Shown here: one piece after another, positions 1 to 64,000 of the stretch | Numbering within the stretch: the first letter of the stretch is position 1 | Layout: the number at the start of each line of letters is the position of its first letter | Notes under the pieces: generated by a model | The model's input: only the letters and a program-made list of their open reading frames with translations | Databases searched by the model: none | What the model was told of the DNA's origin: nothing | Program-made: the position numbers and the translations under genes | Source of the DNA: Chitinophagaceae bacterium T5-Br10_B2g13 | GTDB lineage: Bacteria; Bacteroidota; Rhodothermia; Balneolales; Balneolaceae | Length of the DNA stretch: 64,000 bases | Reading direction: 5' to 3' | NCBI GenBank assembly: GCA_001564065.1 | Contig: LKNA01000001.1 | Coordinates: forward strand, 1 to 64,000

Positions 1-701
1 CGGCAATCTCGCGTTCACCTCGAATGACAGCCATAATGGAGGTAACCACTTCCGGCATGGATGTGCCCGCGGCAACAATGGTTAACCCGATGATGGTTTC
101 ACTCAGGCCGAAATTCTGCGCAAGATAGACGGCACCATCCAGGAACCAGTTGGAGCCTGCCATCAGCAATGCAAGTCCGCCGGCAGCCATGGTGATATTC
201 AGAATCCACCCTTTCTTTTTTACCGGAGTTTCACCTGCTTCTAAAGGTTCAACGTTTCTTCGACTCCCCACGATCAAAAATGTAGTATAGATGATGAGTC
301 CGGCTGTCAGCAAAATTCCCTCAATCCGGCTAAGTACCCCGTTCAACGATAAAAGCATTAACACAACCGAAAAAGTGAGCATAAAGGGCACATCCATCCG
401 CAGAAGCTTTTTGGAGACAGAAAGCGGGAGGATCACAGCCGATACGCCAAGGATAAACAGGATATTGAAAATGTTACTTCCCACAACCGTTCCAAACGTA
501 ATGCCCTCCTTTCCGGTCAAAGACGATTCTATTCCCACAGCCAGTTCTGGAGAGCTGGTCCCGAATGCCACAACCGTTAGCCCGGTAACCAGCGGTGAAA
601 TACGAAAATTGAGGGCAATTCCCGATGCGCCTTTTACCAACAGTTCGGCACCGGCTATCAGGAGCAATAAGCCTGTAATAAATAGAATAATAGTTATCAA
701 A
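1..701 (-). CDS. Calcium/sodium antiporter (CaCA family, YrbG-like), 3' end cut by window
   Basis: Minus-strand translation reads ITIILFITGLLLLIAGAELLVKGASGIALNF...VVAFGTSSPELAVGI...GSNIFNILFILG...VAAGTSMPEVVTS, the two alpha-repeats of CaCA exchangers. TTG start assumed at 701. Confidence 0.85.
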
Positions 702-912
702 GAAGAAGGTTTGTTTAATGAATGATATCTCTTGTCATAGTACAAAGATCTGTGATGATAAGGCGAATTGAGTAATCGATGTGGCGTATTGGATATTCTC
801 GATTTTTGAATGATTCAAATACGAAATTACTGATTCATTAAACGAAACGGCCTTCTATGAGTATTTCAAACATCTATGGAATTGCATGGAATTAAACATG
901 CACACTTAAAAA

Positions 913-957
913 AATAAAGCCTTGCAGATCAATGACTTGCAAGGCTTTATTTGTTTT
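913..957. terminator. Rho-independent-type hairpin between antiporter and UspA genes
   Basis: AATAAAGCCTTGCA...TGCAAGGCTTTATT stem followed by a T-rich run. Confidence 0.7.
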
Positions 958-987
958 CAGTGAAACAAACTTGTCTATACTCACAAT

Positions 988-1842
988 CTATGGACTCAAA
1001 AACAGCGGTCCCATTGTGCTTGTAATCATGTAGTGTGTGGTTGAACCGAATGCTGCCCGTTTTACGGCAGACACTGAATGAGCTCCCATCAGAAGCAGAT
1101 CCGGATTTTTCATCAGTTGACGATCCAGAATTCTTAGTCCCGGCTCTCCCTTCTCTAATACCGTTTTAGTGATATAGTTAAAATTATGGGTCTTCAAATA
1201 GGTTTCGGCCTTATTCAAAACTGTAGCAGATTTGTCCATCGCCTCACTTGATTCGCCGTCTGCCACATTTACAAGATCGATTTCAATGTCTTTGCCATAA
1301 GGCAGAAGATGCACAAAAGATTTTAACGACCGGGCCGAGGCAGAACTACCATCAAAGGCAATCATAATATTTTCAATCTCTCTGTACTCCTCCGTAACAA
1401 CCAGTGTTGGAGCCACTCCGCCCTTTACAACTTTGGCCAGCGTGCGAGTATCCCTGTCGGGTTCACTGTAGAAAAACCTGGAATCTCTGCCCAAAACCAG
1501 TAAATCGTGATATTTCATCTCTTCGATTATCACCTCAGCTGAAGCGCCTTGCTGCCTTAATACCCTGTTTCTCAATCCCTCTTTATCTACTGCTTTTTTA
1601 AATGAATCCAGTAAATCCTGAGCAACTTTCTGTGTCTCACCTGTCATCTCCACCCAAATTTCTCTGGCAGCATGCTCCGTACCATAACCTCCTACGCCAA
1701 TCATAGAATTCAGGTTTCCGACATCAACCACAGTCAAGCCGGTCACTTCTGCATCAAACCTCTTTGCAAGCCGAATTGCAAAGCGTGTTGCTACAGGTGT
1801 ATCTGCATCGGGATCTAAAGCCACCAATATTCTTTTTATCAT
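988..1842 (-). CDS. Universal stress protein, tandem UspA domains
   Basis: ORF 284 aa; starts MIKRILVALDPDADTPVATRFAIRLA; second domain IMIAFDGSSASARSLKSFVHLL; GAHSVSAVKRAAFGSTTHYMI tail. Confidence 0.9.
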   Translation of the reverse strand: MIKRILVALDPDADTPVATRFAIRLAKRFDAEVTGLTVVDVGNLNSMIGVGGYGTEHAAREIWVEMTGETQKVAQDLLDSFKKAVDKEGLRNRVLRQQGASAEVIIEEMKYHDLLVLGRDSRFFYSEPDRDTRTLAKVVKGGVAPTLVVTEEYREIENIMIAFDGSSASARSLKSFVHLLPYGKDIEIDLVNVADGESSEAMDKSATVLNKAETYLKTHNFNYITKTVLEKGEPGLRILDRQLMKNPDLLLMGAHSVSAVKRAAFGSTTHYMITSTMGPLFLSP

Positions 1843-1887
1843 CTTCTGCTCCCTTAATAATTTTCGGATTTAAATTATTATACAGTT

Positions 1888-3048
1888 TTATGTCGCATTG
1901 TAGTCCCAAAGTCCTGACCCCTGGATAGGGTATCGGTAACTTCTCACTGCTTTTTTACCCAAAATATTCTTCCTAATCTCATGACAAATTTTTTCGATTG
2001 GAAATTGATTCAGTTCAGGTAGTTCATCGGATATTTTTCTATTCAAATTCCATAAAAGTGCGCTTTCGCGATTTTGTAAAATGATTTTACCTCCTGCTTC
2101 ATGCACATTTCTCGCGCCGGTTATCCCATCCACACCTCCGCCCGATAAAAAAACAGTAAGCAGTTTATTTTTATAAGCCTGTGAAGCTGATCGTAAGAGA
2201 ACGTCGATCGATGGGCGGTTTTTATTCTCTCTCGGGCCTTTATGAATTCCCAATACTTTTCGATACCCATCATTTTTTATGACCGTATGATATCCTCCGG
2301 GAGCCAGATATATTTGTCCCGGAATCAGGGGGCTTTCATTTTGTGCCTCCCTTACATTCATTTCTGTAATTTTATCCAATTCGGCTGCAAAAGATTTTGA
2401 ATAAATTTTTGGCAGATGCTGTACGATAACAACAGGAGTGGGCAGATCTGTTGGCAGTTCAGAAATTAGCTGATACAGTGCTTTCACTCCTCCTGTACAT
2501 CCGGCAATTACGACCAACTCAGCATTTGGTGAAAGCTGCTGAGGTTTTTGATCCAGGACTTTTTGAACCTCAGTAATTAATACATCTGATGATTTTGGAG
2601 CAGATAATAATCCTTTATTAAGTTCCCCTAAAATACGGGTAAGTGGAATGACTCTTTTACGAAAATGGCGCATTGAAAACATAATTCCCACATTCCGGTC
2701 AGGCTTTGTAATAAACTCTACTGCACCTAATTTCAACGATTGTAATGCAATATATGCCCCTTTTTCACTCAGAGGAGCCATAACTACCACGGGCAGCTCT
2801 GGCCAATGATTCCGTATCGTTTCCACCCATTTTACTTCTTGTTTCGTTTTCGCGTCTAACCCTAAAAAGAGCACATCCGGCTGAATGCGATCTATTTGAT
2901 CCTCAATCCTTTCTATACCTTTCAAATCAAGTGAAAACGTAGTTTCTACCTCCTCCATCTCTTTGAAAATTGAAACCAGGATTTGACGAATTAATACATG
3001 CGAATCTATTACAAGTACTTTGAGCGATTTTTTTATCTCTCCAGACAT
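1888..3048 (-). CDS. CheB-like protein: degenerate receiver plus methylesterase-type domain
   Basis: ORF 386 aa; VVIAGCTGGVKALYQLISELP, VVIVQHLPKIYSKSFAAELD, IYLAPGGYHTVI, FLSGGGVDGITGA match CheB methylesterase motifs. Confidence 0.85.
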   Translation of the reverse strand: MSGEIKKSLKVLVIDSHVLIRQILVSIFKEMEEVETTFSLDLKGIERIEDQIDRIQPDVLFLGLDAKTKQEVKWVETIRNHWPELPVVVMAPLSEKGAYIALQSLKLGAVEFITKPDRNVGIMFSMRHFRKRVIPLTRILGELNKGLLSAPKSSDVLITEVQKVLDQKPQQLSPNAELVVIAGCTGGVKALYQLISELPTDLPTPVVIVQHLPKIYSKSFAAELDKITEMNVREAQNESPLIPGQIYLAPGGYHTVIKNDGYRKVLGIHKGPRENKNRPSIDVLLRSASQAYKNKLLTVFLSGGGVDGITGARNVHEAGGKIILQNRESALLWNLNRKISDELPELNQFPIEKICHEIRKNILGKKAVRSYRYPIQGSGLWDYNAT

Positions 3049-3302
3049 GAGCTACACATTTAAAGTTTTAAAACGATTTAGAGAACAGTTGACTGCATAA
3101 GGAAGATTTTTCGAAAAGAAATTCGATTCCGTTCAATTCAGAGCATTTGAACGTATCTTCCGATGTGCTTGCAGTACAAAATTTCTCTACTAATTTTTAT
3201 CTACAAACAATTTATCAAGAATTGTACCCTCGGTCTTAATCTGAGCAAAGATCTTGTTGTAATATTTTCACAAATTTTCATGTAATCCTGTCAACAATCA
3301 GC

Positions 3303-6300
3303 TTAAACCTTTTCTTTCTCCCCGACCATTATCAATTCCACTCGGTGAGTTTTACCGTCATTCAAAATTTTAATCTTCGCCATAATCTTATCCTGAGAGA
3401 ATTCTTCTCCATCCACTTGACCTGCCAGTTTACCGGACTCTAAACCATCCCGGTTTTCAATTTTAATAATGTACTCCGTTCCAATGTCATCAGGTTTGTA
3501 ACGTATTGTGTACGATTTCCAGGATTTCGAAATAGCCGGTTTCAGTATAATCTGTTTTCCCTCTATTCTGAACCCTAATACAGATTCCAGCATCACCCTG
3601 TACATCCATCCGCCTGATCCGGTGTACCAGGTCCAACCGCCCATACCGGTCAGGGGTGGTTCGCCATATACATCAGCTGCAACCACATAAGGTTCCACTT
3701 TGTACTGAAGGCATTTGTCAAATGTGGAAGCATGATTAATCGGGTTCACCATGTTAAGGTAGTTTACCGCCTTTTCACCTCTGCCGAGCTCTGCCATGGC
3801 TTTGATCAGCCAAAGTGCTGCGTGAGTATATTGACCGCCATTTTCCCGTACCCCGGGAATGTAACCTTTGATGTAGCCCGGATTTTTCTCGGTTTTGTCA
3901 AAAGGCGGGGTCAACAGTCGAATAATTCCTTCCGGCTCCGATACCAGGTGATTTTCGGCTGACTGCAGTGCCTTTTGAGCGCGCTCATCCGTTGCAACGC
4001 CAGAAATAACCGCCCACGCCTGCGAAATAGCATCAATCTTACACTCCTCATTCTGCACTGATCCAAGCGGAGTACCGTCATCATAATACGCCCTCAGGTA
4101 CCACTCACCATCCCAGCCTGCATCATTCAACCTTTTTTTAAGTTCAGAGGCTGTTTTCTTATACCTCTCAGCACGGTTTGTATCATCCATTTTTTTACAG
4201 ATTGGAATAAAACGATCCAGCGTGATATAGATGAAGAATCCCAGCCAAACGCTTTCACCTCTGCCCTCTTCACCCACGCGATTCATCCCGTCATTCCAGT
4301 CTCCGGCACCTATTAAAGGAAGTCCGTGTTGCCCAAACTGCAGTGAAATATCGATCGCTTTACAGCAGTGCTCATAAAGAGATCCGGTTTTTTCTGTTAC
4401 CTGTGGTGTGAGATACACTTCATGTTCATCATCCTCCAGGGAACGGGCAGTTATGTAAGAAATCTCTTCATTCAGAATATCACGGTCGCCCGTAACACGT
4501 ATGTAGTGATCTGTTACGTATGGCAGCCAGAGACGGTCATCTGTAATTTTAGACCGGATCCCTCTGCCCGTTGGCGGATGCCACCAGTGTAGCACATCAC
4601 CCTCTTCAAACTGTTTGGATGCATGTAGTAAAATCTGCGTTCTGGTTAGAGCAGGATCCACATAAAGCAGTGCCATGGAGTCCTGGAGCTGATCCCGAAA
4701 TCCAAATGCACCTCCGGCCTGGTAGTATGCCGTTCGTCCCCACATTCTGCTGGACAAATTTTGATAGGTCAGCCAGCCATTCACCATCAAATCTATCGAC
4801 TTATCCGGAGTTTCAACCTGTACTCTTCCGATCTTGTCTGACCAGAAATCTATCACAGAACTTAGTGCCGACTCCGCCTTTTCAACATCCCTGTATTCAG
4901 AAAGAACTTTTTTCGCCTCCACTTCACTTTTTGCTTCTCCGTCGAAAAAGTAGATGACTCTTTTTTCTCCCTTTTCCAGATTTAAGTCAAACTGAAGTGC
5001 CGCGCAGGGATCTGAACCTACATCGATCCGGTTATCGAGGTTCTTATTTTTGCCAACTGCTATCGGATTATTCAGAGATCGATTCCGGCCAATAAAATTC
5101 TCTCTTTCAGTGGTGTAGAAAACTTCATCTTCATAATCAGGCATATAAACTCCTGAGTATGCCACCCTTCCGGCAAACTCGTTGTTATAGAAATTTCTCG
5201 AAAACAGGGATTGCATTTCATTCATAAAATGGGAGGTGACATATCTCGATGAGCTCTTTCGGCTCACTCCCAAAACCGTATCCAGATACCTGAAAAGTGA
5301 AAGTGAGCACGACTTCCTGTCAACATTCTCAATCGTCAAACGGCTGATTTTTACTGAGTCGCTTAAGGGCACAAAATGTGTAAGCTCTTGCTTCAGGCCT
5401 GCGCTTTTGTGATGAAATGTGGTATGTCCGAACCCGTGAACTGCTTCATAGTTGCCATTTCCGGGAACGGGGCCGGGTGCCGGAGACCAGAAAATTTTAC
5501 GTTCATTATCCCGTATAAAGAATGCTTCAGAATGCGTATCTAAAACCGGATCATTCGACCAGGTCGTGATTTTATTCTCCCGGCTGTTTTCACTCCAGGT
5601 ATATCCTGCCCCGCGCTCGGAAACGAGTGTACCGAAATCCGGGTTCGAAAGTATGTTTACCCAGGGTGCCGGTGGAAAACTGTGCCGGTTGGTTTCCGGG
5701 TCAATGTTTATCTGAATCCGGTACTCTTTTCCATCTTCACTGAATCCTCCAAAGCCGTTGAAAAAACGCAAATTCTCTTCAGGTTTCCGTTCATCAATCT
5801 CATCGTTGAACTCCACGGGTACCGGTTTATAATCATTTTCTACTCCCTCATTCATCCACGATTGCGTATCCACTCCCTGAAGAATCAGATCTTCTCTGGC
5901 CGGAAGTTTATGCCTGAACTGTGCATGCGCTACTGTTTGAACCAACATTAAATCCTCAGGCGGTATTTTATCGGTTCGATGGACGAATATTCCACCGTAC
6001 TTGTTAATCAACCCTCTTTCGGATGATGATTCAATGAGCTGATAAATTGCTTCCTGAACTTCATCAGCGTAACTCGGAGCATGATCGTTTAGAATAAGAA
6101 GTTCACTTTGCAACCCCCGCTGTCTCCAGAAAGCGTGAGCCTTCAGCATCTTTTTGAGGTGTTTAATCTGATCTGTCTGATCTATTTTGAAGACCACCAA
6201 AGGTAAATCCCCCGAGATTCCATAAGCCCAGAGGTCCTGCTGCTTCTTGCGATTTTGCATCAAAATCGAAGAGTCAGCTCTGAATTTTGAATTTGAGTAG

Positions 6301-9300
6301 ATGAGATGAGAAGCTAATTTTTGGAAATAATGAGCCTCCCTTGAATTAATTCCAATATGATTCAGCTCCACAGAACTGTAAACATCAGCCAGGTCAAAAG
6401 CTCTGAAAACAGATAGAGAATTATCATACATATCGGCCATATGAATAGCCTCCTGTTCGGATTTGGCATATCCCAACCCAAATGCGAAAATAACTTTTTC
6501 ACCCGGACCCAGTTTAATTTTCTTTCGAAGGCTCATGATCGGATCGGATACATTTCCCAGCGAGCAATCCAGTCTTGAATCTGAATCCATTGCCTTCGGA
6601 TGGCTTAGTGTCCTGCCTCTCCCGATAAACTTTGATCGCTCCGTTTCATATTGAAGCGGATCCGTTAAATTATCCGAATCATCCCCTGCAAAGGTATGAA
6701 CCATCCACATTGGAGATTCTTTATCACTTCGGGGTCTGCGTTTGGCAAGCAGAGCATGATGTTCAGCCAGGTATTCTGTTTGAATAAACAGCTTGGAAAA
6801 TGCAGGATGTGCATTGTGATCCTTACTCTGATTCAATACAACTTCTGCATAGCTGGTTACCTCAAGTTCCCTCTCTTTTTCTGAGTAGTTGGTCAATGTA
6901 ATTTTTCGAAGCTCGATTGGGTAGTCCGGCGATACACAAACTTCCGTTGTTGTCTCAATCCACTCATCCACTCTTGAGGTCACCATTTTACCGTTGTGGA
7001 ACCAGCTGTCGTATCGATCAGGCTTCCGCTTTACGGGCTGATGACCGGCCGACCAGAATTTACCGCTCTTCAAATCTTTGATATAGACAAATACCCCCAG
7101 TGGGTCAACGGTTGGATCAGGTTCCCACCCGTTTAGAGTTACCCCATTACACTGAGAGCTGCCCGTACCGGTGTGGGTCAGAAGAGTCGAGAAATTACCG
7201 TTTGAGAGGATATGAAGTCGAGGCGGGCTCGTATCCAACTCGCCCATTCCGGCATGCTCCACAATTTTCTGGACTGCTTCCTGTTCGCCCGGCTCCAGCT
7301 CCACTTCAATTGGATGAGGCTCTTTAATGGGCACTCCCCTTGGAACCCGCTCTTGCAAAATTAACTCACAGCCCTGGATTCTCGGATCTGCATGAAAGTA
7401 TTCCTGAATCAGGTTGTCGTTCATAAAGTTTTCCAGGGCAATCAATCCCATCCCATGATGGTGTACCATATACGACTTAACCACTTTGTGAGATTCCCCA
7501 CTGTTCAGCCGGGACGGTGTAAAGTCAAGCGCATCATAAAAACCGTGCAGCCCAAACCCACCCTTTCTCTCAATTCTCTTAAGGTTTTCTATGGATGAAA
7601 ACGGATCAACGGACAGCGACAACAGCGAGGCATACGGAGCCACTACATACTCCTCCGCAAGGCCACGCTTCAGACCCAGCCCTGGAGCTCCAAACGCCCG
7701 ATACTGATAGTGCATATCGATATTTAAATTGTAGTAGGCGCTTTCAGAAAACCCCCAGGGTTTCTTATTCTTTTTGCCATATTCCTGCTGCCATTTCACA
7801 ACATTCTCATAGGTGTGATCCATCAGCGTTTCGGGTACGCTTTTCATGAATAAAAGCGGCATCAGATATTCAAACATGGTACCTCCCCAGGAGAGCAAAA
7901 TCTCATTACGGCTCAAACTTGTCAGTCGTCTGCTCAATCTGAACCAGTGCTCTACCGGGATGTCGCCTTTGGCAATCGCTATGTAGGATGCGATCCTGGC
8001 TTCACTGGCAAGCAGGTCGTACGTACTCTTATCGAGTTGTGCACGATCAACATTGTACCCGATAGTGAACAGCCCTCTTTTCTTCAAATAGAGAAACGTA
8101 AAATCCATCTCTTCGATCAGCTTTTCACAAATCGATATAATATTATCTGTTTGTTTCTTCCACCGATTCAGGAGGAGGATACATTGAGATTTGTTCTCCC
8201 GATTCTGGGCATACTCATCCAGCATCTTAGGCGAATAGTCTGACAGGTCCCGGTCCGAATCCATACTCAAACATTTCCATTCAGCAATTGATTTTTCCAA
8301 CTGATGGAGCGGACTCTCAACCCAGTAGCGTAAATCCTGCATGTATTGATCATCGTAATGACTTCCCAATGGCAGCAAGTCGACAGCACTTAAGCGAGCG
8401 GCATCCTCTTTAATTTCACGAAGCAGATCGAGTCCGGACTTTTCACTCTGTTTAATTTTATCGAGCATAATCTTTGTGACCAATTGTATTTCCCTAAAGC
8501 AAGGATTAGCCTGTGGACAATCATTCTCAAGCTCATCAAAAATATTCTTGACGGTACGAACCGTGTCTTTTAAGCCCTGCCAGAATTTTGAGTTTAAAGC
8601 CTGTTCTTCCGAAGCTGCTCTGATACCCTCTTTTGCCACAATCAATCCTGCTGCTAAATTTCCGGAATCAACCGTAGATACATACCTCGGGTTTAATACA
8701 TCCCCCATTGTTGTTTGATACCAATTGAAAAAATGCCCCTTATAGCGCTCCAGTTTGTTTATAGAGAGCAGGGTATTCTCCATTCTATCTAACAGCTCAC
8801 TGTAAGTAATGTATCCACGGTTATATGCAACCAGGTTTGCAGTCAAGGCCAGACCAATATTCGTGGGAGACGTTCTGTCTACCGGAGATAGTGGTGGATC
8901 TACCTGGAAATTATCCGGCGGGAGCCAGGAGTTTTTGTCTGTAACCATTCGTTCAAAAAAGAACCAGGTTCGCCTGCTATACTCTCTGAGTAGTAAATAA
9001 TCTGACTTATCGACTTTGGCTTGGGTAGATTTAGTCGGTTGACTTATATACCAAACGTAAAACGGAGCACCGGACCAAAGCACAAAAAATGGAGCCAGTG
9101 TCCACAAGTAACCGGGATTCGTGTTGAGTGCACCCACAAGTATCCACACACCCAAAATGACAGGAAGCAGCATCATTCTAACATAAGCAGAGAGTGAGTT
9201 CGGGCTATTGGACTCTGTTTGAGATGCCGTTGTCCACTCCAGTAAATTTCTCTTCGAAATACTGAGGCGGTAAAGTGTTCTGAAAACCGCATCCAGTTGC

Positions 9301-12005
9301 ACCAAAGCCTGGTGCGGTAAAACAATAACAGTCGATAAAGCCTGAACCGTATTAATTTTAAGATTGTCTTGAACTTTTTCCCAATAAAGCTTCCAGCGAA
9401 CTCTTGCCGGCCGATTAACAATATCAGTTGAGAGACTCACATAAATCGGGAATGCAAGTATTCCGAATGCAAAGAGCGTCCAAAGCCAGGCAGGCCCCGG
9501 CAGAAAAAACCAACCGGACACAAAAAAGAGTGTCAGAAAAAATGGATTTAGTGATCTTCGTAAATTGTCAAAAATCTTCCACCTTGAAAGGATATTGATT
9601 CGGTTTCTCTCTTTCCCGTTTTGGGTGGGTACTCTTTTCAAAAGCCAGGCGGCAATTTGCCAGTCGCCGCGCGTCCAGCGATGACTTCTTTTGCTATAGC
9701 TTGCATATGTAAGCGGATAGTCGTCATACAATTCAATATCTGAAGCAAGCCCGGTTCTCAAATATGTACTTTCAATTAAATCGTGGGAAAGAATGCGGTT
9801 TTCCGGAAATCGATCATTTAAGACTTCATGGAAAGCTCTCACGTCATAAATACCCTTTCCTGTAAAAACGGCTTCTCCGGCCAGATCCTGGTAAATATCA
9901 GATACAGCCGTTGAATAGGGATCCAAACCTACGTTTCCTGAAAATATTCTGGAAAACCATGTTTTCCGGGCCGAAGACGGAGGAATGGAAATTCTGGGTT
10001 GAATAATGGCATATCCCGACGTGATTCTCTTTTTCTCCCGGTTCAAAAATGCGCGGTTCAGCGGATGAGATATGGTACTGACTAACTTGATGGCACTATC
10101 GGGCGGTAACTTTGTATCCGAATCTAATGTTATGACATAGTTTACATTTTCCCGCTGAATCGATTCAGTGAAATCACCTGCCATAAACGAGTACGTTGTA
10201 TCTGTATCCGGATCACAAAGAAGCTGGTTAAACTCTTCCAGTTTGCCCCTTTTTCGCTCCCAACCCATCCATACTCCTTCTGCTTCGTTCCAGAGGCGAT
10301 CTCTGTGCAGTACAAAAAATTTATCCCCATAAGCTGAAGAGTACTTCTCATTCAACTCCAAAATAGCTTTTTTGGCTTCATCCAGAATCTCCTGGTCTTT
10401 CGGTTCTGTTTTATTAACCGAATCTTTAAAATCTGAAAGCAGAGCAAACTGCAGTCCCGGGTGCGGGTTTGCCAAAGATCTTATTTCAAGCCGATTTATT
10501 TGATCTCTCACATCTTCGGCTGAAGAAAACATTGTAGGTACCACAACCATTGTTCTGGATGAATCGGGAATAGTGTCCCTAAAATCCATTTTATTCAACT
10601 TTCGGGGCGGAAGCAGAAATACAAAAAATCGATTAACGGCCGAAACGGACAGATCAAGCGCCGGGAAAAATGAAACCAATACTACCGAAGTAGCAATGAA
10701 CAGAGATTCACTAATAGCGTCCGTTACAAACCATAAAATCACCATCAGTACTATAGTATGCAGGATAATGGTGGCTATATACCAAAAAGGCCGGTTTTCG
10801 AGTCCTTTCTGCAATCTTTCGCGATATGGCATGCGATACCCCAGAATGGAAGCAAACTTTTTGTATCCCTCGCCTACCAGATAGTACCCGATATGTTCTT
10901 TTGTTGCAGACCGATTATAAAGTGAGTCCGAACCTTCATCACTCTCCTCATTCAAACGGCTTTGATCTTCTGCCAAGATCAATACCTGTTCTGCAACATT
11001 CGTTTCAGACTTTTCTGAGTATCGGCTTAAACGCTCAACAACACGGCGATAACGATCCCGTGTTTCAAAATCCATTTTGGAATAGGCCCCATAGGGATCA
11101 AGTCGAAGGATCTGATCTACAATAGAACACTCTTCAACAAAATCAGACCAATCTGTTTCCGAAGATTCACGAAGTGTAATAACAGCATTTTGGATACTGA
11201 CCTGGAGACGGGACTGCCGCTGTGCATCAGTGCGCTTGGCTTCATCAGCCGTAACATCCAGCTGTTTAAATCTGTAATTGAACCATCTCTTCTGTTCTTC
11301 CTGCAGAAGGCCGCTCTGCTGCAACTGGTTATAAAGTTCAATCAGTACGGGAACAATATCATCCGTATTCCTATACTTTTCTATCCAATCAGACATGGAG
11401 TTAATCAGCTTTCCGGGTTCGTGAATATCACTTTCACTCTTTTTACTGATCAGATCATTGACTTCTCTCCAAATCTTTTTCCTGTCTAAAATTCGGGAAG
11501 CTTTTTCTGAAAGGTTCTGAACCAGAATTAACCGGATCATAATAGGTATAGCCCATATCTCCCCCAACTTCAGAGTTTCATGCTGCTGATACTGCTGCAC
11601 ATAATGAATTAATACCCCCTCATCCACAAGGTTGTCGGTATGTAAGAGGTAGTTTAGTATCAGCTCATAAACTCTGGGCAAACCCTCATGTTCGCCGGTG
11701 GAAAGTGCGGGAAGTCGTTTTTGAAATTCTCGTGGAAAATCCTCTTCAACCTGAACAATCTGCTCCTGAATGATGTAAAAATTGTCGATTAACCACTCTG
11801 CAGCTGTCGAAAGGTCCCGGTTCTGTTTGGCCAGACCGGACAACACCCGATAGGCATCTACCAATACCTTTTTGGAGTCTTCAATAATGGGTTTAACCGG
11901 ACGCATTCTTTTCGAGGAGTCTGATACGGAATGTATCTCTGCCAGATTTGCTGCACTCTCTTTTAAATAGCTAATATTATAGGATATCTTGGATTCCTGA
12001 TCCAT
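3303..12005 (-). CDS. Cyclic beta-1,2-glucan synthase family (NdvB/ChvB-like; GT plus glycoamylase-like plus GH94 modules)
   Basis: ORF 2900 aa; GT motifs (NYVITLDSDTKLP, RSHRWTRGDWQ), multiple TM segments, glycoamylase-like (GGTMFEYLMPLLF), GH94 signature GAGDWNDGMNRVG. Confidence 0.93.
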   Translation of the reverse strand: MDQESKISYNISYLKESAANLAEIHSVSDSSKRMRPVKPIIEDSKKVLVDAYRVLSGLAKQNRDLSTAAEWLIDNFYIIQEQIVQVEEDFPREFQKRLPALSTGEHEGLPRVYELILNYLLHTDNLVDEGVLIHYVQQYQQHETLKLGEIWAIPIMIRLILVQNLSEKASRILDRKKIWREVNDLISKKSESDIHEPGKLINSMSDWIEKYRNTDDIVPVLIELYNQLQQSGLLQEEQKRWFNYRFKQLDVTADEAKRTDAQRQSRLQVSIQNAVITLRESSETDWSDFVEECSIVDQILRLDPYGAYSKMDFETRDRYRRVVERLSRYSEKSETNVAEQVLILAEDQSRLNEESDEGSDSLYNRSATKEHIGYYLVGEGYKKFASILGYRMPYRERLQKGLENRPFWYIATIILHTIVLMVILWFVTDAISESLFIATSVVLVSFFPALDLSVSAVNRFFVFLLPPRKLNKMDFRDTIPDSSRTMVVVPTMFSSAEDVRDQINRLEIRSLANPHPGLQFALLSDFKDSVNKTEPKDQEILDEAKKAILELNEKYSSAYGDKFFVLHRDRLWNEAEGVWMGWERKRGKLEEFNQLLCDPDTDTTYSFMAGDFTESIQRENVNYVITLDSDTKLPPDSAIKLVSTISHPLNRAFLNREKKRITSGYAIIQPRISIPPSSARKTWFSRIFSGNVGLDPYSTAVSDIYQDLAGEAVFTGKGIYDVRAFHEVLNDRFPENRILSHDLIESTYLRTGLASDIELYDDYPLTYASYSKRSHRWTRGDWQIAAWLLKRVPTQNGKERNRINILSRWKIFDNLRRSLNPFFLTLFFVSGWFFLPGPAWLWTLFAFGILAFPIYVSLSTDIVNRPARVRWKLYWEKVQDNLKINTVQALSTVIVLPHQALVQLDAVFRTLYRLSISKRNLLEWTTASQTESNSPNSLSAYVRMMLLPVILGVWILVGALNTNPGYLWTLAPFFVLWSGAPFYVWYISQPTKSTQAKVDKSDYLLLREYSRRTWFFFERMVTDKNSWLPPDNFQVDPPLSPVDRTSPTNIGLALTANLVAYNRGYITYSELLDRMENTLLSINKLERYKGHFFNWYQTTMGDVLNPRYVSTVDSGNLAAGLIVAKEGIRAASEEQALNSKFWQGLKDTVRTVKNIFDELENDCPQANPCFREIQLVTKIMLDKIKQSEKSGLDLLREIKEDAARLSAVDLLPLGSHYDDQYMQDLRYWVESPLHQLEKSIAEWKCLSMDSDRDLSDYSPKMLDEYAQNRENKSQCILLLNRWKKQTDNIISICEKLIEEMDFTFLYLKKRGLFTIGYNVDRAQLDKSTYDLLASEARIASYIAIAKGDIPVEHWFRLSRRLTSLSRNEILLSWGGTMFEYLMPLLFMKSVPETLMDHTYENVVKWQQEYGKKNKKPWGFSESAYYNLNIDMHYQYRAFGAPGLGLKRGLAEEYVVAPYASLLSLSVDPFSSIENLKRIERKGGFGLHGFYDALDFTPSRLNSGESHKVVKSYMVHHHGMGLIALENFMNDNLIQEYFHADPRIQGCELILQERVPRGVPIKEPHPIEVELEPGEQEAVQKIVEHAGMGELDTSPPRLHILSNGNFSTLLTHTGTGSSQCNGVTLNGWEPDPTVDPLGVFVYIKDLKSGKFWSAGHQPVKRKPDRYDSWFHNGKMVTSRVDEWIETTTEVCVSPDYPIELRKITLTNYSEKERELEVTSYAEVVLNQSKDHNAHPAFSKLFIQTEYLAEHHALLAKRRPRSDKESPMWMVHTFAGDDSDNLTDPLQYETERSKFIGRGRTLSHPKAMDSDSRLDCSLGNVSDPIMSLRKKIKLGPGEKVIFAFGLGYAKSEQEAIHMADMYDNSLSVFRAFDLADVYSSVELNHIGINSREAHYFQKLASHLIYSNSKFRADSSILMQNRKKQQDLWAYGISGDLPLVVFKIDQTDQIKHLKKMLKAHAFWRQRGLQSELLILNDHAPSYADEVQEAIYQLIESSSERGLINKYGGIFVHRTDKIPPEDLMLVQTVAHAQFRHKLPAREDLILQGVDTQSWMNEGVENDYKPVPVEFNDEIDERKPEENLRFFNGFGGFSEDGKEYRIQINIDPETNRHSFPPAPWVNILSNPDFGTLVSERGAGYTWSENSRENKITTWSNDPVLDTHSEAFFIRDNERKIFWSPAPGPVPGNGNYEAVHGFGHTTFHHKSAGLKQELTHFVPLSDSVKISRLTIENVDRKSCSLSLFRYLDTVLGVSRKSSSRYVTSHFMNEMQSLFSRNFYNNEFAGRVAYSGVYMPDYEDEVFYTTERENFIGRNRSLNNPIAVGKNKNLDNRIDVGSDPCAALQFDLNLEKGEKRVIYFFDGEAKSEVEAKKVLSEYRDVEKAESALSSVIDFWSDKIGRVQVETPDKSIDLMVNGWLTYQNLSSRMWGRTAYYQAGGAFGFRDQLQDSMALLYVDPALTRTQILLHASKQFEEGDVLHWWHPPTGRGIRSKITDDRLWLPYVTDHYIRVTGDRDILNEEISYITARSLEDDEHEVYLTPQVTEKTGSLYEHCCKAIDISLQFGQHGLPLIGAGDWNDGMNRVGEEGRGESVWLGFFIYITLDRFIPICKKMDDTNRAERYKKTASELKKRLNDAGWDGEWYLRAYYDDGTPLGSVQNEECKIDAISQAWAVISGVATDERAQKALQSAENHLVSEPEGIIRLLTPPFDKTEKNPGYIKGYIPGVRENGGQYTHAALWLIKAMAELGRGEKAVNYLNMVNPINHASTFDKCLQYKVEPYVVAADVYGEPPLTGMGGWTWYTGSGGWMYRVMLESVLGFRIEGKQIILKPAISKSWKSYTIRYKPDDIGTEYIIKIENRDGLESGKLAGQVDGEEFSQDKIMAKIKILNDGKTHRVELIMVGEKEKV

Positions 12006-12147
12006 ACCACTCCCTCAGATCGTAATTCAGAATTGAGCTTCCCTTTCAAGTAATATCCACTTCTTTTCTTACAGACAGATAGGGAATAGTTGATTCTGTT
12101 TGAAGGGATTTCTCAACCTGAGTGTAAGATTTTCACAAAACCTGAAT

Positions 12148-12606
12148 TTATTCCATCCAATCGCTCTCTGTTTCAAGCGGCCGATATTTATTCCAGATTT
12201 TTTGAATTGCCTTGGGCATCTGTCCGCGTATATCATCCATCTCCCCGACAGAAGTTCGATCGTAAAGCGTCTCCAGTATAACCCGGAAGGCATCCTCTGC
12301 AGTTATTGGGTTTGTATTACCAAGACCTTCCCTGATTCTGATCATAAACTTTTCAGCATTCAATTTATCAGGTTTTCCAAACGGCTTATATCCTTCAAAA
12401 TATATACCACGAATTAAAACCGGCAGCTGTGCTGATAGCTGAAAGACCTCTTCTAAGGTTGTTCTGTCTCGTAATGTATGCAGCACCGTTTTTAAACATC
12501 CATAGGCCCAGTCAGTCCGATCCGGAAATCCGGCCCGATCGCCGATTTCGAATAGCCACTCATTTGCCTCTTTACAGTGTTTCTCAAAATTTACTTTTGT
12601 ACTCAT
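12148..12606 (-). CDS. DUF2267 domain protein
   Basis: ORF 152 aa; duplicated A(Y/F)..(L/I)..VL..L.DRT pattern and QLP..I.GIYFEGY typical of DUF2267. Confidence 0.8.
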   Translation of the reverse strand: MSTKVNFEKHCKEANEWLFEIGDRAGFPDRTDWAYGCLKTVLHTLRDRTTLEEVFQLSAQLPVLIRGIYFEGYKPFGKPDKLNAEKFMIRIREGLGNTNPITAEDAFRVILETLYDRTSVGEMDDIRGQMPKAIQKIWNKYRPLETESDWME

Positions 12607-12643
12607 TTTAACCTCATTTTTATAATTTCAGGTATGTTATTTT

Positions 12644-13525
12644 TTAAAAATTGAACAACCACCCAACTCCCACTACGAAGTCGGCTGAAGATTCGGTGAG
12701 TCCAAGTGAAAAGGATGTATTGATAAGCAGATCATCTCCCGGCATCAAACCTATCCCAAAATTCAAATTCACAGGAGGATCAAAATCATCTATCACTTTT
12801 GTAAGGCCGTTTACAGAACTACTTAGTAACCATCTTCTGTTACTCAACATTTTACCTGTACTGAAACTGTATGCCAGCACATTATTCAACTTTATATCTG
12901 CCATATCCCCGAGCCACCAATGCATCAAATCAGCAGAAAAAAACCACCTCGACTGCAGACCTTTGGAAGCCGATACTCCCACTCCTGCATCCCAGGAGCC
13001 TGTACCATAGCCTGCGGCTGGATCTGTAATTGGCACTTTAAGCTGTCCATTCACATAGATTGAGGTCATGCCGTTTGAACTGCGATAAAAACGGTATCCG
13101 CTATTTACAGACGGATCACTGAAGCTTGCCCGTGTGTACTGAGTGGTATCGGACAGAATTATAGGTTCCCTATTGCCTCCCTGGCCCGGCCCCATACCGG
13201 AACCTCCACCGCGACCTGCCCGATCTACAACACCATGCTCAGTTCCTCCCGTCGGTAATCCTCCAATGGTGTTATAAGACACCCACGGTGTGCTCTGTAC
13301 TACAAATGGCACTTGAAAAGAGATCGTAAATCGGTTTGCCCGGATAGACACCCCATTAAACAGATAGAAACTTTGTGTACTCTCTTCAAAATAATAGGAA
13401 CCGAAAGAGACCTGCGCACCGCCTGTATAACTCACTTGTTGAGAATGAGCCGGCAAGCAGCTCACTGCTTTAATCAGTAAAGCGAACAGTAAGATGACAC
13501 TTCCTTTTCCAATCCCTATCATCAT
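12644..13525 (-). CDS. Secreted/outer-membrane beta-rich protein of unknown function
   Basis: ORF 293 aa; N-terminal signal-like sequence, alternating beta-strand pattern, C-terminal aromatic VGVGWLFNF. Confidence 0.65.
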   Translation of the reverse strand: MMIGIGKGSVILLFALLIKAVSCLPAHSQQVSYTGGAQVSFGSYYFEESTQSFYLFNGVSIRANRFTISFQVPFVVQSTPWVSYNTIGGLPTGGTEHGVVDRAGRGGGSGMGPGQGGNREPIILSDTTQYTRASFSDPSVNSGYRFYRSSNGMTSIYVNGQLKVPITDPAAGYGTGSWDAGVGVSASKGLQSRWFFSADLMHWWLGDMADIKLNNVLAYSFSTGKMLSNRRWLLSSSVNGLTKVIDDFDPPVNLNFGIGLMPGDDLLINTSFSLGLTESSADFVVGVGWLFNF

Positions 13526-13541
13526 CCCGATATCCGAATAA

Positions 13542-14039
13542 TTATTGTTGATGTTCGCGCAGCCTTGTTGTCATTCGCTCCATGGTTCGAACCGCCTCTT
13601 CCATCTGTTCGGTCATGTCAGAAAGATGTTTTTGCATGCGCTCCATATCCTGTCTCATTTCACGATTCTGCATCATTTCTCTATTCTGAAGCATCAGGTC
13701 GCATCTTTCAGCAGCATTTTTCATGTTTCCTAACGTCATGCCCATCTGCTCACCAAAACGATGCATCATCTGAAATTGATTCTTCATCTGCTCATTTTGA
13801 GCCTGTTCCATCCGGCGGTTCATATCCTGCGTCATCGCCTGGGTTCGCTCCATCATTTGATTCATTCGCTGCATCATAACTTGCATCTCCTGATGTTGTC
13901 TCATCTGTTGCTGCTGCATCTGCTGCCCCGTTTGTTGAGCAAACAATGGCATGGATGAGGCCACAACGATCAAAATCAGTGCTGTTGATCTACTAACTAT
14001 TTTGAACATTTTATTCTCCTTTGATTCATGTTTTTTCAA
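13542..14039 (-). CDS. Secreted Met/Gln-rich predicted coiled-coil protein
   Basis: ORF 165 aa; signal-like N-terminus (ALILIVVASSMPLFAQ), then MQQQQMRQHQEMQVMMQRMNQMMERTQAM... composition. Confidence 0.7.
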   Translation of the reverse strand: MKKHESKENKMFKIVSRSTALILIVVASSMPLFAQQTGQQMQQQQMRQHQEMQVMMQRMNQMMERTQAMTQDMNRRMEQAQNEQMKNQFQMMHRFGEQMGMTLGNMKNAAERCDLMLQNREMMQNREMRQDMERMQKHLSDMTEQMEEAVRTMERMTTRLREHQQ

Positions 14040-14461
14040 GATTTATTATCACAAATGGAAGTTCATCACATTTTCAGCCGATCCATACAGCAGATAACCC
14101 TCTCTTTTGTAGTATAAGTTTATACTCTTTTGTACTGTTTTTCCTTGGTGGTAGTCCGGCGGGTACCTATTCCAACTACAATACTTCGTTAAACCTAATC
14201 AGGCATGGTATAACCGGTTTTACAGATAGGCATTCGTTTTTTCTCCTGTTAGTTCAAAGGGAAAATCATACATAATAAGACGTCTAAATCAGGTTTTGGG
14301 AAACCATTATTTGATAGTCTGTTTATCAACCTCCAAATAAGGTGACTGTACCCTGTGGTGATAATACTACAAGCAATTAACAGCAAATCTTACACGGCGT
14401 TATCACCTAAGTGTTTATACTACTATTGAGTTCTTTGAGCAAATGAGAGTGACTAGATTTA

Positions 14462-14650
14462 GGGCACAGTTTAATTCGTTACTACGGTAACAAGTTGAAC
14501 ATATCAGGAAATAGTCCGCTGATAAATCAATGTATCTTCAACAAAAGGAGTGCATGATTGTGCCCCGGTCTGAATTTGTGGTTAATGTTGAGCAAGCAAG
14601 TGACCCGAAAACAGCCAGAGAGAAAACAAGAGAGGTTCGGTAAAGAAACT
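14462..14650 (+). ncRNA. RNA element A, 5' structured module (unidentified class)
   Basis: Closing helix GGGCACA(14462-14468)/TGTGCCC(14559-14565); hairpin GTTAC-TACG-GTAAC (14478-14491); hairpin ATCAG-GAAATAGTCCG-CTGAT (14503-14523); CGGTC/GACCCG helix downstream. Homologous to 16294-16469. Confidence 0.65.
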
Positions 14651-14751
14651 CGAAGCCAGCAGTTAGGGGTGCCCTGGATCCAACAGGACTGAGAAAAACC
14701 CTCTGAACTTGAATCCCGATCATACGGGGCGTAAGGAAATTGTTGGCTTCG
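14651..14751 (+). ncRNA. TPP (Thi-box) riboswitch-like aptamer, element A
   Basis: P1 CGAAGCCAGCA/TGTTGGCTTCG; AGGGGTG...AACCCT (P2); CCTG/CAGG (P3); ACTGAGA junction; AACTTGAA...CCCG-ATCATA-CGGG...GCGTAAGGAAA (P4/P5). Same topology as the TPP aptamer. Confidence 0.8.
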
Positions 14752-14772
14752 ATATCTAATTAAGAGAGAGTA

Positions 14773-14809
14773 GCCCGGCAATCAATAGTCCTGATTGCCG
14801 GGCTTTTTT
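14773..14809 (+). terminator. Rho-independent terminator 21 nt after TPP-like aptamer A
   Basis: GCCCGGCAATCA-atagtcc-TGATTGCCGGGC followed by TTTTTT. Confidence 0.88.
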
Positions 14810-14906
14810 GTTCCAGGGTAGAACTTTATGAATGGAATAGTACGATACTCATGACTTAAAGTTCATCCCATATGCTGGAATAAATCGTATCAATTCAGTA
14901 TGCGAA

Positions 14907-15278
14907 TCATTTCCGAATCGGGGAACTCCTCTTTAGAACAGGTTTTGCTTCACGCAAATCATCAGTCAGATCCTCTTTGTGATGTTGGTGAAAGACGTTA
15001 ATCAAAAATAGAAATAACCATGTTCCAATAAATGAAAAGAATACTCCATCACCTATTCCTGTAGCTATGCCTATTATTCCGATACCCACACTTCCAATCA
15101 CCCCAAAAATGATGTTAGCATAAAACGAAACCCCCTCTTTTCGAATAATTAATGCCATAGAGAGCCCTACGATTAAACCGACAGAGATGTACCAATAAAT
15201 AAGTGTACCTGTTATTACATCCATGGTCTTTCTCCTAATAATTAAATGATGTGGATGATCCGGCCGGCTTTGTGCCAT
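14907..15278 (-). CDS. Small membrane protein, GlsB/YeaQ/YmgE (transglycosylase-associated)-like
   Basis: ORF 123 aa; three TM segments, IIRKEGVSFYANIIFGVIGSVGIGIIG; probable start at internal Met (MDVITG). Confidence 0.55.
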   Translation of the reverse strand: MAQSRPDHPHHLIIRRKTMDVITGTLIYWYISVGLIVGLSMALIIRKEGVSFYANIIFGVIGSVGIGIIGIATGIGDGVFFSFIGTWLFLFLINVFHQHHKEDLTDDLREAKPVLKRSSPIRK

Positions 15279-15339
15279 CTTTTCGCTTTCGCGTTAACCG
15301 GGTCTGCACCCTAAACCGACCGGTCATCCAGATATTAGC

Positions 15340-15549
15340 TCACGCTTTCTGATCTTCCAGTACAAAAGTAATCTTGGCATTCACTCTGAATTTGACCACT
15401 TTATTATTTTCCACTATCCCCTGCATGTTTTCGCAATAAACACTTCGGATATTGTGAACTGTTTTCGATGCTTCTTTCACCGCATTTTTAACAGCATCTT
15501 CCATTGTGCTTCCTTCCGCTATAACTTCAATAACTTTTGCTAAAGACAT
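15340..15549 (-). CDS. Dodecin family flavin-binding protein
   Basis: ORF 69 aa; KVIEVIAEGSTMEDAVKNAVKEASKTVHNIRSVYCENMQGIVENNKVVKFRVNAKITFVLE matches dodecin pattern. Confidence 0.92.
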   Translation of the reverse strand: MSLAKVIEVIAEGSTMEDAVKNAVKEASKTVHNIRSVYCENMQGIVENNKVVKFRVNAKITFVLEDQKA

Positions 15550-15844
15550 AATCTCTCCTATTTAAGCTTTATTTAGTGCGTTCACTTAAAGGTTATAAAT
15601 CTATTCATTCTTCAGCGTGCTTGATCTGTAAGGTCGCTGTAAAACTTTCACTGTTCGATCTGTAAGTAATCCATAACCTCAAATCGGACGGAGAATCGTA
15701 ACAATTATGTCAGGTTTTCCTTACATCAATCTCGGTGATTCCATGAGCCCAACTCCATCATTAAACTGATAACAGTTCTGTCGGCATTAGTTAATTTACA
15801 CTAAACTGAAGCTGATATATTGAATCATAAAATCCGGAGAGTTT

Positions 15845-16096
15845 ATGAGACCGTACGAAAGAAGAATAAAATTAGTCCTGGACGTACCGAAGAAAACGGG
15901 CGCTTATCATAAGTTAATGGAGCAATGGGAGAATGAAGGTGGAGCAATTAAAGTCAATCAAAGCAGTGAAATAATCCCGGAAGCAAATATACCATTTCGA
16001 GAAGGCGAAGCATTCCAGGTTGTGAGGGGATCCATCGATTTCGAGGAAGAAGGAGTCTACTACATTGTTGATATCATGAAAGTAGATATCGAGTAA
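15845..16096 (+). CDS. Small protein of unknown function (83 aa)
   Basis: ATG preceded by GGAGAG-type purine-rich sequence; compact acidic ORF. Confidence 0.6.
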   Translation: MRPYERRIKLVLDVPKKTGAYHKLMEQWENEGGAIKVNQSSEIIPEANIPFREGEAFQVVRGSIDFEEEGVYYIVDIMKVDIE

Positions 16097-16293
16097 TAGC
16101 CACCATTCAATAATCCATTAAAAGAGTAATTAACCGAACTCGGGCTGGAAATAAAACAGAAAGTCTTATTCTTCGGGTGGCTTTCACTGTGATTCAAGAA
16201 AATACTACAACTTGATTTTCTAAAGAACTACAAGGTTTTTAATAACTGTTTTTATACTGCAGTAGAAGTTATTGACATACTGTAAAAAATTAA

Positions 16294-16469
16294 GAGCACA
16301 GAGTCATTCTTATGCTACGGCTGAGAGTTATTCAGACCAGAAAAATTATCCGCTGGCTCTTTTTAAATCCTTCAAACGATTCGAAAAGTGTGCTCCGGTT
16401 AACCATTTTCCAATTCCTGAAAATTGGTTGTAAACGGTGATTTATTAAGCCGATTACAAAAAATATTGT
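16294..16469 (+). ncRNA. RNA element B, 5' structured module (homolog of element A)
   Basis: Closing helix GAGCACA(16294-16300)/TGTGCTC(16389-16395); CTACGG at 16315-16320; hairpin CCAG-AAAAATTATCCG-CTGG (16337-16356); CCGG helix start at 16395. Aligns to 14462-14650. Confidence 0.65.
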
Positions 16470-16565
16470 CGGAGTCTTGGCGGGAGTGTCTTGATTCGTT
16501 CAAGTCTGAGATACATTCTTATAACTTGAAGCAGTTAATACTGACGAAAGGAGACTGAGACTCCG
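16470..16565 (+). ncRNA. TPP (Thi-box) riboswitch-like aptamer, element B
   Basis: P1 CGGAGTCT/AGACTCCG; GAGTGT...ACATTC (P2); CTTGA-TTCGT-TCAAG (P3); TCTGAGAT junction; AACTTGAA-GCAGT-TAAT-ACTGACGAAAGG (P4/P5). Confidence 0.82.
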
Positions 16566-16584
16566 ATCAATTTCAATCAAAAAG

Positions 16585-16628
16585 AATAACCCCGTTGTGA
16601 TTCAATTCGCAACGGGGTTATTTATTAT
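16585..16628 (+). terminator. Terminator 19 nt after TPP-like aptamer B (may be bidirectional with hsp20)
   Basis: AATAACCCCGTTG...CAACGGGGTTATT stem followed by TATTATTA. Confidence 0.8.
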
Positions 16629-16711
16629 TATGTAAGTCTGCTTTACTTAAAAAGTCATCGGATGACATCCAGCCTTCCGATGACTTATCATAAACTTTCA
16701 GAAATGATCTG

Positions 16712-17158
16712 TTAATTTACCTTGATAGATTTCGGTTTTACAGTTTCCGCTTTTGGAACTACCAATTTCAAAACACCATCTTTAAATGTAGCTTGAATCT
16801 CCTCATCCTTAATGGTATCCGATAGAGTAAATGATCGGTAAAAGCTTCCACGATATCGCTCCTGACGCAGAAAATCTTTCTTCTCCTCTTTCGATTCGGT
16901 TTCTCTTTCACCGGTTATCGTAATACGTCCATCCTGAAAATTCACTTTGATATCTTTTTTATCCATACCGGGAATATCCATCTTAATCACATACTCCTTC
17001 TCATCTTCTGATATATCCACGCTTGGCGACCACATTCTTAAATCTGATCCCCCATTCTCTTTTCTCCAGGAAAATGGAACCAAATCATCAAAAAAGTGAT
17101 CCATCTCTTTTCTAAGCATATCAATAGCTCTGGGTTCTTCTCGTTTGATCATTTTCAT
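16712..17158 (-). CDS. Hsp20/alpha-crystallin small heat-shock protein
   Basis: ORF 148 aa; VDISEDEKEYVIKMDIPGMDKKDIKVNFQDGRITITGERE...RSFTLSDTI...DGVLKLVVPK. Confidence 0.95.
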   Translation of the reverse strand: MKMIKREEPRAIDMLRKEMDHFFDDLVPFSWRKENGGSDLRMWSPSVDISEDEKEYVIKMDIPGMDKKDIKVNFQDGRITITGERETESKEEKKDFLRQERYRGSFYRSFTLSDTIKDEEIQATFKDGVLKLVVPKAETVKPKSIKVN

Positions 17159-17382
17159 TTCGTTACCTCACAAATTTATGTTTCAATCCCTTGGGTTCAT
17201 CGATTGAACCCGTCTTTAGTTTATAGTATAAAGCAAGGGCATAAATTCAATCATGGCATTATTGAAGAGCAGTGTAAGAATTTGTAGAAGAGTTAATTAT
17301 GTGAATTTCTTACACGTCAGAACTATTTGTAAACGAACATCTGTAGATATGTTTTTTTTATAAAAATTGCTCTGAAAAGCTG

Positions 17383-18048
17383 TTATAGCTTATGCTCGCT
17401 TTCTACCCATTTTACCGCATGGAATATCATTTCTGTAGAGTTTTTAAAATCCATCTTCTCCTTGATGCGAGACCGGTATGTTTCCACAGTTTTAGATGCA
17501 AGATGAAGCTGCTCGGCAATTTCACCGCTGCTCTTGCCACGACCAATTAATTCAAACACTTCAAGTTCCCGATCACTTAAAATATCAATCGATGAAACTG
17601 ATCCTTCTTTTTTCCCATGCATGGCATTCATCAGCAGTTTCTCGTTCAACGAGTCACTCACATAGATTCCGCCATTTAGAATTTTCCGTACAGCTTTCAC
17701 CAGCTTTTCACTCGGCTCAAACTTCATAATGTACCCCTTTGCCCCGGCTCTAAGCGCTCTCTCCCCATAAAGAGACTCTTCGTGGCGGGAAACAACCAGG
17801 ATCTTCATGTCGGGATCCTGAAAAATAATATTCTTAACCAGCTCTATCCCATTCATTCCGGGAAGTGACACATCCACCAGCAGCAGATCCAGTTTATCTT
17901 TATCCAAAATTTCCAGTACATCCTCAGCCTTTTCACACTGATAAGCCACTTCCAGATCCGGTTCCATTTCCAGCGTACTGGCAAGTCCTTTTCTCATCAT
18001 AGGATGATCGTCAACAATTAAAACTCTCTTCTTGAATGGATTATTCAT
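17383..18048 (-). CDS. NarL/LuxR-family response regulator
   Basis: ORF 221 aa; VLIVDDHPMMRKGL, LLLVDVSLPGMNGIEL, LSDRELEVFELIGRGKSSGEIAEQLHLASKTVETYRSRIKEKM. Confidence 0.95.
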   Translation of the reverse strand: MNNPFKKRVLIVDDHPMMRKGLASTLEMEPDLEVAYQCEKAEDVLEILDKDKLDLLLVDVSLPGMNGIELVKNIIFQDPDMKILVVSRHEESLYGERALRAGAKGYIMKFEPSEKLVKAVRKILNGGIYVSDSLNEKLLMNAMHGKKEGSVSSIDILSDRELEVFELIGRGKSSGEIAEQLHLASKTVETYRSRIKEKMDFKNSTEMIFHAVKWVESEHKL

Positions 18049-18058
18049 ACCCTCTCCT

Positions 18059-19459
18059 TTAATTGAAATGTTGCATATTGTTTGGAACGATGCACCGTAT
18101 CTTTGTCAAGCCATCATCGGTTCTGGAGATTTCAAATACACCTCCCATCACCCGTGCCCGGTGTTTCATAATTTCAATACCCGACCCATCTGCAGACTCA
18201 TTTTCTACCGAAAAACCAATACCATCATCTTCTACAGATAGCGCTGTATGGTGTTTATTATTCGAAAGTCTCACTTGTATGATATCCGGTTTGCCATGCT
18301 TAATTGCATTATTAATAGCCTCTTGTGCTATTCTGTACAGATGTAAAGCCAGGTTGTGGTCGTATACTTCAGCATCTTCACAATCGTAAAACACACATGC
18401 TATTCCCGTCAACTTCTCCGTTCGCTTACACAAATCCTGAAGTGCAACACTGAGTCCTTTCTTTTCAATATCTACCTGGACCAAACCGCGGGCAAGCTTT
18501 CTGGCAAACTCGTCTGCTTCTTGAATCATTTTCGCAATTTCGTCTACTTCGTCTGAACATTTTGCTCCGCGTATTTTCAACTTTTTCGCAAGATTTTCTG
18601 CCAGCATCCGGGTACCGGTCAGCATCTGCCCTAGTCCGTCATGCAAATCAATGCCAATTTTCCTCCTCTCCTCCTGCCCGGATTCCAGTATTCGTCGCTC
18701 AAGATTTCTTCGAGCTGATAAATCTCGAATAATACCTGTAAAAAAACGGGTTCCCTCCCATTCAACTTCATTAACCGTAAATTCTATCGGAAATACTTTT
18801 CCGTCTGAACTCTTCCCCTGATATTCCCTGCTCTCCCCGGCAATAGTAGACACATCAGGGTGAACTGATTTTCCAAGTTGTTCCTCAATCTGATCGCTGA
18901 ATGGAAATGACAAAAGTAAAAGGAATGACTCCCCCTCAATCTCTTCTTTTCTATACCCAAAAAGGTCTTCTGCTCTAAAATTACTTTTTAATATAGTACC
19001 GCTTTCATCAAACGTAATAATTGCATCCGATGACGCATTAAATATTGTGTGGGCAAGTGCTTCATTCCTTTTAAGCTTATTTTCTGTTTTTATATGCTTT
19101 TCAATTTCAACTAGCGAAATCACGCAGCCGGATTTATGACTATTATTAAACAAAATATTTGCTCTTACATCGAGCCAAACTTTTCGTCCGTCACTTTTTA
19201 AACCGTGCCACTTTCCCCGAACAGACTCTCCACGTAAGCAGGACAAAACAACATATTTAAAAGCAGAAACATCCTCATCGCCATACAGAGAACGGATATT
19301 TTTCCCCCTCAGTTGTTTGCGATTGTATCCGAAAATCTTCTGTGAAGCTGAGTTTGAGTAAGTGATGTGCCCATTCAAGTCTGTAATGATAACACCGTGT
19401 TGAATACACTCAATTATTTTTTTATAGCTCGTATACGTTAATAAAGACATGGAATTCAC
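18059..19459 (-). CDS. PAS-domain sensor histidine kinase (HisKA_3 type)
   Basis: ORF 466 aa; two PAS domains, EERRKIGIDLHDGLGQMLTGTRMLAENL, HATPase motif DDGIGF...GSGIEIMKHRARVMGG. Confidence 0.95.
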   Translation of the reverse strand: MNSMSLLTYTSYKKIIECIQHGVIITDLNGHITYSNSASQKIFGYNRKQLRGKNIRSLYGDEDVSAFKYVVLSCLRGESVRGKWHGLKSDGRKVWLDVRANILFNNSHKSGCVISLVEIEKHIKTENKLKRNEALAHTIFNASSDAIITFDESGTILKSNFRAEDLFGYRKEEIEGESFLLLLSFPFSDQIEEQLGKSVHPDVSTIAGESREYQGKSSDGKVFPIEFTVNEVEWEGTRFFTGIIRDLSARRNLERRILESGQEERRKIGIDLHDGLGQMLTGTRMLAENLAKKLKIRGAKCSDEVDEIAKMIQEADEFARKLARGLVQVDIEKKGLSVALQDLCKRTEKLTGIACVFYDCEDAEVYDHNLALHLYRIAQEAINNAIKHGKPDIIQVRLSNNKHHTALSVEDDGIGFSVENESADGSGIEIMKHRARVMGGVFEISRTDDGLTKIRCIVPNNMQHFN

Positions 19460-19598
19460 CCCTCAATCTAATCTTTGAACCAAGTTACTTCATTTATCTC
19501 TCACTTTATTATCCCTTCTCCTTAAAAAACAGACCACTTTACTATACCAGCATACTCAAAAATTTTACAAAATGAATCATAAAAAACCCTTCATTGGA

Positions 19599-19615
19599 GT
19601 AAGGAATTTCCCTAC
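19599..19615. promoter_or_regulatory. Candidate inverted-repeat operator between PAS kinase and flavodoxin genes
   Basis: GTAAGGAATTTCCCTAC; related sequences at 3174-3190, 15709-15724, 17272-17315 and 30344-30360. Confidence 0.5.
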
Positions 19616-19884
19616 AAATGGAATAGGCGCTAATTTCAAAAGGTTGTAAACGCAATCCGTATTAAATTTCTGAAAAAGACACTAACACCATTCATAATCA
19701 ATGTTATATGAGTCTATTGCAACGCAGAGAGTTACAGTTTAAAGTTTGAGTGATACCCCTGAATTTCAGGTATTTCATTACATCGTAGTGAGGAGTTTCA
19801 CCAACACTATATCGTGATCATGCTGATACTTCATGAACTCACTTATCGATATATTTAACAATATCCATTAAATAAGGGGGAATT

Positions 19885-20403
19885 ATGAAGCTGATGATTG
19901 TTTACGCCACAACTGAGGGACACACCAGAACTATTGCTGAATTTCTTGAAAAAGAAGCGGAAAAAAAGGAGATCACTGCCGGCCTTTTTGATGCAACCGT
20001 CAAGCCGCCATCACCTGAAGAGTATGATGCCGTGATTGTGGCCGCCTCCATCCATGCGGGGAAATATCAGTCCGCCATCGAGCATTTTGTGCAGGAACAT
20101 CATCAATCACTCAACCGGATGAAATCCCTCTTTGTTTCAGTTAGCCTCACTGCCGCTGCCGACGAGCCTGAATCGTGGAAGGAGCTAAAACAGCAGACTG
20201 AAGATTTTCTTTTAAGCACCGGATGGAATCCGGCTCATGTTGAATATACAGCCGGAGCCCTTCTCTATACGAAGTATGATTATCTGAAGAGATTTATCAT
20301 GCGAATGATTTCCAAGAAAGCCGGCGGGGACACAGACACATCAAAAGATCACGTCTATACGGACTGGGAAAAATTAAAATCTGTTTTAGGCCGTGTCATT
20401 TAA
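19885..20403 (+). CDS. Flavodoxin-domain protein (HemG-like)
   Basis: ORF 172 aa; MKLMIVYATTEGHTRTIAEFLEKEA...YDAVIVAASIHAGKYQSAIEHFV; GGG-rich ATG context. Confidence 0.85.
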   Translation: MKLMIVYATTEGHTRTIAEFLEKEAEKKEITAGLFDATVKPPSPEEYDAVIVAASIHAGKYQSAIEHFVQEHHQSLNRMKSLFVSVSLTAAADEPESWKELKQQTEDFLLSTGWNPAHVEYTAGALLYTKYDYLKRFIMRMISKKAGGDTDTSKDHVYTDWEKLKSVLGRVI

Positions 20404-20486
20404 ATGTTCTGTGAGCCACAGTTTTTATATTTCTCTCGTATCAAAGAATTCAGTTTATTAGAAAAACTGCATTTTAAATTTACTAA

Positions 20487-21449
20487 GTGCCCATGGAAGC
20501 CAAAGTAGTATTGATTACAGGAGCTAATTCAGGGATTGGAAAAGCTGCAACACTCAGGTTTGCCGGCGAAGGATATACTGTATTGATGGCGTGCAGAAAT
20601 CTTGAAAAAAGCCGTCCGGTTCAGCAGGAGATCATCAACAAAACCAACAATACTTCTGTTTACCTTAAAGTTTTGGATCTCGCGTCTTTCAAATCAATTG
20701 AACAGTTTTGTGAGGAGATAAAACAGGAGTTCGACCATATTGACATTCTGATCCATAACGCTGCTTATTTCAACCACGGTGCAGAATATACTCTCAGCCC
20801 TGATGGTATTGAAATCACTTTTGCAACAAATGTAGTCGGCCCCTACCTGCTGACTCACCTCCTAAAAAAGCACCTTTCCAAGTCTGATGACCCACGAGTT
20901 TTAAATGCCGGGAGTAACATCATCAAACATTTTCTGAACCCTAAAAAGGAGATCGATTTTTCAAATTTAAGAGGCGAAAATGTGAATGATCCGTCTCACA
21001 GCGTCTATACCAACTATCGGAATTCAAAAATGGCTCTTTTGATGCTCACCTTTAAAATGGCGCGAGAGTTTAGAAATGATGGGATCAAGGTCAATTCCAT
21101 TCAGATCAATGGTGCAAAAATGTCTAAGGAAGCACTTCAAAAAGTAAAACCGGGGTGGAGAGTTATTGCACATATACAGAACCTGTTCTTCCGCCCACCG
21201 GAATTTACGGCTGATCTTTACTACGATTTATGTACTGCAGAGGAGTTCAAAAACCAGACCGGGAAACACTTTAATCACCGGAAAGATGTGATGGTGCCCG
21301 CAAAGGTAAATAGTGGTATAATAACTGATATTAAACAGGGAATTGGAGCAGATGTATTTCCTGCTTATGCCTTGGACGAAAACACAATCGGCAAAGTCTG
21401 GCAAACTTGTAAAGAATTCACTGAACAATCCTCTGATAAAGCACCATGA
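20487..21449 (+). CDS. SDR family NAD(P)-dependent oxidoreductase
   Basis: ORF 320 aa; VLITGANSGIGKAATLRFA, LIHNAAYF, YTNYRNSKMALLML (atypical YxxSK spacing). Confidence 0.9.
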   Translation: MPMEAKVVLITGANSGIGKAATLRFAGEGYTVLMACRNLEKSRPVQQEIINKTNNTSVYLKVLDLASFKSIEQFCEEIKQEFDHIDILIHNAAYFNHGAEYTLSPDGIEITFATNVVGPYLLTHLLKKHLSKSDDPRVLNAGSNIIKHFLNPKKEIDFSNLRGENVNDPSHSVYTNYRNSKMALLMLTFKMAREFRNDGIKVNSIQINGAKMSKEALQKVKPGWRVIAHIQNLFFRPPEFTADLYYDLCTAEEFKNQTGKHFNHRKDVMVPAKVNSGIITDIKQGIGADVFPAYALDENTIGKVWQTCKEFTEQSSDKAP

Positions 21450-21988
21450 AACGTAAAACTGAAAAAGCATTTAACAGGCTGGAAAAACAGCGGATGAACC
21501 TGCTTTCACACTATCGATCTCTTTCTGATGAGCAGCTGCGTTTCAATCCCGGTCCTGAGTCATGGAATTTACTCCAGGTTATGCGTCATCTTGTTACGGC
21601 AGAAAAACAGTCACTGATTTATATTCAGCGTAAAATCAGCCACCCGGAAAATACACCAAAAGCCGGGGCCGGCTCCCGATTTCGTTCACTGCTACTGAAG
21701 CTGGCCTTGCTTCTGCCCATCAAGTTTAAAGCTCCAAAAATTGCCGAGGTTGAGGAAGCATATCCGGATTTCAATGAAATGGTTTTGGAATGGGATGAAG
21801 TTCGAAATGAGTATCAGGAGATGATATTAAAGAACGATGCGGAAACTCTATCAAAAGCTCTTTATACACATCCAAGAGCAGGGAAGCTAAATATTAAGCA
21901 GGCGATCGAATTTATGGAAGATCATGTAGCACATCATAATAAGCAGGTTGAACGGATTATAAATCACCCTCAATTTCCCGATAAATAA
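21446..21988 (+). CDS. DinB-like damage-inducible domain protein
   Basis: ORF 180 aa; LSDEQLRFNPGPESWNLLQVMRHLVTAEKQ...FMEDHVAHHNKQVERI. Confidence 0.75.
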   Translation: MKRKTEKAFNRLEKQRMNLLSHYRSLSDEQLRFNPGPESWNLLQVMRHLVTAEKQSLIYIQRKISHPENTPKAGAGSRFRSLLLKLALLLPIKFKAPKIAEVEEAYPDFNEMVLEWDEVRNEYQEMILKNDAETLSKALYTHPRAGKLNIKQAIEFMEDHVAHHNKQVERIINHPQFPDK

Positions 21989-22110
21989 ACTGTACAAATT
22001 TACTAGAGATTCGGTATTAAAAATAATAATGTTGACAAATTCTCCCCTAATAAGGGGAGATTAAGAGGGGTGTACAAAGGATTTTTTATCATTTTTTGAA
22101 CACAATGCTG

Positions 22111-22480
22111 TTAGTGTTCAAACTGGTTGATGTCCAGATCTGTGATCTCAAGCTTTAGCCAGGTAAAATCACCTTCAGGCAATTTCCAGGTTACAGTTAG
22201 CCTGTTAGGTATTCGATAGCCGTCAAACATTTTGTATTCATCCACTTCTACCAGCCACTTTCGCAGCTCTGAATCCTGCCGCCACCGTAATATCGATCCG
22301 CTTCAAATGATTTAAAGTCTCCCTCCTCACTAAACCAGAAGATTCCCGAAACCTCTTCACCATTCATAGCCTAGGTGGCCTTTGCTGCAAACTCATCGAT
22401 CCCTTCCCACCTTGTGCAGTCATTCCACGCGGCTGCCAAAACCAAATCAGACCTGCCGGCTTTGAAAAAGCCACATGGGT
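22111..22480 (-). pseudogene. Decayed DUF6544/DUF6920-like gene remnant
   Basis: Minus-strand reading AAAWNDCTRWEGIDEFAAKAT*AMNGEEVSGIFWFSEEGDFKSFEADRYYGG / (frameshift) / QDSELRKWLVEVDEYKMFDGYRIPNRLTVTWKLPEGDFTWLKLEITDLDINQFEH*. Confidence 0.6.
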
Positions 22481-22604
22481 GTATGAGGTCCATGAATTAG
22501 AATGATGAGTGATAAGATTGATTCAACCATAGCCTTTTATACGCTATATGTTAATTCACATAGATCATTTTAAAAAGCACCAAAATTATTGCTGTTTATA
22601 TCAA

Positions 22605-22765
22605 TGTCTGTGCTTGCTCCAAAGTGGGCAGTGTCATTAAGGTATTTATTCGGAAACTCCTGGCGCCAGTTTGATGAAATGTAATCTTGCTAGGCCGGTA
22701 CGTCCTGCAGAGCAATTTCGTCGATTTTCTCATCGAAGAGTTCCGAATTGTTGAGATAGAAGGCA
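22605..22765 (-). pseudogene. Remnant resembling the C-terminus of the methyltransferase at 23497-24309
   Basis: Minus-strand reading ELFDEKIDEIALQDVPA*QDYISSNWRQEFP versus intact ELTDQQIDEVVRQVESDLQDYISPGGSVEFP. Confidence 0.55.
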
Positions 22766-22860
22766 AAGGAACTCCTAGAGAGTGCCGGTTTTGAAGGTCT
22801 AAAAATTCACACGCTGGATCACGACATCCAGAATAACTATTACATAATGAGGAAATAGTC

Positions 22861-23365
22861 TCAATGTCCGGTACCGATCACCGGCCCACTTTGGATGCCG
22901 AAGCGCTCTGCAACCGTATCCAGTACCCTCTTGTAGTGCTTACGGTCGCGCTTGTGATTAAGCATAAATTCGGCCGATGCACGTAGACGCCGCGGGAGCG
23001 GGAACCAGCGATCGAAATCGAGCCCGAACTGGGAGACCACCTTCATGAACTGCCTTGCCGGGAGTTCCTCTGCAACCAGGCTAAGGTTGTACAGCTGAAG
23101 CGGTCCGGTTCCGGCGGCCATAACAAATTGCGGTGCCTTACGGCGAAATTCCTCGGCATCCACTGTGTACAGGGGGATCTTGGTTATCTTTCCGAGAAAC
23201 AGCAGGTGAGTGAGAAAGTACGCAGCGGCACCCGCCGAGGGAAAGGGGAACGTCACAGAGCGGTTTTGTATCGACAGGATTCTACCGCTCGCAGATGTGT
23301 AAGGCTCGTATGGATGTTTGCCGCGAATCAGGGACCCGGTGCAGTTGATAACCCAGCTGCCTTAA
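22861..23365 (-). pseudogene. 5'-truncated oxidoreductase-like fragment
   Basis: Open frame extends upstream of the annotated Met at 23256 as GSWVINCTGSLIRGKHPYEPYTSASGRILSIQNRSVTFPFPSAGAAAYFLTHLLFLGKI with a stop codon just before GSW; no start for the expected N-terminal domain. Confidence 0.5.
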
Positions 23366-23496
23366 CGGTACCACAAATAATTGTCAGAAATCCCAAGCGT
23401 CACCTACTCGAATTCAGGATCATTTTAAATCTATCTTCATTCTGTTAAGCCAAAAAAATATGGCTACTCTCTCAAAATTTCTTTTCTACGAAGTTT

Positions 23497-24309
23497 TCAC
23501 ACTTTCTCATTATTTACTGAGATAAAATGAGCCGGCATCGGGAATTCCACGCTTCCACCTGGTGAAATGTAATCTTGCAGGTCCGACTCAACCTGCCGGA
23601 CAACTTCGTCGATTTGCTGATCCGTAAGTTCAATTCCGGCCAGTGGAAACCACCCTTTCACATCGGCAAGCACCATCGTACGGAGATCGGGAAAACGGGC
23701 TTTGTCATTGTGAGTGGTTACTTCGGCTGAGGTTAATCCGCTTTCAGCGCACAATGATTTCAATTCGCCGGTGTCACCGAGCGAAAAGGGAGCCCTGAGT
23801 GCCTGCGCCACCTCTTCACCGGCGGTGTTGGCGAAGGCTTGGGTCATGGCACGGTATCCGGGGTTTTTGTCAAGCGAGTCGAATACCGACACAACCATCC
23901 GTCCGCCGGGAGCCAGAACGCGTTCCATCTCCTGAAGGGCTGCTTTTTTGTTTTGAAAAAACATCAGCCCAAACTGGCTGACTACGATATCAAAAGAGTC
24001 ATCTTCATATGGAAGTTCTTCTGCCAATCCTTCCTGCCAGTTAATCTCCGGAGCTTTGCTTTCTGCGACGGAGAGCATGCCGGGATTGGGTTCCAAACCG
24101 GTGACAGACACACCATTACCGACATTGCGCTTCAGCACGTTGCGGGCAACAATACCGGTTCCGCAAGCAACATCCAGGATGCGATCTCCCGGCTTTACAT
24201 CGGCTTCATCCAACAAGCGCTGTGATGAACTAACAAACAGTGCCGGAACCATCAGGTTCTCGTAATGGGTTGCGGTGTTTTTGAGTTTTTCGAAGCTTAA
24301 TTGTTGCAT
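23497..24309 (-). CDS. Class I SAM-dependent methyltransferase
   Basis: ORF 270 aa; PGDRILDVACGTGIVARNVL, FDIVVSQFGLMFF, ALQEMERVLAPGGRMVVSVF. Confidence 0.93.
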   Translation of the reverse strand: MQQLSFEKLKNTATHYENLMVPALFVSSSQRLLDEADVKPGDRILDVACGTGIVARNVLKRNVGNGVSVTGLEPNPGMLSVAESKAPEINWQEGLAEELPYEDDSFDIVVSQFGLMFFQNKKAALQEMERVLAPGGRMVVSVFDSLDKNPGYRAMTQAFANTAGEEVAQALRAPFSLGDTGELKSLCAESGLTSAEVTTHNDKARFPDLRTMVLADVKGWFPLAGIELTDQQIDEVVRQVESDLQDYISPGGSVEFPMPAHFISVNNEKV

Positions 24310-24561
24310 GTTGATGATATTAAACTTTTTAGGTTTAGCGTTATTTATAGCTCTATGTTGAATTGTATAGGTAACTCTGACTACGAGCAGCTTAAAGTCT
24401 CCCCTAATAAGGGGCTCATTATTTGAACGCGTGAGCGCTCCGAGCGATAGCGATTCCCGCGGAGCGATATTTAGAGGGGTGTTTCATGTACATGCAATGG
24501 CTAAATATCAACACACCCCTTTTGTCCCCCCCTAATTAGGGGGGAATAAAGCTCTGCCTTA

Positions 24562-25221
24562 TCAAAGGTTCGGATAGCGGATCATCGGGAAAAGAGGGGG
24601 TGCACCATCAACCCGAATCACATCAACGACTTCAAATGCGAAGCGCTCGTAAAGCGGTGTGTTGACCGGATTCGTATTCTCCAGGTAGGCGATTTCTCCC
24701 CGGCGGTCGATCTCTTCAAGAGTATGCTGCAATAGCTGTGATCCATACCCCGATCCCTGCTTTGCCGGATCCACCCCGATCAATGGCAGGTGCCAGTGCG
24801 GTTCATCGGGCTGGTGGTACTCCATCTGTCCAAGAACTTCCATGACAATCGGACGTTTTGAGGCGGGTGCTTTGTCTTCAATAAGGGCCAGCAGGCTCTC
24901 CTCATCGGCATGCACCCCCGGAGGCAGCCACAGCGCAACGCCTGAAAAATCCCGCGTGTAAAAAGCGGTTTTACTTGAAAACGCATTGCCTCCAAATGCT
25001 TCGAAAAACTTCGGACCGTAAGCCAGATATTCATCGGCTTCAGGCCAGAGCCACCGCAGCTGCGGGTCAGCAGAAAATGCCAATACGATGGTGTTGAGAG
25101 CAGGTGCGTTATCATCAGCGACGGCTTTGAATACATTGGATTTAATTTCTGGTTGTTTGATTTGAGTCTTTTTCATCGTGCTTTTTTCTGTGTTGAAATT
25201 TCTTGCTATGCCTGGAATCAC
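24562..25221 (-). CDS. GNAT family N-acetyltransferase
   Basis: ORF 219 aa; HLPLIGVDPAKQGSGYGSQLLQHTLEEID...AYLENTNPVNTPLYERFAFEVV. True start probably the internal Met of MKKTQIK. Confidence 0.9.
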   Translation of the reverse strand: MIPGIARNFNTEKSTMKKTQIKQPEIKSNVFKAVADDNAPALNTIVLAFSADPQLRWLWPEADEYLAYGPKFFEAFGGNAFSSKTAFYTRDFSGVALWLPPGVHADEESLLALIEDKAPASKRPIVMEVLGQMEYHQPDEPHWHLPLIGVDPAKQGSGYGSQLLQHTLEEIDRRGEIAYLENTNPVNTPLYERFAFEVVDVIRVDGAPPLFPMIRYPNL

Positions 25222-25518
25222 TTCAGCTTCAGTATAACAGCATCGTTTGGGTATGTCATGAGTGCGTGCACGTAATTTTTACACGCAGATGGGATTTTTG
25301 AAGCGCCCGGTATAAGTTGAAACAATCTCGAAAAGTATCGGGGGGCTGTTTGATTCAATCAGTCTCAGAATTAGAAAACCAGTTCGAAAAATGACTCCCC
25401 TTCAACAAGTCTGCCTTATGATTTGAAGTGCTCTGGAACTGGTTAAAGAATGAGAGAGTTGAAAAAATCACAACAACTCATACCCAAAATCGGACCTATA
25501 TTCAGAGATAGTCACTTC

Positions 25519-25640
25519 GGATCCACCGGAGGGTGGATCCAATACGAATAGCCCCGACACGCATGTCGGGGTAGAAGGGGCAAACCAAAAGAGAACCCCG
25601 AATGGGGTTCAATAAAGTAATGCCCGTGGCAAAACGTCAG
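25519..25640. repeat. REP-type palindrome cluster
   Basis: Hairpins GGATCCACC-gga-GGTGGATCC, CCCCGACA-cgca-TGTCGGGG and GAACCCCG-AATGGGGTTC in series next to a RAYT-like remnant. Confidence 0.6.
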
Positions 25641-25647
25641 CGCAATT

Positions 25648-25780
25648 TCATAACAAATATTTTTCTTTATAGGGAATCCCATGTTCTTCCAACAATGCTT
25701 TTAACTCCTCCGGCAAGCTTATGTGTTTGTGATGTAGATGTGTTGAAATGTATCCCTTAACAATTTTACAAGTACTCTGA
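25648..25780 (-). pseudogene. REP-associated tyrosine transposase (RAYT/Y1_Tnp) C-terminal remnant
   Basis: Minus-strand reading HLHHKHISLPEELKALLEEHGIPYKEKYLL* resembles RAYT C-termini; directly adjacent to REP hairpins. Confidence 0.5.
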
Positions 25781-26053
25781 TCACATTCTGCTTTAGATTG
25801 CTTCCTTTTTTTACAAAATCTCTCCATCCCGATTGACTGAATCCCGACTGTTTTTGGAGGGATGAAGGAACAGAGGGATCTCCCTGGTCTGGAGATTTCA
25901 CCTGTTTAGGCTCCGCTAAAAGCAGCTCTCACATATAGTGAAATCCTTCCATTCCACCACGAAGCCTCGAGGCTGTCCCTGCCTGCTCCAAGACTTCGGT
26001 GACCCTGCAAAAAATATACATGGGCAAAGATTAGTATTTGAGAATGAATGGCC

Positions 26054-27769
26054 TCACTCTCCCTCAACCAGCCCGTTCCGGTGTGCAAACGCGGTGGCTT
26101 TTGATCGGGCCGATTTTCCGGAGATGCCCATCTTTCCGTAGATGTTGGAGATGTGCCTCTCCACGGTACGAATGCTGATATAGTGGTCTGAAGCGATGTC
26201 GGAGTTGCTTTTTCCCCTGGCAACTTCACATAGCATTTCCTTTTCCCGGGCAGTAAAAGCATCAGGGGATGGAGAACCTGCATGTTCTGCCGTCAATGAA
26301 GTAATCTTTTTAAGGATGATTTTTGCACGATCTAGCTCCGGATTTGCCTGCAGTGCCTTGAAAGCCTCTATGGCGGAATGGATCTCTTTAAGTGCCGGCT
26401 CTTTCCGTCCGAGGCAATGAAGTGCTTCGGCCATACCACGGCGCGAACGGGCTGTTTCAAATGGATTCTTGTTTCTGTCGAACAGTTCTACGGATTGCTC
26501 AAATCGTTCACAGGCCCGCATGTTTTTCTTTTTGGTAAGGTGTACCCTTCCGGTGGTGTAGTGGGCAAATGCAAGAAGAGATTCTGTACCGGCCATCTCA
26601 GCTATTGTCTGTAACCCTTCAGACGTCTCTTCAGCCTTTTCATAATCATGAAGCGCGAGATGGGCCAGTGTCAGTATTTCAAGCCCTTTCGGAAGCATTA
26701 GCCGGCATTTTTCAGGAGTATTCCGGAGATATCTTTCTGCAAGATTTACCGCTGTAACCGGTTCACCGCGGTCGTAAGCAAGGGCCGCACTTTCCAGAAG
26801 CACAAGATTTGCCCCCAGCATCCTGAACGGCCTTTCCCGTGCCCTGTTCAACAGCTCTCCCGCCCGCTCATAATCGCCGCGGAGGCGGCAGATACCTGCG
26901 AGTTTCACCAGGCCTTCAGCGGCATGGGCCGGACGTGATTCAATCAGGTTGTTCGATGCTTTCATCAGGAGGGTTTCCGCCTCATCCCAGTCACCGTTCC
27001 AGGTCAGAACGCCCGCGTAGTGGATCTGGCAAAATGAAAACATCAAGGGAAACGTACCGTTGCCGGTATTTTTTTTAACATGAAAGCACCACTGTACGGC
27101 CCGGCTATAGTCGCGAACGTATTCACAGGCTGCAATCAGGTAGCAGCATACGTTGATGGCGGTTTCCAGGTCGGAGATTTCCCCGGCCATGGCAGCCGTT
27201 GCCGCTTCATCGAGCAGGGGCATGCCTTTATCAACCTTTCCTTCAAAAACGAGGGCAAGTCCCTGCAGAGCTATACTCATCATTTGCAGATCAAAATCCT
27301 GAACCTCCTATGCGATTTTGGCAGCTTCTTTGCCAAGCTGCAGGGCTTTTACGGGATCATGTTCAGCTTCAATGGCCACATTTCCGTCCCAGGCTTTAAG
27401 CCAGCCGTGCTCGGGAACCGTATCCAGTTTCTTTAACAGCCTGTGCGCACGACGGCTCCAGCCGTTCGAAAGAGCATACTCGCCCCGGAACGAGAAATAA
27501 TCGTAGGCGATGCTGATCGCCACACGGGCCGCCGCTCTGGCATTCCCCTGGCCGCGGTAAAGCTGAAACGCCTTTTCCCTGGCCTTGAACGTGGTATCGG
27601 CATCATCAAGCCACCAGGCGGCAAGACCCAGCGATTCGAGTACATCCGGTGTCTCCTTGATCTCAAGCGCAGCTTTGTAGCACTCTTTGGCTTCGGCCCA
27701 GCCGGTTCTCTCCATCGCCTTATGTCCATTCTCCATCAATTTTTGAACAAGTCCTGAATCTGTTGGCAT
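26054..27769 (-). pseudogene. LuxR-family regulator with TPR-like repeats, split by an in-frame TAG
   Basis: ORFs 27308-27769 and 26054-27283 are in the same frame: ...KALQLGKEAAKIA*EVQDFDLQMMSIALQGLALV...; C-terminal HTH FTAREKEMLCEVARGKSNSDIASDHYISIRTVERHISNIYGKMG. Confidence 0.8.
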
Positions 27770-28090
27770 GGCACACGAATTTTATTGAGAGGCGCTTAAT
27801 GACTCACAATTTGTATGTTTAACGAAAAAAGAATCAAATATTTTGAAATGGCGTTAATACTCTGCTAATTCCTGAATTTATGGAATCACAGAACCTTAAT
27901 GCCAACTATTTCAAATCGAGAAGATGTTTATGGTGCTCAGGGAGATCAGCAATTTATTTTATTATAGGGCGCTTGCTGAAAAGCCGAAAATAGCTCCCCT
28001 CAAAACGAAAATTAAGGCCGTTTTTAGCAAAAGTAGGGAGATATATGACAGCCTTAAGACTACCATAAAACTCAATATGAATAATATGAA

Positions 28091-28522
28091 TTAAACAATG
28101 CGAAGTTGATTACGAACGGACGGTATCATCACCACCCCCAGCAGAACCACCCCAAGCAGACCATATATAAACTGCAACGGCGGATCCGAATGATATCCGA
28201 CCATCCAAATTTGAACACCGATCCAGATGATGAGTGCAACGCTCACTGTGAGTGCTCCCTTCCAAGCCCAATTCGCCCTCTTCCATAGTCCGTAAAACAC
28301 AACTATGGGAAAGACGCCCAGGATCATCAAAAGTATGATCCCCGGAATCAGGAAGTTGTCAAACGGTGAGCCTTCCAGCATGGAAAGCGGCATCTGAAGC
28401 AGTTCACCGGTCGGGTCAATCACTAATGCAGTGCCACCAAATAGTCCGCTGATTCCCTGAAAAAGTATCAATCCCATCAAAAAGTACAAACTGTAGGGTT
28501 TCGGTAACTTTTGATTCATCAT
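28091..28522 (-). CDS. Small integral membrane protein, unknown function
   Basis: ORF 143 aa with several hydrophobic segments. Confidence 0.65.
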   Translation of the reverse strand: MMNQKLPKPYSLYFLMGLILFQGISGLFGGTALVIDPTGELLQMPLSMLEGSPFDNFLIPGIILLMILGVFPIVVFYGLWKRANWAWKGALTVSVALIIWIGVQIWMVGYHSDPPLQFIYGLLGVVLLGVVMIPSVRNQLRIV

Positions 28523-28551
28523 CCTTGACTATGTTTGACGGAGTTCATTCC

Positions 28552-29844
28552 TCAGGTAAAATCAAAATCTTCAAAATGAACGGATTTTTTGGAAACACCC
28601 AGTTTTGCTAATTCCGGTAATATGGATCTACGCATCTCCTTAGGCCCGCAGATAAAAAAGTCCTTTTCACTGGCTTGGGGAATTTCACCGGGATTAAAAA
28701 AACCTTCCACATCAGCCCTGATCAGATGCATACGAAAACGATCCATCTGTTTTTCCAACTCTTTGAAAAGTGAAATATGAGTCGCTTCCTTTTCACTGTT
28801 CACACAGTAGTACAGATCAATATTTAAACCAGACTTATTATGCCGTTTCAGATCATTGGCCCAGCTAATAAATGGCGCGATACCCACGCCACCGCCCACC
28901 CAAACTTGGTTGGATGACCCATTTTTATAATCAAATCGCCCGTACGGGCCTTCCAGCAGTGCTGTTGCTCCGGTTTCCAGTTCCCGGTAAAGCTGTTTAG
29001 TATAATCACCCAATGCTTTCACCATAATGGTTATCTCTCCCTCTTTTGTCATATTGCACACTGTGTATGGATGCGATTCAAGGGAAATACCTGCAGCACA
29101 AAAACTGAAAAAATAAAACTGGCCCGGTTTAAAATTGAGCGCATCACCCATCGGTTTTAGCTCGACTTCAATCACCCTGTCACTCAACCGTTCTACTTGC
29201 AATACCCGGAAACGAGATTTCTTCACAACGAAATCGAAAAGAAGTGACTTATACAACCAGGCTGCTATACCCGCAATAGAAAGTATAGTGAGATAGACCG
29301 CCAATGCGGGATTGGAACTCATAGAGAGATCCACGAAATAGATATGTGCCATCCCGAGGATAAAAAAAACTCCCATGAACTTGTGTGATATTTTCCATTT
29401 ATCGTATGGGATGCGAATCACAATTGTAAAAATCATCAGGAGAATGAGTCCCCACAATGCCCAGCTTCCAATGTTGATTTCAAACTGCCTGTGCACGGGA
29501 AACAGGTACCATAATAACCGGCCGCTATCTTCGGGTATCCAACGCAGAGCAAGCAGGATTGGATGTATTATCAAGAGTACAAGAGCTGTTTTAGCCATTG
29601 TGTGATGGAGATGATACATCTTGTCGAGTCCTCCAAAGTAATCTTCCAGCCATTTGAATCGGGCTGACAGCACAAAAGTCAGAGCAAATAGTGCATATCC
29701 TGTGAGAGCGGTCACCTGACTGCCATACACAAAGAAGGGCTTCAGGTTCTGCCTTATCGTTGTCTCGGGAAAGGATATCAGCCAAAGTGGAATAACCAAA
29801 AGCGCAGCAGCCCAAAATAACCATGGTCCCATCTCCCTTTTCAT
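28552..29844 (-). CDS. Ferric-reductase-like transmembrane / ferredoxin reductase family protein
   Basis: ORF 430 aa; heme-binding TM bundle, FKPGQFYFFSF, HPYTVCN, GVGIAPFISW, FFICGPKEMRRSI. Confidence 0.9.
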   Translation of the reverse strand: MKREMGPWLFWAAALLVIPLWLISFPETTIRQNLKPFFVYGSQVTALTGYALFALTFVLSARFKWLEDYFGGLDKMYHLHHTMAKTALVLLIIHPILLALRWIPEDSGRLLWYLFPVHRQFEINIGSWALWGLILLMIFTIVIRIPYDKWKISHKFMGVFFILGMAHIYFVDLSMSSNPALAVYLTILSIAGIAAWLYKSLLFDFVVKKSRFRVLQVERLSDRVIEVELKPMGDALNFKPGQFYFFSFCAAGISLESHPYTVCNMTKEGEITIMVKALGDYTKQLYRELETGATALLEGPYGRFDYKNGSSNQVWVGGGVGIAPFISWANDLKRHNKSGLNIDLYYCVNSEKEATHISLFKELEKQMDRFRMHLIRADVEGFFNPGEIPQASEKDFFICGPKEMRRSILPELAKLGVSKKSVHFEDFDFT

Positions 29845-29867
29845 TATTTCTCAGTATTTAAGTTTCT

Positions 29868-30278
29868 TCAATCAAACCGTACAACATCCGCTCTTACGGT
29901 CAATTTCACCTTTGTGTAAATAATCAGATTCAGGATTTCAGAATCATACCTGACATTTGTAAGAGCCAATCTCTGACCTTGGACTTGTTCACCTGACAAT
30001 TCAAAATTTGTCCAGAGATTTTCAAGAGCCTCAGCATAGAGCATACCGGTTCCTTCCACTCTTGCAACGGCAAGTGTAGAAGTAGACAAGCCTGTAGAAT
30101 AACTCAACCCCAAAATATAACCTGACTCAGACTCCCCGGTCACATTCGTAGCAGTAATCGTGTAGTTTCCATCTTCCAGATTCACGATGGTTTGATTGGC
30201 CGCTAAAAAGGCACCTGAACTTGTACATCCCCCCATTATCAGAGTTACCAACAGCAGTAACAGAACTTGATTTTTCAT
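29868..30278 (-). CDS. Predicted lipoprotein, unknown function
   Basis: ORF 136 aa; lipobox-like LVTLIMGGCTSS. Confidence 0.65.
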   Translation of the reverse strand: MKNQVLLLLLVTLIMGGCTSSGAFLAANQTIVNLEDGNYTITATNVTGESESGYILGLSYSTGLSTSTLAVARVEGTGMLYAEALENLWTNFELSGEQVQGQRLALTNVRYDSEILNLIIYTKVKLTVRADVVRFD

Positions 30279-30428
30279 TTTTCCACCTCAGTGATTTAAT
30301 TATTAATCGTATTTCAAGTTAGATTAATTTTGCCTTATACGATGTAGGGGAATTACTGATTTTTATAGTTTTATATTAATATTATAGGGCTACCAGTCCA
30401 CACTCACTTCTCTATCTTATCATTTTGA

Positions 30429-31544
30429 TTAATGTCCCTTCATCAGATCGAAGCTTAACTTGTCAATTTTACCCGCCTCCGAATGACCGGCTGAAATATT
30501 GGACAAAACTACCACGCCGATTTTCTGATCCGGATCCATCACAATTGAAGATCGGTAACCGCCGGTGCCACCGTTATGCCAGTACCATCTCTGTCCTGAA
30601 TCCCGGGGCAGGATAAACCAGCCCATCGCCATCTCCATATTTTCACTTACCTCGTAGGTCGGTTCTCTTTGAAGAGTCAGAACTTCGTTTTCAGGGTCGA
30701 AGTTTGCAATTATAAAGCTTGATAAATCGGATACTGTTGAGAGAACACCTCCGGCTCCGACCAGTGCAGCAAGATCCCAGTTTTGAGCAATTCTGCCGCG
30801 CTTGGTTCTGCCCGAAACCAAATCCTCTTCCACGCTTTCCCGATCGGTTGTGGAATGGATCATCCTGAGTGGATCAAAAATTTTTTCTTTAAGCAATTCC
30901 TCATAACTCTTCTCCTCAATCAAACCCAGAAACAGCCCCAGAATTCCGGCTCCCAGATTGGAGTAGATATGCTGAGTTCCCGGTTCATAGTTCATATCCA
31001 GCCGATGTTGCAGAAAATCCACTACCTCTACTTCATCAAAATTCTTATACGGATTGCTCATGTTCATCAAAAAATTGAGTAAATAACCATTGGGTAATCT
31101 CGGTAATCCGGCGGTATGATTGGAGAGCTGCAGCCAGGTAAATTGTGGGTTCTCATGAATCGAAAAGTCAAGATTATCAGCAACCGGGCGATCAGGCTCA
31201 ACCAGTCCTTCCATAACGGCGTGTGCCAGAAGCGTTGATGTAAACACTTTCGAAATGGAACCGATCTCAAACACACGATCATGATTATCAATTTGAATCA
31301 AATTATCATCGTCGCGAAGAGCCCCATAATAATAGACGGATGAATCCCGGATGATGGCCAGCGATAACTGAGTTTGATTTGGGAATTTAGCCAGCACCGC
31401 CGCAATGGAGTCCACCTGATCCGGGGTGAATATCAAATCCGGCTCAAGCCGGTTCACAGCAGATTCGGGGTCACTAATGCTGCCACAGCCCACTATTAGC
31501 AATACCCAAAAAATCAAAACCAAAAACGATTTTACAATTTTCAT
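30429..31544 (-). CDS. Serine hydrolase, beta-lactamase family (class C-like), lipoprotein
   Basis: ORF 371 aa; IGSISKVFTSTLLA (SxxK), YSNLGAGILG (YxN), WHNGGTGGYRSSI. Confidence 0.92.
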   Translation of the reverse strand: MKIVKSFLVLIFWVLLIVGCGSISDPESAVNRLEPDLIFTPDQVDSIAAVLAKFPNQTQLSLAIIRDSSVYYYGALRDDDNLIQIDNHDRVFEIGSISKVFTSTLLAHAVMEGLVEPDRPVADNLDFSIHENPQFTWLQLSNHTAGLPRLPNGYLLNFLMNMSNPYKNFDEVEVVDFLQHRLDMNYEPGTQHIYSNLGAGILGLFLGLIEEKSYEELLKEKIFDPLRMIHSTTDRESVEEDLVSGRTKRGRIAQNWDLAALVGAGGVLSTVSDLSSFIIANFDPENEVLTLQREPTYEVSENMEMAMGWFILPRDSGQRWYWHNGGTGGYRSSIVMDPDQKIGVVVLSNISAGHSEAGKIDKLSFDLMKGH

Positions 31545-31718
31545 TTTATCATCACCTGTCTCGATTAATTTTTATCAGATCTCCCCACTCTTTTTCCCAT
31601 TACATTTCCAACAGCGAAACATTTTATTTTTATTACACTATCAGCCGAGCCACTACTAATATGATAATCTCGTACCTTTTGGTACCCTTTACAATTTAAA
31701 AATTTCGATCTGAAACCA

Positions 31719-33575
31719 TTGCCTGCAGCTGAAGAGAAAAAAATTACCCTGAACAGAGAATCAAACGAGCACACCCGACGACTAAAGCGCAGCTTGAATA
31801 AAGTGAAGTGGTCGAGCGCGCTCATGCAGATCTTCTGGACGGCCGGTCCGGTTACAACCATCGGCCTCATTGGCGGTTACTATATCGGCTACGGTACCAT
31901 GCCATCTACCGAGCTACTGATCTACTTTGTGATGTTTACCGTTTTTTCCGGCCTTGTTGGATTAATTGCAAAAGTTGTGAAAGACGGCACCCGCGGCCAT
32001 CTCGAAGAGAGAAGCAAACACGATATCCTGAGCGTAACCGATAAACTTGCCGACCTCATTTTGATTTCGCGGGATAAGATTGTTGAAACGTATGAAGATG
32101 AGACACGCACCCGGGAAGCCGCAATGCAGCTGCTTCGAAGAGTGGACCTGACTCCGTTTGGAGTGAAAGTTGCATTTACCGATTTGACGGGTAATCAAAA
32201 AATCGGGGAGATTATGGGGCAAATATATGCCTACCGAAGGATTGGACTGCAAACCCGTGTACGGGATCTATACAGCGAATATCAGGATCTTGTGTTTGAA
32301 ACGATAGCAGATTTGGAAGAAAGTGCTCCGGCTGCGGCAAAGGAGCTGAAAAAATGGTTTACGGGAAACACCTCCGGCAAACTGAAATACGGCGTACCGA
32401 GAGAAAAACAGTTTTTACAGCGTGTCATGTCCGCCATCGAAAATAATAATCCCTACCTGATGACCTTCCGGGATGTGGAGGAGATGATGATTCTGGCTTT
32501 CGAACTCATTCACGGACGTGAAATCCCTACTCTTACCTTCAGCTATTCTGGAAAGTGGAACTACGCGAAATCGCTGGACGAGCTGGAAAAGAAGAGAAGT
32601 AAGTTCAGGGTAACACAGGCCAAAGTGGGAAACCGGATGAGGGCGACAGCCGCTTACCTTGTGGAGACCGGATTTGCACAGCCGGAGGCTTTACCTGAAG
32701 GCCTCGAAATCAATGAGCTGATCGGTAAGATCTCTGAGATTTTAGATCGCATTGCGCTGCAAACATCCAGAAAACTGAAAGTAAACAAAATGTCTGCGGC
32801 TGAAATCGAAAGAACAGCTGCAATTTTGGATACCTGCATGGAGCTCTATAAAATGGCCTATCAGGCATCTAAAGATTCTGAGAAGCGCCACAAAGATTTG
32901 ATGAAAGCTTTTGAAGATTGGAAGAAGGTTAAAACGAAAATTGACAAAACGACAAAAGGGATTAAAATTGAGTCGGGGCGAAGGGGGATCCACATCAACG
33001 AAAACGTGATTTCTTTAAACGAGGAGGCAATCCTGCAGGTTTGCCGACATCTCTCATGGTACTTTCAAAAGGAGGATATCAAGAACAGAAGTTACTCTCT
33101 CTTTTCATTATTTAATAACCGTGGCGCAATGGCTGCACGCCGGTTAGCCATAGAAATTGCGGTGGCGCTGGAGCCTCATATTCATCTCTCAAAACCGGAA
33201 ATTCAGCGGAACATCAACGCTACAAAAGCGATCTACCTGGGTGGCATCAACCCGGATATGAGTGCTCTGCAAAAACAGGACCTTGGTGAGAAAATGGCAA
33301 AAGAGGTAGATAACGGATTGAGTACTTCAGCCATTCGCCTTGCGGAGACACTGGTTTACCAATATCAGGTAGACCTCTCCGATAACGCCATTGAGTTCTT
33401 TGTCTATAACTACAATGCACCGAGAAAATCGCTTGAACGACTGGCAAACAAAGTGAAAGGTGAGGACGAAATCTATAAGCAGTTGAATGAGCTTCCACCG
33501 GTTTTATCCCCGCCTAAATCTGCCTGGCTAAAAAGTTTACAGAGCGTTAAAAAGAGAGCTGAGAGGTTGAAATGA
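31719..33575 (+). CDS. Large alpha-helical protein with N-terminal TM segments, unknown function
   Basis: ORF 618 aa (TTG start); hydrophobic N-terminus then long charged helical region. Confidence 0.7.
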   Translation: MPAAEEKKITLNRESNEHTRRLKRSLNKVKWSSALMQIFWTAGPVTTIGLIGGYYIGYGTMPSTELLIYFVMFTVFSGLVGLIAKVVKDGTRGHLEERSKHDILSVTDKLADLILISRDKIVETYEDETRTREAAMQLLRRVDLTPFGVKVAFTDLTGNQKIGEIMGQIYAYRRIGLQTRVRDLYSEYQDLVFETIADLEESAPAAAKELKKWFTGNTSGKLKYGVPREKQFLQRVMSAIENNNPYLMTFRDVEEMMILAFELIHGREIPTLTFSYSGKWNYAKSLDELEKKRSKFRVTQAKVGNRMRATAAYLVETGFAQPEALPEGLEINELIGKISEILDRIALQTSRKLKVNKMSAAEIERTAAILDTCMELYKMAYQASKDSEKRHKDLMKAFEDWKKVKTKIDKTTKGIKIESGRRGIHINENVISLNEEAILQVCRHLSWYFQKEDIKNRSYSLFSLFNNRGAMAARRLAIEIAVALEPHIHLSKPEIQRNINATKAIYLGGINPDMSALQKQDLGEKMAKEVDNGLSTSAIRLAETLVYQYQVDLSDNAIEFFVYNYNAPRKSLERLANKVKGEDEIYKQLNELPPVLSPPKSAWLKSLQSVKKRAERLK

Positions 33576-33652
33576 CATCCTCAAAATTGACGTTACAAAT
33601 GAATTAAATACTTAGCTCAGTGTTTCATGTGATTCCCTCAGTTTTTTAAACA

Positions 33653-34657
33653 CTACTCTTCATCTTCTCCATATACAAGTTCCAGAAACTCCGCTTTCTT
33701 AACATCACCGAAATACTCTTTTACATCAATTCCGTTCAGAGCAATTTCGATATCTGAGGGCTCATATCGCACATCCTTCAAAATTCTCTCAATCTCATTA
33801 ACCGGTTCCTTTCCGAAAAAGTCTCCGTAGATTTTCAGGTTTCTGATATGTCCCTTTTCCACATCCAAACGGAGATCAATCTCACCGACAGGGAAACGTT
33901 TGGTTCGCTGAATATTGAACTCCGGTGAGCGGCCAAAATTCCAGTCCCAGTTTCCGTACTTCTCATCCTTCAGTTCGTGAACAGCTTTCCACTCATCATC
34001 TGTAAGGTGGTACGTTTCAAAATGGTCTCGTTCTCTATAGAGTCCATCCAGCAACCGCTGCCTGAATTCAGAAACACTGATCTCCTCTTCCAAAAACTCG
34101 CTGATGTTGGCCACTCGGCTGCGCACCGACTTGTGCCCTTTCGATTCAATCTTGCTCATCTTCACATCCAGTGCACGAGTTACCTCCTCCAGATCGCTGT
34201 TGAACAAAAGTGTGCCATGACTAAACATTCGTTTACCGGTTGAAAACTGCGCATTACCGGAGATTTTTCGTCCCTCGGCGAGGATATCGTTTCGCCCGCT
34301 CATTTCGGCTTCCACGCCCATCCCCTTCAGAACCTGTATCACCGGTTTTGTGAACTTTTTGAAGTTGTGCAGATTCTCCTTCTTGTAGTTGGTGATAAAG
34401 CTGAAGTTCAGATTTCCCTCATCGTGATAAACGGCTCCGCCACCCGACATCCGGCGAACCACATGAATTCCATTCTCCCTCACATACTCATCGTTGATCT
34501 CTTCCAGGGTGTTCTGATTCCGCCCAATGATGATGGAAGGCCCGTTGATATAAAAAAGCAGGTAGTCCTCACTCTCGCCAAAGTTTCGAAGTGCATACTC
34601 CTCTAAGGCAAGGTTGATTCGCGGATCGGTAATTCCTTCGTTCTCAATAAAAATCAT
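33653..34657 (-). CDS. lplA: Lipoate-protein ligase
   Basis: ORF 334 aa; LLFYINGPSIIIGRNQNTLEEIN...VVRRMSGGGAVYHDEGNLNFSFI. Confidence 0.93.
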   Translation of the reverse strand: MIFIENEGITDPRINLALEEYALRNFGESEDYLLFYINGPSIIIGRNQNTLEEINDEYVRENGIHVVRRMSGGGAVYHDEGNLNFSFITNYKKENLHNFKKFTKPVIQVLKGMGVEAEMSGRNDILAEGRKISGNAQFSTGKRMFSHGTLLFNSDLEEVTRALDVKMSKIESKGHKSVRSRVANISEFLEEEISVSEFRQRLLDGLYRERDHFETYHLTDDEWKAVHELKDEKYGNWDWNFGRSPEFNIQRTKRFPVGEIDLRLDVEKGHIRNLKIYGDFFGKEPVNEIERILKDVRYEPSDIEIALNGIDVKEYFGDVKKAEFLELVYGEDEE

Positions 34658-34750
34658 AACAGTCTTAACTTCTAATTGCGAAAATTTTGTTGGATGATAA
34701 GGCTGTAATGTTCAATCAATATGAAGGGGTCAGCATTCCAATTGGTGAAT

Positions 34751-35764
34751 TTAAAACCGGCCCTCATCCACATCTTTTAGAAATTTCACAACTCCCTCGA
34801 TATAAATTTTTTGGTCATCATATTGTGAAAGGTGGCTTCCATTCGGACAGTGAAGATATCTTCCGTTTTGCACTTCATCGGCCATCCACTCCAGATGTTT
34901 TGGATCCATAGTATCGTAATTACCTCCTATTGTCAGAGTCGGAACTTTTATATTTGGAAGATCCCCTGATCGATTCCAGTTGTGGAGTGTGGCATTTTCG
35001 ATAATTCCAAATTCACTTGGTCCCTGCATGTAGACATAAACTTCCGGGTTGAGGTGATCAAATGTTCGCGTAATGGAGTTTGGCCATTTTTCCAGAGGCA
35101 TTCGAAGTACATGGGCAGTGTAGTGATGCTTCATCAGTAGCTCTTCATAGCGTGGGTTTTCAAAATCTTCATTCTCCTCCATCTCTAAAACTTCATCCAA
35201 AACCTCTTTTGGCATCTGCGGCCCGAGCACCTCCTTCGCATATTTGTTATAGGCTTTCACATCCGACATCATATTAGATATAATCAACCCTTTTAAATTC
35301 TCCTGATGCGCAAATGCATACTCCATGGCCAGTATACCACCCCACGATTGTCCCATGAGAAAGAAATTATCACTCTTCAGATTCAATGCTTTTCGGACCT
35401 GCTCTACCTCATCAACAAAGCGCTCAATTGTCCATAGCTCGTTACCACTCGGCTGGTCGCTGTAATATGAACCGAGCTGATCGTAGTAAATATATTCGAT
35501 TCCTTCATACGGGAAATATCCGTCAAAACACTCATAAAGTTCATGAGTTGCTCCGGGTCCGCCATGCAGTAGGAGTACCTTTATTCTGGGGTTATTTCCC
35601 ACTCGTTTGGTCCAAACGTTGAACTCCCCTTTTGGAGTGGATATCGGGATCATTTTAATTCCTCCGGTAAATTGATCGTCAGATCCTGAATAATCGAGAT
35701 ACTTGTTCTTTTGAGTCATGGCCTTTTTGATGGAGTTGATGTTGAACCGATGTTTGTACATCAA
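34751..35764 (-). CDS. Proline iminopeptidase-family alpha/beta hydrolase
   Basis: ORF 337 aa; VLLLHGGPGATHELYE, YYDQLGSYYSDQP, FFLMGQSWGGILAMEYA. Confidence 0.93.
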   Translation of the reverse strand: MMYKHRFNINSIKKAMTQKNKYLDYSGSDDQFTGGIKMIPISTPKGEFNVWTKRVGNNPRIKVLLLHGGPGATHELYECFDGYFPYEGIEYIYYDQLGSYYSDQPSGNELWTIERFVDEVEQVRKALNLKSDNFFLMGQSWGGILAMEYAFAHQENLKGLIISNMMSDVKAYNKYAKEVLGPQMPKEVLDEVLEMEENEDFENPRYEELLMKHHYTAHVLRMPLEKWPNSITRTFDHLNPEVYVYMQGPSEFGIIENATLHNWNRSGDLPNIKVPTLTIGGNYDTMDPKHLEWMADEVQNGRYLHCPNGSHLSQYDDQKIYIEGVVKFLKDVDEGRF

Positions 35765-36004
35765 TTAACTATAACCTGAACTAAAATGCATGTTTATATT
35801 ATATCGATTGTGAATAATAGTGATGTATTTTTGAATCTATGCCAAATTCACAGTTCGTCATTCGCAATTCAATTACTCTGAGCAACGGTTAGCATAACCT
35901 GTTGAAATGGATATAAAAATAAATCCGGTGTACCATCGCCTCTATACTATCTAGAGTTTAAAACCAATCCCTCTCTTCGGCGAATATATTTTTTATGCAT
36001 CTAT

Positions 36005-36053
36005 CCCCCGCGCTGACGCACGGGGCTATTTTTGTTTCACCCCTAGCAGGGTT
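36005..36053. repeat. Orphan REP-like hairpin pair
   Basis: CCCCGCGCTGACGCACGGGG followed by TCACCCCTAGCAGGGTTC; reverse complement resembles the 25552-25640 cluster. Confidence 0.45.
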
Positions 36054-36343
36054 CACGTCTTCACATTCTGACACTTCAAGTACTTCCACACAGCATGTCA
36101 CGATGTTCATGATTGGACAAGCTATTGACAGATCAACCATATTGGATTAAATACATCCCCTATTGAGAGGGGACAGATCACGTAGTGGCCAACGAAGTAA
36201 TCAGGGGTGTGTTCTATGATTTTCGGTCATAATTGTCTCTGGATCAATTTACTGCAAAACCTCCTTCTAAAACTCCCCTCCATGACAAGTCCGAGAAGAC
36301 ACAGTTAGGGAGGGGACGGGGGTGGGTCAGATATTGCCTTATC

Positions 36344-36781
36344 CTATATCTCCTTAGGCAGCATCTTCCAGTCTATGGACCAAAATCCAGACCCGGTAAT
36401 GAAAAGAAAAACGCACCCTAAAAACATTGCAAAATCGATCCTGGAGATATGCGCCATTAGCCAAAAACCCTCTTCAAGCATGATCGGAAGTTTACCGACA
36501 AGAACCGTAAAACTTATCGTCAGAAGCAGAGGTATTACGGCAATTCTTGTAAAGAGCCCTGCCATAATCAAAAGACCGCAGATCACTTCGAAGGTTGAGA
36601 TTAGAGTTACCATCGTGCCTGCTGAGATAAAACCTAAATTTTGAAAAAATCCGGTTTCCTGAAGCTCGGGATAGGAAAATTTCAGAACTCCTCCGGCAAG
36701 GAAATAGAAGCCGACCATAAACCGAATCAGCAGTGTTGTTTTATGAGGTTCTGTTGAAAGAATACGGTTTTTCATGTCCAT
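36344..36781 (-). CDS. DoxX family membrane protein
   Basis: ORF 145 aa; RFMVGFYFLAGGVLKFSYPELQETGFFQNLG...FEVICGLLIMAGLFTRIAVIPLLL. Confidence 0.85.
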   Translation of the reverse strand: MDMKNRILSTEPHKTTLLIRFMVGFYFLAGGVLKFSYPELQETGFFQNLGFISAGTMVTLISTFEVICGLLIMAGLFTRIAVIPLLLTISFTVLVGKLPIMLEEGFWLMAHISRIDFAMFLGCVFLFITGSGFWSIDWKMLPKEI

Positions 36782-37000
36782 TAAATTATGTTCACATTAA
36801 AACAACTCCCTGCTTGAATATTACGTAAAAAGAGGATGATTCCCATATAAATCAAGTCATTGTCACACTTTTTATCACACTCTTCAAAAACAGATAACTC
36901 TATATTTTTAGCTAGCCTGTCGATCAATGACTTCCAAAATGTTGCTACAGTGCCCGATTATCACTTTATTCCATCCATACTTTAACTGATAAAAACTTGT

Positions 37001-38569
37001 ATGAATACAAAACAGCTTATCTATTCGGTACTTGTTTTCCTTTTGCTTACTTCATGCTCACAATCGGGAAATGATTCGCTTTACGACCTCCTTGATCTGG
37101 AAGAAATTACAGTTGATCAACTGCAAGAACGATACAATAATGGAAATTTAACCGCTTCGCAGGTTACAAGAGCTTATCTAGATAGGATTGAAGCCATTGA
37201 CAGAAATGGGCCGGGTTTAAATGCCATATTAACAGTCAATCCCAATGCCCTGGAAATTGCTGATGAACTGGACCGTGAACGGCGCGACGGAAATGTCAGA
37301 GGGCCACTGCACGGTGTACCCATCATTTTAAAAGACAACATCAACACTACAGATATGCAGACGACAGCCGGCTCACGATTTATGGAAGGATCGGTTCCGC
37401 CTCAAGATGCTTTTATCGTGAAACGATTACGTGAAGAAGGAGCTATCATTCTGGCGAAAGCAAACCTCAGTGAATGGGCAAACTTTCACAGCAGCTTCTC
37501 TTCCAGCGGTTGGAGCGGACTGGGTGGTCAGGTAAATAACCCCTATGATCTGACCCGCAATCCCTGCGGATCAAGTTCAGGTTCCGGGGTTGCTGCTTCT
37601 GCCAACCTTGCTACTCTTACAATTGGAACAGAAACAAATGGGTCCATCGTATGTCCGTCTAACGCAAATGGAATTGTCGGTTTCAAACCCACCATCGGGT
37701 TGTGGAGCCGATCCGGTATCATCCCGATTTCGCATACTACCGACAGCGCCGGCCCTATGGTTCGAACTGTACGCGATGCCGCCATTCTGCTGAGTTCAGC
37801 CACCGGCGTGGATCCGCGTGATGAATTTTCAGCAGCCAGCGAGGAGCATATCCATGACGATTACACTCAGTTTTTGAACGAAGACGGCCTGCAAGGCAAA
37901 CGACTCGGACTCTACACACAACCTCTCGGCAACCACTTCCGCGTGGATACACTTATGAACGAAACCGTTCGTAAACTGGAAGAGCTTGGGGCTGAGATCA
38001 TTGAAATAGACCAGATTTCTGAAACGAATATTGGTGGTGACTCATTTCAGGTGCTTCTATACGAATTCAAAGATGGTTTAAACAAGTACTTTGCTTCCCT
38101 GGGTGAAGATGCGCCTGTCTCCAGTATCGAAGAACTGGCAGAACTGACGCGGAACACACCAGAGGAGACTGAAAAATTTGACCGTAATCTGATCCTGATG
38201 GCCGCTGAAAAAGGAGATCTCGATTCAGAAGAATACCGGGAAGCACTTGAAAACATGCTTCGGTACAGCCGTGAAGAGGGTATTGACCGCGTAATGGACG
38301 AACACAATCTGGATGCATTTATATCTCCAACCGGTTCTCCTGCATGGAAAACAGATGTAACATTGGGCGATAATTTTTCACTCTCATCCAGCTCTCCATC
38401 TGCACGCGCCGGATATCCAATAATTACGGTTCCAATGGGTGAACTGGATGGACTTCCTTTCGGACTTTCTTTCTTTGGCCGCGCATGGAGTGAGCCTGTA
38501 CTTCTGGAAATTGCCTACGCCTTTGAACAGGCAACACAGCATCGAATCATTCCGGAGTTCAAGAACTAA
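37001..38569 (+). CDS. Amidase (amidase signature family), lipoprotein-like N-terminus
   Basis: ORF 522 aa; GPLHGVPIILKDNINT, NPYDLTRNPCGSSSGSGVAASANLATLTIGTETNGSIVCP. Confidence 0.95.
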   Translation: MNTKQLIYSVLVFLLLTSCSQSGNDSLYDLLDLEEITVDQLQERYNNGNLTASQVTRAYLDRIEAIDRNGPGLNAILTVNPNALEIADELDRERRDGNVRGPLHGVPIILKDNINTTDMQTTAGSRFMEGSVPPQDAFIVKRLREEGAIILAKANLSEWANFHSSFSSSGWSGLGGQVNNPYDLTRNPCGSSSGSGVAASANLATLTIGTETNGSIVCPSNANGIVGFKPTIGLWSRSGIIPISHTTDSAGPMVRTVRDAAILLSSATGVDPRDEFSAASEEHIHDDYTQFLNEDGLQGKRLGLYTQPLGNHFRVDTLMNETVRKLEELGAEIIEIDQISETNIGGDSFQVLLYEFKDGLNKYFASLGEDAPVSSIEELAELTRNTPEETEKFDRNLILMAAEKGDLDSEEYREALENMLRYSREEGIDRVMDEHNLDAFISPTGSPAWKTDVTLGDNFSLSSSSPSARAGYPIITVPMGELDGLPFGLSFFGRAWSEPVLLEIAYAFEQATQHRIIPEFKN

Positions 38570-38719
38570 CAATTTTTCAGATTCCAATAACAGTTCCGAT
38601 AAACTATTTTTGGAGATAAAATTATTGAGCTAAGCGTTTAATGGATGAAACAATTCGGTCTGGCATAAGTTTAACCATGATTGAATTGTTTCCACTAAAC
38701 GTTTAACATCAAATACGGT

Positions 38720-41110
38720 TTGAAATCAAAGAGTCACACATCCTTTCCCTTTTGGAAAAAAGTTCTCTCAGTTGTTCTGCTCACACCTTTAGCACTTTTT
38801 CTATTTATCTTTTTACTGACATTATCCGGCGTATTTGGTCCGGTGCCCGGCACTAAAGAGATCAGCAAACTTGATCAAGACAATTCCATTGTTCTGATCT
38901 CATCAGACGGTGTACAGATGGGAAGTTTTCAGGACCGAAACCGTGTCCATACCTCTCTAGAAGAGATTAATCCAAAGGTGATAGATGCACTACTTGCGAT
39001 TGAAGACATTCGGTTTCGATCCCACAGCGGAGTGGATTACCGGGCATTGGCACGTGTGTTTGTCAAAACCATTATAATGGGACAAAATGCGGGCGGTGGC
39101 AGTACTCTTACGCAGCAGTTAGCCAAAAACCTCTATCCAAGGGAGGGGAATAGAGGTTTCCTTCTCTTTACTGATAAACTGCGCGAAATGATTATCGCAA
39201 GCAGAATTGAATCGGTCTTCACCAAAGATGAAGTACTGGAACTCTATTTAAATAACGTATCATTTGGAGAAGACACCTTCGGCATTGAGATGGCCGCTTA
39301 CCGATTTTTCAGCAAATCATCAGCAGAACTGGATTTGAATGAAGCGGCTACATTAGCCGGAGTTCTGAAGGCAACAACTTACTATAACCCCCATCGAAAT
39401 CCGGAACGGGCTAAGTCCAGAAGAAATCTGGTTCTTCTTCAGATGGAGAAGTATGGAATGATTGATCAGGATCAGTTAACGGAACAGATCAACTCAGAAC
39501 TCTCTGTTACCTATGATCGGTCGGCAGGTGTTCAAAATATCGCACCCTATTATAAAGTTCAGGTACGTAGAGAACTGACCGGAATACTGGATTCGCTGAA
39601 TTTTCACTCTGAATCCGGTTCAAAACTAACTGACAGCGGATTAATCATTCACACCTCTCTGGATACACGACTGCAGCTGGCTGCTGAAAATGCCGTTAAA
39701 ATTCAGATGAAACAGTTGCAGGCAATCTTTGATCGTGAAATAGAAAACCGCCCTATCTTTGGTGAAGATGACCCGGAAGTACTTCGGGTGTGGTTCCAGA
39801 GTGAATCATATAAGCGATTAAAAGCTGAGGGAATTTCAGATGATGAAATTGAGCAGATCCTTCACGAGCCGGTGCCTACTCTTCTTTACAGCTGGGACGG
39901 CTACAAAGAGATGGAGATCTCCCCTTATGATGAAATCCGATATTATCTCTCTTTTTTAAATGCAGGATTTTATGCAATCCACCCCACCTCCGGTCACGTT
40001 TTAGCCTGGGTAGGCGGAATTGACTACCGCCACTTTCCCTTTGACCAGGTGCTGGCATCACGTCAGCCCGGATCTGCATTTAAGCCGGTTCTTTACGCAG
40101 CTGCCATAGAGGCGGGCAGAACACCATGCGATTACCAGCGAAACATGTTGGCACAGTATGCCGATTATGATGACTGGACACCTCAAAATAATAACAGGGA
40201 ATATGGCGGACGATACTCCCTACAGGCGGCATTGGCTCAGTCGGTTAATACAGTAGCCGTTCAGCTTGCAACCGAAACAGGCATTGAACCAATCCGATCA
40301 ACTGCCCGGAATATGGGAATCAAATCTGCGCTTCCCGACGGCCCCTCCGTCGCGCTGGGTACGGCAGAGATGTCCCTGATGGAGCTTACTACAGCCTACA
40401 CCGCATTTTTATATGAAGGAATTCCGGCTGAACCCACCTTTATTACCAAAATCTATTCCGATCAGGGTGAGCTTATTTATGATGCCAATAAGCAAGGCTC
40501 AGATACCAATCAGCTACAACTACCCGTATCCGGTGAGTTGGAAATTAAAAACCCATTCTCTACTTACACTTCAAACGGAATCACAAAAGAGACAGCCGCT
40601 ACAATGGTGGCTATGCTCCAGAAAACCGTAAACGAGGGAACCGGAGCCCCGCTGCGATCACGATTTCAAATCAAGCACGCATTGGGTGGTAAAACCGGAA
40701 CTACACAGAATTTTACTGACGGATGGTTTATTGGATTCACACCGGAGCTTGTATTTGGAACCCGGGTTGGCGGATGGAATCATCGCGTGAGATTTCGTGA
40801 ATACCCTGCCTATGCATCACAGACAGCGCTGCCTATTGCAGGAACCTTTTTGCAAAACTTGGACCGGTATAACGATCTTCCGCCTCAGGCCAACAAATTT
40901 CAACCTTCACAGCTCAACACTCCATATTCACTTGAGTGCAGTGACACCCGAAATGACCGGATTACTGATCGAATTCGTGATTTCTTCACAGGTCAAAGCA
41001 GCGACGAGCCCCGTGTGATTGGCGAATCAGATAAAGAAGATGAGAATAAAGGAAATATCTTTAAACGAATCGGCAGGAAACTGGGTATTACTAAAGATAA
41101 TGATAACTAA
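38720..41110 (+). CDS. Class A penicillin-binding protein (transglycosylase/transpeptidase)
   Basis: ORF 796 aa (TTG start); AIEDIRFRSHSGVDYRALARV, GGGSTLTQQLAKNLYP, RQPGSAFKPVLYAAAIEAG, KHALGGKTGTTQNFTDGWFIGFTP. Confidence 0.95.
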   Translation: MKSKSHTSFPFWKKVLSVVLLTPLALFLFIFLLTLSGVFGPVPGTKEISKLDQDNSIVLISSDGVQMGSFQDRNRVHTSLEEINPKVIDALLAIEDIRFRSHSGVDYRALARVFVKTIIMGQNAGGGSTLTQQLAKNLYPREGNRGFLLFTDKLREMIIASRIESVFTKDEVLELYLNNVSFGEDTFGIEMAAYRFFSKSSAELDLNEAATLAGVLKATTYYNPHRNPERAKSRRNLVLLQMEKYGMIDQDQLTEQINSELSVTYDRSAGVQNIAPYYKVQVRRELTGILDSLNFHSESGSKLTDSGLIIHTSLDTRLQLAAENAVKIQMKQLQAIFDREIENRPIFGEDDPEVLRVWFQSESYKRLKAEGISDDEIEQILHEPVPTLLYSWDGYKEMEISPYDEIRYYLSFLNAGFYAIHPTSGHVLAWVGGIDYRHFPFDQVLASRQPGSAFKPVLYAAAIEAGRTPCDYQRNMLAQYADYDDWTPQNNNREYGGRYSLQAALAQSVNTVAVQLATETGIEPIRSTARNMGIKSALPDGPSVALGTAEMSLMELTTAYTAFLYEGIPAEPTFITKIYSDQGELIYDANKQGSDTNQLQLPVSGELEIKNPFSTYTSNGITKETAATMVAMLQKTVNEGTGAPLRSRFQIKHALGGKTGTTQNFTDGWFIGFTPELVFGTRVGGWNHRVRFREYPAYASQTALPIAGTFLQNLDRYNDLPPQANKFQPSQLNTPYSLECSDTRNDRITDRIRDFFTGQSSDEPRVIGESDKEDENKGNIFKRIGRKLGITKDNDN

Positions 41111-41210
41111 GTGTACAGTTTACTATCCAATTAACTCTCCTCACTCTTATGTTATGAATTGATCTATTCAACTTATTGTTGTTGAGTTCAAATCACACAA
41201 ATAAATTCTT

Positions 41211-41720
41211 ATGGATAACAGGCCGGTAGTTATTACCGATTTCACAAATCTGGCAAATCAGAAATGGCAAATCGTAAACGACGACGTAATGGGAGGTTTG
41301 TCGGATAGCCGTTTCCAGATTAATTCGGACGGAAATGCCGTTTTTCTGGGTGATATTTCACTCAAAAACAACGGCGGATTTGCTTCAGTAAGAAATCAGG
41401 AGCGTCTTAATCTGCTCGGGTTTATGAAGGTTCGACTAACCGTCAGAGGAGATGGTAACAGGTACAGTTTCAGGCTTAAATCCGGCTCAACCCGTTCAAA
41501 CATCAATTATTGGTACGAACACAGGTTCGATACCATAGCAAATAGCTGGGAAGAGATTTCACTCCCTTTAAATGATTTTCAAGCCACGTTCAGAGGTAAA
41601 AAGCCGGCTGACGCCCCAAAGCTTGATACAGAAAATATCTCTCACTTTGGGTTTCTCATCAGCGATAAACAGAGTGGTGAGTTTCGTTTAGAGATCAAAA
41701 AAATTGAAGCTGTTCGGTAA
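41211..41720 (+). CDS. CIA30 (complex I intermediate-associated protein 30)-like protein
   Basis: ORF 169 aa; WQIVNDDVMGGLSDSRFQ...LKNNGGFASVRN...LPLNDFQATFRGK. Confidence 0.88.
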   Translation: MDNRPVVITDFTNLANQKWQIVNDDVMGGLSDSRFQINSDGNAVFLGDISLKNNGGFASVRNQERLNLLGFMKVRLTVRGDGNRYSFRLKSGSTRSNINYWYEHRFDTIANSWEEISLPLNDFQATFRGKKPADAPKLDTENISHFGFLISDKQSGEFRLEIKKIEAVR

Positions 41721-41742
41721 ACCGTCCGCTCTGTTTAATAAC

Positions 41743-43302
41743 TTAGTACAGATTGAAACGAATGGTTGATAGAACCTGCCATCTGTCCACACTTCGGGAA
41801 GCATTTTCTGATCGAACTGTAAATGTAGGAGGCTCTTCCGGGAGTACGGTATAGTCGTAGTCAGCATAGTCATAAACAGATGATACTTCATCCCAATATT
41901 TATACTGCGCTGCAAATTCAAGCTGTACACCGGGTGAGAGCTGAATTCCCGTTCCAAAAGAGAGAATGCTACGATCATCTGTACCGTTTTCAAATTTGCT
42001 TGGCAGAAAACTTAATCCACCGCGCAGGGAAACTCCTTCATTAAGCTGATATTGAACACCTGCTCTTAAATTCCATACCGATCTGAAATTGTTCTCGATA
42101 AACTCGTTTTCTGCAATTTCATCTTCAAATAGGGAACCATCTCTAAAATCTATCCTGGTACCGGCATAATTCACATACTCTGCCGCGCCAGAGACCGACC
42201 ATCCGTTCAGATCATTCAATGAAAAACCGACTGAAGTTCTCGATGGCATCTCCACATAATAGGTAAATTCATTGTTCAGCTCGTCTTCAAAAGTAACCCC
42301 ATTATCGAATGTGGTCTGAATATTTGCATCAAAAATCTCTTCCACCTCCATTCTTGTACCAAGTGTATAGCTTGCCCCTACATTCAGTACTTCATTCAAC
42401 CTGTAAATCAAACCGGCTCGCAGCTTAAAGCCTGTGTACGTACTTCGAATCTTATCCTGCAGCAGAATATTATCAATATCTGTATCACCTGTGCCGTCGT
42501 CATTCGTATCAATGAAGTCACTGTTGTATTCATTAAAATTATCCACTTCCTGAAAGAGACGATCGTAGGTATATCGTCCATTCAGTATTCCAAGACTTAC
42601 CCCAACCATTAAATTTTCCTGGAATTCAGTAGCTGCAAAAAAGCTGTATTCACCACCATAACCGCTCTCAAAAATCTCCCCCTGCTGGCGAACTCCTAAA
42701 TAGTCTCCAAATTCCGGGAATCCAATTCTGAAAATAGACTCATCCCAGTCTTCAAACTCATCGCCATAGTCGATGGCAAAAGTATTGAATGCAATATCTG
42801 CATAAGTTGAACCGGGAGTTTTAAACTGATCCGTAATCGTTGTCTGCTCATTTCTGCCTCTGAAGCCAAGTGCTCTGTTAAAGACCGTGTGCTGGTTGTA
42901 CCCGGCCCCTACCACCAAACTACCCTGAGCGGTTGGAAAAGAGTAGACAAACCCTGCATTTGAGAGGTTAAACTGATTATCACTTAGTGAGCGTGAGCTA
43001 TTCACAAACTGTGCCGATTCATCAATATTGGTATAAGCCAATCCAAACTGCCCAAAACTTTGATTATAGAGAGCTGCAGATGCGGGGTTATCCAGAAACG
43101 AACCAAATCCACCGGCGTATGCAGTTCCGGGCATAACTATGGTAATTGGATCCATCGCAATGCCCTGATCACTGAACATGTTTGCCTGGTTGCTGTAAAG
43201 AAGAGAATTTAATGGGTTGGTATTCTGCCCTGTTGACTGACCTATCCCGGCAATAAAAACCAATGCAAACGTCAGAGCCGAAACAATTGAATTTTTTAAC
43301 AT
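41743..43302 (-). CDS. OmpP1/FadL/TodX-like outer-membrane beta-barrel protein
   Basis: ORF 519 aa; signal peptide, N-terminal GTAYAGGFGSFLDNPASAALYNQS motif, C-terminal TIRFNLY. Confidence 0.8.
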   Translation of the reverse strand: MLKNSIVSALTFALVFIAGIGQSTGQNTNPLNSLLYSNQANMFSDQGIAMDPITIVMPGTAYAGGFGSFLDNPASAALYNQSFGQFGLAYTNIDESAQFVNSSRSLSDNQFNLSNAGFVYSFPTAQGSLVVGAGYNQHTVFNRALGFRGRNEQTTITDQFKTPGSTYADIAFNTFAIDYGDEFEDWDESIFRIGFPEFGDYLGVRQQGEIFESGYGGEYSFFAATEFQENLMVGVSLGILNGRYTYDRLFQEVDNFNEYNSDFIDTNDDGTGDTDIDNILLQDKIRSTYTGFKLRAGLIYRLNEVLNVGASYTLGTRMEVEEIFDANIQTTFDNGVTFEDELNNEFTYYVEMPSRTSVGFSLNDLNGWSVSGAAEYVNYAGTRIDFRDGSLFEDEIAENEFIENNFRSVWNLRAGVQYQLNEGVSLRGGLSFLPSKFENGTDDRSILSFGTGIQLSPGVQLEFAAQYKYWDEVSSVYDYADYDYTVLPEEPPTFTVRSENASRSVDRWQVLSTIRFNLY

Positions 43303-43372
43303 ACTTCTCCTGTAAATTTTTAAATACCGGTGAGATTTAAAAGCCGGGCTATTGTCACCCGGCCGGCCTTAT

Positions 43373-44860
43373 TTAGTTTCTATTATTAGAAGATGACGAT
43401 GAGCGATTTCGGGATGAATTGCCGCTGCTGGATCTGTTGTTCGATGATGAGCGATTCACAGAACCACTGCTCGATCGGTTACTGTTTGAAGAACGATTTA
43501 CAGTTGAACGTGAAGATGAATTACTGCTTCTGGTTCTGTTCACACCGGAAGATGATCTGCTGCTATTTGTTATTCCTTCTATAGCCGCGTTACCTAAAGC
43601 TCGTCCTACAGATCTGAAAAACCCGGATGTGCTGTTCTGCCTTCTGTTGATATTTTCAGCGCGTACGGAAGGAGAGCTTATCCGATTTCTTACCGTTGCA
43701 CTTTCTGCTCTTCTGTTAACTGAAGATTGATTTACAGATCTGTTTACAGTTACTGATCTTCGGTTGATTGTTGTATTATTTCCAACATTTATCCGGTTCC
43801 CTTCAGATCGTGGCGCAACATTAGTAGATGTTCTGCTCGAAGTTGAACTCACAGCAGCCTGCTGGCGGTTTTCATTATTTGATCGATTACGGTTCGTACT
43901 CGACCCGCTTGAGCGATTTGAAGAATTACTCCTGTTTACAGATCCACTGCTTCGGTTGTTGGAGCTAGACCGGTTTCTGTTTACAGATCCGCTGCTATTG
44001 TTATTAGAACGAGTACGGTTTACAGTACCGCTGGATCGGTTCGTATTTGTATTAGACCGATTGACTGTAGACCTGCTGTTGGTTCTGGTTGTAGCATTGG
44101 ATCGTATTGTGCTCGCAGATCTGGTTCGGTTTACAGTACTGCTTCTATTTACCTGCGTAGATCTTGCGTTGCTTCTAATAGCGCTTCTGCTGCTCTGAGC
44201 CGTTGCGGTTCTGTTTCTTATCACATTACCTCGTGTTGCCAGTCCTGAACTTCTCGGGCCATAATCTCTGCGAACGGTTCTTGTATTGTACACTATCAAA
44301 GGCCTGCCATAATACCCGCTGTATCCCCAGTATCCGCTATAAAAACCACCATAGTAAGAGTATGGGCTATAGTGAAATCTGTATGGATCATAATAAGCCC
44401 AGCCAAAACCAATACTGAAGTGTGGCCGGAAAAATCTAGCAGCAAAGTAGCTTTGTCCATAATAAGCCGGCCCGTAGTATCTGTAGAAAGGTGGTGTATA
44501 CCAGGAACTGAAATGGTAAGGATAGTAGTGATAGTGATGTACAGAACTGTAAGATCTTCGCACATTTCGATCGTGTGCTAAATCAATACCGTAATTTAAA
44601 TACCACTCCTTGGCTTCGTAATCCTTAAAATAGAACTCCTCAGCATCATCCCAGCCATCTTCGTAGCCCAGAACGTAGTCGTCTTCATTCACAATCTGAC
44701 CAGCCCTCTGATCAACAGCAGCTTGGCGATCCGGTGCTGGCTGAGTGGAAGCCGGATAATAGCCTCTGTCAGGTTGGACGGTCTTCACCTGTGTGTAGCA
44801 ACCGGACAAAAGTAGTCCTGATGCAATTAAAATCGCGAGATATTGTAGTTTGAATTTCAT
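43373..44860 (-). CDS. Predicted lipoprotein with Tyr-rich middle and Ser/Asn/Arg-rich low-complexity C-terminal half
   Basis: ORF 495 aa; lipobox LLLSGCYTQ; iterated NRSS/SVNR/RSS repeats. Confidence 0.75.
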   Translation of the reverse strand: MKFKLQYLAILIASGLLLSGCYTQVKTVQPDRGYYPASTQPAPDRQAAVDQRAGQIVNEDDYVLGYEDGWDDAEEFYFKDYEAKEWYLNYGIDLAHDRNVRRSYSSVHHYHYYPYHFSSWYTPPFYRYYGPAYYGQSYFAARFFRPHFSIGFGWAYYDPYRFHYSPYSYYGGFYSGYWGYSGYYGRPLIVYNTRTVRRDYGPRSSGLATRGNVIRNRTATAQSSRSAIRSNARSTQVNRSSTVNRTRSASTIRSNATTRTNSRSTVNRSNTNTNRSSGTVNRTRSNNNSSGSVNRNRSSSNNRSSGSVNRSNSSNRSSGSSTNRNRSNNENRQQAAVSSTSSRTSTNVAPRSEGNRINVGNNTTINRRSVTVNRSVNQSSVNRRAESATVRNRISSPSVRAENINRRQNSTSGFFRSVGRALGNAAIEGITNSSRSSSGVNRTRSSNSSSRSTVNRSSNSNRSSSGSVNRSSSNNRSSSGNSSRNRSSSSSNNRN

Positions 44861-45095
44861 ATCAGCCTCCGGCTTATTAACAGTTCTGTACCTTCAACAG
44901 TAAAAATACACAACTGGTTTCATACATTGTATCACATATCCATGTGAGTAAATGTAAAATCTTCAATTTATTGATCATTAAAGCAGATCAACACTTTCTA
45001 AACCCATATTCTGTCTTTGATTATAACGCAGAGCAGATTATAGTGTTGCAGGAAATATTAAGGGCTTACATTACAATGCATTAAGAAAATAAATA

Positions 45096-45728
45096 TTAAA
45101 TCTCTCCTCTTAATGACTTAGCAATTACCTCAGCTTTTGAGTTTACATGAAGCTTTTTATAGATATTTCGAATGTGGGCTCTCACCGTATCAATTGAAAT
45201 ATCAAATCGATCAGCTATCATTTTATAGCTTAATCCGTCAACCAGACCATTGACAATATCTTGTTCGCGGGCCGTCAAATCACTTTCCGGCTTCTTTTTT
45301 ACCTGAGTCGTGTTAAAATACTGAATCACTTTCCGTGCGATCTGCGGAGACATCGGTGCCCCACCTTTTGCGAGATCCTCTACTGCTTCTTTAATCTCAG
45401 GCAGAGAGGTATGTTTGAGAAGGTATCCTGATGCACCGGCTTTAAGGGAATCGAAAATTTTATGCGAATCGTGATAAACTGTAAGCATAATGATATCTAT
45501 CTCAGGGTAGTCCTGCTTGATGATTCCAATCCCTTCTATCCCGGACATACCCGGCAGCTGTATATCCATTAAAAGAATATCCGGCAGCTCTTTCTCTTTC
45601 AGATAGTCGAGCATCTCTTCTACAGAGTCGACCGCTACACGGCAACTGATTCCATCTTGCATATCCAGATAGCGCTGAATGAGATTTCTGATTTTTACAT
45701 TGTCTTCTACAATTCCAACTTTAATCAT
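45096..45728 (-). CDS. LuxR/NarL-family response regulator
   Basis: ORF 210 aa; KVGIVEDNVKIRNLI, ILLMDIQLPGMSGIEG, LTAREQDIVNGLVDGLSYKMIADRFDISIDTVRAHIRNIYKKL. Confidence 0.95.
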   Translation of the reverse strand: MIKVGIVEDNVKIRNLIQRYLDMQDGISCRVAVDSVEEMLDYLKEKELPDILLMDIQLPGMSGIEGIGIIKQDYPEIDIIMLTVYHDSHKIFDSLKAGASGYLLKHTSLPEIKEAVEDLAKGGAPMSPQIARKVIQYFNTTQVKKKPESDLTAREQDIVNGLVDGLSYKMIADRFDISIDTVRAHIRNIYKKLHVNSKAEVIAKSLRGEI

Positions 45729-45752
45729 AACTTCTCCTCTTTTGGTGGTTAA

Positions 45753-48638
45753 TCACTCTACCCGGCCTGCTGCCATTACTTTAAATCCATTTCCGTTTTC
45801 GATACTTAGATCTGCTCCTATTCGTTCAGCCCTCATCTTCATATTTCTCAATCCCTGTCCCGATTTTCTTAAACTTTCAGATCCCGTGCCATTATCTTCC
45901 ACCTTCAGATCAAAACTGTTACCATCAAACGAAAATCGTATTTGAGCACGTGTGGCGTTCGAGTGTTTTATAATATTGTTTACGGCCTCTTTAAATATCA
46001 AGTAGATGTTTTCCTTAGCCTGAACGGGGAGCTTCTCATTCATTTTCAGATCATCAAAATGGTAAATAACTTCACACGGTTTGTTACTAAAAACCTGATT
46101 CACATAATCCTGCATCCGGTCAGTAAGGTCACCGGCGGTATCGTTTCGGGCGTCAATAGACCATACAATATCATCCAGGCTGGTTACAATTTTCCGGCTC
46201 TGCTCCCCTAATTGACTCAGTGTTTCCCGCATTTCGTTACTGATCTCACCTGCCTGTAAAAAGTCGGTCTGAAGAGCCAGCTCTGTAAGAGATGAGCCAA
46301 CATCATCATGCAGATCGCTGGCAATTTGAACCCTCATCTTTTCAATTTCCACCTGCTTGCTCACCCGATAGTAGTGTATGATAAAAAGTATTAGCCCGCC
46401 GAAAGAAGCCGTTGCCAAAAGAATAAACCACCATTGGAAATAGAAAGGAGGCAGGATTGTAAATCCAAACTGCAGGGTTTTTTCACTTTCTGCGCCATCC
46501 GCATTGTAGGCTCTTACCTGGAGTGAATAATCGCCCGGTGGCAGTCCGGGATAACGGATCTCATTTTCCCTAGTTATTGTCCAATCATTACTCATTCCTC
46601 GTAAACGATGTTGGTAAATAATCTGGTCAGGAGCTTCAAAAGTTAATCCCGTAACCGTAGCCTGAAGAAAGTTTGAATCGTGGGTGAGACGATACTCCCT
46701 TCCGGGAAGCATATCGCGGCCACTAATCGAGAGGGATTCAAATTCAAGCCCCGGTGCTGCTTCATTATTTTCAATCCTATTGGGGAAAAAACGACTTAAA
46801 CCCTCCACAGTTCCGAGCCAGATAGAGCCGTCAGATGCCAGAAACGATCCGCCTGCATTTAGCTCATTGGCAATTAATCCCTGGCTGTTAGTAAATGTAC
46901 GGTAGGATTGCATCCGTTCGAGCTCAGTTTCCGATGCGTAAAACTCATCCTTTCTAAACAGATAGAGCCCGCGATTTGTACCAAACCAATACCGGTTATC
47001 CCGGTCCTGAATTGTAAAGTAGAAAATGGTTTCAACCTGGTTGGAGCGAATTAATCTCTCTACTCTGTTGTCGCGATAGCGCGCAGGGCCATTAAAGGTA
47101 GAAAACCACTTCTCACCGAGATGATCTATGAAAATTTGTATAACACCGTTGCTCGGCAGTCCGTCTGCAATGGTTATAGTTTCAAACTCCCCCTCGTGAT
47201 ATTTTGCCACACCACCGTAGGTGGCTAACCATATTGCACCGTCTTCATCCTGTTTGATATCCATCACGGTATTGTTGAGAAGAACATTGGAAGTGTTGTA
47301 GTGGTCATATCCGTCGTCCCGAAGCCGAAATACGCCATCGTTATAAGTCCCGATCCAATACTCGTTATTCTCCAAATCTTCGTGAATGCTCCTCACCGAC
47401 TGAAAGTTGATATTAAAAGCCTCAAAGTCAGTAAACCTCTCCCCTTCGTAAATTGAGATCCCTTCACGGGTTCCAACCCAAAATCGATCCCGGCTGTCTG
47501 ATAAAAAAGTGTATACCTTATTATCCGTAAGTCCAACGGACTCATCAAAAACCTGAAAATTTTCTCCATCATATAGAACGGCACCACCACCGTACGTAGC
47601 AATCCAGACATTACCGTTTGGATCTTCAGCGAAACCGGTCACTACATTATTGGGCAGACCGGTGTCAATATTATAGCTTTGAAACAGTTCACCTGAATAG
47701 TGAGTAATCCCCCCACCCAACGTCCCCAGCCATAAATTCCCTTCGCGATCGATAATGCTGGAGTAAATTATCGTTGCAGGCAGCCCATTTTCGCGATTGT
47801 AATTCTTGAACGATTGGCCGTCAAATAGAGAGAGTCCGTTTTCTGTTCCAACCCAAATTCGATCATAGGCCTGAACGGTAATGGTAAGCACCCGATTGTT
47901 GTTGAGCCCCTGGTCTTGATTGTAGAGTTGAAACTCACCATCCCTGAACAGTACAAGTCCCTCACGGGAAGCTATCCACAACCTGTTATACCTATCCACA
48001 ACTACATTTTGAACGCGAACTTCCGGAAGACCTTCTTCATCACCGAAATAATCACATCTGCCATCTTCCAGCCGGAAAAGTCCTTCATCTGATGCTACCC
48101 AAATTACACCATCCTCTGTCTGAGCCAATCCGTTTGCAGTTTGTATACCAAGATCATTCTCATCACTATAGTGGACCAATTCATCCTCGCTGTTCAGCCT
48201 CCACAAACCTCTGCCGGAGGTACCTATCCAAATAGTGCCAAGAAAATCTTCAAAAAAAGCAAAGATGGGAGTTCCCGAGAGTTCAGCCAGATGTTCGGGC
48301 GTATAAAGGGAATCATCACTGATAATTGAAATTCCACTTTCGGTACCTACCCAAACCCTCTCTTTTGAATCCTCAAAAAGAGTGTGCACTCTATTATTTG
48401 CGAGTCCATTTTCTTCGTAGTACTGTCGAAAACTTTTCCCGTCAAACCGGTTCAGTCCATAGCCGGTAGCCACCCAAATATACCCCTTTGAATCCTGAAT
48501 CAGATCATGGGCAACCGACTCACTTAGCCCAATTTCGATAGAGTAGTTACGGAATGGTAGAATCTGAGCCGTAGCCATCTCCTGTACCGCAAATATAATG
48601 AGGATTAAAGCCGCTATTTTTTTACTAAAGTCCATCAA
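45753..48638 (-). CDS. Two-component regulator-propeller sensor histidine kinase (Reg_prop/Y_Y_Y/HisKA_3)
   Basis: ORF 961 aa; repeated IWVGT(E/R)xG(L/I)S propeller repeats, Y_Y_Y-like domain, TM, IASDLHDDVGSSLTELALQ, VEDNGTGS. Confidence 0.95.
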   Translation of the reverse strand: MMDFSKKIAALILIIFAVQEMATAQILPFRNYSIEIGLSESVAHDLIQDSKGYIWVATGYGLNRFDGKSFRQYYEENGLANNRVHTLFEDSKERVWVGTESGISIISDDSLYTPEHLAELSGTPIFAFFEDFLGTIWIGTSGRGLWRLNSEDELVHYSDENDLGIQTANGLAQTEDGVIWVASDEGLFRLEDGRCDYFGDEEGLPEVRVQNVVVDRYNRLWIASREGLVLFRDGEFQLYNQDQGLNNNRVLTITVQAYDRIWVGTENGLSLFDGQSFKNYNRENGLPATIIYSSIIDREGNLWLGTLGGGITHYSGELFQSYNIDTGLPNNVVTGFAEDPNGNVWIATYGGGAVLYDGENFQVFDESVGLTDNKVYTFLSDSRDRFWVGTREGISIYEGERFTDFEAFNINFQSVRSIHEDLENNEYWIGTYNDGVFRLRDDGYDHYNTSNVLLNNTVMDIKQDEDGAIWLATYGGVAKYHEGEFETITIADGLPSNGVIQIFIDHLGEKWFSTFNGPARYRDNRVERLIRSNQVETIFYFTIQDRDNRYWFGTNRGLYLFRKDEFYASETELERMQSYRTFTNSQGLIANELNAGGSFLASDGSIWLGTVEGLSRFFPNRIENNEAAPGLEFESLSISGRDMLPGREYRLTHDSNFLQATVTGLTFEAPDQIIYQHRLRGMSNDWTITRENEIRYPGLPPGDYSLQVRAYNADGAESEKTLQFGFTILPPFYFQWWFILLATASFGGLILFIIHYYRVSKQVEIEKMRVQIASDLHDDVGSSLTELALQTDFLQAGEISNEMRETLSQLGEQSRKIVTSLDDIVWSIDARNDTAGDLTDRMQDYVNQVFSNKPCEVIYHFDDLKMNEKLPVQAKENIYLIFKEAVNNIIKHSNATRAQIRFSFDGNSFDLKVEDNGTGSESLRKSGQGLRNMKMRAERIGADLSIENGNGFKVMAAGRVE

Positions 48639-48760
48639 AATAAGCTAACAACTTCCTGCAAAGGAGCAAATCACATATTCATGCGGTTTGCGATTTGATC
48701 TATTCCCGGGTCAGGGATAAAGCGGAGTACAACAGTGAATGTATAGTCCTGCCAAAAACA

Positions 48761-48788
48761 GAAAAAGCTCCCATACTGGAGCTTTTTC
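48761..48788 (-). terminator. Terminator downstream of rpoD
   Basis: GAAAAAGCTCC-cata-CTGGAGCTTTTTC. Confidence 0.75.
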
Positions 48789-48810
48789 AAATCTGATAAG
48801 TTTCTATACG

Positions 48811-49665
48811 TTAGCCGAGATATGCTCTCAAAGCTGCGCTTCTGTTGTGATGACGAAGCTTACGAAGTGCTTTCTCTTTAATCTGGCGAACACGTTCCCG
48901 TGTAAGATCAAAACGTTCACCGATCTCTTCGAGTGTAAGTGAGTGTTCACGGCCGATTCCAAAATAGAGGCGAATAACTTCAGCTTCCCTTTTTGTGAGT
49001 TTGGAAAGTGCTCTTTCAATCTCCACTTTCAAAGACTCACCCATCAATTCGTTATCCGGGTTAGGAATCTCCTCATTTTCAAGGACATCCAACAGCCTGT
49101 TATCCTCTCCCTGAGCAAAAGGTGCGTCCATCGAGAGATGTCGACCGGAAATCTTTAGGGTGTCAGCCACTTCAGATACCGTCATTTCCAAACTTTCGGC
49201 AAGTTCAGCTGCAGAAGGTACACGTTCGTACTCCTGCTCTAATTTTGAAAGCTCTTTACCGATTTTGTTTAGAGCACCAACACGGTTCAGTGGCAATCGA
49301 ACGATACGACTCTGCTCGGCAAGTGCCTGAAGAATAGATTGTCGAATCCACCAAACAGCATACGAGATAAACTTAAATCCACGGGTTTCATCAAAACGCT
49401 TTGCAGCTTTAATCAAACCGAGGTTACCTTCGTTAATTAAATCTCCGAGTGATAATCCTTGATTCTGATACTGTTTTGCTACAGAAACAACAAAACGAAG
49501 GTTGGCTTTGGTGAGTTCTTCAAGTGCCCTTTGCGATCCTTTTTGAATCTCCTTAGCAAGACGAACCTCGTCGTCTGGGGTGATGAGCTTCTCTTTTCCT
49601 ATTTCGTGTAAGTATCGATCTAAAGATTCAGATTCGCGGGTAGAAATTCCTGAACTTTTTGCCAC
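48811..49665 (-). CDS. rpoD: Primary RNA polymerase sigma factor (sigma70/SigA)
   Basis: ORF 284 aa; [10 protein letters not shown]-type region 2 ([61 protein letters not shown]), region 4 [30 protein letters not shown]. Confidence 0.96.
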
Positions 49666-49826
49666 GTTATATAAAGATTTCTTTAAAAGTTGTGCTTGCG
49701 CCTGTGATCTGCTATTGCAACGAGCAGTGATGAATATTGTTGTTAGTCACCCAAAACTCGAACTGTTTAAGATACAAACAAAATGTATTCTTTTGAAATT
49801 GGATTTGCTGCTTTATTTGTCAATGA

Positions 49827-51002
49827 TTATAAAGCTTTATCCAAAAAAGATGTTCCCGGAAGCGGGTTCTTAATATCAAAGAAATCCAGAACAGATGCGG
49901 CTACATCGGAGAACGTACCCCTGATACCCAAATCCTCTCCAACAGTTCCGGAACCGTTTACTGCAAGCAGAGGCACAAATTCTCTGGTATGGTCCGTGCT
50001 GTCATCTGTTGGGTCATTACCGTGGTCGCCGATAAATACCAGCATATCCCCATCCTCAAGTTTATTGACCATTGCCGGTATAGCCCGGTCAATCTCTTCC
50101 AATGCTTTTGCAAAACCTTCTGGATCCTGGCGATGTCCATATTTTTGGTCAGTGTCTATCAGGTTTACAAACACGAAACTTTTTTCAATTCCGGCACTCA
50201 TCAAACTCAACGTTTGTGACAGGCCTTCTGCATTACTTTTTGTACGCCTGTACTGGTCGAATCCCTCTTCAGCAAAAAGGTCAATAATTTTTCCGATTGA
50301 ATAGGTCTTCACCCCACTATCCTGCAGCAGAGACATTAAATTTGGTTTAGGCGGGATCATCGAATAGTCATGGCGATCGTCTGAAAGTCTTTCAAAATTA
50401 CCGGGCTCTCCGTGGAATGGCCTGGCAATAACGCGCCCCACGCCGTGTTCTCCCGTCATAACTTCGTTTCTGGCATAATCACACCACTCATAGAGCTTAT
50501 CCAGCGGAACAACATTCACATGGCAGGCGATCTGAAATACACTATCAGCGGAGGTATATACAATCGGTTTTCCTGTTTTGATGTGCTCTTCGCCGTAATC
50601 GCGGATCACATCTGTTCCCGAGTATGGAAGATTTGCCAAAACACCCTGCGTCCCGGTTTTCTCACAAAACTTGTTTATCACATCTTCAGGGAAGCCATTC
50701 GGATACGTTGGAAATGGCTGATCCAGATGGATACCGGCAATTTCCCAGTGCCCGGTTGTAGAATCTTTTCCGGCCGATACTTCACGCATTTTCCCAAAGC
50801 TTGCAAGCGGCTGATCAAATTTATCAACAGACTGTAAAGGTTCTATATTACCGAGGCCAAGCCGTTCAAAGTTGGGAAGCTTTACGCCGGTATGCTCCAA
50901 TACATGCCCCAGTGTATTTGTCCCTTCGTCTCCGTAATGGGCGGCATCTTCCTGCGCGCCGATCCCCAAACCATCAATTACTACCACAAAAAATCTTGGC
51001 AT
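49827..51002 (-). CDS. deoB: Phosphopentomutase
   Basis: ORF 391 aa; FFVVVIDGLGIGAQEDAAHYGDEGTNTLGHV, GKDSTTGHWEIAG, FVNLIDTDQKYGHRQDPEGFAKAL, FIGDHGNDPT. Confidence 0.96.
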   Translation of the reverse strand: MPRFFVVVIDGLGIGAQEDAAHYGDEGTNTLGHVLEHTGVKLPNFERLGLGNIEPLQSVDKFDQPLASFGKMREVSAGKDSTTGHWEIAGIHLDQPFPTYPNGFPEDVINKFCEKTGTQGVLANLPYSGTDVIRDYGEEHIKTGKPIVYTSADSVFQIACHVNVVPLDKLYEWCDYARNEVMTGEHGVGRVIARPFHGEPGNFERLSDDRHDYSMIPPKPNLMSLLQDSGVKTYSIGKIIDLFAEEGFDQYRRTKSNAEGLSQTLSLMSAGIEKSFVFVNLIDTDQKYGHRQDPEGFAKALEEIDRAIPAMVNKLEDGDMLVFIGDHGNDPTDDSTDHTREFVPLLAVNGSGTVGEDLGIRGTFSDVAASVLDFFDIKNPLPGTSFLDKAL

Positions 51003-51018
51003 TAATTCAATTTTTAAA

Positions 51019-52482
51019 TTAAAAGTTACTGGCTGACCGGGTCTGGTTTCCTTTTAATGAATCGGAGAGCTCCCGTTTAGCTTTTTTGATCTGATCGTGC
51101 AAGTCACCGCTATCGGGTTCAATCTCTATCATACCGTATGTGAGTGATAAATCGACCTTAGGCCCTCCCAGGAGCTCTACGGGTTTCTCCAATTTAGAGT
51201 CAACAGAGGAGATCCACTTCTCACACAACTGATCATCTTTACCGGTAATAAGTACCGGGTAGATATAGTCTGAATTGAAACCAACAATGCCCGATGAACC
51301 GTTTCTTCCCGGATTCAGCAGATTAACCACTACTCTTTGCAGCCTTTTCAAATCTTCGAGCCTTAATCTGGATCGCAGTTCCTGCAAATGATTAATCGTT
51401 ACAAACCCAAACCACGTTCTCTCTCCCGTTTTCCCCGCTCTTTCTATCTGAGTTGCAAGAGTTCGCTCCCACACTTCAGGGATAAAACTGCCATATTCGC
51501 TTGTAAGAATATCTTTGTCTACGTCAACCTTCCCCTGATTTACCTGAATAGAGAGCGATGCCGTGCGCACCAGGTTTTTAATCTTATGCTTTACAGAATC
51601 TTTAAATGTAAGTGGATTCTTGTCGTATGCTAACACAACTGCATGGCGACGATCATGAATCATAATCGGAATGGCATAGGTTGCACCGTCCGTATTTTCC
51701 TCTGCCCTGGAAATTCGTTTAGGATTTTGATTAAAGTGAATGGCAAAAACATCCCTGCCTTTTTGAAGAGCGTCGTACGCCACACTTTTCTCCTCCATCA
51801 GCAGGCCAAGCATCGGATAGTCGGGTGATTTTAGTGATCGCATAATACTGCACCAGCTATCCATACCGCGGGCAATTACTGTAACGCCACCTGAGCGCAA
51901 AAGCTTCTGTATCTCTTCAGCCATCACCTTTAGTGCTTCAGCCTTGTGCAGTTTTGGAGTGATTTTTTCTAAAGACTCATCATACTTTTTCCACTCTTTC
52001 TCATTTTCATAGAGATCGGTAAGCTCCAGGTAAGTGTTCAACAAATTCAGAAGTGCATTTCTGTACGCAGATATCACATCATCATAGTCAGTTTGGTTGA
52101 TCTGAAACTCAGTTTCAACCACGGTTACCGCAACCGTTTCGCCATTGTTGATAAACGGAATAAGCGTGAGGAATCTGACCGGTACATGATCGTGGTAATG
52201 GGTAAGATCAGTAACTGAAAAATCTTCTTCAACTTTTAGCTGAATGACATTCTCAATCTCTTTAAAGCTATCGAGATAATACTCCTCAAAAGCAATTCGA
52301 TCTTTAAACATCACATTTGGCAGAATCGTAGAGCTTGTTTCAAGCACAAACTGCCCCCTGGTTCGATTAACCCAATACATATATACCGTATCCGCCTCCG
52401 TCGATTTACGCAATAGCTGCATAATATCTTCAACGGCATGTTTAAATTCGAAAAGTGCCTTTTCTTCTCGCTTATTGTCCAT
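51019..52482 (-). CDS. GAF-like sensory/unknown-function protein
   Basis: ORF 487 aa; two GAF-like regions, C-terminal region with degenerate GGDEF-like fold spacing; no clear catalytic motif. Confidence 0.6.
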   Translation of the reverse strand: MDNKREEKALFEFKHAVEDIMQLLRKSTEADTVYMYWVNRTRGQFVLETSSTILPNVMFKDRIAFEEYYLDSFKEIENVIQLKVEEDFSVTDLTHYHDHVPVRFLTLIPFINNGETVAVTVVETEFQINQTDYDDVISAYRNALLNLLNTYLELTDLYENEKEWKKYDESLEKITPKLHKAEALKVMAEEIQKLLRSGGVTVIARGMDSWCSIMRSLKSPDYPMLGLLMEEKSVAYDALQKGRDVFAIHFNQNPKRISRAEENTDGATYAIPIMIHDRRHAVVLAYDKNPLTFKDSVKHKIKNLVRTASLSIQVNQGKVDVDKDILTSEYGSFIPEVWERTLATQIERAGKTGERTWFGFVTINHLQELRSRLRLEDLKRLQRVVVNLLNPGRNGSSGIVGFNSDYIYPVLITGKDDQLCEKWISSVDSKLEKPVELLGGPKVDLSLTYGMIEIEPDSGDLHDQIKKAKRELSDSLKGNQTRSASNF

Positions 52483-52496
52483 CGATATCTGATTAT

Positions 52497-54290
52497 TTAG
52501 AGACTATCTGCCAGCTTTTCCGCTTGATCGATCATAGACTCGAACAGATCGAGTCCCCTGTTCCAAAAGCCTGCGTCGCGAATATCTATATCCATCTTGC
52601 CAACAATATTGTGGGGCCAGTCTGATCCGCCCGCCTCGAGGAGCTCAATATACCGATCTGAAAATCCATTTTTTTGATTTTTATACGCATCATAAAGTGC
52701 CAGTACCAGCAGCTCTCCAAACGCATAAGCATAAACATATCCGGGTGTATGTAGAAAATGAGGGATATAGCACCACCAGAGTTTATACTCATCAGTGATC
52801 GTAACAGCATCTCCATAGAGATCTTTTTGTGTTTCTGTCCAGTGTCTGGAAAACTCCTCTGTGGTTAGCTCACCCTCCTGGCGCCGGGCTGTATGTATTC
52901 TGTCTTCAAAGCGATTCATTGAAATCTGCCGAAATACAGTAGCTATGGTATCATCAATTTTACTGACTAAAAGAGCCAGCTTTTCTTTCGGATCGTCAAT
53001 GTTATCCATCAGCTTATTAAATACAAGCATTTCCCCAAAAACAGACGCGGTTTCAGCCGTCGTCAGCGGTGTTGAGGATTGAAGCTCCCCCTGTTTTCTC
53101 GAAAGATATTGATGAACTCCATGACCCAGTTCATGCGCCAGCGTTTGAACATCACGGAGCTGTCCGTCAAAATTCATAAATACATAGGGATGAACATTTG
53201 TCACCGTGCTAGCTGAATAAGCACCTCCTCTTTTTCCGGGACGAATAGCAGCATCAATCCACTTTTTATCAAAAAACTCAGATGCAATAGATTTCATACG
53301 TGGATGAAAGTCACCATAGGCTTCCAGAACCATCGACTTTGCTTTTTCCCACTCAATCGTCTCCCTGTTTTTGGCAATCGGGGCATACCGATCGTAATCA
53401 AACATTTCATCCACGCCCAGAAGTTTCTTCTTGAGTTTATAATAACGCTGAACCAGCTCATACCGACCGGTTACGGCAGTAATCAGTGCTTCAACGGTTT
53501 CGTTATCGGTTTGATTTGAAAGGTTTCTGGATGATATCCAGCTATCATAGCCGCGGAGTTTGTCGTTGGTGTGCTTATCAGCCAGTAGAGTATTAAAAAT
53601 AAAGGTAAGCGAACGGGATAATTCACTGAACGTTTCGGTTAATGACTGATGGGCCCTTTTTCTCAGGTCCCTGTCCGGGCTGTGAAGTTTGCTTAAAACC
53701 TGCTGCTCGGTCATCTCCTCGCCATCCAGTTCGAAGCGAGCTGCGCCAAGTGTTTCATCAAAATATCGGTTCCAGGCCGACCGCTCGGTTACAGATTTGG
53801 CACTCATCACCCGTTCGGCATCTTCAGTAAGTGTGTGATCTTTATACATTCTGGATATACGCAGATAGTGTCTCCAGGGCGATAGTTCTTTCGAATTTAT
53901 GAGTTCTCCGGCACGGCCGTCGTCCACTTTCATCCACTCTACATCAAAAAAGACCAGCTTCTGGCTCAGATCGGAACCAAGCTCATTGGCCTCCTGTAAT
54001 AATTTACCCAGTCTTGCATCTTCGGTATTTGTAGACCATATCAGATGAGAGTAGGAGCCGATTTTACCGGCACGCTGAATCAGCGATTCATACGCTCTCA
54101 GCGCATCCGCAAACTCAGAAGCAGATAGAGAAGCAATTCTGCCATGATATTTTTCTGCAAATTCATCTGCCTCTTTCAGTAAGTTCTTTTTATCCTGTTG
54201 CAGTTTCGGGTCGTCCGGCGAATTGTAAAGATCCGAAAGGTCCCATGCTACGTTCTCAGCCCCTGTTTTGGTTTTATTTTTACTACTCAT
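52497..54290 (-). CDS. pepF: M3 family oligoendopeptidase F
   Basis: ORF 597 aa; TLAHELGHGVHQYLSRKQ (HExxH), LTTAETASVFGEMLVF. Confidence 0.95.
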   Translation of the reverse strand: MSSKNKTKTGAENVAWDLSDLYNSPDDPKLQQDKKNLLKEADEFAEKYHGRIASLSASEFADALRAYESLIQRAGKIGSYSHLIWSTNTEDARLGKLLQEANELGSDLSQKLVFFDVEWMKVDDGRAGELINSKELSPWRHYLRISRMYKDHTLTEDAERVMSAKSVTERSAWNRYFDETLGAARFELDGEEMTEQQVLSKLHSPDRDLRKRAHQSLTETFSELSRSLTFIFNTLLADKHTNDKLRGYDSWISSRNLSNQTDNETVEALITAVTGRYELVQRYYKLKKKLLGVDEMFDYDRYAPIAKNRETIEWEKAKSMVLEAYGDFHPRMKSIASEFFDKKWIDAAIRPGKRGGAYSASTVTNVHPYVFMNFDGQLRDVQTLAHELGHGVHQYLSRKQGELQSSTPLTTAETASVFGEMLVFNKLMDNIDDPKEKLALLVSKIDDTIATVFRQISMNRFEDRIHTARRQEGELTTEEFSRHWTETQKDLYGDAVTITDEYKLWWCYIPHFLHTPGYVYAYAFGELLVLALYDAYKNQKNGFSDRYIELLEAGGSDWPHNIVGKMDIDIRDAGFWNRGLDLFESMIDQAEKLADSL

Positions 54291-54537
54291 ATATAAAGCA
54301 CACCGTTAAGTATTTGAATATTCATTTTAACTGAATATAACGAATGAAATGCCTATGATGAACCGGGAATTAAGGTCAAATTAACACCTTAAATCTGAGG
54401 GATATTCATCGTATTTTAATAGTTAAATGGTTAATTTAACCACTTATAAAAAATTTTAAGCTCACAGCATCTTAATTCTGCTTTTACTCTTCATAGAGCA
54501 TTTTCACTATTGTGCTTTATGATCCGGTAGAAAATGA

Positions 54538-57500
54538 ATGTTTTATTTAGGAAAGTGTGAGCACAAATTCTGCCATACACATTTTTTAAACTCAACAAAA
54601 GACACACCCGCTGTTTTGAAATCACTTGAATCTGTATTTGGACCCAATTCGGCTCTAGTAGAAGAGCTTTACGAACAATATCAGACCGATCCAGACTCTG
54701 TTCCCAATCACTGGCGAAAATATTTCGACCAGATTGACGGAAACGAAATTCCTGCCCCTGAACAGACTGCAAAAAAACCTGCTAAATCTGAGAGAAAAGC
54801 AGAGCCGGAGACAAAGAAAACTCCTGCTAAAGAGAAAAAGGATAAAAAAGAAGTATCTGAACCATCCATCCCTGAAGGAGCTGAGCTTGTAAAGATTAAA
54901 GGCGTAGCCTCCAAAATTGTTGAAAACATGGATGAGAGTGTGGAGGTACCAACCGCCACCTCATTGCGCGTTCTTCCGGTTAAAATGCTGACCGAAGACC
55001 GGTCTATTGTTAACACTCACCTGCTCAAACGTGGTGAACCCAAAGCGTCTTTTACGCATTTTATAGCGTGGGCTGTTATCCGTGCACTGAAAGACTATCC
55101 GAGCATTAACGGATATTACACTCAAAAAGACGGTACCCATTACAAAGTAAAACCGGGACAGGTAAATCTAGGTATAGCCGTTGACCTGGAAAGCAGAGAC
55201 GGATCCAGAAATCTGGTAGTTCCAAATATTAAAGGCGTCGACAAGATGAACTTTAAAGAGTTCCTCTACGCCTACGCCGAAGTAATTGACAAAGCAAGAA
55301 ACGGTAAACTTGAGGTTTCTGATTTCCAGAATACCACAATAAGTGTAACCAACCCGGGCACCATTGGCACCGTCTCTTCTGTACCGCGCCTGATGAAAGG
55401 ACAAGGAGCTATTATTGCAACAGGTGCCATCAACTATCCGGCTGAATTTCAATCTATGGCACAGGATGTGCTCAATCAGCTGGGTGTTAGTAAAGTGATG
55501 ACTATGACCTGTACGTACGATCATCGTGTTATACAGGGGGCGGAATCAGGTATGTTTCTGCAAAAGGTTCATCAGCTGCTAAATGGTGAAGAAGATTTTT
55601 ATGATACCATTTTCCGTGACCTTGAGATTCCTTACCAACCCCTACCTTATGGTGAAGATAAGTATGAAGGTCAGCTGAGCGGAAAAGCTAACACTTTAGA
55701 GCAGGATCGACGAGCTATCGCTGTTTGGCGACTTATCAACATGTATCGCATGCGCGGACACGTACTTGCCGATCTTGACCCGCTGGGTTCAGGACCGGGA
55801 CAAAGCCCGGAGCTCGATCTTGAATATTATGGCCTGACTCTCTGGGATCTGGACCGTGAATTTTTCTGTGACGGACTGGGCGGCAAGAAAACAGCCAAAC
55901 TCAGGGATATCATTCAGCTACTCAGAAATACCTACTGTGGTAAAATCGGAGCTGAATATAAACACTTACTCGATCTGAAAGAGCGCAGATGGCTTCGGGA
56001 AACCATGGAGTCTACCACAAATACTCCAAACCTTTCTAAAGAAGAGAAGGAAGACATACTGCATAAGCTCAACCAGGCAATGGCCTTTGAGCAGTTTCTG
56101 CATAAAAAGTACATCGGGCACAAACGATTTTCACTTGAAGGGGCTGAAACCCTGATTCCGATGATGCACTTTCTGATGGAGAAGGCCGGTGAAAAAGATA
56201 TCGAGAAGTTTTTCCTTGGCATGGCTCATCGCGGGCGATTAAATATCCTCGTAAACATCATGAATAAGCCATACCGAAAAGTGTTCGCCGATTTTGAAGG
56301 GAACATCGATCCGGATACCATTCAGGGGTCCGGTGATGTGAAGTATCACCTTGGCTCGAAGGGTTCTTATGAAACCAAGAGTGGAAAAGATATTGAGCTT
56401 GAACTACTGCCCAACCCTAGTCACCTCGAAGCAGTAAATCCTGTTGTTGAAGGGGCTACCCGGGCCAGTCAGGATCACTACGATGGCGAAGATGTAGATC
56501 CCAAGAAGAAAATTGTACCTGTACTTATGCACGGTGATGCGGCATTTGCCGGTCAGGGTGTGGTTGCCGAAACGTTAAATATGTCGCAGCTAAGAGGCTA
56601 CGAAACCGGCGGTACTATTCACGTGATCATCAACAATCAGATTGGATTTACCACCCTTCCGGAAGATGCCCGTTCCACCGAATACGCATCTGACCTGGCA
56701 AAAATGATTCTGGCACCGATCTTCCACGTAAACGGTGATGACCCCGAAGCAGCTGTACATGCCATGAATATGGCAATAGATTACCGCCAGAAATTTGGCA
56801 AGGATGTTGTTATTGACCTGATTTGCTACCGTAAGCATGGGCATAACGAAGGTGATGAGCCGGCATTTACACAACCGGGAATGTATAAGGAGATCGAAAA
56901 TCACGATCCCACCCGAGATATTTATGTAAAAGAACTGCTCAGAAAAGGTGAATTCAGTGAAGAGGAAATTCAGGCAATTTTTGATGAGTTCGAAGAGCTG
57001 CTAAATGAGGCATTTGAAGATGCGAAAAGTTCACCGGCCCTTGAAGTGACCGATAAAATGCTTGATCGGACTGAAGAGGCACAAAAGGAACGAGTGGAAT
57101 TCCCGGACACTACATACTCAATGGATGAGTTGAAGGAAATTGCCGTTAAACTGAATACCGTACCCAAAAACTTCGATGCCAATCCAAAACTTCTGCGTCA
57201 GCTCGCAAAACGTGCCGATGCAGCACAGAAGAATGAAAAGAAAATCGACTGGGGGTTTGCTGAAGCACTCTCTTTTGGATCGCTTCTGAAAAGCGGACGA
57301 ACCATTCGACTGACCGGCCAGGATGTTGAGCGGGGTACGTTCTCCCACCGTCATGTTGTTCTGCACGGCACCGAAACTGCTCAGCGTTTTATACCGCTGA
57401 ACAATCTTTCTGACGAACAGGGTGCATTTTATCCCTACAACAGTTTACTGAGTGAATTCTCGGCTCTGGGTTATGAGTTTGGTTACTCTGCTGCCAAATT

Positions 57501-58272
57501 GGACGCCCTCGTAATATGGGAGGCTCAGTTTGGTGATTTCGTGAACGGTGCTCAGATCATCATTGACCAGTTTATCTCTGCTTCTGAAGCGAAATGGGGA
57601 CAAAAATCTGCACTGGTAATGACCCTCCCCCACGGTTATGAGGGACAGGGGCCTGAACACTCCTCAGCAAGACTAGAACGATTCCTTCAGCTCTGTGCAG
57701 AAGATAACATGCAGGTCGCGAACCTGACTACACCTGCACAGTATTTCCATATTCTCCGAAAACAGACTTTACAGGAAGACAAGAAGCCTCTTATCATAAT
57801 GTCTCCGAAAAGTTTACTCCGACATCCACTTGCAGTTTGCAGTGTTGAGGAACTGGCAAACGGGAAATTTAAGCCTTTTATAGAAGATGAAACGATAGAA
57901 GATCCGAAATCTATCGACAGAATTGTTATCTGTTCAGGCAAGGTTTACTACGATCTTTATAAAGAACGGGAAGAAAGAGGACTTGGTAATGTTGCCATAG
58001 CTCGACTGGAGCAGTTCTATCCGTTCCCCGACAAGGATATCTCCAACTATCTGGATGAGTTAAAACATGTGAAAGATATCGTTTGGTGCCAGGAAGAGCC
58101 ACAGAATATGGGAGCCTGGAATTACGCCGCTCCGCGATTCATGAATCTTCTCAAGGATGGACAAAAAATTACCTATGCAGGCCGTCAGGCTTCGGCTTCT
58201 CCTGCAGCAGGTCAGAAGAAAATCCATGAGGTAGAACAGAACAACCTTGTAGATAAGGCTTTGACTGTTTAA
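54538..58272 (+). CDS. kgd: Multifunctional 2-oxoglutarate dehydrogenase E1/E2 fusion (Kgd type)
   Basis: ORF 1244 aa; E1o N-terminal helix (NSALVEELYEQYQTDPDSVPNHWRKYF), E2 catalytic domain (TCTYDHRVIQGAESGMFLQ), E1 (MAHRGRLNILVNI, GDAAFAGQGVVAETLNMS, HGYEGQGPEHSSARLERFLQ). Confidence 0.95.
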   Translation: MFYLGKCEHKFCHTHFLNSTKDTPAVLKSLESVFGPNSALVEELYEQYQTDPDSVPNHWRKYFDQIDGNEIPAPEQTAKKPAKSERKAEPETKKTPAKEKKDKKEVSEPSIPEGAELVKIKGVASKIVENMDESVEVPTATSLRVLPVKMLTEDRSIVNTHLLKRGEPKASFTHFIAWAVIRALKDYPSINGYYTQKDGTHYKVKPGQVNLGIAVDLESRDGSRNLVVPNIKGVDKMNFKEFLYAYAEVIDKARNGKLEVSDFQNTTISVTNPGTIGTVSSVPRLMKGQGAIIATGAINYPAEFQSMAQDVLNQLGVSKVMTMTCTYDHRVIQGAESGMFLQKVHQLLNGEEDFYDTIFRDLEIPYQPLPYGEDKYEGQLSGKANTLEQDRRAIAVWRLINMYRMRGHVLADLDPLGSGPGQSPELDLEYYGLTLWDLDREFFCDGLGGKKTAKLRDIIQLLRNTYCGKIGAEYKHLLDLKERRWLRETMESTTNTPNLSKEEKEDILHKLNQAMAFEQFLHKKYIGHKRFSLEGAETLIPMMHFLMEKAGEKDIEKFFLGMAHRGRLNILVNIMNKPYRKVFADFEGNIDPDTIQGSGDVKYHLGSKGSYETKSGKDIELELLPNPSHLEAVNPVVEGATRASQDHYDGEDVDPKKKIVPVLMHGDAAFAGQGVVAETLNMSQLRGYETGGTIHVIINNQIGFTTLPEDARSTEYASDLAKMILAPIFHVNGDDPEAAVHAMNMAIDYRQKFGKDVVIDLICYRKHGHNEGDEPAFTQPGMYKEIENHDPTRDIYVKELLRKGEFSEEEIQAIFDEFEELLNEAFEDAKSSPALEVTDKMLDRTEEAQKERVEFPDTTYSMDELKEIAVKLNTVPKNFDANPKLLRQLAKRADAAQKNEKKIDWGFAEALSFGSLLKSGRTIRLTGQDVERGTFSHRHVVLHGTETAQRFIPLNNLSDEQGAFYPYNSLLSEFSALGYEFGYSAAKLDALVIWEAQFGDFVNGAQIIIDQFISASEAKWGQKSALVMTLPHGYEGQGPEHSSARLERFLQLCAEDNMQVANLTTPAQYFHILRKQTLQEDKKPLIIMSPKSLLRHPLAVCSVEELANGKFKPFIEDETIEDPKSIDRIVICSGKVYYDLYKEREERGLGNVAIARLEQFYPFPDKDISNYLDELKHVKDIVWCQEEPQNMGAWNYAAPRFMNLLKDGQKITYAGRQASASPAAGQKKIHEVEQNNLVDKALTV

Positions 58273-58290
58273 TAAAATCACTTGAAAAGC

Positions 58291-58326
58291 AAAAAGGCGA
58301 TTGACTCATCATCAATCGCCTTTTTT
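58291..58326. terminator. Bidirectional terminator between convergent kgd and folE2
   Basis: AAAAAGGCGATTGA-ctcatca-TCAATCGCCTTTTTTT. Confidence 0.85.
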
Positions 58327-58409
58327 TACCCTACATAAAAAGTTATAAATAGAGGTTTCATCCCGGATTGTTTGAAACAAAAGTCAGACAATCCATTATC
58401 GATGATTTT

Positions 58410-59309
58410 CTATCTCAATCCGTTAGGAACACCTTTACATATTCTGCTTACAGCATCATGGCTATGCAGACTCTCCAGATGCGCACATCGAACTACGAAG
58501 TCACGAATTCGTTCGTCTGTATTTAATTCATCATATAGCAATCGGGCTGCATCTTCCACAAATTTCTGATAAGCGCCGTTTAATTCAGCAAACGCCTGCT
58601 CATCTTCACGTTTAACCATAACCTGTGTTTCGGTTTTAAGAGCTTCACGGCACGCGAGAACCAGGTCATCTATCATCATCTCACTGTTTAGCTGAACGGT
58701 TATGTTTGCAACACTTCGCTGGCTATGAGGGATCGTTGCAACATCTCGTGTTTCACGTGCGTGTTCAGCCAACTCAAATGAGCATGGACAAGCACTGCTA
58801 TACTCAAAATCGAGGTGTACAAACCGGGTAAAAACCCCATTCTCATCAAGTCTGCCTTCAACTGCCACGTTGTAATACTGGTAACCGCTCATTCCTGATC
58901 TTAAGCTCTCCTGAAGCATCGGATAGCTGAATGAAAGCTTTAAAAATGCGCTTCGGCTCTCCAGGTCTTCCTTGTACTGCTCCATCACCTCTTTCAGCTT
59001 GTCAGGGTGAAAAACGTCGTCCTTAAATTTGTAGAACGTCCGCATGATGCGACTCATATTAATGCCTTTCTTTCCAGCATCGAGCCCTACGTAACCATCA
59101 ACAGATGTTTCCAGGGTAATTAATTCACCGGAGGGTGTCGGGTATTTAAGTGGTAATTTAAAGTTTGATATTCCTACTTGCTGAATGGGTACATTTGCTC
59201 CTTCAATGAGCGATGCCGGACCATTTTGCAAATCGGGTAAACTCTCCTTGTACTGTTCCGTTACTACAAACGTAGGGTCGTAAAATCTTTTAAGATTTGT
59301 TGAAATCAT
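58410..59309 (-). CDS. folE2: GTP cyclohydrolase FolE2 (type IB)
   Basis: ORF 299 aa; [56 protein letters not shown]. Confidence 0.94.
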
Positions 59310-59329
59310 ATCTCTAACTGTTTCAAAAT

Positions 59330-59761
59330 TTAATCTGCCCGATTAGGACAATATTCAGCAATATTTCGTTCGGTTTCGTAAAGTTTAACAGAATAAAGCT
59401 TAGATTGGCCAAACGCTGCGCTATCAACATCACTCTTTAATTGATCAAAAAAGGCTTTTACCAGATTTTCCGAAGTTGGGATAATCCCTTCCAGAAATGG
59501 CACCTCTACGTTGAGATTTTTATGATCACAAGGATCTAATACTCTATCTTTGATAATAGCTTTCAATTTTCCCAGATCGATCACATAACCCGTTTCAGGG
59601 TCAGCTTCTCCGGCCACGGTCACCTCAATTACATAATTATGACCATGCCAGTTGGGGTTATTGCACTTACCAAACGTTTTCTGATTCCACTCCTCGGATT
59701 TGTCGGGATTATGGAGCCGGTGAGATGCATTAAAGTGCGCCTTTCTTGTTACGTAAACCAC
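59330..59761 (-). CDS. 6-pyruvoyl-tetrahydropterin synthase / 6-carboxytetrahydropterin synthase family
   Basis: ORF 143 aa; [40 protein letters not shown]...DPCDHKNLN. Confidence 0.94.
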
Positions 59762-60062
59762 TGTATGTGTTTGTTTATTTTTTATTTCATTTCGAAGTCA
59801 GATTGTATCTCTTCAGCTTCGATCAGTTGTAGAAACACCGTAAAAATGATTACGGTTCCCGCCTGTTTTGAGAAGGAAAGATAATATATTAGAAAATAAG
59901 CGAGGAGCATTAAAAATACCCGGACAACCAGCTACTATTGTCAGTTTGGGGTTATTCTCAAAACAATAAGAAGTGAAATCTCTCTTAAATCGCAGCATAA
60001 AACAGAAAGAGCCACTCAACAGTGAGCAGCTCTTCTTTTTTTCAAAAATAGTAAATCTCAGA

Positions 60063-62177
60063 TTACTCCTCTTTGGATTGCTTACTTTCCGGCTCTTCAT
60101 CTTGATCCGATGAAGATTTTGCAGAAGTTTTAATTTCCTCCCCTGAGCCGGATTCTTCGTCAATTTCTTTTGAGTTATCCTTCTCATCAGATTCACTTTT
60201 AGATGAACCGTTTGTTGCCGCTCTCCTTGCATCCTCCTGATCAAAAATACCTTCAGGGTAGTTTCCGCTTGGACGGTCACCCAGCATATCCCTTAAATCA
60301 ATATGGTTTAGAACCTCTTTATCAAGCAGGGTTTCCGCCATCTCTTCAAGTTTATCCATATGCTTATTAAGCAGATCTACAGTTCGCTTGTAGTTCTTAT
60401 GAATAATTGCTCGGATGGCATCATCAATTTTCTGAGCTGTATTTTCAGAATATTTCTTGTTGAATCCAAAACTGTCATTAGGACTGTTAGAATCTTTAAG
60501 AGATATATAACCCAGCTCTTCGCTCATCCCGTACTCGGCAACCATGGCAAAAGCCATGTTGGTAATCCGTTCAAGGTCATTTTGAGCACCGGTTGAGATT
60601 TTTCCGAACACCAACTCTTCGGCAACGCGGCCACCCAGTAAAGCACAGATTTTATCTTCGAGCTCTTCAGTTGTCATCAAGAATCGATCTTCGAGCGGTG
60701 TCTGCAGTGTATAACCCAGTGCGGCGAAACCCCTTGGAACTATACTAACCTTTAATACCGGATCGGTATACTCCAGGAACCAGCCCACAATAGCGTGTCC
60801 CGCCTCGTGATAGGCCACAATTTTACGTTCATTCTTGCTTATCAGCTTATTCTTCTTCTCCAGTCCCGCCACAACACGTTCAATGGCGTCCTGAAAATCG
60901 ATCATCTCAACTACCTTTTTATCTCTTCTTGCCGCCATCAGAGCAGCTTCATTACAAAGGTTTGCCAAATCGGCTCCTGCAAAACCGGGTGTTTGAGAAG
61001 CGAGTACTTTAAGATCCATGTGATCAGACAATTTCAGCTTCTTACTGTGAACTTCAAGTATCTGCATACGTCCGTTCAGGTCCGGCTTGTCGATCATAAT
61101 TTGTCGATCAAATCGACCGGGTCTTAACAGTGCGGAGTCCAGAATATCAGGGCGGTTGGTAGCAGCCATGATAATTACGCCCTTATCACTGTTGAAACCA
61201 TCCATCTCGCTCAACAGCTGATTTAACGTATTTTCACGTTCATCGTTTGAGCTCATCTGCATACCACGGCCACGAGTTCGGCCTATAGAGTCGATCTCGT
61301 CGATAAACACAATACACGGTGCCTTCTCTTTTGCCTGTTTGAACAGATCCCGCACACGAGCGGCACCTACTCCCACAAACATTTCAACAAAATCAGATCC
61401 ACTTAGCGAAAAGAATGGAACATCTGCTTCTCCTGCAGTTGCTTTGGCAAGCAGGGTTTTTCCTGTTCCGGGAGGCCCTACCAACAGCACACCTTTTGGC
61501 AGTGTACCTCCAAGGTTTGTAAACTTTTGCGGATTACTCAGAAACTCAACAACCTCTTCAACTTCAGCTTTTGCTTCCTGCAGTCCGGCTACATCTTTAA
61601 ATGATACTTTACTTTCCGTCTGCTTGTCGTATAGATTTGCTTTGTTCTTTCCGATGTTCAGAACCTGCTGGCCGGGATTCATTCGTTTAAAGATGAAAAT
61701 CCAGAAAGCTATGATAAGTGCGATGGGTATTAACCAGATAAGTATACCACTGAACCAGTTCTCTTCTATTCTAACATCGTAAACTACACCATATTCATCC
61801 AGTGTTGATCGGATATCATCTCCCTCGAGCATGGTTGTGGTGAACTTGCCTGTACCCGATTCAGATCTGTCCCACCTGTTTTCAGAAGGCTGCGGCCGTT
61901 CCGCGATTCCTTCATCAAAGGCTTTTTCGGAGTACTCTCCCTGTATACTTGTACCATTCGTAATTAGAATTTCATCAACATATCCCTGCTGAACATATTC
62001 TAAGAACTCACTGTACTTTATACGTTCAGAACTCTCTCCCGGGATGAAATAAAAGTTAAAAGCAATCAGAACTAAAAAGAGTACTACATAGATCCAGTTA
62101 GGAAATTTTGGAGCTTTTTTAGAATCTTTTGAGTCCTTTTCTGAAGACCCTTTTTTTAAATTTTTATTATTAGCCAT
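60063..62177 (-). CDS. ftsH: ATP-dependent zinc metalloprotease FtsH
   Basis: ORF 704 aa; [50 protein letters not shown]. Confidence 0.97.
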
Positions 62178-62312
62178 TAAATCTGATTTGGTAAAACTAA
62201 AAGAGCATTAAATATAACTCTTTTTCTACAAATTTATTCAGTGCTCTTCTCTGTGAATAGCCTGTAACATATCTACTTTAAAACGATCATCGATCCATTT
62301 TCATACATGTAT

Positions 62313-63338
62313 TTACAAATCAATTTGGTAATTGTGTTCTTCGCCTGTGTTAACAGTGAGTTGTTTTTCGGCATCAGTAACCCTGCCAATGACTATGAAG
62401 TCGTCAAAATCAGCTTTGAATTTTTCAACCAAAGGCTCAGGCAGGGTGAAAAGCATCTCAAAATCTTCTCCGCCGTAAAAGGCATATTTATCAACGTCCT
62501 CATTCATCTCATCAGCAACATTTCTAGCTTCCAAACTTATAGGTACAGCGGGAGAATAGATTTCTGCACCAACCCCCGATTGTTTTAAAACTTCAGTAAG
62601 ATCTGCGACTAAACCTTGAGTGAGATCAATTAAAGCGTGAGGTTTCACTTCAGATTTCTTCAACGTTTCATAGAGATCCAATCGTGCTTTCGGTAACAGC
62701 TGTCTTTGTACTACATGCTCATAGGATGCCAGATCGGGCTGAAACTGTTGCTCCGGATTCTCCTGCCATGATTTTTTTTCACGTAACAGAATTCTAAGCC
62801 CGGCAATTGCACTTCCCAATTCACCGGTAACACAAATTATATCGCCCTTCTTGGCACCATTTCTGTAAATCACACTCTCTTTATCTGCACTACCGATACA
62901 GGTTACAGATATGGCCAGAATTTGATGTGAAGCAGTAGTATCGCCGCCAGTAACCATTACATTATAATCCTTTCCGGCTGCATCAATTCCCTGGTAGAGC
63001 TGTTCTATCATCTGCACAGAATATTTATTGGGAATAGCTACATCTATAAGAATCTGCTCCGGTTCGGCGTTCATCGCAATAATATCACTAACAGCTGCTG
63101 TAACAACTTTATAGCCTAAATGCTGAAATGGGGTATAGGTTAAATCGAAATGCACTCCCTCCATAAATATTTCAGAGCTTGTGCATGTAACTTTGCCATT
63201 CTCCTGTTTAGATACAGAAGCATCATCTCCAATGCCTTTAATTACATTTTCTCTTGATGATCCTGTGTAATCTTTAAAAGTCTCTATAAGAGATTTAAAG
63301 CCTATATCCTGTACCTGTTTAAAATCTTTTTTTGCCAT
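62313..63338 (-). CDS. thiL: Thiamine-monophosphate kinase
   Basis: ORF 341 aa; VIKGIGDDASV, AAVSDIIAMNAEPEQILIDVAIP, MVTGGDTTAS, FYGGEDFEMLFTLP. Confidence 0.95.
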   Translation of the reverse strand: MAKKDFKQVQDIGFKSLIETFKDYTGSSRENVIKGIGDDASVSKQENGKVTCTSSEIFMEGVHFDLTYTPFQHLGYKVVTAAVSDIIAMNAEPEQILIDVAIPNKYSVQMIEQLYQGIDAAGKDYNVMVTGGDTTASHQILAISVTCIGSADKESVIYRNGAKKGDIICVTGELGSAIAGLRILLREKKSWQENPEQQFQPDLASYEHVVQRQLLPKARLDLYETLKKSEVKPHALIDLTQGLVADLTEVLKQSGVGAEIYSPAVPISLEARNVADEMNEDVDKYAFYGGEDFEMLFTLPEPLVEKFKADFDDFIVIGRVTDAEKQLTVNTGEEHNYQIDL

Positions 63339-63350
63339 AGTATTAAAACA

Positions 63351-63388
63351 AAAAAGGCAGTTATCCCAAATGAGATAAATGCCTTTTA
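63351..63388 (-). terminator. Hairpin terminator between exbD and thiL
   Basis: AAAAGGCA-GTTATC...GATAA-ATGCCTTTT. Confidence 0.6.
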
Positions 63389-63411
63389 TTAAATTGGGTT
63401 GTATTAATTAA

Positions 63412-63858
63412 TTATATATCTCGCCGTGTAGAGTAATTAATTCGTAGTGTACCCGCATGACGAAGTTCCTGCTGAACGTCGGTTATTATACCAAATTCAG
63501 AATCTTCATCCACCCTGAGAGAGACAATCAATCTGGGTTCTTCCATCAGTTTATCATACATGATATTTCTGATAGCGCCCATATCGTCGATCAAAGCATC
63601 ATCAATCTGAACTCTTGTTTCACCTAATCGATTTCCTGATAAACGCTCGGGACCGATGTAGATGTAACTTACCAGACGTTTCTGCTCAATTTTCTCAATG
63701 TTTTCTGCTGCAGTGTAATTGATTTGTACCTGCAGTTCAACTTCTCTCAATACAGTAGTAACCATAAAGAAGATGAGAAGCATAAATACAACATCGGGCA
63801 TTGCAGAAGTAGGTACACCCTGCTTCGTACTAGCTTGTTTCTTTTTAAACTTTGACAT
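63412..63858 (-). CDS. ExbD/TolR family biopolymer transport protein
   Basis: ORF 148 aa; TSAMPDVVFMLLIFFMVTTVLREVELQVQ. Confidence 0.93.
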   Translation of the reverse strand: MSKFKKKQASTKQGVPTSAMPDVVFMLLIFFMVTTVLREVELQVQINYTAAENIEKIEQKRLVSYIYIGPERLSGNRLGETRVQIDDALIDDMGAIRNIMYDKLMEEPRLIVSLRVDEDSEFGIITDVQQELRHAGTLRINYSTRRDI

Positions 63859-63863
63859 GTGTA

Positions 63864-64000
63864 TTACCCCTCATCCGGTTCTGCAATTGAGATTTTCTTA
63901 GGATACATCTCCTGTATCTCCTCTCTGCGTTCGCTGTTTTGCTCAAGTGAACTAAACGGCACACCAAACCTGTCCATAGATGCCTGATGGCGGAGTTCGG
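63864..64000 (-). CDS. Probable second ExbD-like protein, C-terminal end only (5' part outside window)
   Basis: Minus-strand reading ELRHQASMDRFGVPFSSLEQNSERREEIQEMYPKKISIAEPDEG* directly upstream of exbD. Confidence 0.5.
   Translation of the reverse strand, partial: ELRHQASMDRFGVPFSSLEQNSERREEIQEMYPKKISIAEPDEG

What the first reader, a model, noticed from the sequence alone, without database searches (positions are those of the whole stretch)
14462..16628. Two homologous composite structured RNAs (A 14462-14809, B 16294-16628), each a novel-looking 5' module plus TPP-like aptamer plus terminator, with no gene behind them
Seen directly: two same-strand elements 1.8 kb apart share the same architecture: closing helix, C(UACG)G, hairpin with a conserved loop, second helix starting CCGG, TPP-like aptamer, terminator. 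Enclosed lengths are nearly equal (90 nt vs 88 nt inside the closing helix). Primary sequence between them is mostly diverged while paired positions are kept, as expected for a functional RNA. Both are followed by convergent minus-strand genes rather than a same-strand target. Inference: either a stand-alone thiamine-responsive ncRNA, a tandem/composite riboswitch with an unidentified upstream sensor, or riboswitches that lost their genes. Two copies with preserved structure argue against simple decay.
Basis: partly seen in the sequence, partly recalled or inferred. Interest (0 to 1): 0.9.

Follow-up and report, generated by a model that had tools for sequence, protein, structure and literature searches.

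The report
Vitamin-sensing small RNAs without genes
The two elements belong to an undescribed family of small structured RNAs, found only in the salt-loving bacterial family Balneolaceae, that control no adjacent gene: one branch carries a vitamin-B1 (TPP) sensor at its tail, as here, and the other sits behind binding sites for the replication initiator DnaA, which suggests one effector RNA wired to two different cellular signals.

Summary
Both elements are real and belong to an uncatalogued RNA family. I found 82 copies in 50 of 98 Balneolaceae genomes, and none elsewhere among the class (252) and phylum (399) genomes searched. 33 of 37 pairs show compensatory change. Rfam has no match; the downstream domain is a variant TPP aptamer scoring just below threshold here (53.4 and 47.3 vs 54.3 bits).

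The module exists in two lineages, separated by one change on its tree. Lineage I (41 copies) is a stand-alone ~115-nt RNA with a poly-U end. Its promoter sits behind a phased DnaA-box array that, in the 28 genomes of the window's genus, occurs nowhere else. Lineage II (the window) lies in stress-gene islands behind a tandem CTACA repeat spaced 23 bp; 32 of 41 copies carry the TPP aptamer before the terminator. Downstream genes are mostly convergent (50:28).

Best reading: independently transcribed, probably trans-acting sRNAs with a shared effector module; in lineage II a TPP-family aptamer adds a metabolite input. Hfq and CsrA are absent from the family (0/98). Transcription, ligand binding and target are untested.

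The parts
14367..14394 (+). Element A promoter: tandem direct repeat CTACA (14367-14371) / TTACA (14390-14394), 23 bp apart; putative activator site
   Evidence: 23-bp-spaced repeats: 24 of 42 lineage-II-type promoters (20-24 bp spacing), 0 of 40 lineage I, 1% of random windows
14416..14421 (+). Element A -10 like TATACT
   Evidence: read from sequence; TATACT/TATAAT recurs at a similar place in other lineage II copies
14461..14571 (+). Element A 5' module (CM R2 match, 84.1 bits)
14462..14468 (+). A, P1 closing helix 5' strand, pairs with 14559-14565
   Evidence: 5 of 7 P1 pairs with two-sided changes, 97% of cells paired
14502..14524 (+). A, second hairpin (UAUCAG/CUGAUA) with A-rich loop; loop CCG 14516-14518 is the pseudoknot 5' strand
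   Evidence: 6 of 6 stem pairs with two-sided changes, 95% of cells paired
14566..14568 (+). A, pseudoknot 3' strand CGG directly after P1
   Evidence: core paired in 81 of 82 copies; six copies with a changed core (CCU/AGG x3, CCU/GGG, CUG/CAG, CCA/UGG) still pair
14655..14754 (+). A, variant TPP aptamer (RF00059, 53.4 bits)
14772..14809 (+). A, intrinsic terminator AGCCCGGCAAUCA...UGAUUGCCGGGCUUUUUU
   Evidence: stem in the fold
16205..16232 (+). Element B promoter: CTACA (16205-16209) / CTACA (16228-16232), 23 bp apart
16253..16258 (+). Element B -10 like TATACT
   Evidence: read from sequence
16293..16401 (+). Element B 5' module (CM R2 match, 78.5 bits); P1 3' strand 16389-16395, pseudoknot 16350-16352 with 16396-16398
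16472..16569 (+). B, variant TPP aptamer (RF00059, 47.3 bits)
16585..16624 (+). B, intrinsic terminator AAUAACCCCGUUG...CAACGGGGUUAUU
   Evidence: stem in the fold

Best explanation
Elements A and B are two genes for members of an uncatalogued small-RNA family of the Balneolaceae. SHOWN: the ~112-nt 5' module (7-bp closing helix P1, three hairpins, and a pseudoknot from the second hairpin's loop to the CGG just 3' of P1) is a conserved RNA present in 50 of 98 genomes. It occurs as two paralogous lineages. Lineage I ends in a U-tract directly after the module and is preceded, at fixed distance, by a phased array of DnaA boxes. Lineage II, to which A and B belong, has a different promoter with a 23-bp direct repeat, lies in stress-gene islands, and mostly carries a TPP aptamer between module and terminator. 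INFERRED: both are transcribed as free RNAs that act in trans; the module is the effector, and promoter and aptamer are interchangeable inputs. In lineage II a two-component stress regulator probably switches transcription on, and TPP binding to the 3' aptamer tunes completion, 3'-end formation or stability of the RNA. In about nine copies the aptamer's closing stem runs straight into the U-run, so ligand-stabilised termination is the simplest coupling there. In the window the aptamer and terminator are separate, so coupling through stability or folding is likelier. The effector's partner is unknown. With no Hfq or CsrA in the family and such a constrained fold, I favour a specific protein partner over Hfq-type base pairing.
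For: Homologs: 82 modules, 50 of 98 family genomes, 13 of 23 genera. Covariation: 33 of 37 pairs with two-sided change, 755 such cells vs 242 in shuffles and 60-158 in slid controls; already 18 of 29 pairs on a sequence-only MAFFT alignment. Pseudoknot: core paired in 81 of 82, mean length 3.71 vs 3.13 permuted, 0 of 2000 as high. Not cis-regulatory: downstream gene convergent 50, co-directional 28. Free-standing form: lineage I RNAs start ~35 nt after TTGACA and end CGGUAC-UUUUUUU. DnaA boxes: at least one perfect box in 39 of 42 copies whose RNA starts like lineage I, vs 1 of 40 others, background 0.03 per 130 nt; the array occurs 27 times in 28 genus genomes, always before a module; the same 9-mers lie upstream of dnaA in 12 of 12 genomes. 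One change separates the lineages on the module tree, 94/93 support. Aptamer: ten or more lineage II domains reach Rfam's cut-off in their loci, up to 70.9 bits; CUGAGA in all 32 (required by the search pattern) and the CG of the pyrophosphate site in 26. Stress island: Hsp20, dodecin, DUF2267, PAS-histidine kinase and LuxR-type regulator, flavodoxin; P-type ATPase, MMPL, phosphoribosyltransferase elsewhere. No Hfq, no CsrA in 98 genomes.
Against: No expression data of any kind. A target or partner was not found. The TPP domain of A and B scores below Rfam's cut-off, and in three relatives (L156, L159, L161) the pyrophosphate-contact residues are lost, so ligand binding is not assured in all. 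In A and B the aptamer's closing stem and the terminator are separate helices, so ligand-controlled termination is not obvious there. About a third of copies have a co-directional downstream gene. Lineages were assigned by string matches, and the alignment used for most counts was fitted to the model structure.
Confidence: 0.65

Rival explanations
1. Tandem or composite riboswitch: the 5' module is itself an aptamer for an unknown ligand and works with the TPP aptamer as a two-input switch.
For: Compact multi-helix junction with pseudoknot and an A-rich loop, the look of a metabolite aptamer; tandem riboswitches with TPP are known (PMC9481103).
Against: There is no common downstream gene to control; the module occurs 41 times alone as a complete unit directly followed by a U-tract; downstream genes are mostly convergent.
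Confidence: 0.15
2. The TPP domain no longer senses anything: it is a domesticated structural 3' end protecting the RNA.
For: Below-cut-off scores in A and B; loss of pyrophosphate contacts in L156, L159, L161; likely decayed aptamer in L096.
Against: Ligand-contact residues are kept in most copies (CUGAGA in all 32 found, CG 26 of 32), several domains score 60-71 bits, and sibling copies lack the domain altogether.
Confidence: 0.15
3. Relic riboswitches that lost their thiamine genes.
For: No same-strand gene follows A or B; TPP scores are lowish.
Against: 32 TPP-bearing copies in many genera share one composite design (module, variant aptamer, mostly a terminator) and covary; a canonical TPP riboswitch of this genome lies elsewhere on the contig (G000:C98:105417-105523, 68.5 bits).
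Confidence: 0.03
4. Local control by read-through or antisense: TPP-dependent termination decides whether the transcript invades the convergent gene.
For: Convergent gene in 21 of 31 TPP-bearing copies with a called downstream gene; terminator-embedded aptamers in about nine copies.
Against: The convergent gene differs between loci; A and B have a strong separate terminator; ten TPP copies have a co-directional neighbour.
Confidence: 0.08
5. The lineage I locus is mainly a DNA element (DnaA titration or reactivation site such as datA/DARS, or origin-like) and its RNA is incidental.
For: Phased DnaA boxes at fixed distance, up to five copies per genome, not at dnaA.
Against: RNA helices covary strongly, a conserved -35/-10 and U-tract flank the RNA, and the homologous lineage II RNA lacks DnaA boxes.
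Confidence: 0.06

Closest known systems
EutX (Enterococcus faecalis) and Rli55 (Listeria monocytogenes)
   Same: A riboswitch aptamer belongs to an independently transcribed trans-acting sRNA rather than an mRNA leader (PMC7602753); trans-acting riboswitches are described as rare (PMC7266159).
   Different: There a B12 riboswitch controls synthesis of the sRNA by premature termination; here a TPP-family aptamer follows the effector module, the module is a different fold, and half of the family has no aptamer but a DnaA-box promoter. No ANTAR protein link was tested.
TPP riboswitch (Rfam RF00059)
   Same: Same aptamer fold; CUGAGA J3-2 and usually the CG of J5-4 are kept.
   Different: No thiamine gene in cis; consistent P4 variant CUUGA/AAGGA in 27 of 32 instead of CCUGA/AGGGA; fused behind a novel module.
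HMP-PP (thiS) riboswitch with terminator-embedded aptamer (PMC6478431)
   Same: In about nine copies the aptamer's closing stem is followed at once by a U-run.
   Different: Different aptamer and no downstream thiamine gene; not the arrangement in the window.
CcnA ncRNA of Caulobacter crescentus (PMC8959179)
   Same: A free ncRNA gene associated with DnaA boxes and the cell cycle.
   Different: CcnA lies at the origin, its DnaA boxes are weak and inside the gene, and it is under CtrA. Structures were not compared. Lineage I copies are dispersed, with strong phased upstream boxes.

Membership tests
TPP riboswitch RF00059 | Covariance model match at gathering score | tested here: inconclusive
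   A 53.4 and B 47.3 bits vs 54.3; relatives up to 70.9 bits
TPP riboswitch RF00059 | Ligand-contact residues (J3-2 UGAGA; C77, G78; G60) | tested here: met
   CUGAGA, CUUGA and CG present in A and B; 26 of 32 copies keep CG; contacts from PMC7824784 and PMC3764141
TPP riboswitch RF00059 | Cis control of a thiamine gene | tested here: not met
   Convergent non-thiamine genes follow A and B; no common downstream gene in relatives
TPP riboswitch RF00059 | Binds TPP | not testable with these tools
   Needs in-line probing; some RNAs classed as TPP riboswitches prefer thiamin or TMP (PMC9481103)
Riboswitch-controlled trans-acting sRNA (EutX/Rli55 type) | Own promoter and terminator, no gene in cis | tested here: met
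   (sequence evidence only)
Riboswitch-controlled trans-acting sRNA (EutX/Rli55 type) | Ligand controls sRNA synthesis; trans target | not testable with these tools
   no expression data or target
Any Rfam 15 family for the 5' module | Match at gathering score or a credible E-value | tested here: not met
   none at gathering, none credible in permissive mode for the window or stand-alone copies
CsrA-sponge or Hfq-dependent sRNA | Host encodes CsrA or Hfq | tested here: not met
   0 of 98 family genomes have either; controls ring
DnaA-regulated promoter (lineage I) | DnaA boxes at fixed distance, same 9-mers as at dnaA | tested here: met
   binding itself not testable here

The most novel reading that the evidence does not exclude
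One effector RNA module has been duplicated and wired to two unrelated core signals: replication initiation (DnaA boxes, lineage I) and thiamine-cofactor status plus a stress regulator (3' TPP aptamer, lineage II). It is a new sRNA class in which a vitamin aptamer is a 3' input module of a trans-acting RNA, perhaps with altered ligand specificity (thiamine, TMP or another thiamine phosphate).
Probability: 0.4. Interest if true: 0.92.

Novelty: new variant of a known kind. Interest (0 to 1): 0.85.

Why it matters
Metabolite-sensing RNAs that act without a gene in cis are described as rare exceptions. This would add a TPP-family example whose effector domain is an uncatalogued RNA fold shared with a sister lineage under apparent DnaA control. 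It gives a directly testable link between a vitamin cofactor, a stress regulon and the replication initiator in a group of bacteria that lacks Hfq and CsrA and whose RNA biology is unstudied as far as my literature searches reach. It also shows that low-scoring 'orphan' TPP hits can be real and not decay.

Tried and rejected
Chance or decay: rejected by 80 further homologs and covariation. A known Rfam class for the module: permissive cmscan of the window and of stand-alone copies gave nothing credible (the RybB hit at 14738-14811 is mainly the terminator hairpin). More copies in the own genome by plain BLAST: only self and terminator noise; the CM was needed. Wider distribution: order (135 genomes), class (252) and a phylum sample (399) gave only one family. 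A pattern scan of named genomes gave Balneolaceae plus a handful of hits in unrelated taxa (about 5 expected by my own estimate), which I took as chance and did not examine. CsrA sponge or Hfq sRNA: neither protein is in the family. Lineage I at the replication origin: no, dnaA lies elsewhere in the genomes tested. A hairpin terminator GUAC-UCCG-GUAC for lineage I fits only part of the copies; the pseudoknot adjacent to the U-tract fits better. A conserved alternative pairing between P1 and the aptamer (seen in A by eye) is not conserved in others.

Full report
What was checked. Both are in the sequence where stated. Each folds much better than shuffled sequence (z -6.0 and -7.6). Rfam release 15 gives no match at gathering score in the whole window. 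In permissive mode it gives TPP at 14655-14754 (53.4 bits, cut-off 54.3) and 16472-16569 (47.3 bits), and nothing credible over the 5' modules. The next genes downstream are on the other strand.

Homologs. A TPP search of 61 relatives showed, besides the strong hits in each genome, a second set of mostly weaker hits, some in tandem. The weakest of these carried the same 5' module upstream. A covariance model of the module from 11 copies (R1), then from 52 (R2), found it in 50 of 98 genomes of the window's family, 13 of 23 genera, up to five copies per genome. It was found nowhere else in the order, class or a phylum sample. Named records that carry it are Balneolaceae, among them Fodinibius salsisoli and Rhodohalobacter sulfatireducens; scattered hits in unrelated taxa were taken as chance and not followed up.

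Structure. On a sequence-only alignment 18 of 29 predicted pairs already had compensatory change. On 82 copies, 33 of 37 pairs do; 755 cells changed on both sides against 242 in shuffles and at most 158 when partners are slid (this alignment was fitted to the model). The fold is P1 (7 bp), hairpin 1 usually with a C(UACG)G-type tip, hairpin 2 with an A-rich loop ending in CCG, hairpin 3, and a pseudoknot of that CCG with the CGG directly after P1. The pseudoknot core pairs in 81 of 82 copies. Six copies have changed it and still pair: CCU/AGG (three), CCU/GGG, CUG/CAG and CCA/UGG. Length beyond the core also exceeds permuted loop-tail combinations (3.71 vs 3.13, none of 2000 as high).

Two lineages. 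In 40-41 copies the module is the whole transcript: a TTGACA...TAATTA promoter ends just before it and a U-run follows it directly. In front of these promoters, at a fixed 82-84 or 93-94 nt from the RNA start, lies an array TGTGGATAA-cT-nTGTGGAAAA-gT-TGTGGAAAA with 11-bp phasing. At least one perfect DnaA box is present upstream of 39 of 42 copies whose RNA starts like lineage I, and of 1 of 40 others. In the 28 genomes of the genus the array occurs 27 times, always before a module (one of them cut by a contig end), and never in the reversed control. The same 9-mers lie upstream of dnaA in 12 of 12 genomes tested, at other loci, which is why I call them DnaA boxes. The other lineage, to which A and B belong, has no such boxes. 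Instead 24 of 42 non-lineage-I promoters have two direct [C/T]TACA or CTAC[A/G] elements 20-24 bp apart, mostly 23 (0 of 40 in lineage I, 1% background). A weight matrix from these also scores before the window's flavodoxin gene and its 2900-aa minus-strand gene, above shuffled counts but weakly. 32 of these copies carry the TPP domain; the rest of the group has lost or never had it, and three G036 copies are odd tandem cases. On a tree of the module alone the two lineages are separated by a single change (94/93). With few columns the tree is only coarsely resolved.

TPP domain. CUGAGA is intact in all 32 (the search pattern required it). The P4 helix is CUUGA/AAGGA in 27 of 32, where the canonical thiamine-type riboswitches seen here read CCUGA/AGGGA. 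The CG that contacts the pyrophosphate is kept in 26 (contacts from PMC7824784 and PMC3764141). Ten or more of these domains reach Rfam's cut-off in their loci, up to 70.9 bits. In L156, L159 and L161 the pyrophosphate site is lost, so specificity may vary; variant TPP-class RNAs preferring thiamin or TMP are known (PMC9481103). In about nine copies the aptamer's closing stem runs straight into a U-run, a terminator-embedded aptamer as described for HMP-PP (PMC6478431). In A and B aptamer and terminator are separate.

Setting. Around A and B lie DUF2267, dodecin, Hsp20, a PAS-histidine kinase with a LuxR-type response regulator, and a flavodoxin. Lineage II elsewhere sits near P-type ATPases, MMPL exporters, phosphoribosyltransferases and DksA-type zinc fingers. 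By general knowledge this looks like a stress or survival island. The downstream neighbour is convergent in 50 and co-directional in 28 of 78 copies, against a cis-regulatory role. Hfq and CsrA are absent from all 98 family genomes, so the usual helpers of sRNAs do not apply.

Interpretation. The same structured module appears under two unrelated promoters and with or without an aptamer, and it has no common gene in cis. The economical reading is a trans-acting effector RNA with exchangeable inputs. That the RNAs are made, that the aptamers bind a thiamine compound, that DnaA and a stress regulator act on the promoters, and what the module binds are inferences. The nearest known design is EutX/Rli55, sRNAs controlled by a B12 riboswitch (PMC7602753), but here the aptamer lies at the 3' end behind the effector and the fold is different. 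I file the downstream part as TPP-type by sequence and fold, not as a TPP riboswitch in the cis-regulatory sense, since that feature was tested and not met. I file the module under no known family.

Noticed in passing
L113, L138, L145 and other lineage I loci, about 60-94 nt upstream of the RNA start: Phased array of DnaA boxes (11-bp spacing) before stand-alone sRNA genes dispersed in the genome, not at dnaA; same 9-mers upstream of dnaA.
   Followed up: yes
window 14367-14394, 16205-16232; weaker at 19579 (+) and 12091 (-): Tandem CTACA/CTTACA direct repeat with 23-bp spacing, possibly the operator of the stress-island response regulator (17383-18048); also before the flavodoxin gene 19885 and the 2900-aa minus-strand gene 3303-12005.
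   Followed up: partly
lineage II copies, about 10-30 nt upstream of the module (window 16273-16283): Conserved UUGACAUACUGA-like leader lying inside the presumed transcript, at a position that does not fit a -35 box; unexplained.
   Followed up: no
window 14761-14771 and several lineage IIa relatives: Conserved purine run UUAAGAGAGAG between aptamer and terminator; role unknown.
   Followed up: no
G000:C98:105417-105523 (L062), outside the window: A canonical, high-scoring TPP riboswitch (68.5 bits) on the same contig.
   Followed up: partly
L046 3981-4079 (-) and 4204-4296 (+): Two TPP riboswitches back to back on opposite strands about 125 bp apart, divergent.
   Followed up: no
L156, L159, L161 (aptamer downstream of the module): TPP-like aptamers that lost the pyrophosphate-contact CG and P4 G60 while keeping CUGAGA; candidates for changed ligand specificity.
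   Followed up: no
L121 (G036) 3875-4922: Three clear and two weak module copies in tandem within 1.1 kb, one with a CTATGGTA repeat expansion in hairpin 1.
   Followed up: no
L124 848-1177 (-): Sub-threshold cspA thermoregulator-like RNA (39.6 bits vs 78, E 8e-7) in a Balneolaceae genome.
   Followed up: no

Follow-up and report, generated by a model that had tools for sequence, protein, structure and literature searches.

A pseudoknotted RNA module of Balneolaceae, found alone or joined to a TPP aptamer, predicted to belong to a free-standing noncoding RNA

The locus and the parts of elements A and B

The window analysed in this study, a stretch of 64,000 nucleotides, contains two composite elements of the same plan, A and B (Table 1). 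A large glycan-enzyme gene lies upstream of them (3303-12005, minus strand), beside stress genes; its product, of 2900 aa, has GH94, putative glucoamylase and glycosyltransferase domains and resembles a cyclic beta-glucan synthase. Behind element A lie two minus-strand genes, and the next plus-strand ORF (15845-16096) lies about 1 kb past its terminator. This ORF encodes an 83-aa protein with no Pfam match, which is conserved beside composites at three other loci (L044, L113, L118). No clear plus-strand gene is present behind B until 19885. The neighbourhood also includes genes for a universal stress protein, a dodecin, a LuxR-type response regulator (17383-18048) and a PAS histidine kinase. 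Further sites of the GTAGGG..CCCTACA type occur in the window at 12101-12140 (upstream of the glycan-enzyme gene), 17273-17314 (upstream of Hsp20) and 19598-19616 (between a histidine kinase gene and a flavodoxin gene).

Table 1. Coordinates of the parts of elements A and B in the window
Feature	Position	Strand	Remarks
Element A, composite	14461-14812	+	module, linker, TPP aptamer, terminator
Upstream site of A, TGTGGTGATAATACTACA (GTAGGGAAAACCCTACA type)	14354-14371	+	PWM score 12.7; putative regulator
-10-like hexamer of A, TATACT	14416-14421	+	read from sequence; putative start site
P1 closing helix, 5' strand GGGCACA	14462-14468	+	pairs with 14559-14565; both-side changes in 6 of 7 pairs; 95.9% paired in 83 copies
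P2 hairpin	14469-14500	+	cap C(UACG)G, UACG at 14483-14486; both-side changes in every P2 pair
P3 hairpin	14503-14523	+	stem ATCAG/CTGAT, loop GAAATAGTCCG; 97.0% paired; both-side changes in 4 of 4 modelled pairs
Pseudoknot 5' strand CCG	14516-14518	+	end of P3 loop; pairs with 14566-14568; 99.6% of cells paired
P4 hairpin	14526-14558	+	fills remainder of module; 83-84% paired; both-side changes in all modelled pairs
P1 closing helix, 3' strand TGTGCCC	14559-14565	+	covariation data as for the 5' strand
Pseudoknot 3' strand CGG	14566-14568	+	continuous with P1 3' strand, directly 3' of closing helix
Linker, module to aptamer	14569-14649	+	length and sequence differ among homologues
TPP riboswitch aptamer of A	14650-14754	+	15-nt P1 arms 14650-14664 / 14738-14752 (inverted repeat)
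Intrinsic terminator of A	14772-14810	+	13-bp stem, then T run; strong
Element B, composite	16292-16631	+	same plan: module, TPP aptamer, terminator-like hairpin
Upstream site of B, ATTCAAGAAAATACTACA	16192-16209	+	same type as A; PWM score 17.8
-10-like hexamer of B, TATACT	16253-16258	+	read from sequence
5' module of B	16294-16398	+	P1 16294-16300/16389-16395; pseudoknot 16350-16352/16396-16398; 81.8 bits with model R1, A and B themselves being part of the module model alignments
TPP riboswitch aptamer of B	16472-16569	+	RF00059 47.3 bits, E 6e-8
Terminator-like hairpin of B	16584-16631	+	17-bp stem, weak T tract ATTATTATT

Both elements are strongly structured, with RNAfold z-scores against dinucleotide shuffles of -5.4 for the whole of A and -6.4 for the whole of B. 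A coding function was considered and rejected: the ORFs of the element are short and overlapping (30-84 aa), and its alignment contains compensatory changes and indels. No tRNA or tmRNA gene was detected in the window by ARAGORN. A common TTTATACT is found at the -10-like region of A, B and the L044 composite. On balance, although by a small degree, we favour the view that A and B are both genes for free-standing noncoding RNAs, each about 350-390 nt long.

The back half of A is predicted to be a sensor of TPP (vitamin B1), on the strength of its match to RF00059 and its core motifs. The match covers 14655-14754 with 53.4 bits (E 1.1e-9), which is 0.9 bits below the curated gathering cut-off of 54.3, and the aptamer is therefore silent in a default scan. 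Some homologous composites score above the cut-off (L100, 64.2 bits; G001:C304:1586, 54.9 bits; G032:C4:1534146, 54.4 bits), and a canonical TPP riboswitch is present elsewhere on the window's contig (C98:105417, 68.5 bits). A AGAGAGAG tract lies between aptamer and terminator in A (14762-14770) and its relatives, and also 5' of the module in another clade (leaders of L146, L148 and L162); it is possibly a single-stranded interaction site.

Structure and covariation of the 5' module

The module of A extends from 14462 to 14568 and is the front half of the predicted noncoding RNA. An earlier note on this DNA had proposed that GGGCACA and TGTGCCC close the domain, and the two strands were found with exactly 90 nt between them. 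The UACG-capped hairpin proposed there, GTTAC-TACG-GTAAC, lies at 14478-14491, and its loop hairpin, ATCAG-GAAATAGTCCG-CTGAT, corresponds to P3. The compensatory differences it had pointed out between A and B, a closing-helix pair changing from G-C to A-U and a P3-stem pair from U-A to C-G, were also recovered by comparison with the counterparts in B (16294-16398). Its span of 14462-14607 holds the helices but runs too far, as the true end is position 14568, the last base of a pseudoknot strand 3 nt past P1, and 14569-14607 is linker. The AGUU that it had regarded as conserved after CUACGG proved to be a coincidence of A and B, since the P2 3' strand is variable at this point in an alignment of 11 sequences; CUACGG itself is kept in most module copies.

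Comparative analysis of 83 copies (alignment A5) revealed a structure of 33 pairs, 31 of which show changes on both sides. The structure is 88.2% paired compared with 67.1% in shuffled alignments, and its covariation score is 0.621 compared with 0.218, an excess to which the kinship of the sequences and an alignment fitted to the nested part of the structure can both contribute, so that most weight is given to the types of compensatory pairs and to the controls with slid partners. When the partner columns were slid by one to three positions, pairing fell to 32-46%. These covariation data show that the structure does not arise by chance. The test suggested in the earlier note, a search for homologues that break P1 or P3 without compensation, was run on this set and brought no refutation, both helices being paired at the levels listed in Table 1.

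The P3 loop consists of an A-rich stretch followed by an invariant C, and the CCG at its end is nearly invariant among the copies. This CCG pairs with the CGG behind P1 to form a pseudoknot, which was spotted by eye and is absent from the model that built the alignment. Its pairing was 100% in 52 copies and 99.6% in 83 copies. Compensatory changes occur at its G-C (to U-A, A-U and U-G) and C-G (to U-A) pairs, and the two strands change together in the variants CCU/AGG (L120, L121, L123), CCU/GGG (L122) and CUG/CAG (L056). The 5' domain as reconstructed by covariation is thus shown to consist of four helices around a junction, with a pseudoknot between the P3 loop and the 3' strand that extends the closing helix. 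P1 and the pseudoknot are predicted to form a quasi-continuous helix of 10 bp through their common 3' strand, with the A-rich portion of the P3 loop running beside this helix.

Rfam 15 models gave nothing significant for the 5' module of A, of B or of a stand-alone homologue (L094), in agreement with the earlier view that it matches no known class. The covariation and Rfam results identify the module, at the level of sequence comparison, as a family of pseudoknotted RNAs in Balneolaceae that had not been catalogued before.

Distribution, two forms and their upstream regions

Homologues were searched with a covariance model of the module (R1) and its refinements (R2, R3) over the order, the class and the phylum. 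The searches levelled off at about 86 copies, which are spread over 51 genomes and all belong to Balneolaceae, the family of the window itself; an exact-pattern search likewise matched seven records, all of them Balneolaceae metagenome-assembled genomes. A match outside the family (G261, model R2, E 0.006) is weak, was not recovered on re-search of the locus and was treated as chance. Among 88 good genomes of the order, 40 have the module, and this patchy occurrence indicates that it is accessory. A phage or plasmid origin was not supported, as no match was found in the phage and plasmid collections (blastn) or in IMG/VR (two exact patterns).

Sorting of 83 copies by their 3' context gave 33 copies with a TPP aptamer (composite), 47 with a near-immediate U-tract (stand-alone, a count that takes in some aptamer-less copies of composite type, namely L112, L114, L117 and L105) and three with neither. 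The simple terminator script mislabels a few copies by picking the wrong T run (L047, L123), so its totals are approximate. Composites are laid out as module, linker, TPP aptamer and usually terminator. A tree of the module, built on few columns and with many weak forks, separates the two forms except for the aptamer-less copies of composite type. Several genomes contain both forms together, and the number of copies per genome, tandem ones included, reaches five in G012, three in G036 and four in G021. The module is retained in some composite-type copies in which the aptamer is lost or degraded (L112, L116). Taking these copies together with the 47 that have no aptamer, our analysis indicates that the module is the core of the RNA family.

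A scan of 20 loci for a further metabolite aptamer behind module copies found one case only, a cobalamin riboswitch of 113 bits (L108:3689-3888, minus strand) about 140 nt behind a stand-alone copy. It is taken as a separate element, since the module copy has its own U-tract and the case is the sole one in the scan. The possibility of a general switch through an alternative hairpin before the stand-alone U-tract, GUAC-UCCG-GUAC, was rejected because this hairpin is limited to the TGTACTCCGGTAC subgroup.

The upstream regions differ between composite and stand-alone copies. Upstream sites and promoters are predictions read from the sequence. Stand-alone copies have tandem repeats spaced by 11 bp, TGTGGATAAC..TGTGGAAAAG..TGTGGGAAAA, then TTGAC-N17-CTAATTA immediately 5' of P1. 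A perfect TGTGGATAA, the sequence of the DnaA box, occurs upstream of 33 of 45 stand-alone copies and of none of 32 composites, the background being 0.006 per 110 nt. The triple-repeat pattern was found 20 times in 14 genomes, each time 5' of a module copy and only of stand-alone ones. At individual loci (for example L155, L096 and L139) three DnaA-box-like repeats (TGTGGATAAC TTTGTGGAAAAG TTGTGGGAAAA), spaced by 11 bp, stand at about -90 to -45 before a sigma-70-type promoter. Stand-alone copies would thus use a dedicated promoter with tandem DnaA-box-like repeats.

Sites of the GTAGGGAAAACCCTACA type are present about 100 nt upstream of all 38 composite-type copies with enough sequence, a count that is partly circular since these same composites served to train the site model. 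An independent test of the model is provided by the neighbouring genes of composite loci, where it found 14 sites compared with 0.85 (sd 1.0) for column-permuted models; no such site was found upstream of neighbouring genes in stand-alone loci. The site-bearing neighbours in composite loci include homologues of DksA/TraR-type proteins, Hsp20 and flavodoxin. A -35-like TTGAC stands 5' of 22 of 33 composites, and a -35/-10 arrangement like that of the stand-alone copies was rejected for composites, as only two of 32 match it. We infer that the composites belong to a stress regulon run by a LuxR-type response regulator.

Analysis of the aptamers revealed that CUGAGA, the pyrimidine sensor, is invariant in all 32 aligned composite aptamers and that the three-way-junction helices P2 and P3, and also P5, covary. 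Of 33 composites, 26 have kept their core motifs, and the pyrophosphate-sensor arm (P4/P5, with its junction GA and CG) is present by motif in A, in B and in the same proportion of composites. The aptamers at L148:4178-4280, L150:4176-4275 and L162:4149-4251 keep CUGAGA and have lost the pyrophosphate-sensor junction, which possibly reflects an altered ligand or decay. Together with the degraded aptamer of L116, this loss suggests that TPP sensing is dispensable in some lineages. Aptamer P1 has a median of 11 pairs, whereas the canonical TPP riboswitches found in relatives have a median of six (p = 3e-9). At least nine copies have a T run immediately behind this over-long P1, which would then itself be the terminator. 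These features differ from those of an expression platform, which has to open.

Proposed role, alternatives and known systems

The anatomy and conservation of the RNA are well supported by the comparative sequence data, and its role was assessed from the genes that lie behind it. The next gene is in opposite orientation in 52 of the 79 copies with one in range. A same-strand gene is downstream in 27 copies, in a few of them within 150 nt, and individual copies may thus act in cis. By their sequence, A and B are predicted to be discrete RNAs of the kind known from trans-acting riboswitches, with an aptamer and no controlled gene downstream. The arrangement of a cis TPP riboswitch, a downstream gene controlled through an expression platform that shares P1, is seen in neither, and the terminator of A is separate from aptamer P1 and does not overlap it.

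The elements might nevertheless be ordinary cis TPP riboswitches, or tandem riboswitches, with an odd 5' extension that control a downstream gene, and the classical succession of TPP aptamer and terminator in the 3' half agrees with this, as do same-strand genes 30-150 nt behind the RNA in L099, L048 and L141. We consider this quite improbable given that no plus-strand gene follows the terminator of A or B for about 1 kb or more, that the next gene is opposite in 20 of 32 composites with one in range, that no thiamin gene was seen among the annotated neighbours, that P1 is about twice the canonical length with no overlap between it and the terminator in A, and that the module recurs without any aptamer. 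It is unlikely, although less so, that the 5' module is a second ligand domain, that is, an orphan riboswitch in which P1, pseudoknot and U-tract make a terminator, so that stand-alone copies would attenuate and composites would integrate two ligands. In favour of this, the junction is compact and pseudoknotted and has a conserved A-rich loop, the U-tract follows the P1-pseudoknot helix almost directly in stand-alone copies, and an aptamer embedded in a terminator has a published precedent in the HMP-PP riboswitch (PMC6478431). The next gene is opposite in 31 of the 45 stand-alone copies with one in range, however, so that there is usually nothing to attenuate, and no downstream gene family common to these copies stands out.

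The aptamer could also be merely a recycled stable 3' end, serving as terminator or as a cap against exonucleases, for which TPP binding is no longer relevant. The long P1, its use as terminator stem in several lineages and the degraded binding core of L116, L148, L150 and L162 would fit, whereas the invariance of CUGAGA and the core motifs kept in divergent copies with covarying helices indicate selection on ligand binding, and the proposal appears rather doubtful to us. That the copies are a mobile or selfish repeat, or a structure formed at the DNA level in place of a functional RNA, is hardly credible: multiple and tandem copies per genome would fit such repeats, but G-U pairs occur among the compensatory changes, the two forms differ in their upstream architecture, locus positions are conserved between relatives, and the searches of phage and plasmid collections and, with two exact patterns, of IMG/VR gave no match.

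The reading to which we give slightly better than even chances is that A and B represent a structured RNA that acts in trans and is fitted with a TPP sensor in its stress-regulon version. Since there is no gene behind the sensor, it is probably the RNA itself that the sensor regulates. The effector would be the 5' domain, with a protein or an RNA as its partner in trans; stand-alone copies would supply it from the promoter with DnaA-box-like repeats, and composite copies as part of the stress regulon. As the aptamer lies 3' of the effector, TPP cannot stop effector synthesis, and its simplest role would be at the 3' end, in stability or in the final fold. TPP occupancy of the aptamer may therefore tune how much RNA persists or is active, most likely by clamping the aptamer and the long P1 and so shielding the 3' end or fixing the final fold. 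We suggest only tentatively that one trans-acting effector reads both replication state, through the replication- or growth-linked DnaA-box form, and vitamin-B1 status, through the TPP fusion of the stress regulon.

A riboswitch is nearly always interpreted as a switch that acts in cis on the gene behind it. The occurrence of one RNA domain in about 33 fused and 47 unfused copies points to a metabolite aptamer repeatedly kept on a free-standing RNA, and the places in the tree where the aptamer was lost or degraded make the role of a metabolite sensor on a gene-less RNA directly testable. The 5' domain, as a new and well-covarying pseudoknotted family, is fit for structure determination, and the promoter with its DnaA-box-like repeats suggests that replication and a noncoding RNA may be connected.

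Compared with known systems, A and B share with TPP riboswitches (RF00059) the three-way junction, CUGAGA, the P4/P5 sensor arm and covariance-model scores that are significant, although below the gathering cut-off. Unlike in these, the aptamer is at the 3' end of a predicted free-standing RNA, with an unrelated structured domain 5' and no gene behind; composite aptamers further differ in their long P1 and in a P4 re-paired as CUU/AAG. Searches of open-access papers, at the level of titles, abstracts and chosen passages, did not turn up any TPP aptamer described in a free-standing RNA. The known trans-acting riboswitch RNAs, of the EutX/Rli55 and SreA types, have SAM or adenosylcobalamin aptamers, and in the cobalamin cases the aptamer is 5' of the regulator-binding part. 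Trans-acting riboswitches are described as rare in a review (PMC7266159, citing Loh 2009, DebRoy 2014 and Mellin 2014). Like these, A and B have a metabolite aptamer in an RNA whose anatomy, here judged from sequence, points to a distal partner, but they are set apart by their TPP ligand class, by an aptamer placed 3' of the putative effector and by a new effector fold. In the HMP-PP (thiS) riboswitch the aptamer is embedded in a terminator (PMC6478431); similarly, several homologues of A and B have the aptamer P1 stem directly 5' of a U tract, so that aptamer and terminator are one structure. The HMP-PP riboswitch belongs to another aptamer class and controls thiamin genes in cis.

Follow-up and report, generated by a model that had tools for sequence, protein, structure and literature searches.

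A structured core RNA of Balneolaceae with candidate short and TPP-aptamer-linked forms

Results

Organization of elements A and B

The window, a 64,000-nt stretch of contig LKNA01000001.1 from a Balneolaceae genome, includes a stress-type gene island (12148–21988) encoding DUF2267, dodecin, Hsp20, LuxR-type response regulator, PAS histidine kinase, Flavodoxin_5, SDR and DinB proteins. Two structured elements, A and B, lie within the island. An 83-aa ORF featuring no Pfam match (15845–16096, plus strand) is located upstream of B, and a clear homologue of this ORF is found upstream of an A-like copy in L045. The next ORFs downstream are on the opposite strand in both cases: behind A, an ORF having no Pfam match (14907–15278), and behind B, the Hsp20 gene (16712–17158). 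ARAGORN detected no tRNA or tmRNA genes in the window.

A and B share the same order of promoter, core, linker, TPP-like aptamer and terminator (Table 1). Since a TPP-like aptamer and a terminator are found 3' of each 5' module, both elements were read as promoter-core-linker-aptamer-terminator units. Transcription of B would start at approximately 16266–16270.

Table 1. Features of elements A and B (window coordinates).
Feature	Position	Strand	Basis
B promoter half-site 1, AAATACTACA	16200–16209	+	Spacing recurs across copies; pattern search of 1.16 Mb
B promoter half-site 2, CTACA	16228–16232	+	Same spacing and pattern search
B TATACT, presumed -10 box	16254–16259	+	Same spacing and pattern search
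B core P1, 5' strand, GAGCACA	16294–16300	+	Pairing across homologues
B core P2 hairpin, C(UACG)G loop	16301–16333	+	Homologue alignment
B core P3 hairpin, loop with conserved AAA and CCG (16350–16352)	16334–16358	+	
B core P4 hairpin, variable sequence	16359–16388	+	
B core P1, 3' strand, TGTGCTC	16389–16395	+	Pairing across homologues
B likely pseudoknot CGG, partner 16350–16352	16396–16398	+	CCU/AGG co-changes in homologues
B TPP-aptamer-like domain, long P1 (16469–16480/16555–16566)	16469–16569	+	RF00059 match 16472–16569 and family alignment
B intrinsic terminator, 17-bp hairpin, then T-rich	16584–16623	+	
A promoter: CTACA 14367–14371, TTACA 14390–14394, TATACT 14416–14421	14367–14421	+	18/21 spacing as in B
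A four-way-junction core	14462–14568	+	Homologue pairing
A core P1	14462–14467/14560–14565	+	
A core P2	14469–14500	+	
A core P3	14502–14524	+	
A core P4	14525–14559	+	
A core CGG	14566–14568	+	
A TPP-aptamer-like domain	14650–14754	+	RF00059 match 14655–14754 and family alignment
A purine-rich stretch TTAAGAGAGAG, between aptamer and terminator	14760–14770	+	Recurrent in copies
A intrinsic terminator, 13-bp hairpin and T-run	14772–14810	+	

Fold of the core RNA

The core (16294–16398 in B) is a four-way junction with a likely pseudoknot. P1 spans 7 bp and P2 about 10–13 bp, the P2 loop being usually of the UACG type. The P3 loop, 10–13 nt in length, contains AAA and CCG, P4 is variable, and a conserved CGG occurs immediately 3' of P1. 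Covariation was scored in 62 distinct copies for P1, P2 and the pseudoknot formed by the P3-loop CCG and the 3' CGG; P3 and P4 were assessed on class-specific alignments and single folds. Pairing is seen in 90.4% of cells, compared with 33–41% when slid, and double-sided changes occur in 254 cells, compared with 83 in shuffles. None of 500 shuffles attained any of the five core-structure measures. The pseudoknot co-variants (CCU/AGG and CUG/CAG) come from few and related genomes, and the pseudoknot is consequently likely rather than proven.

The 5' module of B had been described in an earlier note, based on the window alone, as an independent second copy of A carrying helix-preserving changes. 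The comparative data bear this out, as both elements are found by a model from which they were left out, and 18 of the 22 base pairs in P1, P2 and the pseudoknot carry double-sided changes. The strings quoted in the note are all in place: the two P1 strands of B pair and enclose 88 nt, CTACGG maps at 16315–16320, and CCAG and CTGG map at 16337–16340 and 16353–16356. The folds of both elements are better than those of dinucleotide shuffles (z = -5.45 for A and -2.45 for B). From CTACGG onward, B and A align over 26 nt without gaps, as reported, with identity at 16 positions. Random 340-nt stretches drawn from the window reach at least 16 identities in 2.8% of cases; the match does stand out, but only mildly, and is by itself modest. 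What did not hold is the CCG...CGG helix containing CCAATT-AATTGG (16395–16437), which is confined to B and not conserved; in homologues, the CGG pairs instead with the CCG of the P3 loop. The 3' half of B went unnoticed, as did the pseudoknot and the conserved hairpins P2 and P4.

Distribution of the core RNA

The deciding evidence that the note's observation is real came from homology. Within the phylum, 10 of 399 genomes, every one from a single family, contain the pattern GRGCACA-N40-55-CCGCYG-N28-45-TGTGCYCCGGT, and the reversed pattern has no match in the same 399 genomes. In 85,488 species genomes, the core pattern identified 13 stretches, 12 of which are assigned to Balneolaceae or to its genera Rhodohalobacter, Gracilimonas and Fodinibius. 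No match was found in viral contigs with the pattern, or in plasmids by DNA similarity search. A metagenome-assembled genome labelled Desulfobacteraceae (L074, JAABSQ010000535.1) carries a Balneolaceae-type copy at the end of a 2.5-kb contig. Given the size of the contig and an upstream sequence of the type found in Balneolaceae copies, L074 is probably mis-binned.

A covariance model derived from 22 copies (R1) gave 73 hits spread over 45 of 98 Balneolaceae genomes. Another model (R2) was derived from 34 copies lacking the TPP-like domain, with neither A nor B among them; it recovered both elements, with 64 bits for A (E=7e-9) and 51 bits for B (E=3e-6), E-values of covariance models being rough. 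R2 matched 48 of the 98 Balneolaceae genomes and none of 154 other genomes of the class, many genomes of the sample being draft or metagenome assemblies. Conservation in sister species is hence evident with either model. As judged by R2, element A (14462–14568) is a homologue of the B core, and among the genomes of the class searched the core RNA family occurs only in Balneolaceae.

Searches of Rfam 15 yielded no core match in the window at the gathering score, nothing credible for the core in the 14000–16720 interval at E up to 10, and none at the homologous core loci at E up to 1. In the open-paper literature, a scope that leaves aside preprints and most subscription journals, we found no earlier description of the core RNA, no sRNA with a TPP aptamer and no sRNA promoter with DnaA boxes. 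The core probably represents a previously undescribed small RNA family of marine and saline-soil Balneolaceae.

The TPP-like aptamer

A permissive Rfam scan of the 14000–16720 interval revealed two strong, non-chance matches, both to RF00059. The domains of A (53.4 bits, E=5e-9) and B (47.3 bits, E=1.6e-7) score just below the gathering cut-off of 54.3 bits, and that of B contains several mispairs. Twelve homologous aptamers at other loci exceed the cut-off (54.4–68 bits), and homologues from other genera score 60–68 bits. The RF00059 matches lie at a steady position 3' of the core. In an alignment of 26 aptamer-linked copies (A, B and 24 others), CUGAGA is invariant in every copy, the CG of the pyrophosphate helix is retained except in L046:4577 and L131, and 11 of the 18 helical pairs feature double-sided changes. 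In P4, a fixed CUUG...WAAG signature replaces CCUG...UAGG and marks the aptamer-linked copies as a sub-group.

A purine run (TTAAGAGAGAG or similar) separates aptamer and terminator in 12 of 27 aptamer-linked copies. Intrinsic terminators, strong in A and B, follow the aptamer in these two and in many other copies, and are unclear in some within the stretch read. No switching structure joining aptamer P1 to the terminator was found. A GGCUU/AAGCC antiterminator, sought by eye between the two, was discarded, as it fits a few copies (e.g., L034) and not others.

No thi gene is found behind A or B, where the next ORFs run on the opposite strand. The same genome encodes one canonical TPP riboswitch (68.5 bits), located before a TonB-type receptor. 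With sub-cut-off scores and no thi gene, A and B do not qualify as ordinary TPP riboswitches; their 3' domain probably works like one. Aptamer-linked copies tend to occur in pairs, 0.4–1.8 kb apart (L034, L046, L118 and the window). Elsewhere, two above-cut-off TPP riboswitches lie on opposite strands at L038:3981–4296, facing apart with about 125 nt between them, likely marking a divergent promoter region. In L157, a truncated copy of the aptamer-linked type lies approximately 3 kb away from a group II intron (RF02001, 82.5 bits; L157:3713–3894).

Promoter and neighbours of the long form

Aptamer-linked copies share a rigid promoter layout, AANYCYTACA-N18-YTRCA-N20/21-TATANT. This fixed-spacing pattern was used in place of a previous one, CYTACA-N17-21-CYTACA-N15-24-TATAMT, which was too narrow. 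In both strands of the collected loci, totalling 1.16 Mb, it has 20 matches, 19 of which lie directly before a core-RNA copy, while the twentieth lies some 200 nt before another; the reversed pattern has none in the 1.16 Mb. Recurrent neighbours are located upstream, and encode either an MMPL transporter (L046, L047, L111, L113, L118, L122 and L125) or a Flavodoxin_5 protein (L034, L035 and L115). That the LuxR-type regulator adjoining B (17383–18048) binds CYTACA is only a guess.

The stand-alone short form

Many core copies have no aptamer. These stand-alone copies are about 120 nt long, end with the invariant CGG and a U-run (T-run in DNA), and are preceded by a TTGACA...TGCTAATTA promoter 35 nt before P1. 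Their neighbours are diverse, and no gene is common to them. In some genomes, copies ending in a U-run form clusters, with two or three of them inside a stretch of a few kb (L134, L139, L138, L127 and L125). Among cultured carriers, Gracilimonas tropica DSM 19535 has two aptamer-linked copies (L118), and Rhodohalobacter sulfatireducens has one aptamer-less core followed by a terminator of its own (L113) as well as two stand-alone copies (L133 and L158).

We identified 36 stand-alone copies preceded by DnaA boxes, usually two to four of them repeated in tandem every 11–12 bp or so, with the sequences TGTGGATAA and TGTGGAAAA. The boxes are found at -56 to -90 before the module (e.g., in L134, L138, L139, L127 and L141), against a background of 0.38 per kb. 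No DnaA boxes occur at aptamer-linked copies, A and B included. Across the family, the tandem-box pattern is rare, with typically about one site per genome in addition to the sRNA sites. The sites examined, one in the same genome as A and B and one in a relative, are both upstream of dnaA (Bac_DnaA, E=5e-67), indicating that the motif is the DnaA box of this lineage.

Discussion

The features described are best read as those of a trans-acting sRNA family having two transcriptional inputs, the long form of which carries a TPP-type sensor. We consider it fairly probable that B, and likewise A, is a complete noncoding, stand-alone gene for a long-form RNA of about 330–360 nt. The evidence is comparative throughout. 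In anatomy, and in anatomy only, the units match trans-acting sRNAs, as they have their own promoter and terminator and no coding gene attached.

The RNA is expected to be transcribed and to act in trans. The core would be the effector, as it is the sole part common to the long and the short stand-alone forms. The 3' aptamer may bind TPP or a close derivative and set how stable the long form is or how its 3' end folds, and output would thereby track thiamine status; ligand-dependent stability or 3'-end folding is our preferred guess because no antiterminator was found. Transcription of the long form would be switched by a dedicated regulator, presumably an activator, at the tandem CYTACA sites. 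In sister genomes, the short form, placed under DnaA boxes, may be controlled by DnaA. Joined together, these steps outline a tentative scheme, which we regard as possible but clearly less secure than the sRNA gene itself: one effector would be produced in two forms, the short one under DnaA, reporting replication or the ATP-DnaA state, and the long one under the tandem-repeat regulator and, through the fused aptamer, TPP. The position of the aptamer, 3' of the effector, is opposite to that in known riboswitch-controlled sRNAs and counts against the reading of A and B as sRNA genes with a sensor, as do their sub-cut-off aptamer scores, the mispairs of B, the failure to find a switching structure, the few cores close before an ORF and the copies with no clear terminator in the stretch read.

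Aptamer followed by terminator is classic attenuator anatomy, and two cores (L110:6578 and L108:3138) lie about 20 and 70 nt before a same-strand ORF, as would be expected if the element were a cis-acting leader, working as riboswitch or attenuator for the gene next to it. We nevertheless hold such a leader to be quite unlikely: the next ORF is convergent for both A and B, most copies lack a consistent downstream gene, and the conserved neighbour, MMPL transporter or Flavodoxin_5, is found upstream instead. Somewhat less unlikely, yet still doubtful, is that the aptamer is a decayed TPP riboswitch which lost ligand binding and survives as the structural tail of an sRNA. The sub-threshold scores of A and B, the very long P1, the fixed CUUG/WAAG departure from the canonical P4 sequence and the loss of the binding CG in one copy (L046:4577) would all fit decay. 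However, none of 26 copies departs from CUGAGA and almost all keep the CG, double-sided changes maintain the helices, and homologues in other genera reach 60–68 bits.

The boxes at 36 stand-alone copies might also point not to an RNA gene but to a DNA-level element, such as a site for DnaA titration or replication control. Apart from these copies, the motif mostly occurs once per genome, and at the two sites read it lies upstream of dnaA. A DNA-level element appears very improbable, since no aptamer-linked copy carries boxes, A and B among them, the core helices covary, and the fold is flanked in one orientation by a promoter and an invariant U-run.

If the scheme is true, the family would constitute a two-branch sRNA circuit coupling the cell cycle to coenzyme status. 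Balneolota, a lineage for which our open-paper search found no RNA work, gain a well-supported structured RNA family. A TPP-type aptamer would reside inside a stand-alone RNA instead of the leader of a thi mRNA, and a number of candidate sRNA genes would come under tandem DnaA boxes.

Comparison with known systems

The 3' domain matches the model of the TPP riboswitch (THI element, RF00059) over its full length, with CUGAGA and the pyrophosphate-helix CG in common. A and B differ from RF00059 members in scoring below the gathering value, in having no thi gene behind them, in their very long P1, in carrying CUUG/WAAG rather than CCUG/UAGG, and in the unrelated conserved core that precedes the aptamer. 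Tandem riboswitches such as TPP/HMP-PP (PMC9481103) similarly place two structured domains one after the other, a TPP-type domain among them. In contrast, A and B have no adjacent metabolic gene, and their core also occurs alone as a terminated RNA.

EutX and Rli55 are sRNAs that are controlled by a B12 riboswitch and sequester EutV (PMC7602753). They likewise include a vitamin-coenzyme riboswitch domain within the transcription unit of a trans-acting sRNA, and are the nearest functional precedent, with the opposite domain order. In EutX and Rli55, the riboswitch is 5' of the effector, with a terminator between the two, and terminates sRNA synthesis; A and B do not show this order, as their aptamer is 3' of the core, and the vitamin would be B1. 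For the short form, a counterpart is EcpR1, a cell-cycle sRNA of Sinorhizobium (PMC4414408), which, compared by description, is also tied to the replication and cell-cycle system. EcpR1 itself modulates cell-cycle regulation, whereas in Balneolaceae it is the promoter of the short form that contains DnaA boxes.

Follow-up and report, generated by a model that had tools for sequence, protein, structure and literature searches.

Here we describe RNA B, a predicted two-domain RNA of Chitinophagaceae bacterium T5-Br10_B2g13 (Bacteroidota; Balneolaceae), and its sister, RNA A, which lie on the plus strand of a 64-kb window (the whole stretch analysed, positions 1 to 64,000 of contig LKNA01000001.1). 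The RNAs were compared with the Rfam model RF00059 (THI element), with R1, an aptamer model built from nine members of the family, and with R2, a covariance model of the 5' domain. Relatives with both domains are called composite, those with the 5' domain alone stand-alone; loci are given as L numbers and genera as g numbers. The features are as follows.

14367–14421, plus strand: putative promoter of RNA A, CTACA/CTTACA boxes and TATACT (box pattern scan)
14461–14573, plus strand: 5' domain of RNA A (R2, 90.8 bits, E 9.2e-17)
14650–14752, plus strand: TPP-type aptamer of RNA A with a 15-pair P1 (RF00059, 53.4 bits; R1, 98.2 bits)
14753–14809, plus strand: linker AATTAAGAGAGAG and intrinsic terminator of RNA A (sequence, aligned relatives)
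16205–16258, plus strand: putative promoter of RNA B with a pair of CTACA boxes (spacing 23 nt) and a -10-like TATACT (box pattern scan)
16272–16292, plus strand: 5' leader of RNA B with TTGACATACTG (TTGACAT stands upstream of 14 of the 28 composite copies; 0.4 expected)
16293–16403, plus strand: 5' domain of RNA B, multi-way junction with pseudoknot (R2, 79.9 bits, E 1.5e-14; covariation in 27 relatives)
16404–16468, plus strand: spacer between the domains of RNA B; small hairpin at about 16404–16429 (fold of 16265–16625)
16469–16566, plus strand: aptamer B, the TPP-type 3' domain of RNA B, with a long P1 (UCGGAGUCU/AGACUCCGA and inner pairs; RF00059, 47.3 bits; R1, 76.5 bits)
16567–16582, plus strand: A-rich linker between P1 and terminator of RNA B, AAGAGAGAG in many relatives (sequence, aligned relatives)
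16583–16628, plus strand: intrinsic terminator of RNA B, a 17-bp stem (16583–16599/16606–16622) and a U-rich tail
16715–17158, minus strand: hsp20, convergent neighbour and no cis target (HSP20, PF00011, E 5.6e-26)

Between the two RNAs, an 83-aa protein without a Pfam match is encoded (15845–16093), and L237, L220 and L225 have small open reading frames resembling it close to their composite RNAs.

The 3' domain of RNA B aligned end to end with the full RF00059 model (model positions 1–105; 16472–16569, 47.3 bits, E 3.8e-6), and the match of aptamer A spans 14655–14754 (53.4 bits, E 1.2e-7). Both fail the gathering cut-off of the family (54.3 bits); a scan of the window at that threshold returned no Rfam match, and TPP appeared in E-value mode only. 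The cut-off is passed by the relatives L204 (65.1 bits) and L201 (60.5 bits), and the genome holds one more TPP element, a canonical one (C98:105417, 68.5 bits). Judged from the RF00059 alignment and from covariation in relatives, aptamer B has the full P1–P5 secondary structure including the L5 loop, together with the CUGAGA junction and G60, C77 and G78; folded with its terminator, it gave a z-score of -7.5, a value equalled by none of 200 shuffles. P1 measures about 12 bp in B and 15 pairs in A, B is the further diverged of the two, and extra bases occur in J4/5 and J5/4 of A and several relatives. The original prediction had described an orphan TPP-like aptamer with an immediate terminator, facing hsp20, and its helices lie where it placed them (P1 CGGAGTCT/AGACTCCG, P2 GAGTGT/ACATTC, P3 CTTGA/TCAAG, P5 CAGT/ACTG, CTGAGAT junction), as do the terminator stem and the convergent gene; A and B do share AACUUGAA, and the CUU/AAG pairing of P4 is compensatory. 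The unit it delimited, aptamer plus terminator, was correctly recognised but is only the 3' half of a two-domain RNA, which has a 5' domain and a putative promoter further upstream.

In RNA B, the 5' domain comprises a closing stem (GAGCACA/UGUGCUC), H1, H2 and a variable H3, and the H2 loop (CCG) pairs with CGG just 3' of the closing stem to form a pseudoknot. The conserved unit in relatives consists of the closing stem, two hairpins, of which the first mostly has a UACG cap and the second an A-rich loop with CCG at its end, then a variable third hairpin, and the CGG just outside the stem. The closing stem covaries (GGGCACA/UGUGCCC, UUGCACA/UGUGCAA, UAGCACA/UGUGCUA), and in a plain MAFFT alignment that took no account of structure (27 sequences), 25 of the 28 named pairs of the domain were changed on both sides (shuffle mean 16.1; 0/500), with a covariation score of 0.511 as against at most 0.164 when the partners were slid. 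One position of the pseudoknot takes the pair types GC, UA, AU and UG, and the loop–tail pairing also occurs as CCU/AGG, CCA/UGG and CUG/CAG. Of 30 further copies, which were found with a model that did not contain the pseudoknot, 29 have a standard outermost core pair and all have standard, mostly invariant pairs at the other two core positions; the two outer pseudoknot positions are weak. The nested stems were recovered independently by RNAalifold and are also present in the MFE structure of the complete RNA B (16265–16625), and the small hairpin of the spacer recurs in several relatives. Searches of the window and 11 related loci gave no Rfam match for the 5' domain at E ≤ 5 to 10, TPP being the sole Rfam match. 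The 5' domain is a covariation-supported RNA fold that has no Rfam entry and merits a family of its own.

Of 129 genomes of the order, 48 contain R2 matches; these number 79, fall without exception in the family of the window and are distributed over 13 genera; a sample of 396 genomes of the phylum likewise yielded matches in this family only. Low-scoring RF00059 matches in other genomes of the genus are alike in their AACUUGA, long P1 and purine-rich linker, and most also have a terminator; R1 detected further members in genera g3, g12 and g17, to which loci of the 5' domain add g4 and g13. A and B are preceded by the 5' domain, as are almost all of some 30 related orphans, with 30 of 31 non-canonical TPP-like matches located 19–80 nt after an R2 domain. 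In the aptamer, 22 of 29 pairs were changed on both sides, a count that is biased by the use of an alignment fitted to the model (A7); the MAFFT alignment (A6) shifted P1 by one column in some rows.

Composite copies run in the order leader (often with UUGACAU), 5' domain, 19–80 nt, TPP-type aptamer and terminator. In many g3 copies, a U-run directly follows P1, and GAGAGAG then often lies in the 5' leader and not in the 3' linker. This motif is present in about half of the composite loci vs 2% of random windows, in none of the stand-alone copies that end in a U-run within 3 nt, and not in the linker of B itself. The stand-alone form is an RNA of about 115 nt with a U-run 0–3 nt after the domain; many copies have TTGACA and a TAATTA-like box ahead of it, and tandem arrangements are common (three copies in L274, at least three in L276, two each in L273, L275 and L277). 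At the stand-alone loci L274, L275, L277, L273 and L288, the 60 nt upstream contain a strongly conserved TTGTGGATAA or TTGTGGAAAA, which by eye resembles a DnaA box; TTGACA and a TAATTA-type -10 come next.

RNA B is predicted to start near 16264–16266. Paired CTACA/CTTACA boxes, 20–25 nt apart, stand ahead of 14 of the 28 composite copies vs 0.36% of random windows (and ahead of 1 of 19 stand-alone copies), and pairs followed 22–32 nt on by TATA[ACT]T were found at 10 of the 28 composite loci vs 0.07% of random windows, an enrichment that is descriptive because the boxes were picked after the same upstream regions had been viewed. The combined signature occurs exactly twice in the window, before A and before B. 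CTACA/CTTACA boxes are also present upstream of hsp20, at a different spacing, and a shared regulator may be involved, perhaps the adjacent PAS-kinase/LuxR-type pair (LuxR-type regulator at 17386–18048). TTGACA was rejected as the -35 element of composite copies: at most loci that have it, it lies between the TATACT-like box and the 5' domain, 12–28 nt ahead of the latter. It is a candidate -35 in stand-alone copies only.

The neighbours of composite copies are mostly stress genes (HSP20, universal stress proteins, a cation P-type ATPase, an Na/Ca exchanger, flavodoxin, dodecin, PPDK), and further neighbours encode citrate synthase, DUF2267, a DksA-type zinc finger, a phosphoribosyltransferase and a GH94 protein. 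The stress island of the window also contains a gene for a 2900-aa glycosyltransferase/GH94 protein (3306–12005), and similar-looking reading frames lie near the composite RNAs L206, L229, L231 and L234.

We consider it probable that aptamer B belongs, as its 3' module, to a free-standing, stress-linked two-domain RNA of about 350 nt (approximately 16265–16625) that acts in trans and is tuned by TPP, and not a leader; the hint of an sRNA in the original prediction gains support as a reading. The predicted promoter signature and predicted terminator are features of an autonomous unit. RNA B would be transcribed under stress conditions and act in trans via its 5' domain, with the purine-rich linker or the leader as a possible contact site; TPP bound to the 3' module would tune the amount of the RNA, its half-life or its partner binding, and thiamine or energy status would thereby feed into the stress programme. 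Because the P1 of about 12 bp and the terminator do not overlap, TPP should not switch termination in B, and ligand-dependent stability or partner binding is more likely than ligand-controlled termination. The GAGAGAG element is one lead toward a trans target. In the window, the linker complement CTCTCTCTT is confined to the antisense strand of A and one other site, and GAGAGAG was rejected as an antisense element within the window, where its complement lies once on a possible target strand (33095), not above chance.

In some relatives, the aptamer itself is altered. The ligand pocket is damaged in 7 of 31 relatives; four of these, the g3 copies L226, L229, L230 and L231 (aptamers at approximately 4964–5148), are devoid of G60, C77 and G78 and thus of the pyrophosphate pocket, while UGAGA and the long P1 are kept. 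The aptamer cores of L286 and of the second copy of L279 are degenerate. In the composite RNA of L271 (3700–4110, minus strand), an unrelated insert within a GGCTT/AAGCC stem takes the place of the TPP-type core, and the AAGAGAGAG linker and terminator are kept after the 5' domain and the insert, which makes it a module swap. Because of the seven damaged pockets and the different insert of L271, TPP sensing would not be essential in every copy, and it is probably not universal in the family.

The same copies speak for structural reuse, in which the TPP fold persists as a rigid 3' scaffold for protection or termination of the RNA and its ligand binding has fallen out of use. P1 and the terminator remain in the four g3 copies without a pocket, which are candidates for a pure scaffold role or a changed ligand; the degenerate cores and the replaced insert point in the same direction, and a P1 of 12–15 bp would be stable without ligand. 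However, all ten highly conserved positions of TPP aptamers (U39, G40, A41, G42, A43, U59, G60, C77, G78 and A80; PMC3764141) are kept in 24 of the 31 copies, from several genera, and in B itself they persist despite many compensatory changes in the helices. We regard a pure scaffold as possible but rather unlikely for B.

The original prediction had proposed that the U-to-A change at the end of the shared motif could alter ligand specificity, which would make B a variant riboswitch for another ligand (e.g. thiamine, TMP or HMP compounds). Apart from the four pocketless g3 copies with an intact UGAGA, the extra bases in J4/5 and J5/4 of A and several relatives would fit such a change. The base changes in question, however, are frequent in bona fide TPP aptamers, and positions 58 and 62 are not among the ten highly conserved ones (PMC3764141), every one of which is present in B. 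AACUUGA with a compensating AAGG is widespread: the pattern CTGAGA..AACTTGA..CGNAAGGA matched at least 117 stretches in GTDB, and among the first 20 matches listed, 17 coincide with an RF00059 match (coordinates compared by hand), which in 13 cases exceeds the gathering score. The genus has 29 gene-linked TPP aptamers, of which 21 have A at base 62, 6 have U and 2 have C; among AACUUGA-bearing TPP matches from other taxa, 5 of 16 have A there. On these pattern matches and base counts, a specificity change via positions 58 and 62 was rejected, as the original prediction's own refuting condition foresaw, and another ligand is improbable altogether. Since AACUUGA is widespread, base 62 is commonly A and the conserved positions are kept, the 3' domain of RNA B is best treated, by its structure and conserved positions, as a TPP-type aptamer and a putative binder of TPP.

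Known TPP aptamers lie, with few exceptions, within gene leaders or introns, and RF00059 homology with a terminator downstream is the usual layout of an attenuator. That B is an ordinary cis-acting TPP riboswitch for a neighbouring gene is nevertheless strongly disfavoured. The nearest downstream gene is convergent at A, at B and at about 20 of the 28 loci (counted by inspection), and a leader function is therefore excluded at these loci; at B, there is no sense gene to control via an expression platform, and regulation of hsp20 or another gene in cis was rejected on the same grounds. The separate terminator does not overlap P1, and a second conserved domain stands ahead of the aptamer. The gene-linked TPP riboswitches of the genus differ in having AACCUGA, a short P1 and a gene for a TonB-type receptor or another protein just downstream. 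As side observations, L037 (3981–4296) contains two TPP elements on opposite strands, back to back and about 125 nt apart, and in L041 (3994–4891), as also in L044, a TPP aptamer directly precedes a gene with a methyltransferase domain, which is not a recognisable thiamine gene.

The least credible explanation is that B is a decaying duplicate of a thiamine-gene riboswitch (a pseudo-element), for which its score below the gathering cut-off and its divergence beyond that of A might speak, but which is contradicted by the compensatory pairs in both domains, by the promoter signature and terminator of its own and by the linkage to the 5' domain across many species.

The free-standing, two-domain RNA that we favour resembles the THI element in the full-length match of its 3' domain and in the junction, helices and pocket bases listed above, and differs from it in the score of B just under the cut-off, the P1 of 12–15 bp in the family, the lack of a cis gene and the position behind another structured RNA domain. 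Its nearest functional analogues would be trans-acting riboswitch-containing RNAs. EutX/Rli55 is an AdoCbl riboswitch-containing trans-acting sRNA (PMC5821096; PMC8383071), likewise a free-standing RNA with a metabolite aptamer; trans action of RNA B would extend the likeness. It has another aptamer, however, and occurs in other bacteria; no EutV/ANTAR site is known in the RNA B family, whose non-aptamer part is located 5', forms a junction with a pseudoknot and also exists alone. Termination of EutX is stabilised by AdoCbl (PMC5821096), and the g3 copies are like EutX in that the aptamer stem is the terminator; in these relatives, where P1 and the U-run form the terminator, ligand binding could set the 3' end. 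The SAM riboswitches SreA and SreB of Listeria act as sRNAs (PMC8383071) and are similar as riboswitch RNAs with a possible trans role, but SreA is the terminated leader of a downstream gene (PMC8383071), whereas RNA B has no downstream gene to lead. The open-licence literature contained no description of TPP aptamers in free-standing RNAs of this kind, nor of this ncRNA family of the clade.

The chances are about even, in our estimate, that these RNAs constitute a new ncRNA family, in which a junction/pseudoknot sRNA that exists alone in many genomes of one bacterial family has captured a TPP aptamer in several genera as an exchangeable 3' sensor, so that a trans-acting RNA of a stress regulon would read the TPP level. 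The family offers natural experiments in the form of stand-alone copies, intact aptamers, aptamers with pocket loss and a swapped insert, and with these the role of the module can be tested directly. If true, a TPP aptamer fused to an independent stress-linked RNA would widen the roles of riboswitch aptamers and tie thiamine status to stress survival.
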